From a virus: 32,844 nt of DNA. A program made the translations under genes and the position numbers. Of this stretch, positions 1 to 32,844 are shown piece by piece. Location of the stretch: positions 1-32,844 of IMG/VR virus record IMGVR_UViG_3300018757_000036. One strand, 5' to 3'. How positions within the stretch are numbered: position 1 is the stretch's first letter; the number at the start of each line of letters is the position of its first letter. The notes beneath the pieces were generated by a model. That model worked only from the letters and a program-made list of their open reading frames with translations, ran no database searches and was not told where the DNA came from.

Positions 1-204
1 TCAGGAAGCATTCATTCCAGCCCCTTTTGCTAGGCCCCAGGACAAGACGTTATCCATTCGGAAAACCCTTGTTTGATTGGTGTTCAGACACGTCGCACGA
101 ATCAATTTATTTCTGATACCCTGCAACTTAATTTTACGCTGCGTAATCTTCCCATCGCGATCAATGTAAATAATCTCAATTACATTTCCAATGTACTTTT
201 CCAT
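1..204 (-). CDS. Small WYL-like domain protein, probably SOS-induced
   Basis: A 67-residue protein starting MEKYIGNVIEI. It carries the pattern of a short WYL-like fold: a Y-D-x-G-K-x-T-x-R stretch early, then an R-x-F-R-M-D-N ending. I chose the ATG at 204 because GGAGGCGGGCG sits just upstream. An in-frame start at 231 has no such site and lies at the predicted transcription start. The gene is divergent from the DNA ligase. Its promoter contains two LexA-like boxes, so it is probably expressed after DNA damage. WYL domains often bind nucleic acid or ligands, but the role of this stand-alone form is unknown. The stop codon is the first three bases of the window, so nothing downstream can be judged. 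Confidence 0.6.
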   Translation of the reverse strand: MEKYIGNVIEIIYIDRDGKITQRKIKLQGIRNKLIRATCLNTNQTRVFRMDNVLSWGLAKGAGMNAS

Positions 205-225
205 CAACGCCCGCCTCCAATACGA

Positions 226-269
226 GAACATTTGTTTGTATTATATGCGAACGTTAGTTCTTGAATCAA
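226..269 (-). promoter_or_regulatory. SOS-type promoter with two LexA-like boxes
   Basis: On the minus strand a TTGATT -35 (264-269) and TATAAT -10 (240-245) are separated by 18 bp. GAACTAACGTTC (249-260), a full GAAC-N4-GTTC LexA core, lies in the spacer. A second near-match, AAACAAATGTTC (226-237), lies just after the -10. This placement would block polymerase directly. The same region is upstream of the divergent ligase, whose own TATAAT-like element is at 295-300 with a weak -35. Confidence 0.65.
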
Positions 270-367
270 TGTAAATGTTCTCCAAAACGCATTGTATAAT
301 TGCTACCACAACTTACCGTCCCTTTACAATACAACAAAGAGCTATAATTCGGTAAGGAGGCGTTAGT

Positions 368-1228
368 ATGTTTATTGACCCGATGTTACTCGCAACTGCA
401 CCTGGCCCGTTCTCAGACTCGAGCTTCATTTTCGAACCTAAAATCGACGGACACCGCATGATATTTTCTCAACAAAACGGAGTTGTCCGGTTATACACAC
501 GCCATAACAACGACTGCACTCGTCAGTATCCGGAGATTGCAGGTGCCATATTTCCGCACGATATCGTTTTAGACGGCGAGGTCGCATGCGTTGATCCAGC
601 GACCGGCAACTCTGACTTTGAGGCCGTCATGACGCGATTCCAGGCGAAAAAGGCCGATAAGATCGCAGCACTGTCCGTTTCGCAACCAGCTACTTTCGTT
701 ATCTTCGACATACTGCAGTATAACGGCCGGGACTTGAGTAGATTGCCGCTGATGGAACGCAAAGAGATCCTCGCGCAAATCCCGTTGCCGTCCACCAGTT
801 TTGGCATAGTACCGTTTATCGTTGGTGCCGGTGAGGCTCTGTTTGAGCAGATCGAGTCTCGCGGCATGGAGGGCGTTGTCGGCAAGCGAAAGGATAGTAG
901 GTATGAAACAGGGCGACGATCGGATAATTGGCGAAAAGTCATAAATTGGTGTTACGTAGATGTTTTTATAACGGGTTATCGGAAAGAGGAATTCGGGTGG
1001 CTTGCGAGCATTTTCGATAACGCAAAAATGCGCCCAGCCGGTGTAATCGAACTAGGCGCAAGTCCTACGCACAAAAAGGCGTTTTACAGCGTGGTTAAGC
1101 CGCTTATAACCGGTGAGGACCGTAATTTCGTCTACGTGGATCCGCGAATTCGTGCGAGGGTGAAGACACGGAACTGGACACAATCGGGGATGCTGCGGAG
1201 TCCGGTGTTTACGGAGTTTATTGTTTAG
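368..1228 (+). CDS. ATP-dependent DNA ligase, LigD ligase-domain type
   Basis: A 286-residue ligase. Motif I is E-P-K-I-D-G-H-R with the adenylated lysine at residue 25. Motif III is L-D-G-E-V (about 69-73). Motif IV is E-G-V-V-G-K-R (about 167-173) and motif V is N-W-R-K-V. The C-terminal half is the OB-fold region, with F-I-T-G-Y and the K-T-R-N-W ending. It seals DNA nicks using ATP. Length and motifs match the ligase domain of LigD or stand-alone Bacillus/Paenibacillus ligases, and no polymerase or nuclease domain is attached. AAGGAGG precedes the ATG. The 5' side shares the intergenic region holding the LexA boxes, so damage control is possible. It ends one base from the converging DUF4393 gene. 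Confidence 0.88.
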   Translation: MFIDPMLLATAPGPFSDSSFIFEPKIDGHRMIFSQQNGVVRLYTRHNNDCTRQYPEIAGAIFPHDIVLDGEVACVDPATGNSDFEAVMTRFQAKKADKIAALSVSQPATFVIFDILQYNGRDLSRLPLMERKEILAQIPLPSTSFGIVPFIVGAGEALFEQIESRGMEGVVGKRKDSRYETGRRSDNWRKVINWCYVDVFITGYRKEEFGWLASIFDNAKMRPAGVIELGASPTHKKAFYSVVKPLITGEDRNFVYVDPRIRARVKTRNWTQSGMLRSPVFTEFIV

Positions 1229-1229
1229 A

Positions 1230-2012
1230 TTACAAACAACATTTGCAAAAGTTACTACCAAACTGAGTAAAACTCCAAGAGGTTTTCAGGAGATCTATAA
1301 TTAAATCATAGCCAACATCTTTTTTTATTTTATCAATTTCTTTATTTTGGAAATAATCCAACAATTTATGGCTTTCTAAAAGATCATAGCGATCGTTATT
1401 TACAAAACGATCACGCTCATTAATAGTTACTAAGCCCAGCCGAATTAGATTATCAACAGATGCGGTATAATGTGGGTAATTATTCTCGTCTAAGTTTGGA
1501 AAAGGAAAGAAATTTTTTACTATTTGTATGATTCCCTCATTATCTTTCCCGACAATTATTCCGCAACCAGCCTTTTCATGATTTTCATTCAAGTACTTTA
1601 TTACAGTAGCATCAAGGGGGGAAAACTGCTTGATGACTTCAACGAATGCTGGATGGCTATTTTCGAATTCTTTTTCATTCATTGAAGAAGCGATTAGTTT
1701 AGCAAACATTTCCCTAAGGTCTGCATATTCTATGTAATACTTAGCTGCCTCTAATGCGGGACCGACAATATTAATCTTCGGTTCAATCAACTGATCTACT
1801 GGTATTTTAGCAATTTCTCGTTCTATATCCTCCTTGAGTAATTTTATCTCATGTTCTTTTTTGATCTTTGCTTTAAGAACCGGAGCAAAGGCAAGATAAA
1901 AAAGATTCCCTAAACCTTCTCCAACTTCTTTTGCAACTGGTTCCAGAGCCGCCCTAGTAATATCAGTCGGTACTTTTATCGATTTTACTAAGTCTTCTAG
2001 ATAATTACTCAT
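1230..2012 (-). CDS. DUF4393 (Abi-alpha family) protein
   Basis: A 260-residue protein. The core Y-A-D-L-R-E-M-F-A-K-L-I-A-S-S-M, then H-P-A-F-V-E-V-I-K-Q-F-S-P-L-D-A, matches my memory of DUF4393, called Abi_alpha in Pfam. A helical N-terminal part (about 25-75), with an amphipathic V-G-E-G-L-G-N-L-F-Y-L-A-F-A-P stretch, could contact membrane. The family name suggests abortive infection, but the mechanism is not established to my knowledge. GGAGACGATT precedes the ATG. The gene is clearly more AT-rich than the tail genes and sits in an accessory block after lysis, as expected for a prophage-carried (moron) gene. Confidence 0.7.
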   Translation of the reverse strand: MSNYLEDLVKSIKVPTDITRAALEPVAKEVGEGLGNLFYLAFAPVLKAKIKKEHEIKLLKEDIEREIAKIPVDQLIEPKINIVGPALEAAKYYIEYADLREMFAKLIASSMNEKEFENSHPAFVEVIKQFSPLDATVIKYLNENHEKAGCGIIVGKDNEGIIQIVKNFFPFPNLDENNYPHYTASVDNLIRLGLVTINERDRFVNNDRYDLLESHKLLDYFQNKEIDKIKKDVGYDLIIDLLKTSWSFTQFGSNFCKCCL

Positions 2013-2029
2013 AATCGTCTCCTCGCAAT

Positions 2030-2224
2030 CTATTCAACATACTTAAACGTGCAAGTCTCTCGAAGATACCGTGCCTCTCCAACCTTAACGCTATTCTCCG
2101 TAATCTCATAAATCCGGCCACAACCGATTAGCTCGTCCGCAATAAAAACGGCAATCGACGTACGATCCAGCATCGCGGTATAAAAATGCAGGTCCGCTGT
2201 CAGCGGTTTCATATATCGTCTCAT
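2030..2224 (-). CDS. Small hypothetical protein
   Basis: A protein of about 64 residues (M-R-R-Y-M-K-P start) with mixed strand/turn character, including I-A-V-F-I-A-D-E-L-I-G-C-G-R-I-Y-E-I and V-K-V-G-E-A-R-Y-L-R-E. I recognise no domain. The start is uncertain: TTG at 2230, ATG at 2224 or ATG at 2212 are all in frame and none has a strong ribosome site. It lies 17 bp upstream of the DUF4393 gene on the same strand, so the two probably share a transcript. Confidence 0.5.
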   Translation of the reverse strand: MRRYMKPLTADLHFYTAMLDRTSIAVFIADELIGCGRIYEITENSVKVGEARYLRETCTFKYVE

Positions 2225-2360
2225 AATCAAAATATTACCATAGCTTGCTTGAGTCGACCATACCAGAAAACTGAATAGTACTATATTGATATAGAAATAT
2301 TTTCCTAGGTCTGGTAGACTACTTTATGTCATAATATCTGGGAATTGGGGGAAAGACGAA

Positions 2361-2957
2361 TTGAAGAAGCCGATTTATAAGAAGTGGTGGTTCTGGGTAC
2401 TGCTTGTTATTGTGGTTGGGGTCATAGGTAATCTTGGCAATTCAGAAGAACCAAAAGAAGCAGCGCCGGACAAGGCAGTAGTTTCTGAGCCAGCGAAAAA
2501 TGTTGAACAAACTAGCGTCAAAGAGGAACCAAAAGAAGAACCAAAAGAAGAACCAAAAGAAGAACCAAAAGAAGAACCAAAAGAAGAACCGAAAGAAGAA
2601 CCGAAAGAAGAACCAAAGGAAGAGCCGAAAGAGGAACCTAAAGAAGATAACGTCCCTAGGGAACATAAAGCGGCATTACAAAAAGCGGAAATGTATGCGG
2701 AAATTATGAGTATGTCAAAAGCAGGCATCTACGATCAGTTGACATCTGAATATGGAGAGAATTTCCCGGCAGATGCCGCTAAATATGCTATCGATAACAT
2801 TGAATGGGATTGGAAAGAAAACGCATTAAAAAAAGCGGAACAATATGCAGAATCTATGAGTATGTCCGATTCGGCTATTTATGATCAATTGATTTCGGAA
2901 TACGGTGAGAAATTCACTAAAGAAGAAGCCCAATACGCGATAGATAATTTAGAATAA
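2361..2957 (+). CDS. Ltp-like superinfection-exclusion surface protein
   Basis: A 198-residue membrane-anchored protein. A TTG start follows GGGGGAAA. Residues 8-25 form one transmembrane helix (W-W-F-W-V-L-L-V-I-V-V-G-V-I-G), without a lipobox Cys. Residues about 54-93 are ten K-E-E-P units, a stiff charged spacer. Two C-terminal repeats follow (about 102-147 and 153-198), each of form A-L-x-K-A-E-x-Y-A-E-x-M-S-M-S-x-x-x-I-Y-D-Q-L plus a second helix ending Y-A-I-D-N. This repeat matches the Ltp family, whose founder from a Streptococcus phage blocks DNA entry of other phages from outside the membrane. Here the lipid anchor appears replaced by an N-terminal helix. It is the only plus-strand gene between the ligase and the repressor. 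Confidence 0.8.
   Translation: MKKPIYKKWWFWVLLVIVVGVIGNLGNSEEPKEAAPDKAVVSEPAKNVEQTSVKEEPKEEPKEEPKEEPKEEPKEEPKEEPKEEPKEEPKEEPKEDNVPREHKAALQKAEMYAEIMSMSKAGIYDQLTSEYGENFPADAAKYAIDNIEWDWKENALKKAEQYAESMSMSDSAIYDQLISEYGEKFTKEEAQYAIDNLE
2521..2640 (+). repeat. Ten tandem 12-bp units coding K-E-E-P
   Basis: Ten contiguous 12-bp units, mostly AAAGAAGAACC-like with third-position changes toward the 3' end (AAG, GAG, CCG, CCT). The units keep the reading frame, so slippage by whole units would change only linker length. Confidence 0.95.
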
Positions 2958-2962
2958 AAAAC

Positions 2963-3008
2963 ACAAAAAACGCCCCACCGACCAATTAAGGTTAGTGGGG
3001 TGTTTTTT
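2963..3008. terminator. Bidirectional intrinsic terminator
   Basis: The stem CGCCCCAC/GTGGGGTG extends to ACC/GGT around AATTAA. An A-run lies before it and six T's after it. It ends the Ltp gene on the plus strand and the amidase gene on the minus strand, which converge here. Confidence 0.85.
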
Positions 3009-3016
3009 ATCGATGC

Positions 3017-3646
3017 TCACTTTTTGTTTTCCATACGCATAATGACAATAGCCATTTCCTCTCGAGTGATCGGTGCGCCTGGGCGCGTCCCATCGAAGTA
3101 CCCTAGCTTTGTGGCTGCTTCCCAACTGGATGCTGCCCACTGGCTGACGATATTAATGTCTCGGGTTTGATTGCTCACTGGCTTATCCTCCTTTCTTGAT
3201 AACCCTTGTATCAGTTCAGCCATCCGGAAGTATTGACCTGGGCAAGAGGTAGACGCCAGTTCCTTATGGCCGACAACCTTGGCTGAAGGGTACTTTTCCA
3301 TTAGCCAAGTATTTAAAGCAATCCCTGAAGCAAGCTGCGCGTCGGTCATCTTCTGCTGAGTAAAATCACCTTGGTACCCAACATGGAGTGAATCGTGGTT
3401 GTGGCCTTCTACCCCTGCCCCATAATGGAAGCCACGGCCTTCATAAATGGTTCCATCAAACCCAATCCACCAGTTATAGCCGATCCCGTTCCACCCCCGA
3501 GAGTTTTTATGGAAATCATGGACCTCGTGAATCCCCCACGACTTATGAGCCATATGGTGCTGCACCAGATAAACCACCTTAGAAGGTGGCGGATCTAGGG
3601 CATATTTAAATTTCAACCCAGGGTAAACGATGTTTACCTTTGTCAC
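3017..3646 (-). CDS. N-acetylmuramoyl-L-alanine amidase (endolysin)
   Basis: A 209-residue Amidase_2 (PGRP-like) lysin. Zinc ligands are visible as H in Y-L-V-Q-H-H, H in V-V-G-H-K-E and C in S-C-P-G; the Y-N-W-W and H-V-G-Y-Q-G-D-F core is intact. The last about 45 residues (W-A-A-S-S-W-E-A-A-T-K-L-G, then P-I-T-R-E-E-M-A) resemble an S-layer-homology half-repeat and may bind the wall. I chose the GTG at 3646, which overlaps the holin stop as GTGA and has GGGGGAG upstream; an ATG at 3712 lies inside the holin gene without support. No signal peptide, so export depends on the holin. Confidence 0.9.
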   Translation of the reverse strand: MTKVNIVYPGLKFKYALDPPPSKVVYLVQHHMAHKSWGIHEVHDFHKNSRGWNGIGYNWWIGFDGTIYEGRGFHYGAGVEGHNHDSLHVGYQGDFTQQKMTDAQLASGIALNTWLMEKYPSAKVVGHKELASTSCPGQYFRMAELIQGLSRKEDKPVSNQTRDINIVSQWAASSWEAATKLGYFDGTRPGAPITREEMAIVIMRMENKK

Positions 3647-4104
3647 TCTGCTGCTCCCCCTTTCCGTTGCTCGGCACGTTGGATCTTCTTGTCCAGTTCC
3701 GACTTCACCCATTCAATGATCGCGTTAAGGACCGGCAACGGCAGATGGTCGCCCCATCCCGCCCGGATCGAGTTAGCCGTCATGCTTTGCACGACATGGT
3801 ATAGAGTACCGATGGCCAGCGCGCCGAAGATGATACCCGGCAGCTTAAAGACGACGTCCAGAAGATGGCCACCAGCTGGCAGGAGCAAAATAAAGAACGT
3901 CCTGGCCACACCATCCAAACCGTACCGGCTGCCATACGTATTATCAAGCTTTGCGGCGCGGACACCGGACAACCAATCCATGATTACAAAGAAGAGCAAG
4001 GCAGTCATGATTCCGATTACAGCCTCCCCCTCGCCATACAAAAATTCAAAAACCGGTACCAAGACAGCCCCAATTGAGCTGATGATTGCTTTCCATTTAT
4101 CCAA
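3643..4104 (-). CDS. Phage holin (toxin-secretion/phage-lysis holin family)
   Basis: About 153 residues. Hydrophobic segments occur at I-I-S-S-I-G-A-V-L-V-P-V-F-E-F-L, V-I-G-I-M-T-A-L-L-F-F-V-I-M-D-W and F-F-I-L-L-L-P-A-G-G. The D-W-L-S-G-V-R-A-A-K signature is typical of holin family 4. It makes the membrane lesion that releases the amidase. I prefer the TTG at 4104, which follows TTAGGGGG; the ATG at 4155 overlaps the terminator of the preceding gene. It is translationally coupled to the amidase by a GTGA overlap. Confidence 0.88.
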   Translation of the reverse strand: MDKWKAIISSIGAVLVPVFEFLYGEGEAVIGIMTALLFFVIMDWLSGVRAAKLDNTYGSRYGLDGVARTFFILLLPAGGHLLDVVFKLPGIIFGALAIGTLYHVVQSMTANSIRAGWGDHLPLPVLNAIIEWVKSELDKKIQRAEQRKGGAAE

Positions 4105-4154
4105 GTGATTTCCCCCTAATTTAATATGAAAGCCCCTGGACCACTCCAAGGGCA

Positions 4155-4177
4155 TAAAAAATACGCCTTTCGGCGCT
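4155..4177 (-). terminator. Intrinsic terminator after xkdX-like gene
   Basis: Minus-strand GCGCC-GAAA-GGCGT is followed by ATTTTTTA, a compact GNRA-capped hairpin with a T-run. It separates the tail operon from the lysis genes, so holin and amidase need read-through or their own promoter. Confidence 0.75.
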
Positions 4178-4318
4178 CTAAGCTGCGTATTCGATTCCGG
4201 TGATTTGCTGGTATTCCTCCGCCGTGATCATCTTGGCCACGACAAAAGTTTTTAGACTGTCATTGTCATACATAGGATGCTGGTTATCGTAATAACGCTT
4301 GATGATCGGATACCACAT
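4178..4318 (-). CDS. xkdX: XkdX family protein
   Basis: A 46-residue protein, M-W-Y-P-I-I-K-R-Y-Y start, then F-V-V-A-K-M-I-T-A-E-E-Y-Q-Q-I-T-G-I-E-Y, which is the XkdX pattern (aromatic start, I-T-x-E-E-Y-x-x-I-T-G end). GAAAGGAGG precedes the ATG, which follows the stop of the upstream gene directly. XkdX lies between tail fiber and lysis genes in PBSX-like phages; its function is unknown. Confidence 0.85.
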   Translation of the reverse strand: MWYPIIKRYYDNQHPMYDNDSLKTFVVAKMITAEEYQQITGIEYAA

Positions 4319-4774
4319 TTACACTGCACCTCCTTTCAGCGCGGCCACTTCGAGGAGCAAGCTACCCACGGTATCCTCTAGGGAGGCTATCGTTGCCTTA
4401 TCATTGGCACTCTCCAGCAGGATCGTTCCGATCGTTGTGTTCAGCTCATCGACTTCTTGCGTCAATGGCTTTCGGAACATAGGGGGTGCTTCCGGATCGT
4501 CCGGATCAGGATACCAAAACTCTAGCTCACCAGTTTCTGGATTAACTCGGTAATCCCCCTTTTTAGCAAGGACATCATCGAAGTCCGCAGCATATTGACC
4601 GTATTCAAGCTGAAGCAGTCCAACAGAATCAGGATTTCGTTCAGCCAGCGCAGGAAAGTCTTCAAAATCTTTTTCCCGAGAGGTTTCGATAGTCCATTCC
4701 CCCGAGGCTTCCCAAATATGCTGAATGATCATTCCAGTATCTTTGTCATAATATAATTTGTGTCCAATGTTCAC
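4319..4774 (-). CDS. Tail-associated hypothetical protein in XkdW position
   Basis: About 151 residues from a GTG (V-N-I-G-H-K-L) preceded by TAGGAGGGAG; an upstream ATG at 4858 would lie inside the fiber gene. The middle (N-P-E-T-G-E-L-E-F-W-Y-P-D-P-D-D-P) is a short acidic segment. The C-terminal 45 residues form a coiled coil ending in L-L-L-E-V-A-A-L-K-G-G. In PBSX-type phages the gene between fiber and XkdX is XkdW, and the position and C-terminal helix fit. A fiber-trimer partner or chaperone role is possible but not shown. Confidence 0.6.
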   Translation of the reverse strand: MNIGHKLYYDKDTGMIIQHIWEASGEWTIETSREKDFEDFPALAERNPDSVGLLQLEYGQYAADFDDVLAKKGDYRVNPETGELEFWYPDPDDPEAPPMFRKPLTQEVDELNTTIGTILLESANDKATIASLEDTVGSLLLEVAALKGGAV

Positions 4775-4787
4775 TGTGGTCTCCCTC

Positions 4788-5936
4788 CTATGCCAATGCG
4801 ATGTAGTTATATGTCCTCTGGAAGTCTGAGTTCGTTGCAACGGCTGTAAATCCGCCATCCCCTGGTGTTATGCCGCCCGATCGGATGATACCTTTCATCT
4901 GATCAAACGTTGCGTTCAAAATATTCGAACCTGTAAGTGTTTCCTCACTATACACACCAACGATCCAACTTACCCCATCCCAACCTGCTTGAGCAAAGAC
5001 AATAGTTCGTGGTCTAAATGCTAGATTGTTAACCACACCTAAGCCGGAAGTGGGGATAATAAATTGTCCAGTCGCAAATCGTTTGCCCTCAACCAAGGTC
5101 CCAATCAACCCCGCAACGTCTACCCCTGCGCGCAAGTTAGCAGCGGTCAGCCCTGGAACCGCCGCTGTTACCCAGGAGGACCCGTTATAATAACCATGTG
5201 GAGGTTGAATAAAAAAGCGATCACCTGCCCATACAGTCGATGCAAGCCCCGGCATGTGATGGTTTTCGGCGCTTCGGTTAGGCATACTGCCGTTAAATGG
5301 ACCGCTTGCATTTGAGGCGCTCTTCCCGGCCAATAGATCGGCTGCCGTTGCATTGCCTGTTGCTCGGATGATTGCCGATATCTTTGGAATGAGTTGCGCC
5401 CAGGATTCACTTGTGGATGCCGGTACACCTATGGAGTTGAGCGCGGCAACCACATTCGCTTTCTGCTCAACTCCAAGCTGCTTTGCCGCAGTCGCCTCAT
5501 TAAAAGCGGAGTCCGCTCGGGACTGTGCGGTAGCAGCTGCCGTCACTCCAGCGCTCCCCCGGTCATATGCAGCCTTTACTGCTTTTGGTGTCGCGGCCAT
5601 CGCCTCGGACGTGCTGTCGGTAGCGCTGGATAGCTGCGTGATGCCCTTTTGAGTAAGGGATGCGTCTGGCAGCACAATTTCTTGATCGTCCGGCAACAAT
5701 TCAGTTGGTATCTTGCCGATATTGTCTAGTCCTGCATATCCATCCGGCCGATTTTTGTTATCAACGGTTTCAGCTTTACTTCGCAGCTCCTCCAGCGCCT
5801 TATAATTCCGATGAAATAGCCAGTTAAACCAATCAGCCGGCGGCTTTTCAGCTGGCAAAAAACCCGTCTGTTTCTTACTTTCTGGTGGTTCCGTTCCGGG
5901 ATTTTCCCAGTCCGGCAACTTCTCATTAAAACTCAT
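4788..5936 (-). CDS. Tail fiber / collar protein
   Basis: A 382-residue fiber. The N-terminal P-D-W-E-N-P-G-T-E-P-P and A-D-W-F-N-W-L-F-H-R-N-Y segment is the usual baseplate-binding head of Firmicute fibers. Residues about 92-125 hold the phage fiber repeat (L-T-Q-K-G-I-T-Q-L-S-S-A-T-D-S, then A-T-P-K-A-V-K-A-A-Y-D). A coiled coil follows (about 128-160), then a T-A-A-D-L-L-A-G-K-S-A region and a C-terminal beta-rich tip, the likely host-recognition part. The ATG follows GGAGGGG. It sits just after the DUF2612/YmfQ-like gene, as expected for the distal tail. Confidence 0.85.
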   Translation of the reverse strand: MSFNEKLPDWENPGTEPPESKKQTGFLPAEKPPADWFNWLFHRNYKALEELRSKAETVDNKNRPDGYAGLDNIGKIPTELLPDDQEIVLPDASLTQKGITQLSSATDSTSEAMAATPKAVKAAYDRGSAGVTAAATAQSRADSAFNEATAAKQLGVEQKANVVAALNSIGVPASTSESWAQLIPKISAIIRATGNATAADLLAGKSASNASGPFNGSMPNRSAENHHMPGLASTVWAGDRFFIQPPHGYYNGSSWVTAAVPGLTAANLRAGVDVAGLIGTLVEGKRFATGQFIIPTSGLGVVNNLAFRPRTIVFAQAGWDGVSWIVGVYSEETLTGSNILNATFDQMKGIIRSGGITPGDGGFTAVATNSDFQRTYNYIALA

Positions 5937-5947
5937 GGAACCCCTCC

Positions 5948-6586
5948 TTAAATCGGTAAATCTGTATCCACTGCTGGATCATACACGGCACCCAGGTATC
6001 CGCCTATGTTCCCCGACAGGTCACTGAAGCCGGCCTTATCATCAACCTCGATATCATCCGGAATTGATGAGAATGCAAACGTGCCGGTCAACTCGATGAC
6101 GCCGACACGTACCCCGGCAGCGACTGTGCGCTGCACGATTCGAGCGAACTGGTAAGCACTCATGCCGACGGCGTTAATTCTGGCCAGCGGCAGCTGAATA
6201 ATGCTGATGGCTGCAGGCTCCGGTTCGTTTGGATCGTTATATTTTTCCGCGATCTTAATTTCCGACGGCGGCGCATTTAAAGCCGTAGACAATACCCGAA
6301 TGATCGTATTAATGTCACCCTTCGAGAGATTTCGGGCAATCTTGGATTTAATCAAAATCCGGTAAATTTCATCCGTTGCCACGCCACGAGGCTGCACCAC
6401 GTTGGTCCCGATCCGGTCCAGCGTCGTTCCTTCAGCCCGATCGATGTCCCTCCATTCACTCATGCGCTGTTGGGTAGCTCTCAGCCTTTCCAACTCATGA
6501 GCAAAGATGTCCATGAGTTTGCCGATATTACTATTCGGATCCTTTCGGTACACATCAGTAAGCCGTCCTAACAGTTCCTGGATCAT
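5948..6586 (-). CDS. Baseplate wedge-like tail protein (XkdU/YmfQ position, DUF2612-like)
   Basis: 212 residues. The D-R-A-E-G-T-T-L-D-R-I-G-T-N-V region followed by D-E-I-Y-R-I-L-I-K-S-K-I-A-R-N matches the wedge proteins next to baseplate J (functional counterpart of P2 gpI). The start overlaps the baseplate J stop as ATGA. It probably joins the J protein to the fiber. I cannot separate DUF2612 from DUF2313 by eye; the role by position is the firmer part. Confidence 0.75.
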   Translation of the reverse strand: MIQELLGRLTDVYRKDPNSNIGKLMDIFAHELERLRATQQRMSEWRDIDRAEGTTLDRIGTNVVQPRGVATDEIYRILIKSKIARNLSKGDINTIIRVLSTALNAPPSEIKIAEKYNDPNEPEPAAISIIQLPLARINAVGMSAYQFARIVQRTVAAGVRVGVIELTGTFAFSSIPDDIEVDDKAGFSDLSGNIGGYLGAVYDPAVDTDLPI

Positions 6587-7761
6587 ATCGTCACCACCGT
6601 GATGTGATCGGCATTGATCTGGGCGACGGACTGCGGCAGGATCGGAATATTCCCTTCGAGCCAGCTGGCCCCATCATCGGTTGAAATCTCTACGTTCACA
6701 TCCACCACTCCAGGGATGGTTAACACGGTTGCAACTAACCGCGCATGTATGATGGCAGCCCCCATCGATAGACCAGCGTACAGTTGGCCGTCTGCATCTT
6801 CGCCGCCAATGTATTTGATGATGGCCGTTTTGATTAGTGCCGTGCCGTCAGCAGGATAGCTACTGTTTTTGCTCACCGTGACCCGTATGGCAACCGGGGC
6901 CGTCTGTGCATACGAAAAACGGACCTCGTGGGGATACCCCGCTAGGTCCGTCACTGTCACACTTTCTGATCCATAAGCCTCAATGCCCGCCGCCTTCTTT
7001 GCGAAGATTGCAGACCCGATCTCGTCCGGCTGACCGCCCAGCACGTAGGCTTCGAACGACTTGGGCGGCCGACCATCCGAATCGGTTGTATTGGTCGTAT
7101 TTTCAATCACCGTCGCCGCCCTTACGCCGGGGACTGATAGCAGAACCCCGCGAATGCTTTCAACGGTTCCGGAGCCGCCTGACGCCACAGACAACGAAAA
7201 ACGGTCCCTAAACTCCGTGTCCGTTTCCTTTTCACGTCCGCCTCCCGTGGGCTCCGGATTGGTCACGTCGGTAACATCCGCGTTCGGATTGACGATATCG
7301 ATAATGGTGCCGGCTGCGACGTTCCCCAGCTGCCCAGGTTCAACGGCCGTAATAGCTGCGGTCACCTTCCCGTCCGGTCCGATCGTCACATTATCGTCCG
7401 TCTCAAAATATCGTTCTCCTGCAGCCACGCGAAACCCAGCCTGAACAATATATCCTGGCGTGCCGGTCAGCACCACATGGCCCGTCGCATATTGATCCAA
7501 GATCCGGCTCACGCCGACATACGGACCCAAACGGTCCAGGCTGACGCCCTCGGCTGTATTAACGTAAGCACTATTGTAGATATCCTCGGCGTCCTGCCAA
7601 AGCCTGGCCAGGACCCACGCCACAATTCGCAAAATGATGCCCAGCGGAGAACGGGCGGACGTATTGACCGTCTCGCCAAACGTTTCCCGTGCTTTCTCTT
7701 CCATGCTGGCAAACACGTCTTCGAACCGTTCCCGTTTAAATCCCGTTCGATCCAAAGCCAT
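6583..7761 (-). CDS. Baseplate J-like protein (XkdT)
   Basis: 392 residues. The N-terminal L-G-I-I-L-R-I-V-A-W-V-L-A-R-L-W-Q-D-A-E-D-I-Y-N-S helix, the E-G-V-S-L-D-R-L-G motif and the later E-T-D-T-E-F-R-D-R and V-P-G-V-R-A-A segments are standard Baseplate_J features. It forms the wedge of the contractile-tail baseplate. GGAGG precedes the ATG; the first 26 bases overlap the DUF2634 gene. Confidence 0.92.
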   Translation of the reverse strand: MALDRTGFKRERFEDVFASMEEKARETFGETVNTSARSPLGIILRIVAWVLARLWQDAEDIYNSAYVNTAEGVSLDRLGPYVGVSRILDQYATGHVVLTGTPGYIVQAGFRVAAGERYFETDDNVTIGPDGKVTAAITAVEPGQLGNVAAGTIIDIVNPNADVTDVTNPEPTGGGREKETDTEFRDRFSLSVASGGSGTVESIRGVLLSVPGVRAATVIENTTNTTDSDGRPPKSFEAYVLGGQPDEIGSAIFAKKAAGIEAYGSESVTVTDLAGYPHEVRFSYAQTAPVAIRVTVSKNSSYPADGTALIKTAIIKYIGGEDADGQLYAGLSMGAAIIHARLVATVLTIPGVVDVNVEISTDDGASWLEGNIPILPQSVAQINADHITVVTI

Positions 7762-8110
7762 CTAACATTACCTCCTGATTGATAACCTCTCCATCGATCG
7801 TCGTGGCCGTGAAAGTGACAAGCTGTTTTCGGCTTCTCGTGTCCTGGGTAATCGTAATGTCGTCCACCGTATCGATGAATTCCAATTGATGCAAGCCCTC
7901 CCGAAGTTCCTCAATCATTTCTTCCTGGCTGAGATTCTTCCCTAAAAAGCGTTCAAATGAAATGCCGAGTTCCGGATCTAAAAACCACTCGTTTTTATTC
8001 GTGCCTAGCGTAATCCGGATACACTGAGCTTGTTCGTCTGGACCATCCACCATCACCAGTTCATCGCCGTCAAACACCAAATCCCCATTCGTTAGCAGCA
8101 AAGACTGCAC
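7736..8110 (-). CDS. DUF2634 / gp25-like baseplate protein (XkdS)
   Basis: 124 residues from a GTG after AGGAGGTGAAG. The order is N-terminal strand pair, Q-C-I-R-I-T-L-G-T-N-K-N-E-W-F, a D-P-E-L-G-I turn, then a helix with E-E-L-R-E-G-L. This is the gp25/gpW-like pattern of DUF2634 proteins, which sit at the inner baseplate next to the J protein. Confidence 0.85.
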   Translation of the reverse strand: MQSLLLTNGDLVFDGDELVMVDGPDEQAQCIRITLGTNKNEWFLDPELGISFERFLGKNLSQEEMIEELREGLHQLEFIDTVDDITITQDTRSRKQLVTFTATTIDGEVINQEVMLDGFGSNGI

Positions 8111-8128
8111 GCCTTCACCTCCTGATTG

Positions 8129-8521
8129 TCATAGTGATCCTGGAAACACCCCGATGATCACCGCGTCGTTTTTATCATGCATGCGCAAACTGTCGGGGCT
8201 GGCCACCTGTCCGTTCAGGCCGTTCTTGATCTCGTGGTCAGCATAGACGACCAGCACGACATCGCCTTTTTTTAGCATCGGCTTATAGACTTGTTCAGCC
8301 CCGCCATCAACGGCATATCGATGTCCTAGCGCCGGCACATTCTGAATCGGAGCCGGGTCTTCGCTTCCGGAACGAATCAGGGGCTGCACCGTCGCCTTGC
8401 AGGTGGCGGAATCAAAGGACAGTACCCGGCAGATTGCGGCAACATGAATGCCTCCGGCTTGTTTCCCGCCTAAGCCCTGAAGCAGCTTTGCCAATGTTCC
8501 CGCTGGATCGTTCCGGCTCAT
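8129..8521 (-). CDS. DUF2577 protein (XkdR), probable tail spike/needle component
   Basis: 130 residues with I-C-R-V-L-S-F-D-S-A-T-C-K-A-T-V-Q-P-L and K-G-D-V-V-L-V-V-Y-A-D-H-E-I, an OB-like beta fold seen in DUF2577/XkdR proteins of PBSX-type tails. The start overlaps the hub gene stop as ATGA after GGAGACGG. By position it is the counterpart of the puncturing spike gpV. Confidence 0.8.
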   Translation of the reverse strand: MSRNDPAGTLAKLLQGLGGKQAGGIHVAAICRVLSFDSATCKATVQPLIRSGSEDPAPIQNVPALGHRYAVDGGAEQVYKPMLKKGDVVLVVYADHEIKNGLNGQVASPDSLRMHDKNDAVIIGVFPGSL

Positions 8522-9306
8522 AGCACCGTCTCCATCGTCGTGGTAAAGTCGCCCGTTCGGGAAAACGTATGGGCACCGCTGCGGACGTGTAGCCTGCCGG
8601 TGAAGGCTTCGCTTGTCAAATCGACAACCGAGGCGGTCGTGATCCTGTACTGCAGCTGTGAAGTAATTTGATACCCCTTGGATTCATCATCTTCCTGATA
8701 CTCCGGAACGCCAATAAGCCCCGTTTCGGCGGATAGCTTGAACCGGTTATCCGCGCCGCGCTTCAAATTCCGGATATACAATCGACCTTTATTGATATAC
8801 ACCGATGTTTTGCAGTCCTCGGCAACTTTCGATATGATGTCGGTCACTTCGCCGGATGCGGTATATCCATCCATGTAACGGTAATCCTGCACCAGTTCAA
8901 ATTGAGCAATCGGCAGCCCGATCTGCCCGGCCATGTCCCGAATGATGTAACTGGCCAGCGTGCCGGATTTGTAACTGACATCCTTTAGGGTCCGTTTGCT
9001 GAGGTCTTCACTGTCGATGACATGAATGGTCGTAATCTTATCCACGCCCTCCCGCCGACTACGGACGGACGACACGAAACCATGCAGAATAACGCCCACA
9101 TCGCCCGTATAACCCGCATTTACCATTAGGGTGCTTCCGCGTTTGATTTTGTTGATAGTCTCAGCCGTAAGGTTCCAAATATTGATTTCCGATTCGTTGG
9201 GCAGCACATCATCATCAAACGGAACGGTTCCCTCGATGTTGAACTTATCCATCGAAAAGGTCATGCCGGCAACCATCACTTCAACAACCCGGCCGAAGTT
9301 AGCCAT
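8518..9306 (-). CDS. Baseplate hub protein (XkdQ-like, gpD/gp27 type)
   Basis: About 262 residues. The middle holds G-F-V-S-S-V-R-S-R-R, then I-T-T-I-H-V-I-D-S-E-D-L, the domain pattern of tail hub proteins. L-A-S-Y-I-I-R-D-M-A-G-Q-I-G is the conserved helix of XkdQ. GAGGAGG lies upstream; GTG (9309) and ATG (9306) are both in reach. It overlaps the end of the preceding plug gene. Confidence 0.82.
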   Translation of the reverse strand: MANFGRVVEVMVAGMTFSMDKFNIEGTVPFDDDVLPNESEINIWNLTAETINKIKRGSTLMVNAGYTGDVGVILHGFVSSVRSRREGVDKITTIHVIDSEDLSKRTLKDVSYKSGTLASYIIRDMAGQIGLPIAQFELVQDYRYMDGYTASGEVTDIISKVAEDCKTSVYINKGRLYIRNLKRGADNRFKLSAETGLIGVPEYQEDDESKGYQITSQLQYRITTASVVDLTSEAFTGRLHVRSGAHTFSRTGDFTTTMETVL

Positions 9307-9625
9307 CACTTACCGCCTCCTCATCGATGACGTATAAAAACACTCGCTCGGACAAGGTTTCCCAGGTGACCGCTTGGCTTTCTTCGGAGAGGTCAAGGGG
9401 CAGCAGGGGGTAAGCTGGGAACCTTCCATCTTGAATGTCCCCGAATAGAGGCACGCCGTAAACCAGCTTAACCCCGACCGCCAGCACTTCCCCGTCCTGC
9501 TCTAGATCGACCGTAAAGAAATCATGCTCGGCATTATATTGCACTTCGAAGGTGTATGTTTCTTCAGCGATATCGACGTCAAACCGGTACGGGATCAGTT
9601 TTTTTTCGATGTCCACATACTCCAC
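9299..9625 (-). CDS. Phage baseplate plug-like protein
   Basis: 108 residues, all beta by appearance, with Y-T-F-E-V-Q-Y-N-A-E-H-D-F-F-T-V-D-L and G-V-K-L-V-Y-G-V-P-L. Proteins of this size and pattern between the Dit/LysM-type gene and the hub are called baseplate plug in myophages. GTG start after GGGGGTGAGG. Confidence 0.7.
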   Translation of the reverse strand: MEYVDIEKKLIPYRFDVDIAEETYTFEVQYNAEHDFFTVDLEQDGEVLAVGVKLVYGVPLFGDIQDGRFPAYPLLPLDLSEESQAVTWETLSERVFLYVIDEEAVSDG

Positions 9626-9631
9626 GACGCC

Positions 9632-10171
9632 TCACCCCCATTTACTTCCCGGTTTAAATTTCACTTTCTGCGTTTTTTCCTTCTCTTTCTTGGATTTCGC
9701 CTTGCTCTTCTTCGTGGACGAGCTTTTCTTTTTTTTCTTGCTATCGGCTTTCGTTTTTTTCTTCTTCGTCCCTGAGTTGATAATCGGCGCGGCCTGGGAC
9801 CGGATCGGGGCAGGCAATTTGCCTGCTGCCGAGGTCTCGGCCACCCGGATCTCCTTTAAGGTGAAGGAAACGGCGTACCCATTTGCCACTTGATACGTAT
9901 GACTGGTGGTTAGCTCTGTAATGACACCTACGAACGAGTTCCGGCCAACATAATGCACCAGCTTTCCCTTATCCGATAGGTTTATCAAATCAGCCCGGAT
10001 CTTGGATGCATTCGGACCGACCACGTACCCGCTGACCGCCATCGAGCGGCCCAGCCGCTGCACATGGTCCGAGATGGACACGCCCTTCTCGACTGGCTGC
10101 TCAGTCACCTCGTTAGCATAGTTCGGGTCCTCCGTCTCGATTAAAATGTAAAGACCATTAATTGTTGCCAT
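9632..10171 (-). CDS. Dit-like / XkdP-position tail protein with lysine-rich tail
   Basis: 179 residues from ATG 10171, which follows AGGGGGCGG; ATG 10192 lies deeper in the tape-measure gene. Residues 1-115 are a Dit-like N-terminal domain: I-S-D-H-V-Q-R-L-G-R-S-M-A-V-S-G, then N-S-F-V-G-V-I-T-E-L. Residues about 130-179 are a low-complexity cationic tail with many Lys and Ser, ending K-F-K-P-G-S-K-W-G. No LysM repeat is present, although PBSX XkdP has one at this place. The basic tail could bind DNA, lipid or wall polymers; this is inference. Confidence 0.78.
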   Translation of the reverse strand: MATINGLYILIETEDPNYANEVTEQPVEKGVSISDHVQRLGRSMAVSGYVVGPNASKIRADLINLSDKGKLVHYVGRNSFVGVITELTTSHTYQVANGYAVSFTLKEIRVAETSAAGKLPAPIRSQAAPIINSGTKKKKTKADSKKKKKSSSTKKSKAKSKKEKEKTQKVKFKPGSKWG

Positions 10172-12506
10172 GGATCGCCGCCCCCTGTACATTCAAGATC
10201 CGCCCAGCACTTTCGAGAATCTCCTGAACCTGTCGTCGAACTTCGGCCGCGATGATCTGGGCTGTCTGCTCTGCCGATGAGCTTCCTCCGCCACCACTTC
10301 CAGGCGGAACATTGATATGAATTTCAATCGGCGGCAGCGATGCAGCTGCAGGAGCATATCGCGCCGGCGCCGCTGCTGGCTGCAGGCGGGTTTCCTGCGG
10401 ATATCGCGGCTGCTGCAGCATGCTTTCCAATTTGGACAAGGGCAGTACAGCCTCGCTTTCGGCTCCTTCCCCGATCATGGCCAGCGTCGGACCAGTCGCG
10501 ATGCCACCTTTGGCCAGCATAGGGATATTCGGAATGTTGATTCCGAACGACTGACCCCCTGCCCAGTCAGGGAGGCTGACTTGGATTTTGTTGAGACCAT
10601 TAATGAGTGTGTTGATTCCGGCAATCATCATATTAATAAAGCTCGTGAATCCGGCCTTGATCCCGTCCCACAGACTTCCAAACCAGTCCTTTACCCCACC
10701 GAAGGCGGTTTTGATGGACTCATACGCTCCACTGAAGAGGCTCCCGAACCACGTCGTTACACCAGACCATATGGATTTGATGCCTTCCCAAATGCTGCCG
10801 AACCATCCCCGAACGGCTCCGAAGGCGTTCACCACCCCTTGATAAGCTTGGGTGAATATGCCCGAGAACCATGTGCCAACACCAGCAAACACCGCTTTGG
10901 TGGCTTCCCAATTTCCTCTGAACCATGCGCCGATTCTGCCAAATGCACTGACGATTCCGTTATACGCTTCGGTAAAACGTGTTTTAAACCAGTTACCGAT
11001 ACCTCCAAAGACAGATTTGATCCAATTCCAGACCCTGCCCATGACAGCCTTTACTTTATCCCAGTGACGAATGAGTAGCACAATACCTGCAATAACCGCC
11101 GCAATTCCCACAGCTATCCAAGTCATCGGGTTGGCCAGCATGGCAACATTCAGTCCCAACTGGGCAGCCGTTGCAATTAACGTGCCGGCACGAAATGCAG
11201 CCATCAGAACATTTATTGTTTTGATGACCTTCATGGCGATAAACGTCCCCTTCAGGGCAATCATTGCTGCACCGAGTCCGATGACGGTTTCTTTTATGCC
11301 TTCCCAGTTGCTTGTCATGAACTCATAGACCTCTTTGGCCTTTTCTGTCACAAAGGTAATAGCGCCGCCGATAGCATCCCCGATCGCATTCCCGAACGCT
11401 TCGATTTGGGGCCTGTGATCGGCCAGCCATTGGCCAAATTGATTCAGAAACGGAAGCAACTTTTCCCCGATCGGAATCAGAATGCCGGTCTCCAGTTGTC
11501 GCCCGAACATCGAAAAGGCTTCGCCGGGCTTGTTGAACTTGATCTTGTTCAACTCTTCCATACTGCCCTTCGTCATGTCGAACTGACTGTCTACGTAGCC
11601 CATCGCTGTAATGACATCTTTCTGCAGGTCTTCGAATTGGGTTCCGAATAAGCCGACCGCCACCGTGTTTTGTGCAACCGGATCTTCAATATCTCCGATC
11701 ATTTGCGTAATTTGGGTAAAGGCTTGTTTGGCTGCAGGTCCGCCGGCCGCAAAGGTACGCATCATTTGATCGGCGTTGAGGCCCAACATTTCAAAAGCCT
11801 CAACCGCGCCCTTGTCTCCGGCATCTTTAGAACGGATATTGAACTCTTTGACGGCATCAGCTACCTTGTCCAGATTAAATGCGCCTTCTGCGGAACCAGC
11901 GGCGAGTGTATCAAACATCTCATTCGCGTCAAACCCCAGGGACTTGAACTGCAATGAATATTCATTAATCGTATCGATCAGCTCACCGGAGAAATCCAGC
12001 CCCTTTTGTGAACCCTGGGCAATCAGGTTGAACGCTTCCTCGGACGAGATCCCGAAGTTCTCCATCATGGTCTTAGCGGCGCGCGCCGATTCGTTAACCT
12101 CGATCCCAAACGCGTCTCGTAGCAGCAGGGCATTCCTTGTAGTGTTTTCCAACTCAGCGCCTGTCTGTCCCGTTATCTGTGCCACGCTAGCGATGGAACT
12201 CCCCAAGTCCTGCCAGTCTTCCCCGAAATTTTGACTATAGAGATTTTTGGCGATATCCCGGGTTTCCTCCATCTGCTCCGCAGCTGCCCCCGTGGCCATC
12301 TGGATATGAGACATGGATTTCTCAAAGTCCGATGCAGCATTAATCCCCGCTATTCCAATTCCGGCGGCGGCCACCGATGCGGCCAGTCCTAAACCGACCA
12401 CGCTTTTTCTCAGGGTTGACATCTTCGAGTCTGCTTCGTTTAGTCCCCTGGTATTGACCTTAAAGCCCACGGCATACATCAGATTGCCGATGATTCCGCC
12501 TGCCAT
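10158..12506 (-). CDS. Tail tape measure protein
   Basis: 782 residues. The N-terminal helix and glycine-rich hydrophobic stretch (G-L-G-L-A-A-S-V-A-A-A-G-I-G-I-A-G) lead into the TP901 core (D-F-E-K-S-M-S-H-I-Q-M-A-T-G-A). Hydrophobic segments near 430-475 are typical. Residues about 485-620 hold a run of tandem W-F-x-x-x-F/W repeats, six or so copies. The protein sets tail length, though the repeats make the effective alpha-helical ruler shorter than 782. A Pro/Ala/Gly linker precedes the C-terminal helix. AGGAGGTG precedes the ATG. Confidence 0.92.
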   Translation of the reverse strand: MAGGIIGNLMYAVGFKVNTRGLNEADSKMSTLRKSVVGLGLAASVAAAGIGIAGINAASDFEKSMSHIQMATGAAAEQMEETRDIAKNLYSQNFGEDWQDLGSSIASVAQITGQTGAELENTTRNALLLRDAFGIEVNESARAAKTMMENFGISSEEAFNLIAQGSQKGLDFSGELIDTINEYSLQFKSLGFDANEMFDTLAAGSAEGAFNLDKVADAVKEFNIRSKDAGDKGAVEAFEMLGLNADQMMRTFAAGGPAAKQAFTQITQMIGDIEDPVAQNTVAVGLFGTQFEDLQKDVITAMGYVDSQFDMTKGSMEELNKIKFNKPGEAFSMFGRQLETGILIPIGEKLLPFLNQFGQWLADHRPQIEAFGNAIGDAIGGAITFVTEKAKEVYEFMTSNWEGIKETVIGLGAAMIALKGTFIAMKVIKTINVLMAAFRAGTLIATAAQLGLNVAMLANPMTWIAVGIAAVIAGIVLLIRHWDKVKAVMGRVWNWIKSVFGGIGNWFKTRFTEAYNGIVSAFGRIGAWFRGNWEATKAVFAGVGTWFSGIFTQAYQGVVNAFGAVRGWFGSIWEGIKSIWSGVTTWFGSLFSGAYESIKTAFGGVKDWFGSLWDGIKAGFTSFINMMIAGINTLINGLNKIQVSLPDWAGGQSFGINIPNIPMLAKGGIATGPTLAMIGEGAESEAVLPLSKLESMLQQPRYPQETRLQPAAAPARYAPAAASLPPIEIHINVPPGSGGGGSSSAEQTAQIIAAEVRRQVQEILESAGRILNVQGAAIHGNN

Positions 12507-12530
12507 TGTGTTTTCACCTCCTGAAACAGC

Positions 12531-12556
12531 AAAAAAGACGCCCTATGAGGACGTCT
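12531..12556 (-). terminator. Attenuator-type terminator before tape measure gene
   Basis: Minus-strand AGACGTCC-TCATA-GGGCGTCT with one mismatch is followed by six T's. It overlaps the stop of the chaperone extension frame and lies 25 bp before the tape-measure start, so it would lower tape-measure transcription relative to the upstream tube and sheath. Confidence 0.65.
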
Positions 12557-12743
12557 GTTTCCGGTTTCCCTGTCGTTTTTGCTGTTCCAAATACATATCC
12601 AGTGCGGCATTCGCTTCTGCGATATCATCGTCATCCATCCGGTTCAAATCGCTGTAGGTTATGGACATGTCACTGAGAAGCAGCCGCCACTGGCTCCAGT
12701 TCCGGCTTGCCCGCTCTTTAGCTTCCTGTTTGCTGATCGTCAT
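12543..12743 (-). CDS. Second tail assembly chaperone frame
   Basis: 66 residues from ATG 12743 (M-T-I-S-K-Q-E-A-K-E-R). Features are N-W-S-Q-W-R-L-L-L-S, D-M-S-I-T-Y-S-D-L-N-R-M and a D-D-D-D-I-A-E-A-N-A-A-L run, typical of the T part of G/GT tail chaperone pairs. It overlaps the end of the first chaperone in another frame, offset +1 or -2. AGGA eight bases upstream of the ATG could support separate initiation. See the finding on frameshifting. Confidence 0.7.
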   Translation of the reverse strand: MTISKQEAKERASRNWSQWRLLLSDMSITYSDLNRMDDDDIAEANAALDMYLEQQKRQGNRKQTSS

Positions 12744-13014
12744 CGGATTCATCCTGATCGTGGCCCGTGATGAAGGCAAATGCAGCACTTACCACTTCGG
12801 TCAAATCGGCGTAAGATTCAAAGTCTTCCATACGGACTTTCGGCTCGACCACGACATGCGTCAACATTTCGTCGGCCAGCCTTTCATCCTGGGGAATACC
12901 GTGCTTGTTCTTCACACGGTCCGTAATTTTGGTGACGTTTCGGACGCCGGGATGCTGAAAAGTGTACACCGTTCCGTTTTTGGCTGTGAATTGTTTCTGT
13001 TTGAAATTTGCCAT
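12718..13014 (-). CDS. Tail assembly chaperone (XkdN-like)
   Basis: 98 residues from ATG 13014 after AAAGGA. T-V-Y-T-F-Q-H-P-G-V-R and L-A-D-E-M-L-T-H-V-V-V-E-P-K-V match the XkdN family, which keeps the tape measure soluble while the tube polymerises. The acidic end (D-Q-D-E-S-D-D-D) overlaps the second frame. Confidence 0.85.
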   Translation of the reverse strand: MANFKQKQFTAKNGTVYTFQHPGVRNVTKITDRVKNKHGIPQDERLADEMLTHVVVEPKVRMEDFESYADLTEVVSAAFAFITGHDQDESDDDQQTGS

Positions 13015-13047
13015 GATAATCATCCTTTTCTAAATTGTATTTTTGGA

Positions 13048-13446
13048 TTACGAGAACAACATGTCCATGCACTGGAACTCATACTCACGGTCTTCAGCTT
13101 CATTTCCGTAGCTGCGTGCCGCCGGCTTTTTGATAAACGCCTCGGACACTGTTACGGTCTCTTTTGGTGGTCCGGCATTGATAACGGACACCGGCACCAA
13201 CTCTCCCGTGTTGGCCAGCTTGTCTAAATATGCCACTTGAGGACTTGTCTGCAGGAGAGTCACCGTAATCGTACCCAATGGGTTGTTAATCTTGGTTCGT
13301 ACGGTATCGCCTTGCGCGCCTACCTTCACCTCGTAGTTATCCTCGTCCTTTTCGATCTCTACCATGGACTCTGAAAACCCGGTCAAATACACGCCGCCGA
13401 CCGTCACGGTGACGGATTTCGCATCAAATGTGGTCGCTTGTGCCAT
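13048..13446 (-). CDS. Tail tube protein (XkdM position)
   Basis: 132 residues of beta character: V-T-V-T-V-G-G-V-Y-L-T-G-F, E-V-K-V-G-A-Q-G-D, then L-G-T-I-T-V-T-L-L-Q-T-S-P. This is the DUF3277-like tube fold. It forms the inner tube and lies just after the sheath gene, as in all contractile-tail phages. GGAGGATAA precedes the ATG. Confidence 0.87.
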   Translation of the reverse strand: MAQATTFDAKSVTVTVGGVYLTGFSESMVEIEKDEDNYEVKVGAQGDTVRTKINNPLGTITVTLLQTSPQVAYLDKLANTGELVPVSVINAGPPKETVTVSEAFIKKPAARSYGNEAEDREYEFQCMDMLFS

Positions 13447-13462
13447 CGTGTGTTATCCTCCT

Positions 13463-14458
13463 TTACAGTCTGATCTGGCCGCGAATGGTCGTCTCGTGAA
13501 TCGCCCCAGCCAATTCGAACCAGAATTCCCCGCCGTTATACTTCCGTTGTGCGCGGTCAGCCGGATCGACTTCAGCGCGCCCCTTAAAGTTAGTTCCATA
13601 TAGCGCTTGTCCGTCCTTATCTGCGGCAATAATGCCCTGATTAAACGCACGCTGCAGCACCGTCCGCACTACGCCTTCAATCTGCGCAATCCCGGTGTCA
13701 TCGAAACTAATTTTGGGCGCATTATTCAGCAGTGTCTGAACCCCGTACTCGATGGAGAACTTGACGTAATCTTTGGCGTGTATGATGTCGATGTATTCCC
13801 CGCTTAGTGTCTTGCCTTCGCTCGTCTGATTCTTCCCGGCTTTCGTCACGTAGGTATTCGCTCCGGCTGCATGGATTGCAAGCAGTTCAGTATCCGATAC
13901 TTGCATAGGCGCAATACCGGTTAATTCTTTGAATTTCCAAGTCAATGACCCGACGTCAGCAGAACCGGCCCGGCCAACCCAGGCCGCTTCCGGATAGTTG
14001 GTGATGTCTCGATGGTACAAAACCGTTGTGCGGCTATGATCCGTCCCAGCCAGAACCCCGACATCCGTCAAGTCAGACGAACGGGTAAAGTATTGCCGGG
14101 AATTGTTTTGCTCGACTGCTTCCGCAATATCCCCCACCTCGTCAATGTCCGTCGTGGTGGCAATCAGAAAGTACCAATCGTGATTAAATACTTCGGGTAA
14201 GACATCGGAAATGAGTTGGTCGGTCTTGCGGCACATGATCGCGATTTCTGCCGGGGAATCATCTCCCTGACTCAGTAAAGCTTTTGCAGCCTTGTACTCT
14301 TCCGTCGACTCTGGATAATCGGCCTTTACCCCTTCCAGGTCAGCATAAGTTTTGTATGGGGCTCCCGTCGCACTGGAACCTAAAATAAGCGGCTTACCGA
14401 ATCCAACCTTCGGCGTTGGCCGCTCAATATCGATAATGACGTTCACATCTTTAGCCAT
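13463..14458 (-). CDS. Tail sheath protein (DUF3383 type)
   Basis: 331 residues with the DUF3383 pattern: V-G-F-G-K-P-L-I-L-G, then a W-Y-F-L-I-A-T-T-T-D domain core and a C-terminal V-L-Q-R-A-F-N-Q-G-I-I-A segment with W-F-E-L-A-G-A-I-H. It is shorter than T4-like sheaths but usual for PBSX-type. Presence of a sheath makes this a contractile-tail phage. GAAAGGAG precedes the ATG; it overlaps the end of the terminator gene by 8 bases. Confidence 0.88.
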   Translation of the reverse strand: MAKDVNVIIDIERPTPKVGFGKPLILGSSATGAPYKTYADLEGVKADYPESTEEYKAAKALLSQGDDSPAEIAIMCRKTDQLISDVLPEVFNHDWYFLIATTTDIDEVGDIAEAVEQNNSRQYFTRSSDLTDVGVLAGTDHSRTTVLYHRDITNYPEAAWVGRAGSADVGSLTWKFKELTGIAPMQVSDTELLAIHAAGANTYVTKAGKNQTSEGKTLSGEYIDIIHAKDYVKFSIEYGVQTLLNNAPKISFDDTGIAQIEGVVRTVLQRAFNQGIIAADKDGQALYGTNFKGRAEVDPADRAQRKYNGGEFWFELAGAIHETTIRGQIRL

Positions 14459-14939
14459 GGCTGTCTACTCCTTTCAAATTCACTTCCTCAATCGGCTGCA
14501 AAGGTGCAGTAATGACGTTGGCGGCTCGTAGATCCACTTCGAATCCATTTCGCCTTTCCCACTCTTCGCCGATCTGCAAGTCTAGGTTTTGGGACGGACC
14601 AACGTCGAACACCACCGCACCAGCTCCATCTTTTAGCACCCAATGACCCTCCGTCAGAAACCAATCGCGGGCGCGGTTGGCCAGCTCCACACTATCGAGA
14701 CGTGTTCGGGTGTAGCTTTGAAAGGCCACGCTGATGGAAACCGTGCCGGAATGGATCAGTTGATCACCTCGGGTCGTTACCGCCATATGCCCTATGGGGC
14801 TCCCTTCATCCGTAAAGCTGTATGTCATAAACGGGTACGGCAGTATTTCCCCTCTGCCGTCCAGCTCGATAACCGGCACACCCAAATGGGAGGTCAGCCC
14901 TTCGATCATGACTTTCCGGATTTGCTCAAACGGGATCAT
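14451..14939 (-). CDS. Tail terminator/neck protein (LIC_12616-like)
   Basis: 162 residues. The P-Y-P-F-M-T-Y-S-F strand, S-V-E-L-A-N-R-A-R-D-W-F helix and W-E-R-R-N-G-F-E-V-D-L-R end match a neck/tail terminator family placed just before the sheath gene. It caps the tube and docks the head. The ribosome site is weak and the first 14 bases overlap the upstream gene. Confidence 0.72.
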   Translation of the reverse strand: MIPFEQIRKVMIEGLTSHLGVPVIELDGRGEILPYPFMTYSFTDEGSPIGHMAVTTRGDQLIHSGTVSISVAFQSYTRTRLDSVELANRARDWFLTEGHWVLKDGAGAVVFDVGPSQNLDLQIGEEWERRNGFEVDLRAANVITAPLQPIEEVNLKGVDSHG

Positions 14940-15273
14940 GCGTGCTCACTCGTTTCATTTTGTATTCGGACACATCGGCATAACTTGTCCAATCATCGCC
15001 GAGGTGGATGGTATACTGTTTGCCGTCGTACTCCACCACATCCCCTTCCGCGTGGGCATATCGAGTAAACAGTACCCGGTCATCCTCGGTATACTTGCCG
15101 CCCCCTTCTTGCAACAGGTTTTCGCCCATCGGTTGAATCGAGCCTTGAAGGGAAATCTTAATCGCTTCAGGTGGTACATACACACCGACCGAATTGTACT
15201 CCCCGCCTACGTGACGAATCAGGGTGTACGGCCGTTCGTATTTCCGCAAGATGCGGCCAAAACAAAAACGCAT
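14926..15273 (-). CDS. Head-tail joining protein, probable stopper
   Basis: 115 residues, mostly beta. E-D-D-R-V-L-F-T-R-Y-A and V-V-E-Y-D-G-K-Q-Y-T-I-H resemble stoppers of the SPP1 gp16 type. The assignment rests on position between the HK97 gp10-like and neck genes. Excellent GAGGAGG precedes the ATG. Confidence 0.6.
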   Translation of the reverse strand: MRFCFGRILRKYERPYTLIRHVGGEYNSVGVYVPPEAIKISLQGSIQPMGENLLQEGGGKYTEDDRVLFTRYAHAEGDVVEYDGKQYTIHLGDDWTSYADVSEYKMKRVSTHDPV

Positions 15274-15275
15274 GG

Positions 15276-15749
15276 TTACCTCCTCTTCGGTGTGACTTCA
15301 AAGGTTAAGGCATTCCGTAATTCCTCATCTTGAACCAACAATTTCTTGCCGCTCTTCCGACGAGCATAAATCGGTGACAGGGACGGCTGCTTGATGCGGT
15401 CGAAGTTCTTGCGCATCCGATCCAGACCCAGCTCCCCGATCTCTTGAAACAAGGTTTCTGCCCGCATCCGACCCAGGGCGATCTCCATTACGGCAGGACG
15501 CACCAGCTTACCGATCGCGACTTGTCCTTTCTTCTTACCGGTGCCGATGAAGGATCGAGCAGGGATATTCATTTTGGCGGACCCGTATTCATGCACAGCC
15601 GCAACTAGTGCTAGTTCTTCATTGCCTTGCATCCCAATGTGTACTTCTTTATGTGTTAAGGGCAGTAAACGGGTAATTAGTTCTGCAGTGTTCATATCCT
15701 CGGTCACTTCGACATTGGCTCGTCTGTAGCGTGTGCGTTTTCGGCTCAT
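15276..15749 (-). CDS. HK97 gp10-like / virion morphogenesis protein
   Basis: 157 residues from ATG 15749, overlapping the connector stop as ATGA. V-A-A-V-H-E-Y-G-S, then I-P-A-R-S-F-I-G-T-G, is the hallmark of the gp10/virion-morphogenesis family; a basic C-terminus follows. It helps join tail to head. Confidence 0.85.
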   Translation of the reverse strand: MSRKRTRYRRANVEVTEDMNTAELITRLLPLTHKEVHIGMQGNEELALVAAVHEYGSAKMNIPARSFIGTGKKKGQVAIGKLVRPAVMEIALGRMRAETLFQEIGELGLDRMRKNFDRIKQPSLSPIYARRKSGKKLLVQDEELRNALTFEVTPKRR

Positions 15750-16288
15750 ACCCACCGCCCCACATACGGTAAAATTAACGACTCCACTGCAGCCGGCAAG
15801 CGCCCATCAGCCGGAGCATCGGCGTACGTGACGTTGATGTTTCCTACCCGCTCTGATCGAATACCGGGCTCTCGAAGCATCGTCTGAGTTAACAGTAGGC
15901 AGGCTATTTCCAAAGGTTCCGGCAGCGTACGCGGTTCCTCGGGCGTGGCATCGCCAGGAAGAACATAACCCCCGATATAGGAAACCTCGATATTATGTTC
16001 ACCGACTGGCCAGCCCTCGGCCCGGTAGATCCTTCCGTCCTCCAAAATTTCATAATCCCAAGCGCTTGGAAATTCAACAGAATGGACCGGATAATTTCGC
16101 AGGTTCACATACTTTGATCCGGCGTACCCGCTGATTCGTTCCGTGTAACGCTGTTTTTTGAAATTTCGTTTGCATCGGTTTTCAATGGCGGCGGATGCTG
16201 ACGCCAATTGCAGCGTCAGCATATCGTCGCCCCATAATGCCGCCTCACCGCCCAGCAAACCCTGCAGCCGGGACAACGTGGCCAGCAT
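15746..16288 (-). CDS. Head-tail connector (gp6-like)
   Basis: 180 residues from ATG 16288, which shares one base with the upstream TAA and follows AAAGGA; an upstream in-frame ATG at 16348 lies inside the collagen gene. A-S-A-S-A-A-I-E-N-R-C-K-R-N-F, the N-Y-P-V-H-S-V segment and I-E-V-S-Y-I-G-G-Y fit the gp6-like adaptor family that sits under the portal. Confidence 0.82.
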   Translation of the reverse strand: MLATLSRLQGLLGGEAALWGDDMLTLQLASASAAIENRCKRNFKKQRYTERISGYAGSKYVNLRNYPVHSVEFPSAWDYEILEDGRIYRAEGWPVGEHNIEVSYIGGYVLPGDATPEEPRTLPEPLEIACLLLTQTMLREPGIRSERVGNINVTYADAPADGRLPAAVESLILPYVGRWV

Positions 16289-16674
16289 TATCCTTTGCCC
16301 CCTTGTGCGGCTTCGAGAGCTGCCACACGTTCGAGCAGGGCGTTCCACTGCGCTTCCGTCGGGAATCCGGGTTCACCTTTGGGGCCAGTCGCCCCTTTGG
16401 CTCCGGGCTCCCCCTTTTCCCCTTGTGGTCCAGCTTCACCGGGAGGACCCACGAGAGAGGCCAACCACTCCTCCTCAGACCCACTGTACCCGTGTTTTAC
16501 GGCGATCTCATAGGCCGAGAGTCCTGAAGGCCCTTCCAGGCCAGGAACGCCCTCAGAGCCAAGCGAAATGGCTTTCCCGTCCTTGGTGATCTTGCCCTCA
16601 CCTTCCAGGGCAAGCTCCCCCTGGATAACCCAGCGTTGACCGCCGGGCTCCTTATAGTTCTTTGTCGCGTACAT
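16288..16674 (-). CDS. Head fiber-like protein with collagen-type repeat
   Basis: 128 residues. The N-terminal part (K-N-Y-K-E-P-G-G-Q-R-W-V-I-Q-G-E-L) is the capsid-binding end of head fibers. A spacer with Y-E-I-A-V-K-H-G-Y-S-G-S-E-E-E-W follows. Residues about 77-103 are nine G-x-y triplets (G-P-P-G-E-A-G-P-Q-G-E-K and on), then a short coiled coil, W-N-A-L-L-E-R-V-A-A-L. It is probably trimeric on the head surface. GGAGGGG precedes the ATG. Confidence 0.78.
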   Translation of the reverse strand: MYATKNYKEPGGQRWVIQGELALEGEGKITKDGKAISLGSEGVPGLEGPSGLSAYEIAVKHGYSGSEEEWLASLVGPPGEAGPQGEKGEPGAKGATGPKGEPGFPTEAQWNALLERVAALEAAQGGKG

Positions 16675-16711
16675 GCTACCCCTCCAATCCGAGAGCTAGG
16701 CTCCCATAGTT

Positions 16712-17878
16712 TTAAGCGATAGTGATCTGTCCATAAACGACGGCATCCAAATCAAACGCCCGTACGTCCTCCCGCTCGATGGCGCGAACATCCGTCGAGT
16801 TGCGGGCAAACGACTTGCCGCCGACGTTAGTCGATGCGATGGAATACTGCTGCCGGTCGAACAGGACGACCGCTTCTTTGAGATCCCCGATGATCATCGG
16901 AGCAAGCTTAGTCGTTGTCCCCGTTGTCGGCAGCCACCGGTTCGCCAGCACCACAACCGGTTTACCCTTATACATCTTTTGAGTCGGATTCTGTGGGTTT
17001 GGCTGCAGTAGGTCGCGGCCGTCGCTATCCTTCTGCGTGTCGAGCCAGTGGAAGCCGTCCTGATTCGTCAGGATAATCGCGCCCAGGCTGATACTCGGGT
17101 CCAGGTCCACATTCAAAATCTTTTTGATATCGTCCAGACCATTCAGCGTAACCTTCGTTTTCGAGTTGAGCAGTGTAAGAATCAATTGATTTCTTGTCAC
17201 GACGGACTTTTTGGCAATCCATTTCGAAATGTAAGCCATCAAGTTTTGATCTGTGTCATGAAGGAGGCTGTTACTGATCGGCATAATGCCGCCACGATCC
17301 TTGATTTCAAACTTCACCGGAGAAAACTTCGGATTGTCCATATCATCGAGGTCGGTCAGCTCTGTGATCTCAACAAACGGTGTAACATCCGCGTTCTTCT
17401 CAATGACGCGGGAACCGCTGCGGGAGGAAACCGGCTCGACGGTGACGTAGGACTCAAGCGAAATGTATTGCCGCTTCAGCTCCCGAACCATCGTATTGAT
17501 GTCTTGAGGGACGAGCAGGCCACCGTCTTCATCGACACCCTCTTGCATACCGCGTGTTTCTTCAATCGTACTTTCTTCAATCAATGCACGCTCTTCCGCA
17601 CTGAGCGGTCTATTTCGGAGCGTTTTCAGGAAGGCACTGCGGTACTGGGCTTCCTTGTCAGGGTTGTCTGTCCGCGTTTCTGGCTCAGTAACCGGCGTGG
17701 TCGCTCCTGGCGTATCCGTCTCCCGGATCTCGGCCAGCAAATCGATTTGGTTCCGGAGAGCTTGTGCGGCATCCTTTGCTGATCTCGCTTCCTCCATTTT
17801 CCCTTCACCTGCAAGGTTGCGTGCTTCTTCCAACTTCTGCGCCAGTCGCTGGCGCAATTCGCGTTCCTTTTCGTCCAT
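16712..17878 (-). CDS. Major capsid protein, HK97 fold
   Basis: 388 residues. Residues 1-55 are a charged coiled coil, the delta domain that scaffolds assembly and is removed by the protease. From about 113, D-E-D-G-G-L-L-V-P-Q-D-I begins the HK97 fold, with F-E-I-K-D-R-G-G and P-I-S-N-S-L-L-H-D in the E-loop/P-domain region. GGAGG precedes the ATG. A terminator-like hairpin separates it from the protease gene. Confidence 0.93.
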   Translation of the reverse strand: MDEKERELRQRLAQKLEEARNLAGEGKMEEARSAKDAAQALRNQIDLLAEIRETDTPGATTPVTEPETRTDNPDKEAQYRSAFLKTLRNRPLSAEERALIEESTIEETRGMQEGVDEDGGLLVPQDINTMVRELKRQYISLESYVTVEPVSSRSGSRVIEKNADVTPFVEITELTDLDDMDNPKFSPVKFEIKDRGGIMPISNSLLHDTDQNLMAYISKWIAKKSVVTRNQLILTLLNSKTKVTLNGLDDIKKILNVDLDPSISLGAIILTNQDGFHWLDTQKDSDGRDLLQPNPQNPTQKMYKGKPVVVLANRWLPTTGTTTKLAPMIIGDLKEAVVLFDRQQYSIASTNVGGKSFARNSTDVRAIEREDVRAFDLDAVVYGQITIA

Positions 17879-17904
17879 GGTGTACCTCCATTAATAAATT
17901 TTTG

Positions 17905-17937
17905 GATATAAAAAAGACCCGTTAGCCAATGGCCAAC
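17905..17937 (-). terminator. Terminator/attenuator between protease and capsid genes
   Basis: Minus-strand GTTGGCC-ATT-GGCTAAC (one G-U pair) is followed by GGGTCTTTTTTAT. The stem includes the protease stop codon. If active it would reduce read-through into the capsid gene unless a capsid promoter or antitermination exists. Confidence 0.6.
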
Positions 17938-18521
17938 AAGTCGAGTTCCAACAACAATTTTTCTTTTTCATGTTTTCGCTGTTCTTTCGTTCGAATCCCT
18001 AAGCTTTCCAGGCTTCGCTGGCTGGCTTCACTGTCTGGATATGCCGGGAACGGCGTCGGCGAAACTTCAAATAGATCCACTTCCAACAGCGTTCGCTCGT
18101 ACACGTCTTCTTCCTTCAAATACTGCCAAGCGTCTTTGCGCACTCGGAAACCGAAGCTCATGCCATCTACGTCCCCCCGCTGGACGGACTCGAAAGCATC
18201 TTTTCCCCAACTGTTATTGGGCAGGTCGATTTCAAAGCGGAGCCCGGTGCTGTCTTCATACAACCGAAGAGTGCTGTTTTTGGTCGATCCCAAAACAAAA
18301 TCACTACGATGATTCCACAGCGCTTTGATCGTATTCTCCTGAAGGCTGCGAATAAATGCCCCTTTCGCTACACGTTCATAAAATTCGCCCCAAATCAGAT
18401 GACTACGCTGGTTAAATTTCACGACGTAGCCGGCGATCCCCAGCGCTTCACCCTCCGTCTCCCCGCTTCGGATCTCAATCGCATCGGCGTGCAAATATCG
18501 GATTTCCTTTTCCAAGATCAT
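17922..18521 (-). CDS. Prohead protease, HK97 family
   Basis: 199 residues, serine protease of family S78. The catalytic His is in W-N-H-R-S-D-F-V-L-G and the Ser in G-M-S-F-G-F; L-E-V-D-L-F-E-V-S-P-T-P-F-P-A-Y is the third conserved segment. It trims the capsid delta domain. ATGA overlaps the portal stop; a TTG two codons later has better spacing to AAAGGGGG. The end is a charged coiled coil. Confidence 0.92.
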   Translation of the reverse strand: MILEKEIRYLHADAIEIRSGETEGEALGIAGYVVKFNQRSHLIWGEFYERVAKGAFIRSLQENTIKALWNHRSDFVLGSTKNSTLRLYEDSTGLRFEIDLPNNSWGKDAFESVQRGDVDGMSFGFRVRKDAWQYLKEEDVYERTLLEVDLFEVSPTPFPAYPDSEASQRSLESLGIRTKEQRKHEKEKLLLELDLLAIG

Positions 18522-19792
18522 TCACCCCCTTTCTCAGATTTCAGACCCGCTTTTAGCGCTTGATACTGGTCCATCTTCTCCAAGCTGACATAGTTCAGGC
18601 TGACAAAGTGACGGTCTCCCATCTCTCCGATGTTGTCCCGCTCCTCCAGCTCGCGCACTTCGTTAATCGTATACACGCCCATCGCGATCATTTCTTTGTA
18701 GTACGCTGCCCGGCTTGCGCTATCTCCTCGCAGCTCGCCGGTTGCATTGAATTTCGTGTAGTACCTTCGCCGCTCCACTTCCGTGAACAACTTGTAGTCA
18801 CATTCCTGCTCCCAGTTGGTCATGATCGGCTGCAGCGTGCTTTTCACGTATTCCAAGGACTGGTTTTCCATATTGGAGAACTTGACGTCCGTCAGGCCGA
18901 GCTTGTACCCAGGAACTTTGTAAATCTTGGCCACTTCCGCGATACCGAATTTGCTGGTTTCGATGAACTGAGCGTCGTTAAGCGGCATGCCTAAGTTCTG
19001 GTATTCCATACCGGCATCCAGGATAGCGATCCGATGCGCATTGTTCAGCCCCGAGTTTGCCTTTTGCCATTCGTCGCGTGCCTTATCCTTGGCCGGCTTG
19101 TCCAAGGATGTCCCCACCGGCAGCTTGAGTATGCCCCGGGTTGCTGTCCCGTTCGAATAAAACGAGCCGAGGAACTTGCGTTGTGCCTGCTGAACGCCCA
19201 GCTCTTCACGAATGACGGATATCGGCGTGATGCCCTTTAAGCCGCTTTTACTGATCGCTTTAAAGTGCAGCACGTCGCTATGTTTGATCTTCCGCACCTC
19301 GCCACTTGGGAGCGTGGTCACGTACCATACTTCCCCGGTGACGTTATCCACTTGGACATCCGTCTTTGAAGGGTCAAGCGGCCATAGTGCCTTCGGCCGG
19401 CCATTGTTTGGGCCGCTGGTTTCCCATTCGATATTGGCATATCCATTGCCCCAAACCGTGACATGGACCTGCATCAGCTCTTTGAAAATATAAGCACTCA
19501 TATACGGGTTCGACCGGACGCCCAGTAACCGCGACACCGGATGGGAGCTGTCCTTTTCAATCCCGTTGCCTCGGCGCTTAAACACCTGCAGCGGTAACTT
19601 GCCGATGTCCCCGCCCAAAATGGAGGCGCACGTGTACACGTTGCTGTTCAGCAGCGCCTTATCGTTCGTTATTCGTTCTCCACTGGACGTGTTGGACACG
19701 CCAAAGAGGTCCAGCAGCCACTGTTTAGGATTCAGCAGCGAATCTTCACCGGACCGCCGTTCCCACCAGCGCCGGAACACGCCTTTTCGCAT
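18518..19792 (-). CDS. Portal protein, HK97 family
   Basis: 424 residues from ATG 19792, eight bases after AAGGGGGTGA; a GTG at 19804 overlaps that site. N-S-N-V-Y-T-C-A-S-I-L-G-G-D-I-G, K-E-L-M-Q-V-H-V-T-V-W-G-N-G-Y-A and G-L-K-G-I-T-P-I are standard portal motifs. It forms the dodecameric channel for DNA entry. Confidence 0.93.
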   Translation of the reverse strand: MRKGVFRRWWERRSGEDSLLNPKQWLLDLFGVSNTSSGERITNDKALLNSNVYTCASILGGDIGKLPLQVFKRRGNGIEKDSSHPVSRLLGVRSNPYMSAYIFKELMQVHVTVWGNGYANIEWETSGPNNGRPKALWPLDPSKTDVQVDNVTGEVWYVTTLPSGEVRKIKHSDVLHFKAISKSGLKGITPISVIREELGVQQAQRKFLGSFYSNGTATRGILKLPVGTSLDKPAKDKARDEWQKANSGLNNAHRIAILDAGMEYQNLGMPLNDAQFIETSKFGIAEVAKIYKVPGYKLGLTDVKFSNMENQSLEYVKSTLQPIMTNWEQECDYKLFTEVERRRYYTKFNATGELRGDSASRAAYYKEMIAMGVYTINEVRELEERDNIGEMGDRHFVSLNYVSLEKMDQYQALKAGLKSEKGGE

Positions 19793-19813
19793 TGGTTTTT
19801 TCACCCCCTTCCG

Positions 19814-21664
19814 TTAGAACGAGAAGTCATCATCCATGATATGGGCGTTCAAATCGATCCGGCTGTCGCCGACCATAGCCCGAACGAGGGCGTTAATGAT
19901 CGCAGCGATTAGGTCGATCCGCTGACTGTCGTCCTTGTGCTTCTTGCTGAGTTTGATATTCCCGTTACTGTCGATGATTTCAACGGCGTTGGATAAGCAC
20001 CAGGTTAAGAGTGGGCTTCCATCATGGACGATCAGTCCTTTCAGCAGCAATTCACGGAAAAACTTCGTCGGTTCGGAAAGTGACTGAACGCCTTGGCGAA
20101 TTTCAACCCGTTCATACCCTTGCTGCTCCAACTGCTGCGTGAAATGGGTGGCATTGTACGGGTCATAACAAATCTCTTGCACGAACCATTGATGTTCCCG
20201 CTCCATTCGTTCCATGTAGGATTGAATGAAGCCGTAGTCCACGACCTCGCCCGGTGTCAAGGTACACCACCCTTCGTCCGCCCACTGGCGATATGGCACC
20301 CGGTCAGTGTGTTCATGCTGCTTGGCCCGCTCAGATGGCATGAATCCATGCGCAGTGACAGCAAATCGACCTTCCGGCAGCCGGAATACATATCCAACGG
20401 CCGTCAAATCTGTCGTTTTAGACAGATCCAGTCCGCTCCATGTCTGATACCCTTTGACCAACTCAAAAAAGTCCGCTTGCGGTATCGCAAGGGACTTCCA
20501 TTTGTTCATATGGTTCGTGGACATGTACTTATTCTCGCTGTCTTTCTGCCACTGGTTCACTCGCTTGGTCAGCCATTCGCGAATTTTATCCGGATTCCCT
20601 GAACCAAAAGCCTCATCATGCTCAGTCTGTATCTGGCGGCGCAGCTCCTGGGCATATTCGTTGTCTTCCTGCAGGACGGGATTCGGTTTTACCCAGTTGT
20701 CCGGATTGTGCGGGTCATCTCCTTGGTCAAGCTCCCGAATGATGACGCAATACGTTTCTTGCATCGGGATCTCGCCACGCATCATCTTGCATAAGAAATC
20801 GTATTCCTTCTTACAAGGACTGTTTTCGGCATCCTTTCCGGCGGTGCTGATAATCTGCATCAGCGACTGCAGACGTTTGCCGAATCCGGAATAGGACACA
20901 TCCAGGATTTCAGACGTTGGGTGGGCGTGGTATTCGTCGATCACGACGAGACACGGCGCGCCGGAGTCTTTGTTTTTGGTGTCCTTACTGAGCGGTTTCA
21001 GCGATCCGCCGCGCGTCGCGTGCTCAATGTATCCTCTTAGGATGCGCAGGCGCTTCGAAATATCTGGACTATTGATGCCCATTTCTCGGGCATCGCCCCA
21101 AACACGTTTGGCCTGCCCTTTATCGACGGCCGCACAGTCAACTTCAGGGCTATGTTCATACTTTCGAAGTTCAGGCTGCCCTGGCGGATAGATACAATCC
21201 CCACACATGCCGTATAAGGCCAGCCCGCTCATCTCCGTCGATTTGACGTTCCCACGAGCTCGAAGGTGAAATGCTTTCCGGAATCGGCGCTGCCCAGTCT
21301 CCATATGTACCCAGCCGTACACCACGCCCATGTCAAACTTTTGAAAGGGCAGCAGCTTGATCGGCTGGCCGCTAAATACGCCCCGCACATGGCGGCAACA
21401 GCGTTCGAACCATTCAAAGACCCGGTCGGCCCGGCTTTCGTCAAACACATACGGAAACTCAGGTGTCGCTTGACGCTGCAGATCATTCAGATGACGCTGA
21501 CAAGCCAGACGCTCCATCTCGCAGCTCGGCCGAATGCCTAGAACAATTTCGGCAGCATATCGATGCGTCGGATGGAGGTCGTCCCAATCAATCGAAGAGA
21601 TCTGCATTCGGATCTGTGTCCCCATCGGCTTGTCGCTTCGCAAGTCGAGCGCGCGACTCCGCAT
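19814..21664 (-). CDS. terL: Terminase large subunit
   Basis: 616 residues. The ATPase has a Walker-A-like R-A-R-G-N-V-K-S-T (about 138-146) in place of the common A-R-K-x-x-K-S form, and a Walker B V-V-I-D-E-Y-H (about 237-243). The nuclease starts at W-S-G-L-D-L-S-K-T-T-D-L (about 420). A long insertion with C-G-D-C-I-Y follows Walker A. Starts at 21664, 21625 or 21607 are all possible and none has a strong site. It overlaps the small subunit by 77 bases from the first start. It packages DNA into the prohead with terS. Confidence 0.92.
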   Translation of the reverse strand: MRSRALDLRSDKPMGTQIRMQISSIDWDDLHPTHRYAAEIVLGIRPSCEMERLACQRHLNDLQRQATPEFPYVFDESRADRVFEWFERCCRHVRGVFSGQPIKLLPFQKFDMGVVYGWVHMETGQRRFRKAFHLRARGNVKSTEMSGLALYGMCGDCIYPPGQPELRKYEHSPEVDCAAVDKGQAKRVWGDAREMGINSPDISKRLRILRGYIEHATRGGSLKPLSKDTKNKDSGAPCLVVIDEYHAHPTSEILDVSYSGFGKRLQSLMQIISTAGKDAENSPCKKEYDFLCKMMRGEIPMQETYCVIIRELDQGDDPHNPDNWVKPNPVLQEDNEYAQELRRQIQTEHDEAFGSGNPDKIREWLTKRVNQWQKDSENKYMSTNHMNKWKSLAIPQADFFELVKGYQTWSGLDLSKTTDLTAVGYVFRLPEGRFAVTAHGFMPSERAKQHEHTDRVPYRQWADEGWCTLTPGEVVDYGFIQSYMERMEREHQWFVQEICYDPYNATHFTQQLEQQGYERVEIRQGVQSLSEPTKFFRELLLKGLIVHDGSPLLTWCLSNAVEIIDSNGNIKLSKKHKDDSQRIDLIAAIINALVRAMVGDSRIDLNAHIMDDDFSF

Positions 21665-22073
21665 TTAATCCCAGCTTGTTCGAATAGGCCAGTGCGATGT
21701 TCGCGTATCGCTGCGACATCTGCACGTAGGCGTTAGGAACTTGCACGCCGGATTTATTCGTTTCCGTATATCCAAATTCGTCGATCAGCCGGTTCGCCTC
21801 CTGGACCTTCGATACCGCATCACAATAGATGCCCAGCACGTCCTCGTCCACCTTGTCCAGCACCCCGAACTCTTCCATGTCCTTGACCGTCTTCCGCCAA
21901 ATCTTACGTGCGGAGTCGTCTAGCCATTCTGGAATCCGAAGCTTTAGCTTTTTCTTTCGCTCGAATTTCTTGGCCGCTTCCTCTCGGGCCTCTACTTCCT
22001 TTTTGGTCCAATTTTTACCGCCGCCTTTTTTGCCGACTCGCATATGATTGAAATTGATGACAGGATTTGCCAC
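21588..22073 (-). CDS. terS: Terminase small subunit, P27 family
   Basis: 161 residues from a GTG after AAAGGAGG. The basic N-terminus, E-W-L-D-D-S-A-R-K-I-W, then D-E-D-V-L-G-I-Y-C-D-A and N-K-S-G-V-Q-V-P-N are hallmarks of the P27 family. It recognises the packaging site; the cos candidate lies just upstream. Confidence 0.9.
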   Translation of the reverse strand: MANPVINFNHMRVGKKGGGKNWTKKEVEAREEAAKKFERKKKLKLRIPEWLDDSARKIWRKTVKDMEEFGVLDKVDEDVLGIYCDAVSKVQEANRLIDEFGYTETNKSGVQVPNAYVQMSQRYANIALAYSNKLGLNAESRARLAKRQADGDTDPNADLFD

Positions 22074-22092
22074 TTCTCAAACCTCCTTTTTT

Positions 22093-22120
22093 CCCCGATT
22101 TCGTCACGGGGACTTTTTTT
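22093..22120 (+). terminator. Plus-strand terminator-like hairpin
   Basis: CCCCG-ATTTCGTCA-CGGGG then AC and seven T's. It is oriented as a plus-strand terminator though no plus-strand gene is upstream. It could instead be a structural part of the cos region. Confidence 0.35.
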
Positions 22121-22195
22121 CGCATTTGAGGGGGCCGCGGTCTATAGAGTTTCGCTATTGTTTTTTTTGACCCAGGGGGTACCGGCTTCCGAAAA
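22121..22195. other. Candidate cos (packaging) region
   Basis: GC-rich blocks GAGGGGGCCGCGG (22129-22141) and ACCCAGGGGGTACCGG (22170-22186) flank an AT-rich spacer just upstream of terS. HNH-encoding cos phages of Firmicutes usually have their cohesive-end site between HNH and terS, and often as such G-runs. Exact cut sites cannot be told from the sequence. Confidence 0.4.
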
Positions 22196-23309
22196 TAATA
22201 AAATTAAAAATATCACTCGTCATTTTCATACACATAGTCTCGGCTATCCTAATATTGAAGTATTTTTCCAATGTTTTGAACAACAAATTCTCGATACTTG
22301 CATAGGAAATAATAGAGGGTAGGTTATTAATTATGTGATTGATTTCTATATCGTACTCAGATTCACCATAGGAAGCTATACCAGCGGGATCATATTCATT
22401 AAAGATTTCTCTTAAGAAGAAAAAAAGATCTGCTTCCTCTTCCAATCTCTTACTTAAATCTTCCGCAATGTCACTGTCTATCTGAGAATTAAACAATTCC
22501 ACAAAATCTTTAGGTGATAATATTGTAAATGTCTTCCCTCCTGATTTCAGGTAATACTCCTCAATTAATTCTCTCCTAGGTGACAAAACATTGTTATAAT
22601 GATCTTTAATAACCCAGTCATCCTTTGTATCACTCGTTACAAATATCACATCTGTATCTAATTTTAAGATGTGTTTCCATATGATATAGTCACCATCGTA
22701 ATTTTCTTTCTTTCCTGAATCGCCTCCACTCAATGGCGGTATCTTATTTTTGATTCTATCTTTTACCTCTGCCTGCATTTCAGCTATTTCCTCAGGTTCA
22801 AGTTGATAATTGCAATTTATAATCAACTGCTCGAAATTATCCAAGACCGGATCACTGTTAATAAACTCTTTAACGTGTCCAATTATATCCTTAATACTTT
22901 TTTTGTACTTATCGAAAGCCTCATTATATTCCTTTTCCGCTTCCAAGTATTCTTTAGACTTCGGTAGCATCTCTAAAAAAGGAACCGTAGAATAAAGTTT
23001 TTGCTGTTTGTTAAATTTAGAAAGCAAGTCAGTCTCAATTTTTTTAATTGTTTCAACGATTCTTTTTGGCCTTTGGTCCATAAATTCTTTAACAACGTGG
23101 GATGGGATTTTCAGTCTATATATCCCTGCCAATTTTTCTAACGTTTCTTTAACTTCTAGGAGTGTTACCTCCTTCCATTGATAAGCAGATAGAAGGACAT
23201 TGGTATCAATAACTACTGTTGCTGTTTGCTTAAGTTCCTGTAGTGATTTCGGCTTAAAGAAATGCTTACCTATAACATCGTGACCTAAGTATTCAATGGA
23301 CATGAACAT
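22155..23309 (-). CDS. PIN-domain nuclease-like protein (DUF4935-like)
   Basis: 384 residues. V-V-I-D-T-N-V-L-L-S-A-Y (about 32-43) gives the first PIN acidic residue; E in V-V-K-E-F-M (about 85) and D-G-D-Y-I-I-W (about 205-211) with V-T-S-D-T-K-D-D-W (about 226) give the rest. The insert with long charged helices (about 90-190) is as in DUF4935 proteins. These are putative RNases; a defence or toxin role is inference. The gene is markedly AT-richer than terminase and HNH on either side, so it was likely acquired. Its last residues (S-R-Y-P-L-G-Q-K-K-Q) read into the cos-like sequence, so the native C-terminus may be altered. AAAGGAATTGA precedes the ATG. Confidence 0.72.
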   Translation of the reverse strand: MFMSIEYLGHDVIGKHFFKPKSLQELKQTATVVIDTNVLLSAYQWKEVTLLEVKETLEKLAGIYRLKIPSHVVKEFMDQRPKRIVETIKKIETDLLSKFNKQQKLYSTVPFLEMLPKSKEYLEAEKEYNEAFDKYKKSIKDIIGHVKEFINSDPVLDNFEQLIINCNYQLEPEEIAEMQAEVKDRIKNKIPPLSGGDSGKKENYDGDYIIWKHILKLDTDVIFVTSDTKDDWVIKDHYNNVLSPRRELIEEYYLKSGGKTFTILSPKDFVELFNSQIDSDIAEDLSKRLEEEADLFFFLREIFNEYDPAGIASYGESEYDIEINHIINNLPSIISYASIENLLFKTLEKYFNIRIAETMCMKMTSDIFNFIIFGSRYPLGQKKQ

Positions 23310-23371
23310 TCAATTCCTTTGTGTTTTTAATTGATTATATTATGTTTAGCAAGGTTGTTCCACATATCCCC

Positions 23372-23725
23372 TTACCAATGTCCTTTGTCATACTTGGCTG
23401 TTTTAATATCATGACAACTCTTACACAATGCTTGCCAATTCTGCCGGTCCCAGAATAGCTTTTGATCTCCTTTATGAGGTTTGATATGGTCCACGACCGA
23501 AGCAGCTGTTACCCGGCCATCCCGATAGCACTGAACACACAACGGGTTCTTACTTAGGAAGTCTGCCCGAACCATACGCCAGCGATGCCCATATCCACGC
23601 TTTGACGCCGACCCCCGTTCCTGGTCGTATCTTCTTTCGAATTTTGCATGCTCGGTGCAGTACCCCATCCGGGTCAGCTCTCCACAGCCGGGCTTTTTGC
23701 ATGGTTTTTTCGGGGCCAAATTCAC
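23372..23725 (-). CDS. HNH homing-type endonuclease
   Basis: 117 residues from a GTG. N-terminal C-x4-C...C-x2-H; central C-V-Q-C; V-V-D-H-I-K-P-H-K-G-D; then N-W-Q-A-L-C-K-S-C-H-D-I-K-T. This is the HNH fold found next to terminase in cos phages, where it assists terminase cutting. Confidence 0.9.
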   Translation of the reverse strand: MNLAPKKPCKKPGCGELTRMGYCTEHAKFERRYDQERGSASKRGYGHRWRMVRADFLSKNPLCVQCYRDGRVTAASVVDHIKPHKGDQKLFWDRQNWQALCKSCHDIKTAKYDKGHW

Positions 23726-23882
23726 TCAAAATCACCTTCCCGAAGGTTACATAATGTCTCAAATGAATTACTCATAGACGTGGTTGTGTTAAACTCAAGC
23801 GTTCACCAAAAATCCAAGCGCCGCCTGGTTTTTCCAGCCTTGTGTTCAATGAGTTTCACGTATACCGGATATGTGGAACTGA

Positions 23883-24431
23883 CTATCTTCGATGCCGTTT
23901 TAGGGCCATGTCCATGCTGTCCTGAGCCATCCCAATATATCGGAGGGTTTCTTGTGGTGACGAGTGATTAAAATAATTCATCAACAGGGCAATATCCTTT
24001 TCCGTCGTTTGGTTATAGAAAATATATCCGAACGTCTTTCGGAGGCTGTGACACGCAATTTCAGTCAAACCGAACTCTTCGGCTGCCGCACGAATGATCT
24101 TATATGCCATCTCTCGGGTAATGGGTCGGTTCAACCCTTCCCGGCTACGGATTAAAAATTCATTGTTCGGTTTACCTTCGATATACGGAGCAAGCTTTTT
24201 CTTGAGCGTGCTGGTGATCAGGATACGCTTCTGCTTGCCGGTCTTTTTTTCACGAATGGAAATGTGTGTCCCCAATACATCCCGAACCCGTAGGCGTAAT
24301 ATATCACTGATCCGTAAGCCGGTATCGATACCGATCAGGACCATGATAAAGTTCCTATAGTTCGTGCTCTCCAAATAGTCCAGCATGTCCTGCAGGATAT
24401 CCATGTCACGGATCGGCTGTACCGTATTCAT
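23883..24431 (-). CDS. Truncated-form tyrosine recombinase
   Basis: 182 residues, the catalytic domain only. T-G-L-R-I-S-D has the first Arg, K in K-K-T-G-K-Q-K-R, H-S-L-R-K-T-F-G-Y the His and second Arg, and F-N-H-S-S-P-Q-E-T-L-R-Y-I-G the last His and Tyr. It lacks the arm and core-binding domains of the integrase at 31627. Similar short recombinases sit near terminase in Bacillales phages; the substrate is unknown. Starts four bases into the stop of the Cys-rich gene (ATGA). A 157-bp gap to HNH shows no gene. Confidence 0.82.
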   Translation of the reverse strand: MNTVQPIRDMDILQDMLDYLESTNYRNFIMVLIGIDTGLRISDILRLRVRDVLGTHISIREKKTGKQKRILITSTLKKKLAPYIEGKPNNEFLIRSREGLNRPITREMAYKIIRAAAEEFGLTEIACHSLRKTFGYIFYNQTTEKDIALLMNYFNHSSPQETLRYIGMAQDSMDMALKRHRR

Positions 24432-24574
24432 TTAGAATCCCTCACTTTAGGAGGAGAGCCTTTTACACACATTTCCTTCGGTTTAGAGCAAAACTGCGCC
24501 GGCGCTTCCCATCTTCCCCAGATACACCCCCGGCACTTCAAAGGTTGCCTAACCAATGGTTTCTTCTGTTCCAC
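24428..24574 (-). CDS. Small Cys-rich (zinc-ribbon-like) protein
   Basis: A 48-residue protein from a GTG (V-E-Q-K-K-P-L-V-R-Q). K-C-R-G-C-I-W-G, then Q-F-C-S and E-M-C-V-K give four Cys in a CxxC...C...C pattern that could bind zinc. GAGGTGAAG lies upstream. TGA overlaps the recombinase ATG, so the two are coupled. Family not recognised; it follows a terminator and may be the first gene of the late operon. Confidence 0.6.
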   Translation of the reverse strand: MEQKKPLVRQPLKCRGCIWGRWEAPAQFCSKPKEMCVKGSPPKVRDSK

Positions 24575-24593
24575 GCTGCTCTTCACCTCACTT

Positions 24594-24623
24594 AAAAAGA
24601 AATGCCGCCCCCGAAGGAGCGGC
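24594..24623 (-). terminator. Intrinsic terminator before the packaging genes
   Basis: Minus-strand GCCGCTCC-TTCG-GGGGCGGC is followed by ATTTCTTTTT. A very stable UUCG-capped stem. It would stop transcription arriving from the arpU side unless antitermination operates. Confidence 0.85.
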
Positions 24624-24659
24624 TATATGGAGAAAATGGTTATGAAACCTTAGGTTAGT

Positions 24660-24840
24660 GGGCCTTGGCAGGAATCGAACCTACCCTTTCCATTAAAGGC
24701 CATGAAAAGCCCGTATTTCTATCCCGCCCGGGCGGAGCGGTTTCGGGGCATCGAACCCCACCTCACACCGAACCCTTGACGATGAACGTCTAAGGATGTA
24801 TCGTACCATCCCACAGCGCGGCCGAGTTCCTACCGCGATA
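24660..24840 (-). other. Non-coding region with two tRNA T-arm-like hairpins
   Basis: On the minus strand GTAGG-TTCGATT-CCTGC (about 24666-24683) and TGGGG-TTCGATG-CCCCG (about 24744-24760) each match a five-pair T-arm with a TTCRANN loop, about 77 bases apart, which is tRNA spacing. A short AAGGCC/GGCCTT stem encloses the first. I could not close a full cloverleaf for either: D-arms and canonical anticodon loops are missing. They may be decayed tRNAs or tRNA-like RNA, followed by the terminator at 24594-24623. Confidence 0.35.
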
Positions 24841-24844
24841 ACGG

Positions 24845-24891
24845 ACAGTAGGCACACCGGAGAGTTGAGTTACTCTCTATGTGCCTACTGT
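24845..24891. other. Large stem-loop
   Basis: CAGTAGGCACA (24846-24856) and TGTGCCTACTG (24880-24890) form an 11-pair stem, with an inner GAGAGT/ACTCTC stem around TGAGTT. No T-run, so not a simple terminator. It is the 5' part of any transcript from the candidate late promoter, and is degraded in copy B. Confidence 0.6.
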
Positions 24892-24945
24892 ATAATTGAT
24901 CCACCGCCACTTTTGCGCCAAGCCACCGCCAGTTTACCGCCACAT
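24890..24945 (-). promoter_or_regulatory. Candidate ArpU-dependent late promoter (copy A)
   Basis: Minus strand: a TATACA -10 (24890-24895) with no good -35, and GGCGGTGG-type repeats CCACCGCCA at 24901, 24923 and a shorter one at 24936 (plus-strand view), spaced 22 and 13 bp. Copy B keeps the same spacing (26797, 26819, 26832). A weak -35 with direct repeats upstream is what an activator-dependent promoter looks like, and arpU is next door. A plus-strand TATAAT at 24891 also exists but lacks a partner. Confidence 0.4.
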
Positions 24946-25083
24946 TTTTAGATGATTCCCATACTTAAGATGTTCGGCAATGGTGTCTAAGCCGGCAGCA
25001 ATTCGACGGTCTATGGTTAGTTCGCTGCGCTGCTCGGACCAGAACAGTGGGAACAGGTCCACAGTGCTTGCATGCTTCTGGCC
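24934..25083 (-). pseudogene. 3' fragment of a diverged arpU
   Basis: Codes 49 residues in frame, G-Q-K-H-A-S-T-V-D-L-F-P-L-F-W-S-E-Q-R-S-E, then T-I-D-R-R-I-A-A-G-L-D-T-I-A-E-H-L-K. This matches the end of the intact ArpU except for an extra nine bases (P-L-F) and a 2-base loss near the end that changes the last residues. No start codon or ribosome site. It lies right after the cassette terminator and marks the cassette edge. Confidence 0.85.
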
Positions 25084-25092
25084 TATGACTTA

Positions 25093-25128
25093 TAAAAAAA
25101 ATAAACCGCGTTGATTCAAACGGTTTAT
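25093..25128 (-). terminator. Terminator of the two-gene cassette
   Basis: Minus-strand ATAAACCG-TTTGAATCAACG-CGGTTTAT followed by T's (eight-pair stem, A-run on the plus strand at 25094-25100). It insulates the cassette from the late region. Confidence 0.85.
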
Positions 25129-25134
25129 AATATA

Positions 25135-25671
25135 TTATTCGGTTTCATCATTAATTACATCTGTGATTTGAGCGATATACAATCCAAAACGAATTGCATG
25201 ACCCATTAGGCTAACTGTACCTAATAAAGCATATACAAACACAAAAACTTCTGTAGTAAAGATATAAAGTAACAACTCAGGCTCAAAGTACTGGAACAAT
25301 TTAATAATGATACAGATTAATGTTGATAATGCCCAGGCACCTGTGAATACCCAAAACGGAAAAAGAAATTTCTGCAGAATATTCTTTTGCAGAAATAGAG
25401 ATAGTAGTTTTCCTTGGGTTAAAGAAATTAAGATTGCTAAACCGGCTATTACGATACCTAATATTGTGGCCGATATAGACGCGATTGTATCTGAAGTATA
25501 CTCTACTAAATGCGAAAAATCAGTTATGTCTTTGAAGTAAAAATAAAAGATTGCAGCCAGTATGACAGCAACAAAAAAAACTGGTGTTGCGAGGAATGGT
25601 TTGAACGTGGTGATTCTCAACAATCCCATAAAAGTTGTGGTTTTACTCGATACCCTCTCGTCTCTTTTCAT
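25135..25671 (-). CDS. Four-helix membrane protein of SOS-type cassette
   Basis: 178 residues. Hydrophobic segments lie near 26-47 (P-V-F-F-V-A-V-I-L-A-A-I-F-Y-F), 65-87 (I-A-S-I-S-A-T-I-L-G-I-V-I-A-G-L-A-I-L-I), 102-122 (F-P-F-W-V-F-T-G-A-W-A-L-S-T-L-I) and 132-160 (L-L-Y-I-F-T-T-E-V-F-V-F-V-Y-A-L-L). No signal peptide or enzyme motif. It is 14 bp downstream of the partner gene and certainly co-transcribed. A membrane effector paired with a soluble sensor would fit abortive systems; this is inference. I recognise no family with confidence. Confidence 0.75.
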   Translation of the reverse strand: MKRDERVSSKTTTFMGLLRITTFKPFLATPVFFVAVILAAIFYFYFKDITDFSHLVEYTSDTIASISATILGIVIAGLAILISLTQGKLLSLFLQKNILQKFLFPFWVFTGAWALSTLICIIIKLFQYFEPELLLYIFTTEVFVFVYALLGTVSLMGHAIRFGLYIAQITDVINDETE

Positions 25672-25685
25672 TGTCTCAGCTCGCT

Positions 25686-26537
25686 TTATAAAAGCATATT
25701 TGATATTTTTTCAGCAAACTCTCTAAGTTTAGGAACTAAACTCTTTTTCTCAATATTTTTATCTGTGAACGTCATTTGTACCTCATCCTTAGATCTCACG
25801 CGTTGTTGATTCTTCCTCATTCTTTTCCTCTTACCGTATGTTTGAACTCTGGAGTAGCCATACGCATTAACGTCACCATATCCTCTGGCTACCATCTCAA
25901 TTCCGCTTTGAATAAATGCCCCCTCTTTGTTTAAACCATTCTGATTCTCAAGTGTAGTTTTCAATCGAGTTGCTTGCTCTTTTTTTATGATATCATCTAA
26001 ATCTCTATATGAATCATGGTGTATTGGATTAGGGTGTATCAAATCAAATTCAATTTTCGTAAGAACCTCGATATCATTAATCTTTGATTTTATTACACTT
26101 TTTAGCGGAATAAGTTGTACTGAAATCTCGCCTATTTCAATATGCCCTTTATAAATAATACGTTCGAAAGCATCCATAAATGACTCTCGATTTATATCTG
26201 CTGACTCCTCAAATACTAAAATTTCCGTTTCTGTGTTATAAAGAAAAAAACTCTGATAAGCTGCATTTTTGATCTCTTGGTACACAGTTTTTGATCCGTC
26301 ATAGACGAGTTTTTTCTCATTTCTCTTTTTTACAAAGTTTCCCCATACAATTTTCTGCTCTTCATCTGTTTCCAAATCTCCGAAACACCATACCCATGTT
26401 GATTTCTTGGTAGAAAGTTCTGGGTAAGACAACATAACTTTTGGAATCAGCCTAATTAAATAGTCAACGTCATTACTGAAAATTGCCTCGTTAATATTAA
26501 CTTTTGCAGCTAAAAATTTTCTTCTCAAATATATCAC
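25686..26537 (-). CDS. Soluble partner of SOS-type cassette (DUF4747-like?)
   Basis: 283 residues, GTG at 26537 or TTG at 26528. Mixed alpha/beta: an early W-V-W-C-F-G-D-L-E-T-D, a central E-F-D-L-I-H-P-N-P-I-H-H-D and a M-V-A-R-G-Y-G-D-V-N-A-Y-G motif. The H-P-N-P plus G-Y-G pattern resembles DUF4747-type proteins as I remember them, but I am not certain. The C-terminal 55 residues are very basic (Y-G-K-R-K-R-M-R-K-N-Q-Q-R). No transmembrane helix or nuclease motif is obvious. It is low in GC and transcribed from the LexA-boxed promoter. Confidence 0.65.
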   Translation of the reverse strand: MIYLRRKFLAAKVNINEAIFSNDVDYLIRLIPKVMLSYPELSTKKSTWVWCFGDLETDEEQKIVWGNFVKKRNEKKLVYDGSKTVYQEIKNAAYQSFFLYNTETEILVFEESADINRESFMDAFERIIYKGHIEIGEISVQLIPLKSVIKSKINDIEVLTKIEFDLIHPNPIHHDSYRDLDDIIKKEQATRLKTTLENQNGLNKEGAFIQSGIEMVARGYGDVNAYGYSRVQTYGKRKRMRKNQQRVRSKDEVQMTFTDKNIEKKSLVPKLREFAEKISNMLL

Positions 26538-26550
26538 CCGATCATCATTA

Positions 26551-26614
26551 GAACAAATGTTCTTGAAGATTTTTTTGTTTCTTTAATAATCGGACAATAT
26601 TCCAGAATTTTCAA
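26551..26614 (-). promoter_or_regulatory. Promoter with LexA box driving the cassette
   Basis: Minus strand TTGAAA -35 (26609-26614), 17-bp spacer, GATTAT -10 (26586-26591). The LexA-like core GAAC-AAAT-GTTC (26551-26562), within AGAAC...GTTCT, lies just after the expected transcription start, about 14 bp before the first codon. Its central AAAT agrees with the Bacillus consensus better than the boxes near the ligase. Confidence 0.65.
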
Positions 26615-26702
26615 CACATTTTTATTTTGCATAGTTCTTCTAACTAGTTTATATGTTAGACATACGAACTAAAGAATTCTGGTTTTCATAATTTTATCCG
26701 CT

Positions 26703-26975
26703 AATATCGTACCATCTCAATATCGCGGTCGAGATAACAGGCAGTAGGCACACCGGAGAGTTGAGCTACTCTCTGCGTGCCTAATGTATAATGATCCACC
26801 GTCACTTTTGAGCCAAAACACCGCCAGATTAGTGTCACATTTTTAAATGATTCCGCATAATTTTAGGTGTTCGGCAATGGTGTCTACCCCGGTAGCAATC
26901 CGCCGGTCTATGGTGCGTTCACTGCGCTGCTCAGACCAAAACAGGTCCACAGTGCTTGCATACTTCTGGCCTTTC
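26703..26975. repeat. Imperfect direct repeat, copy B
   Basis: The partner of copy A, containing the end of the intact arpU gene. It retains the CACCGCCA-type repeats and a -10-like TATACA (about 26784-26789 reversed) but has lost much of the stem-loop. It lies upstream of the cassette, so its promoter element points into the cassette. Confidence 0.85.
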
Positions 26976-27226
26976 AAATATCGATGCTCGAAAATCTTCT
27001 TAACATCTTCATCCAAGATAAGGCTGAAGGCTGTATTGATTTCATCAACTATCTTGCCCCAGCTGGCATATACCTGCTGCTGCTTATCCGTCAATTCTGT
27101 TTTCTGCCCAAGGGCTTTCACCGTTACGCGCATTTTGGGATACCTTTTTAGAAGGGTTTTAACAGCTTGGCGTTCGGCATCCGTGACGCTTGGGAAGATT
27201 TCCATTTGCTCTAATGCTTCCCCCAT
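26843..27226 (-). CDS. arpU: ArpU family late transcriptional regulator
   Basis: 127 residues. The middle holds W-G-K-I-V-D-E-I-N-T-A-F-S-L-I and the C-terminal half has K-K-I-F-E-H-R-Y-L-K-G-Q-K-Y, then S-E-R-T-I-D-R-R-I-A-T-G-V-D-T-I-A-E-H, a sigma-4-like helix-turn-helix. Members regulate packaging and lysis genes in Gram-positive phages. AAAGGAG precedes the ATG. Last gene of the early operon; its 3' end is the duplicated part. Confidence 0.88.
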   Translation of the reverse strand: MGEALEQMEIFPSVTDAERQAVKTLLKRYPKMRVTVKALGQKTELTDKQQQVYASWGKIVDEINTAFSLILDEDVKKIFEHRYLKGQKYASTVDLFWSEQRSERTIDRRIATGVDTIAEHLKLCGII

Positions 27227-27241
27227 AGGTTAGCTCCTTTC

Positions 27242-27442
27242 TCATGAAATCGACTCTCCGAGGACTCCGTTGGCGAAGGATTCGAGCTTAACCCACCGCA
27301 GGGTTCCTTCATTACCCTTTCGATCGATCGGAACATACCCAGCATGATACCTGCCATCCTTTCGTTCTATCTTTTCAAGCCGGCGCTCTCCTCCATTCGG
27401 CGTGACATAGGTCCGACCAACTTTGATTAACTTGACTCTCAT
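27242..27442 (-). CDS. Small basic hypothetical protein
   Basis: 66 residues, 20 percent Lys+Arg, beta-like (L-I-K-V-G-R-T-Y-V-T-P-N-G-G-E-R-R-L, then T-L-R-W-V-K-L). GGGGAGG precedes the ATG. No family recognised. An eight-pair hairpin (AAGGAGGG/CCCTCCTT, 27466-27486) without a T-run precedes it and may affect its translation. Confidence 0.65.
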   Translation of the reverse strand: MRVKLIKVGRTYVTPNGGERRLEKIERKDGRYHAGYVPIDRKGNEGTLRWVKLESFANGVLGESIS

Positions 27443-27496
27443 CTTTCTACCTCCCCGTTCAAGATAAGGAGGGTTTACCCCTCCTTGATTTGTTCA

Positions 27497-27748
27497 TTAT
27501 TTAGAAACCCAGGCGAATCCTCGTCCTTGTCTCCCAGGATCCTCAATCACATACGCTAACCCCTTTCGTACGAATGGATCTGGGTCGATTTGAAGCATAC
27601 CGTACCTTGTTGATATCATTCGGTACCTTGAAATCGGTGCATCCGCGCACACGACCATTTTGAGACGTTCGATTCTGCATCCCTTATGGATCAGGAAATC
27701 AAGTGCGTCGTGAATCATCTGCTCTGCTCTCGGAACCAAGGTACTCAT
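27497..27748 (-). CDS. Hypothetical early protein
   Basis: 83 residues with an N-terminal helix (R-A-E-Q-M-I-H-D-A-L-D-F-L-I-H-K-G) and a beta-rich end (Y-G-M-L-Q-I-D-P-D-P-F). Its ATG shares a base with the upstream TAA. Family not recognised. Confidence 0.65.
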   Translation of the reverse strand: MSTLVPRAEQMIHDALDFLIHKGCRIERLKMVVCADAPISRYRMISTRYGMLQIDPDPFVRKGLAYVIEDPGRQGRGFAWVSK

Positions 27749-28050
27749 TACAGTTTTTCCTTCATTCTTTCAAGCAGGCCGGTAACTGCATTTTGATATT
27801 TTTCATGTTGCTCTGGTGCCGTTGTTTTGATCTCGTAGAGAGCCCCTAGTAAATTGTCGAGATCCCTTACCACCGTTTCGAAGCAGACTGCAAACTTTAC
27901 CATGGCCTTGTTTTCATTTCGCTTGATTTGTTCTTTGAGCTTGGCCAGCTCTTGCTCGACTTCTGCGTGAATCTTTTCGATCACCTGAATGTATGGGTTA
28001 TTCTGGCTGCCTGCGATCTCGTCTTGCAGTTTCTGCACTGCTTGTTCCAT
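27748..28050 (-). CDS. Coiled-coil hypothetical early protein
   Basis: 100 residues, almost entirely helical: I-E-K-I-H-A-E-V-E-Q-E-L-A-K-L-K-E-Q-I-K followed by a second helix V-V-R-D-L-D-N-L-L-G-A-L. AAAGGGTGAG precedes the ATG. Function unknown; the coil suggests a dimer. Confidence 0.7.
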   Translation of the reverse strand: MEQAVQKLQDEIAGSQNNPYIQVIEKIHAEVEQELAKLKEQIKRNENKAMVKFAVCFETVVRDLDNLLGALYEIKTTAPEQHEKYQNAVTGLLERMKEKL

Positions 28051-28056
28051 CTCAGC

Positions 28057-28416
28057 TCACCCTTTCGATTTATCTCGCACGCCATCGCCTCGCCGGCGAC
28101 TTAATACACGTATTTCCAGTTCATTGGCTTTGCTCATATCAATCTGCTCGGCAAATCTCGCCCATAGGGGCACATATCGGTAGCTGCTTGTTTCTCGGGA
28201 ACTGTATACATAGGCAGCTGGCTTCTCCTGTTCTCCTACGGGGCAACCAAGCAATGCACAACGCCTGTACGTCAGCAAAATGTCGGCCACCGGTTCTGGG
28301 GCGCCTGCCCATATGCCATCCCAAACCCATTCGCCGTTAATCTCGATCTGGCGCGGTATTAGGCAGGGCATCCGGGATGCTTTCGCCTGGGATTTGTTTA
28401 ACCACAGCTTACGCAT
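28057..28416 (-). CDS. Hypothetical protein next to replication initiator
   Basis: 119 residues. P-C-L-I-P-R-Q-I-E-I-N-G-E-W-V-W-D-G, L-L-T-Y-R-R-C-A and Y-V-P-L-W-A-R-F-A are visible but no known domain. It overlaps the initiator stop by 8 bases, so is translationally coupled to it. A basic tail ends the protein. Confidence 0.65.
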   Translation of the reverse strand: MRKLWLNKSQAKASRMPCLIPRQIEINGEWVWDGIWAGAPEPVADILLTYRRCALLGCPVGEQEKPAAYVYSSRETSSYRYVPLWARFAEQIDMSKANELEIRVLSRRRGDGVRDKSKG

Positions 28417-29422
28417 CTTGGGCCTCGCTCATCTGACGGGCAAGTTTCATGTACTCTTCCATTTCAGCATCTGAAACGACTAGACCGTCCGTGACACTTG
28501 GAACTACCTCAATTTTTGCCTTCCCCGAAGCCCCCTGCGATCTGCCACGCTGGCCTCTTGTCTTGTTACGCATTTCGATAACCAGCTTGGGGAACTTGTC
28601 GCGAAAGGAGGAAGCGCTCATGATGTTTGATTTCCAAAATGAGTCTGTCACAACCCAGTCCATCACTTCACGGATTAAAGTTTTGTCGCCGTGCTTGTCC
28701 TTTTCTACAAGCAACCTAAAGTCGTTTGCCCATGTCTGAAGGTTTGTATTTGCGGTTAAATGGGTCAGCCCCTCACCTTTGGCCATGTCCTCGACTTTAT
28801 CTTTGAAGTAGACTGCCATCATGTAATACGGGCTGTCTTCGCTGTAATGCGGCTTGGTACTTCCTTTTCCTTTGGTACCCTTCCCCTTTTCCTGACTTGA
28901 ATCTTGGGGCGAGTCGTCCCCTGACGGCGGCAACGACTCAGGGGTAAACTCTTTTTGGTTAGGTTGGTTTGGTTGGTTAGGTTCGGTTTGGTTCGGTAGC
29001 CCCGTGACTCTTTTGGACGTCACATTCCCGTCACGCGTGACATCTCCGTGACCATCATCGGGCTTCTTTCTCTTTTCACGTGACCGTCTCTTTCTTTCGT
29101 TGTTTTGTTCCCTTTTTTCGATAAGCCGCCCTGCATAATCAAACCAGTCGTGTATAACTAGCCCATTATCATCCTGATCTAAAAATCTAGCGTCAATGAG
29201 TACAGAAACTAATTGATCGGCATCGCCATCCCATTGCATAGCATCTGCGATGTCATCATGCTCAAACTTTGTTAAATCACCATCCTGGGCATAGTCCATA
29301 GCCCAATACCAAAGCATATGCAGAAGTCCGACCATCGTCGGAATAGACACCCCTAATTTACGTGCGCACCTTCTTGTTTTAGGGTGTCCGGGTAAGGATT
29401 GGTGACTTTCAATCCACGCCAA
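28409..29422 (-). CDS. Phage replication initiator-like protein
   Basis: About 337 residues from TTG 29422, which follows GGGAGG; an ATG at 29473 would lie inside the iteron region. The start A-W-I-E-S-H-Q-S-L-P-G-H-P-K-T-R-R-C-A-R is the usual N-terminus of phage replication winged-helix proteins. H-D-W-F-D-Y-A-G and E-K-R-E-Q-N-N-E-R follow. Then a low-complexity linker (N-Q-P-N-Q-P-N-Q, 28957-28998) and a DnaD/helicase-binding-like end (about 210-330). GTCACG repeats lie upstream and inside. No dnaC-like loader follows, so the end may recruit host helicase loader. Confidence 0.82.
   Translation of the reverse strand: MAWIESHQSLPGHPKTRRCARKLGVSIPTMVGLLHMLWYWAMDYAQDGDLTKFEHDDIADAMQWDGDADQLVSVLIDARFLDQDDNGLVIHDWFDYAGRLIEKREQNNERKRRSREKRKKPDDGHGDVTRDGNVTSKRVTGLPNQTEPNQPNQPNQKEFTPESLPPSGDDSPQDSSQEKGKGTKGKGSTKPHYSEDSPYYMMAVYFKDKVEDMAKGEGLTHLTANTNLQTWANDFRLLVEKDKHGDKTLIREVMDWVVTDSFWKSNIMSASSFRDKFPKLVIEMRNKTRGQRGRSQGASGKAKIEVVPSVTDGLVVSDAEMEEYMKLARQMSEAQDA
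29003..29084. repeat. GTCACG-type sites inside the initiator gene
   Basis: CGTGAC at 29003 and 29047, CGTCAC at 29018, the perfect palindrome GTCACGCGTGAC at 29030-29041 and CACGTGAC at 29077. They repeat the motif found upstream of the gene, in coding sequence near the linker, so origin elements could lie inside the gene as in lambda O. Confidence 0.55.
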
Positions 29423-29472
29423 ATCTATGACCTCCCTTCGGCTTGTATGGATGTACCGAGGACGTTTCACCA

Positions 29473-29510
29473 CGTCACGCCGATGTCACGCGCATGTCAC
29501 GCGTGACATG
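29473..29510. repeat. Iteron-like GTCACG repeats with 18-bp palindrome
   Basis: GTCACG starts at 29474, 29485 and 29496, exactly 11 bp apart, so on the same face of the helix. The third forms an 18-bp perfect palindrome (CATGTCACGCGTGACATG, 29493-29510). The array ends 51 bp before the initiator TTG. It fits an initiator-binding origin or an operator for self-control. Confidence 0.75.
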
Positions 29511-29539
29511 CTATACATTGATGCACAAACCCTTTTCAG

Positions 29540-29568
29540 TTGTACTGATGAAGTAATTTTGGTATAAT
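29540..29568 (+). promoter_or_regulatory. Plus-strand promoter of small RNA
   Basis: TTGTAC (29540-29545), 17-bp spacer, extended -10 TGG-TATAAT (29560-29568). No plus-strand gene lies downstream before 30724, so its product would be a small RNA. Confidence 0.55.
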
Positions 29569-29574
29569 CGAACA

Positions 29575-29636
29575 AACAATATTTTTTAAAGTTCCGACTT
29601 AGATCACGTTTCCGAGACGTGATCTTTGTTCTTTCT
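29575..29636 (+). ncRNA. Putative small RNA antisense to early gene end
   Basis: From the predicted start near 29575 a transcript of about 60 nt would end at a 9-pair hairpin AGATCACGT/ACGTGATCT (29601-29625) with TTGTTCTTT after it. It is antisense to the last codons of the gene at 29599-29793. No known RNA family recognised; existence is inferred from promoter plus terminator. Confidence 0.4.
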
Positions 29637-29793
29637 GAGGTAACCTGTTGCACGGCTCCGGTTCTTCTACTGGATCAATCCGTAAGAGCGTACCTTTGAG
29701 CGTCCTGATTCTTTTATCTAAGGCGATCATAAAATCGAGATCGTTAGAGGAATCTGCCTCCATAAACTTACGGTATAGAGAGTTGAGTTCCAT
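29599..29793 (-). CDS. Small hypothetical early protein
   Basis: 64 residues, a helical start M-E-L-N-S-L-Y-R-K-F and D-L-D-F-M-I-A-L-D-K-R-I-R-T-L-K. ATG 29793, or a TTG at 29802 overlapping the upstream TGA. Its end overlaps the small-RNA hairpin. No family recognised. Confidence 0.55.
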   Translation of the reverse strand: MELNSLYRKFMEADSSNDLDFMIALDKRIRTLKGTLLRIDPVEEPEPCNRLPQKEQRSRLGNVI

Positions 29794-29798
29794 CCTAA

Positions 29799-30005
29799 TC
29801 AATCGGCGCTGCTTGTCCCTCTGAGCAAAAACGTCCTTAATGCTTCTCCCTCCTTTCTTCGAAGTTCAGCTTCCAATCTTGCGGCTTCATTATTCATCAA
29901 ATCGTATCCTGCACTGTCCAGATGTTCGCTACGACTTAAGAAGCTTTGAATGATATTAAGCCTTGCTGTTGCTTCGCGACGCTGCTCCAATCGTTCTGGT
30001 GACAT
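29799..30005 (-). CDS. Small helical hypothetical protein
   Basis: 68 residues, nearly all helix and highly charged (S-P-E-R-L-E-Q-R-R-E-A-T-A-R-L, then E-A-A-R-L-E-A-E-L-R-R-K). GGGGGTTGGAAG precedes the ATG. Family not recognised. Confidence 0.6.
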   Translation of the reverse strand: MSPERLEQRREATARLNIIQSFLSRSEHLDSAGYDLMNNEAARLEAELRRKEGEALRTFLLRGTSSAD

Positions 30006-30017
30006 CTTCCAACCCCC

Positions 30018-30332
30018 CTAAACAATTTTTTTAACTTCAAGAAACTTCTCTCGTTCATCCATCCACTTGTCCAATGTGGATAGTCTGAATTTATAGTGAG
30101 GCTTTTGTGAATTTAAAGATCCGACCGGTATGCATGAGATTTGGCCTTCGTTTACCATTGTGTATAGCATAGGTTTTGAAACACCAATGTACTCTGCCGC
30201 CTGTTCAGCAGTAAGTGTTGCACGTCTAATCCTGTTTTGATATAAATCTTCAACCATTCCATTGATAACAGGCTGCAGTTCTTGAATCAGTCTTTGTTTT
30301 AACTCCTCAATGAAGTCAACAGTAGTAGTCAA
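30018..30332 (-). CDS. Excisionase-like DNA-binding protein (helix-turn-helix)
   Basis: 104 residues from a TTG after GGAGG. L-T-A-E-Q-A-A-E-Y-I-G-V-S-K-P-M-L-Y-T-M-V-N-E-G-Q-I is a MerR/HTH_17-type helix-turn-helix, with K-F-R-L-S-T-L-D-K-W-M at the wing. Such proteins act as excisionase partners of integrase or early regulators. The initial helix is longer than in plain Xis. Confidence 0.8.
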   Translation of the reverse strand: MTTTVDFIEELKQRLIQELQPVINGMVEDLYQNRIRRATLTAEQAAEYIGVSKPMLYTMVNEGQISCIPVGSLNSQKPHYKFRLSTLDKWMDEREKFLEVKKIV

Positions 30333-30376
30333 AAGACCACCTCCTCCTTCCTAATCATTTCCATAAAAAAAACTTG

Positions 30377-30403
30377 AATTTAATCACAAAGTGTGATTAA
30401 ATT
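30377..30403. promoter_or_regulatory. Operator-containing palindrome and terminator-like stem
   Basis: A 12-pair perfect inverted repeat around AAG whose core is TCAC-AAAGT-GTGA. On the minus strand it is followed by CAAG and eight T's, so it could also terminate cro transcription. It covers the end of the Cro-like stop codon. Confidence 0.6.
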
Positions 30404-30593
30404 AGCTATAGAAAAGTTCCTCAATTGATTTGCAATAAAACTTTGAGATCTTTAGTTTTGTTTTATCACTGCCACTTCTTTGTTTTTTTTCAAGCATTGA
30501 TAGCATACTTTGGGAGATGCCTATCTTTTGCGCTGCCTCGTAAGCGGAGAGTCCAAGCTCCTTACGAGCATTAACTAGATTTTTGTTAATCAA
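30402..30593 (-). CDS. Cro-like repressor (XRE helix-turn-helix)
   Basis: 63 residues from TTG 30593. N-A-R-K-E-L-G-L-S-A-Y-E-A-A-Q-K-I-G-I-S-Q-S-M-L-S-M-L-E is the HTH. The in-frame GTG at 30656 lies upstream of the promoter -10, so cannot be the start of that transcript; the TTG has AGGTGA upstream and gives the usual Cro length. First gene of the early operon. Confidence 0.75.
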   Translation of the reverse strand: MINKNLVNARKELGLSAYEAAQKIGISQSMLSMLEKKQRSGSDKTKLKISKFYCKSIEELFYS

Positions 30594-30618
30594 TGAAGCC
30601 TTCACCTGCCTTTCATGT

Positions 30619-30697
30619 TCACGAAACGTGATTTTTGTACCTTCATAATACATCACACTTCGTGAGCGGTCAATCCTTTTTTTATCTCATTTTGTGA
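30619..30697. promoter_or_regulatory. Three TCAC-N5-GTGA operators
   Basis: TCACGAAACGTGA (30619-30631), TCACACTTCGTGA (30653-30665) and TCTCATTTTGTGA (30685-30697, one mismatch) have centres 34 and 32 bp apart, about three helical turns. They cover the promoter of the Cro-like gene and run up to the repressor gene; a fourth copy lies at 30384-30396. Confidence 0.75.
30645..30673 (-). promoter_or_regulatory. Early promoter of the Cro-like operon
   Basis: Minus strand TTGACC -35 (30668-30673), 17-bp spacer, TATTAT -10 (30645-30650). The middle operator (30653-30665) fills the spacer, so ImmR-like protein bound there would block it. Confidence 0.75.
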
Positions 30698-30723
30698 TTT
30701 TTTATGAAGGGACGATTTTTTGG

Positions 30724-31086
30724 ATGCTAGGGAAAACCATTGCTGTTCTAAGAAAAAAGAAAAACATGACCCAGCGCGATCTAGGAAAAGCACTAGGAGT
30801 ATCAACAAGTGCAATCGCTATGTGGGAAACTGGACAAAGAGAACCAGACGCTGAAACATTGACTACAATTGCTAATTATTTCGAAGTAAGTATCGATGAA
30901 CTTTTAGGTAGAGAAGAAATACCAACCAATAAGGTATTTACTGAAGAGATTCCACCGGAGGTAAATGTATTTTTTAGAGATTTTCTATCAGCTCCGGAAG
31001 AGAGGAAAGAAGAAATGCTTCGATTCTGGAGATTTATTCAGGAAAATGAAAAGCATCGTAAACCAAGGGACAAGCAAGGGGAATAA
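30724..31086 (+). CDS. ImmR-like repressor (XRE helix-turn-helix)
   Basis: About 120 residues from ATG 30724 (M-L-G-K-T-I-A-V-L-R-K). M-T-Q-R-D-L-G-K-A-L-G-V-S-T-S-A-I-A-M-W-E is a clear HTH. The C-terminal part is short and helical (E-E-R-K-E-E-M-L-R-F-W-R) and lacks a LexA/CI-type peptidase, so the protein cannot cut itself. That agrees with the ImmA gene downstream. GAAGGGACG precedes the ATG. Represses the divergent early operon through the TCAC-N5-GTGA sites. Confidence 0.85.
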   Translation: MLGKTIAVLRKKKNMTQRDLGKALGVSTSAIAMWETGQREPDAETLTTIANYFEVSIDELLGREEIPTNKVFTEEIPPEVNVFFRDFLSAPEERKEEMLRFWRFIQENEKHRKPRDKQGE

Positions 31087-31107
31087 TGCATAAGGGGCGG
31101 ACAAAAT

Positions 31108-31605
31108 GTGATGAAATATCATACGACTCTTCTAGAAGATTGGATAGAGGAACTATACCGTGCTTTGGATATTAAATCCCCCCAAGATTTAGGGATCACA
31201 AATTTGGCTACTAAGCTAGATATTTGGGTGTACTACGTTGATACTGAAGGGCAAGGCTTCGAAAGGTTTGGAATGATGACTATCTTCATAGATCGACGTA
31301 AAAACAAAAGTGAGCAATGGATAGAATTCCTGCACGAGCTATGCCATCTTTTACGACATTCGGGAAACCAATCCTCTCTTCCGGTTGACTTCGTACGCCT
31401 CCAGGAATCGGATGCTGATAATTTTGCTCGATATGCTTCAATGCCATATTTTATGATTAGAAATTTGGATCTTGGTCATACCAGGCGAGAGGCAGCAAAC
31501 TTACTTTCAGAATTATTTTGTGTTCCGTATAAATTAGCTTATGAACGGTTGGATCAAATTAATAATCGTTACCTTTCTTCGGTGCCTATACTTCGATACC
31601 AATAA
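31108..31605 (+). CDS. ImmA/IrrE-family metallopeptidase
   Basis: 165 residues from GTG 31108 or the adjacent ATG at 31111. H-E-L-C-H (residues 76-80 from the GTG) is the zinc site, with E in L-Q-E-S-D-A-D-N-F-A-R-Y as the third ligand. In ICEBs1 and related phages ImmA cuts ImmR after DNA damage. The gene follows the repressor by 21 bp, so both are from one transcript. GGGGCGG lies upstream. Confidence 0.9.
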   Translation: MMKYHTTLLEDWIEELYRALDIKSPQDLGITNLATKLDIWVYYVDTEGQGFERFGMMTIFIDRRKNKSEQWIEFLHELCHLLRHSGNQSSLPVDFVRLQESDADNFARYASMPYFMIRNLDLGHTRREAANLLSELFCVPYKLAYERLDQINNRYLSSVPILRYQ

Positions 31606-31626
31606 AAATCTTGGAGGAGTGCAGTT

Positions 31627-32844
31627 ATGCCCTGGGTTGAAAAACGGAAAAATGGCTACCGGCTTGTAGTTGATTTGGGTACCGATCAGTTTGGTAAGCG
31701 TATCCGGAAAACTAAACCCGTAGATACAAACTCAAAGAGAGTGGCCGAAAGAGAACTAAGTAAATTTGTAGTTCAAGTGGAAGAAGAGCTAGCAAAAGGC
31801 CAGCTTAAGGAACCCAAGAAAATATCATTTAGTGAGCTAGCAGACAAATGGACAAAAATGTTTGTCTTAACAGATCTTGAATTCAAGACTCAAGAAAATT
31901 ATATATTCCAACTTGAGCGTCAGATTCTACCGCATTTTAAAAAATGGAATGATATTAGAAGTATTAAATCTATGGATATAGTTGAATTTTTACATAATAT
32001 GAAAGGAATTAAAGACCCATCTAAGCCGGCCGGAAGCCAAACAAAGATTTATGTGTATCGTGTATTGAAAAGCATATTTCTGAAAGCAACAGAATGGTAT
32101 GCCCTTGATCCCAACCCTATGGATAAGGTTAAAAAGCCAAAAGAAGAAAAGAGTTTTGAAATAAATGTTTATAGTGAAGAAGAAGCAGTGAAAGTTTTCA
32201 ATTGTCTCCAGGACGAGCCTTCCCAGTTCAGAGCATTAGTAAGCTTAGCATTTACAACTGGTATGAGAAGAGCAGAACTGCTTGGATTAGAATGGAGGCA
32301 TATTGATCTGGAAAGAGGACTGATTGCAATTAGGCAATCAATCCCGGCGTACAAGGACAAGCTACCTGTAATTAAATCACCTAAAAATAAAGGTTCGGTA
32401 AGAACAGTTTCGATCACTCCTTCTATAATTCAAGAACTTGCAGGTTTTCGAAAAGAATGGTTTAAATTCAGAACAAAAAATATTGATATTTGGCAATCGA
32501 CAAACGAATTTCTGTTCTGTAATAAATATGGAATGCCATACTACCCAAAAACATTATCTGAACAGTGGAGATCCTTTATTCAGAGAAATAAATCTCTACG
32601 TTATATTAGGTTTCACGATCTGCGCCACACATCAGTAACTATCCTAATTAACCGAGGGGTACACGCGAAAATTATATCTGAGCGTATAGGTCATTCAAAG
32701 ATAGGTACTACTATGGACGTTTACGGTCATGTTATCCGAGCTGCCGATGCAGGAGCAGCCGCAACATTTGATGATGTATTCGGGAAAGCTAATGATGAAG
32801 AACCTCAAGGTGGCACCATGGGTGGCAAAAAAGGTGGCAAATAA
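31627..32844 (+). CDS. int: Phage integrase (tyrosine recombinase)
   Basis: 405 residues. N-terminal arm-DNA-binding beta domain (P-W-V-E-K-R-K-N-G-Y-R-L, residues 1-50), core-binding helical domain (about 70-170), then catalytic domain: Arg214 in T-G-M-R-R, His330 and Arg333 in H-D-L-R-H, His356 in I-G-H-S-K and Tyr366 in D-V-Y-G-H. GGAGG precedes the ATG. It ends with Gly-Lys repeats (G-G-K-K-G-G-K), coded by three GGTGGCA-like units. The stop is the last base of the window, so the attachment site next to it is not visible. Confidence 0.93.
   Translation: MPWVEKRKNGYRLVVDLGTDQFGKRIRKTKPVDTNSKRVAERELSKFVVQVEEELAKGQLKEPKKISFSELADKWTKMFVLTDLEFKTQENYIFQLERQILPHFKKWNDIRSIKSMDIVEFLHNMKGIKDPSKPAGSQTKIYVYRVLKSIFLKATEWYALDPNPMDKVKKPKEEKSFEINVYSEEEAVKVFNCLQDEPSQFRALVSLAFTTGMRRAELLGLEWRHIDLERGLIAIRQSIPAYKDKLPVIKSPKNKGSVRTVSITPSIIQELAGFRKEWFKFRTKNIDIWQSTNEFLFCNKYGMPYYPKTLSEQWRSFIQRNKSLRYIRFHDLRHTSVTILINRGVHAKIISERIGHSKIGTTMDVYGHVIRAADAGAAATFDDVFGKANDEEPQGGTMGGKKGGK

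What the first reader, a model, noticed from the sequence alone, without database searches (positions are those of the whole stretch)
29473..29510. Three 11-bp-spaced GTCACG iterons ending in an 18-bp palindrome before the replication gene
Phased repeats upstream of a replication initiator, repeated inside the gene around 29003-29084, are strong candidates for its origin and self-repression sites.
Basis: partly seen in the sequence, partly recalled or inferred. Interest (0 to 1): 0.55.

Follow-up and report, generated by a model that had tools for sequence, protein, structure and literature searches.

The report
bZIP-like phage initiator and its origin
The repeats look like real binding sites of a phage replication-start protein; the likelier replication origin lies inside that protein's own gene, and the protein seems to read the repeats with a helix that uses a code like that of the bZIP gene regulators of yeast and humans.

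Summary
In detail: GTCACG at 29474, 29485, 29496, an inverted copy at 29502, and an 18-bp palindrome at 29493-29510; 4 copies in 40 bp, at most 2 in 400 shuffles. The gene probably starts at TTG 29422, so the array is intergenic. It recurs only in close kin (3 of 84 rows), but in L116 the flanks have diverged while the sites keep the 11-7-11 spacing of a second, in-gene array. I read it as an operator or looping site.

The likelier origin is inside the gene: six GTCAC sites (29003-29084), identical in three relatives (30/30 bases; 51-53/82 outside), then a 5-base-period tract. Such tracts occur in several initiator families (40/66, 27/37, 27/57, 6/9; controls 0-1.2%).

Within this protein family iteron sequence changes with residues of a basic helix, above all N107 and K111, placed like bZIP contact residues. 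Asp107 goes with GGA-type iterons (24 of 26), Lys/Ser with TGAC, Gln/aromatic mostly with TTAC, as in yeast Pap1. This is correlation, with exceptions outside the family; Pfam detects no bZIP domain.

The parts
29473..29510 (.). upstream array: three 11-bp-phased GTCACG plus an inverted copy; second binding site of the initiator, probably operator or looping site
   Evidence: same kind of site geometry kept in L116 with diverged flanks
29493..29510 (.). 18-bp palindrome CATGTCACGCGTGACATG (everted GTCA-CGCG-TGAC core)
29550..29609 (.). AT-rich stretch (GC 0.28) upstream of the array, partly conserved in L115 and L116
29430..29438 (-). Shine-Dalgarno AAGGGAGGT for the likely TTG start at 29422
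   Evidence: sequence; start agrees with PHROG match and phage Harrison annotation
28409..29422 (-). replication initiator gene, 337 aa from TTG 29422
   Evidence: phrog_9474 and DnaD-like phrog_2514; length
29132..29422 (-). N-terminal winged-helix-like domain (residues 1-97)
   Evidence: AlphaFold models, mean pLDDT 87.8 and 83.3; weak fold matches, best Z 5.4-5.6, to entries titled initiator, Rep-DNA complex and DNA binding protein
29066..29131 (-). codons of the long basic helix (residues 98-119) with the bZIP-like motif N107..K111..S114-R115
29003..29084 (.). in-gene iteron cluster: six GTCAC/GTGAC sites, spacing 32-11-7-11-15
28955..28999 (-). tandem NNACC tract (period 5, with some 4-base units) directly after the last iteron; highest lag-5 self-similarity of the window in 50-bp steps
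28412..28954 (-). C-terminal DnaD-like/O-like half, presumed helicase-loading part; strongly diverged from the C half of the near relative L002/L115

Best explanation
The repeats are binding sites of the phage's own replication initiator. The protein has a winged-helix-like N domain followed by a basic helix (residues 98-119) that I think enters the major groove and reads TGAC half-sites the way a bZIP basic region does: position 0 (N107) reads the first base, +4 and +7 (K111, S114) the second, and R115 helps. Dimers made through the N domain would place two helices on everted half-sites (GTCA-CGCG-TGAC), and further dimers stack every 11 bp. The main origin is inside the gene: the in-gene array loads the initiator next to a short GC-rich step and a tract of 5-base repeats, which I think opens and is held as single strand while the C-terminal half loads the helicase. 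The upstream array, with the same kind of geometry, would let the protein repress its own transcription or loop the two arrays together. Shown here by sequence: the repeats, their geometry, their selective conservation, the tract, and the residue-iteron covariation within the family. Inferred: binding, the reading helix, melting, repression, looping.
For: Arrays and chance. In-gene sites 30/30 conserved against 51-53/82 outside in L115, L116 and L123. Same 11-7-11 geometry upstream in L116 and in-gene in window, L115, L116, L123, L126, L130. 49 of 66 linkers carry a 6-mer at 3 or more copies in 110 bp against 12.3% of 1980 control segments. Of 131 alignment columns the most informative about iteron class are N107 and K111 (excess 0.93 and 0.73 bits), then Q106 0.43 and S114 0.37; median 0.04, best in the folded domain 0.26; with only the 51 rows whose DNA was counted after the helix codons the order is the same (0.94, 0.74, 0.45, 0.37). 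Asp at position 0 against TCCNNNGGA: 24 both, 2 Asp only, 0 motif only, 41 neither, with 15 changes of the residue on the tree (definition and two borderline cases in the full report). Held-out: of 7 new loci with a readable motif, fetched for the tract alone, 5 fit; under rules written down beforehand 4 of 5 covered new cases agreed. Isolates epsilon15, phiPSA1 and BUCT711 (D, K) carry 4, 4 and 3 GGAC half-sites in the gene, read by eye. phmmer of the 24-aa helix against the PDB hits only the bZIP of NFIL3 (E 0.12, in register), and a profile of 23 relatives hits only GCN4 (E 5, in register); two shuffles hit nothing. Period-5 tract.
Against: No binding, replication or repression data. Pfam finds no bZIP domain in 10 fragments; the PDB hits are not significant by E-value, and three other single fragments hit nothing. 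There is no leucine zipper. S114 is confounded, because the first iteron lies on the codons of R113-S114-R115, and its information is no higher than that of linker columns R118, D131, V128 (0.30-0.36). Aromatic +7 against TTAC among N/T members: 32 of 39 agree (10 with, 22 without), 7 disagree. Outside the family the code has exceptions: divergent GTCAC-array loci with Tyr at +7 (L011, L035, L073, L093) and with Asp at 0 (L018, L102), read by eye. Only 3 independent pairs lie on well-supported branches, too few for significance. The rule TCC-N3-GGA as written fails in 2 of 3 isolates because the half-site spacing differs. The fetched stretches of TP901-1, A118 and lambda lack a NNACC tract; 26 of 66 members lack a period-5 run of 4. 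No promoter was found at the upstream array.
Confidence: 0.64

Rival explanations
1. The upstream array with its AT-rich neighbour is the phage origin, and the in-gene sites are secondary.
For: AT-rich stretch 29550-29609, GC 0.28, lies 40-100 bp from the array, the classical layout of iterons plus an unwinding element.
Against: Present in 3 of 84 rows; phage Harrison has the in-gene cluster and only scattered single sites upstream; the in-gene cluster carries the recurrent tract.
Confidence: 0.12
2. The winged helix (helix-turn-helix) of the N domain reads the iterons, as in plasmid RepA, and the basic helix only adds backbone contacts; the covariation is by-product or hitch-hiking.
For: Best fold matches, Z 5.4-5.6, are initiator N domains (that these are plasmid RepA proteins is recalled), and the pSK41 Rep winged HTH binds Rep boxes (PMC5703833, passages); the S114 codon overlaps the first iteron; divergent loci break the code.
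Against: Columns of the folded domain carry little information on iteron class (best 0.26-0.29 bits, M36) while N107 and K111, whose codons lie outside the counted DNA, carry 0.93 and 0.73.
Confidence: 0.24
3. The sites are operators of another phage regulator (CI- or Cro-like protein at 30402-31086), not of the initiator.
For: Palindromic operators upstream of early genes are typical of temperate phages (recalled).
Against: No GTCACG occurs between 29508 and 32844, so none at the repressor genes; the same motif fills the initiator gene in relatives, and iteron class changes with the initiator's own residues.
Confidence: 0.05
4. The 5-base tract is a protein-level low-complexity linker or a plain microsatellite with no DNA role.
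For: It encodes an Asn/Pro/Gln-rich linker; in the window itself 59 of 1000 synonymous shuffles reach its run length; identical neighbouring units are more common than expected (34 of 141 against 14%).
Against: Period 5 is no multiple of 3; over 66 members lag-5 and lag-10 self-similarity exceed all 20 synonymous shuffles (0.389 against at most 0.343; 0.376 against at most 0.324; lags 4, 9, 11, 14, 15 and marginally 6 exceed them too, by less); different triples (ACC, AGG, AGA, CCG) recur in several families, chiefly at period 5.
Confidence: 0.15

Closest known systems
Lambda O / ori-lambda and SPP1 gp38 / oriL, oriR (origin inside the initiator gene)
   Same: Iterons in the initiator gene (lambda annotation; SPP1 passages, PMC6316719); SPP1 also has a second, distant array for the same protein.
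   Different: TGAC sites with an 11-bp phase; a tandem 5-base tract of ordinary GC content rather than an AT-rich element; the second array lies just upstream of the gene. Relatedness of the N domains was not tested.
RepA_N plasmid initiators (pSK41)
   Same: Rep boxes centrally within rep, N-terminal DNA-binding domain, DnaD-like features (PMC5703833, passages); weak fold match of the N domain.
   Different: No Pfam RepA_N hit; an added basic helix that carries the iteron-correlated residues.
Eukaryotic bZIP basic regions (GCN4, NFIL3, Pap1/Yap1)
   Same: N(0)..(+4)..(+7)R(+8) register; S type with TGAC, Q plus aromatic mostly with TTAC (PMC8450079, PMC7261193, passages).
   Different: No leucine zipper; Arg instead of Ala at +3; helix follows the folded domain; half-sites everted; not recognised by Pfam bZIP models.
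Bacterial oriC basal unwinding system (DnaA box, DnaA-trio, DnaD recognition element)
   Same: Double-strand binding boxes followed by a short-period tract suited to strand-specific single-strand binding (PMC10201434, PMC10797057, passages).
   Different: Period 5 instead of 3; a phage initiator instead of DnaA; single-strand binding untested here.
RptR, a bacterial repressor called bZIP-like by its authors (PMC12255303, passages)
   Same: A dimer whose helices are proposed to enter one major groove; its authors also point to TodS as a bacterial leucine-zipper protein.
   Different: A repressor of a defence island; no N..S-R recognition code in the passages seen.

Membership tests
phrog_9474 phage replication initiation protein | profile match over the N-terminal half | tested here: met
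   E 7.5e-50, residues 19-191 of the longer reading frame
origin-in-initiator phages (lambda O / SPP1 gp38 type) | iterons in the initiator gene between N and C domains | tested here: met
   six GTCAC sites at 29003-29084, conserved in relatives
origin-in-initiator phages (lambda O / SPP1 gp38 type) | AT-rich unwinding element beside the iterons | tested here: not met
   the tract beside the in-gene iterons is 52% AT, as the gene; an AT-rich stretch exists only beside the upstream array
origin-in-initiator phages (lambda O / SPP1 gp38 type) | initiator binding and replication start at the site | not testable with these tools
   needs bench work
eukaryotic bZIP family | basic-region signature N, +7 S/C or F, +8 R | tested here: met
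   NNERKRRSR in register with NFIL3 and GCN4; Ala at +3 is replaced by Arg
eukaryotic bZIP family | leucine zipper following the basic region | tested here: not met
   predicted helix ends at residue 119 and residues 121-131 are of low confidence; the sequence after it has no leucine heptads
eukaryotic bZIP family | Pfam bZIP model match | tested here: not met
   no bZIP hit at E up to 10 in 10 fragments
RepA_N plasmid initiators | Pfam RepA_N domain | tested here: not met
   0 Pfam families at E 0.01
RepA_N plasmid initiators | RepA-like winged-helix N domain | tested here: inconclusive
   best VIA matches 4pql, 4pt7, 5kbj at Z 5.4-5.6, below a safe level
bacterial basal unwinding system | DnaA-trios and DnaA boxes | not tested
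   no DnaA-box scan was run; resemblance is of layout only

The most novel reading that the evidence does not exclude
A family of phage replication initiators reads origin iterons with a bZIP-type basic helix whose residue-to-base code (N or D at position 0, K/S against Q/aromatic at +4/+7) parallels the one that eukaryotic bZIP proteins use, reached independently, with the dimer domain on the other side and the half-sites therefore turned outward. Beside the iterons lies a so far undescribed 5-base-step tract, shared by several initiator families, that serves as the strand-opening and helicase-loading element.
Probability: 0.42. Interest if true: 0.9.

Novelty: new variant of a known kind. 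Interest (0 to 1): 0.72.

Why it matters
Origins inside initiator genes are known, but because each protein carries its own binding sites in its own gene, phage genomes become a ready-made table of protein residues against DNA targets. The table found here points to a short, testable recognition code that resembles the bZIP code, and to a 5-base origin element in several initiator families. If right, origins could be located and their initiator's specificity predicted from sequence alone, and it would add a clear case to the question of bZIP-like DNA reading outside eukaryotes.

Tried and rejected
Upstream array as CI/Cro operator: rejected, no GTCACG to the right of 29507. Similar DNA in GenBank phages: none by blastn. 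Promoter next to the upstream array: none at the scan's threshold. Pattern scan for GTCACGN5GTCACGCGTGAC gave 106 stretches; the strict motif (N, K or A at +4, S at +7) was found before the array in 6 of 104 loci with the array in an open frame, all 6 with N-domain homology; many others have a looser basic motif of the A-x-E-R-K-R-x-Q-R kind, read by eye from a filtered list and not counted against a control, and this list also holds the exceptions named under evidence against. Foldseek on the N domain: best E 0.11, nothing convincing. phmmer of the N domain against the PDB: nothing at E 1. TP901-1, A118 and lambda: no NNACC tract in the stretches fetched.

Rows dropped: near-identical linkers were removed (65 kept of 83 loci, plus the window). 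Alignment A1 holds 55 rows that I chose. From A2 the script left out L174, L150, L141, L194, L164 and L171 and I left out L148 by hand. Of the 22 tract-and-N-domain clusters, L227, L251 and L252 were already in the set, L294 and L301 near-copies, 10 had no readable motif, 7 were usable. In the last scan 66 of 89 loci were already seen or redundant; of 23 left, 13 had no readable motif or landmark, 5 had residue combinations that no rule covers, 5 were scored. L141 is a misparse.

Literature: ten searches showed in their listings no report of a bZIP-type phage initiator or of the 5-base tract; the library is open-access only, so this is weak. Eight papers were seen as passages only. Details of GCN4, Yap1 and DNA contacts beyond those passages and searches are recalled.

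Full report
What is there. The window is a virus record of 32,844 bases. Near its right end lie genes with Cro/CI-type helix-turn-helix, IrrE-like protease and integrase domains, and on the minus strand a replication initiator whose first half matches phrog_9474 and whose second half matches DnaD-like and O-like families. The finding's repeats stand directly upstream of this gene: GTCACG at 29474, 29485 and 29496, an inverted copy at 29502, and an 18-bp palindrome at 29493-29510. Four copies in 40 bp is far beyond chance (maximum 2 in 400 shuffles). The longest reading frame starts with GTG at 29473, but a strong ribosome site precedes TTG 29422, where the PHROG match and the annotated Harrison homologue also begin; I take TTG 29422 as residue 1.

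Two arrays, one kind of geometry. A second cluster, six GTCAC/GTGAC sites at 29003-29084, lies in the gene between the N domain and the C half. In L115, L116 and L123 all 30 site bases are identical to the window, while only 51 to 53 of the 82 bases between them are. The spacing 32-11-7-11-15 is the same in window, L115, L116 and L123 and nearly so in L126 and L130. Upstream, the window has spacing 7-11-11 and L115 7-11. L116 is the informative case: its flanks have diverged, yet it has five sites, four of them spaced 11-7-11, the very core of the in-gene array. So the upstream array seems to be maintained as a site for the same protein. Four or more sites upstream are found in 3 of 84 rows, whereas in-gene arrays are common in the family. 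That fits an operator or looping site kept in one lineage. I could not find a promoter next to it.

Relatives have in-gene iterons of other sequences. I fetched 80 virus contigs with the N domain; with two MAG contigs, phage Harrison and the window, 66 members were left after removing near-copies. In the 110 bp after the N domain 49 of 66 hold some 6-mer three times or more, against 12.3% of 1980 control segments from the same contigs. The sequences fall into classes: GTCAC (15 of 66), TTCCG 8, GCACGT 6, GGACGT 5, GTAAC 4 and two smaller, with 25 of 66 unassigned by the simple rule. The labels need 18 changes on a poorly resolved tree, fewer than in any of 200 label shuffles; this is owed to the GTCAC and TTCCG groups, while GCACGT, GGACGT and GTAAC are not clustered by themselves.

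The reading helix. Which residues go with the class? For 53 members with a class I scored all 131 columns of an alignment (A2) by mutual information. N107 and K111 stand out (excess 0.93 and 0.73 bits); Q106 and S114 follow (0.43, 0.37), but linker columns R118, D131, N108 and V128 reach 0.30-0.36, as expected where the iterons themselves are the coding DNA; the median column has 0.04 and the best of the folded domain 0.26. Using only the 51 members whose DNA was counted after the codon of position +8 gives the same order. These residues lie on one long basic helix, residues 98-119 in the model (pLDDT about 74-80 there). Asp at 107 goes with TCCNNNGGA in 24 of 26 cases (one of the two exceptions is a misparse, the other L228), and none of 41 non-Asp members is of that class; the class was defined as one or more TCCNNNGGA with fewer than three TGAC, and two Asn members, L116 and L142, contain 1 and 2 such motifs beside 5 and 7 TGAC sites. 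N/K/S goes with TGAC in 12 of 12 and N/M with GCACGT in 8 of 8. For an aromatic residue or His at +7 against TTAC, 32 of 39 N/T members agree (10 with both, 22 with neither) and 7 disagree; among the 7, L167, L172 and L189 have His and mixed TGAC and TTAC arrays. The codons of N107 and K111 are not in the counted DNA; S114 is confounded, since the first iteron lies on codons 113-115. The aromatic residue cannot be forced in that way, since GTAACG in that frame would hold a stop codon.

Resemblance to bZIP. The motif K-R-x-x-N-x-E-x-x-R-R-S-R has the spacing of the bZIP basic region. phmmer of 24 residues against all PDB sequences returned two sequences at E up to 10, both NFIL3 (E 0.12 and 0.18), aligned in register. 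A profile of 23 relatives, chosen from the N and T types, returned one, GCN4, E 5, in register. Two shuffled controls returned none, but neither did three other natural fragments, and Pfam recognises no bZIP. By E-value there is no homology claim. What matters is the parallel of code: in bZIP proteins NXXAAXXCR reads the TGAC type of half-site and NxxAQxxFR the TTAC half-site, as read in PMC8450079 and PMC7261193 (passages). The phage family shows N..K..S with TGAC and N..Q..Y/F/W/H mostly with TTAC. In bZIP proteins the dimer part follows the helix and the half-sites face inward; here the folded domain precedes it and the half-sites face outward (GTCA-CGCG-TGAC), which is what one would expect from reversed polarity. 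That last step is inference.

Held-out checks. Of the 22 tract clusters with an N domain, 7 were new, non-redundant and had a readable motif: L222, L213, L232, L224 with TTAC 4, 6, 6, 5 and TGAC 0, 0, 1, 0 and L264 with GCACGT 3, as expected; L228 (D, L, W) and L216 (N, K, K) show none of the classes. Rules written down first and applied to a further scan covered 5 new non-redundant cases, 4 correct; the fifth shows none of the four signals. Among isolates, epsilon15, phiPSA1 and BUCT711 have D and K and 4, 4 and 3 GGAC half-sites in the gene (by eye), though at another half-site spacing, so the written pattern is met in 1 of 3; Harrison has N, K, S and GTCAC; Shimadzu, Lagaffe and nd4 have E and S and GACC-like repeats, perhaps a further class; Brigit and the two cyanophages show no readable case. 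Outside the family, GTCAC-array loci without a detectable N domain show exceptions: Tyr at +7 in L011, L035, L073 and L093, Asp at 0 in L018 and L102 (by eye). The code, if real, holds for the family and not for all phages with such arrays.

The 5-base tract. Directly after the last in-gene iteron the coding strand reads GGGGCTACC followed by NNACC units (28999 down to about 28955), and no 50-base stretch of the window has a higher lag-5 self-similarity. In 31 of 66 members there is a run of 4 or more ACC at exactly 5-base steps in the gene, against 1 of 66 elsewhere in the contigs. An open search for any triple at any period from 4 to 11 finds period 5 in 40 of 66 members (control 0.3%), 27 of 37 of a DnaD-like family (phrog_8489/5708; control 0), 27 of 57 of phrog_2447-like initiators (control 1.2%) and 6 of 9 GenBank relatives (control 0), with triples chiefly ACC, AGG, CCG and AGA. 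phrog_2447 is remotely related to phrog_9474; the N part of the phrog_8489 type was not matched to it. Periods 10 and 11 also stand out, as harmonic and iteron phase; period 4 does so in the first family (11 of 66), and periods 6 and 9 weakly in some sets. Averaged over 66 members, lags 5 and 10 exceed all 20 synonymous shuffles by most, and lags 4, 9, 11, 14, 15 and marginally 6 by less; for the window alone the run is not striking (59 of 1000 shuffles reach it). I read it as the stretch that opens, or on which the loader assembles, by analogy with DnaA-trios and the DnaD recognition element of B. subtilis (PMC10201434, passages). Whether anything binds it is unknown. It is not AT-rich (52%).

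How it works, with status. Shown by sequence: two arrays, shared geometry, selection on the sites, tract, covariation in the family. Likely: the initiator binds both arrays. Inferred: helix in the major groove, opening at the tract, loading of the helicase by the C half, self-repression or looping through the upstream array. The C half evolves apart: the N domains of window and L002/L115 are 90% identical, while the window's C half alone finds no match there at E 0.01, although the full-length alignment runs through at 50% overall and the last residues are alike; an exchange at or near the tract is possible.

Verdict. The unexpected part is the reading helix and its code, which is strong as correlation within the family, modest on held-out data, broken outside the family in the cases named, and untested at the bench.

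Noticed in passing
window 29601-29625: Near-perfect hairpin AGATCACGTTTCCGAGACGTGATCT followed by T-rich DNA on the + strand, next to the AT-rich stretch; one arm and the AT-rich part are largely kept in L115 and L116.
   Followed up: partly
window 30377-30403: Palindrome AATTTAATCACA-AAG-TGTGATTAAATT at the end of the Cro-like gene, perhaps a repressor operator; unrelated to GTCACG.
   Followed up: no
window about 2526-2580: Tandem 12-base repeat (AACCAAAAGAAG) inside the + strand frame 2361-2957.
   Followed up: no
L199, L200, L203, L206, L209, L212, L260, L312: Long arrays of degenerate NNACC units (up to about 1 kb) mostly outside open frames in other virus contigs, with no initiator N domain found just upstream; meaning unknown.
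   Followed up: no
window 28412-28954 against L002/L115: Near relative with 90% identical N domain but a strongly diverged C half: possible modular exchange near the origin tract.
   Followed up: partly
L464, L465, L467, L225: Initiators with Glu at position 0 and Ser at +4 carry GACC/GGTC-like repeats (by eye) and, in the three isolates, an AGANN tract: perhaps a further class of the code.
   Followed up: partly
L189, L172, L167, L474, L479: Mixed TGAC and TTAC arrays go with His, Tyr or Leu at +7, as if these helices tolerate both.
   Followed up: no
L302, L257, L244, L211 and relatives L314-L393: DnaD-like initiators whose N part is not matched to phrog_9474 carry the tract on the other strand (GGTTA GGTAA units in the coding strand), following what look like their own iterons.
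   Followed up: partly
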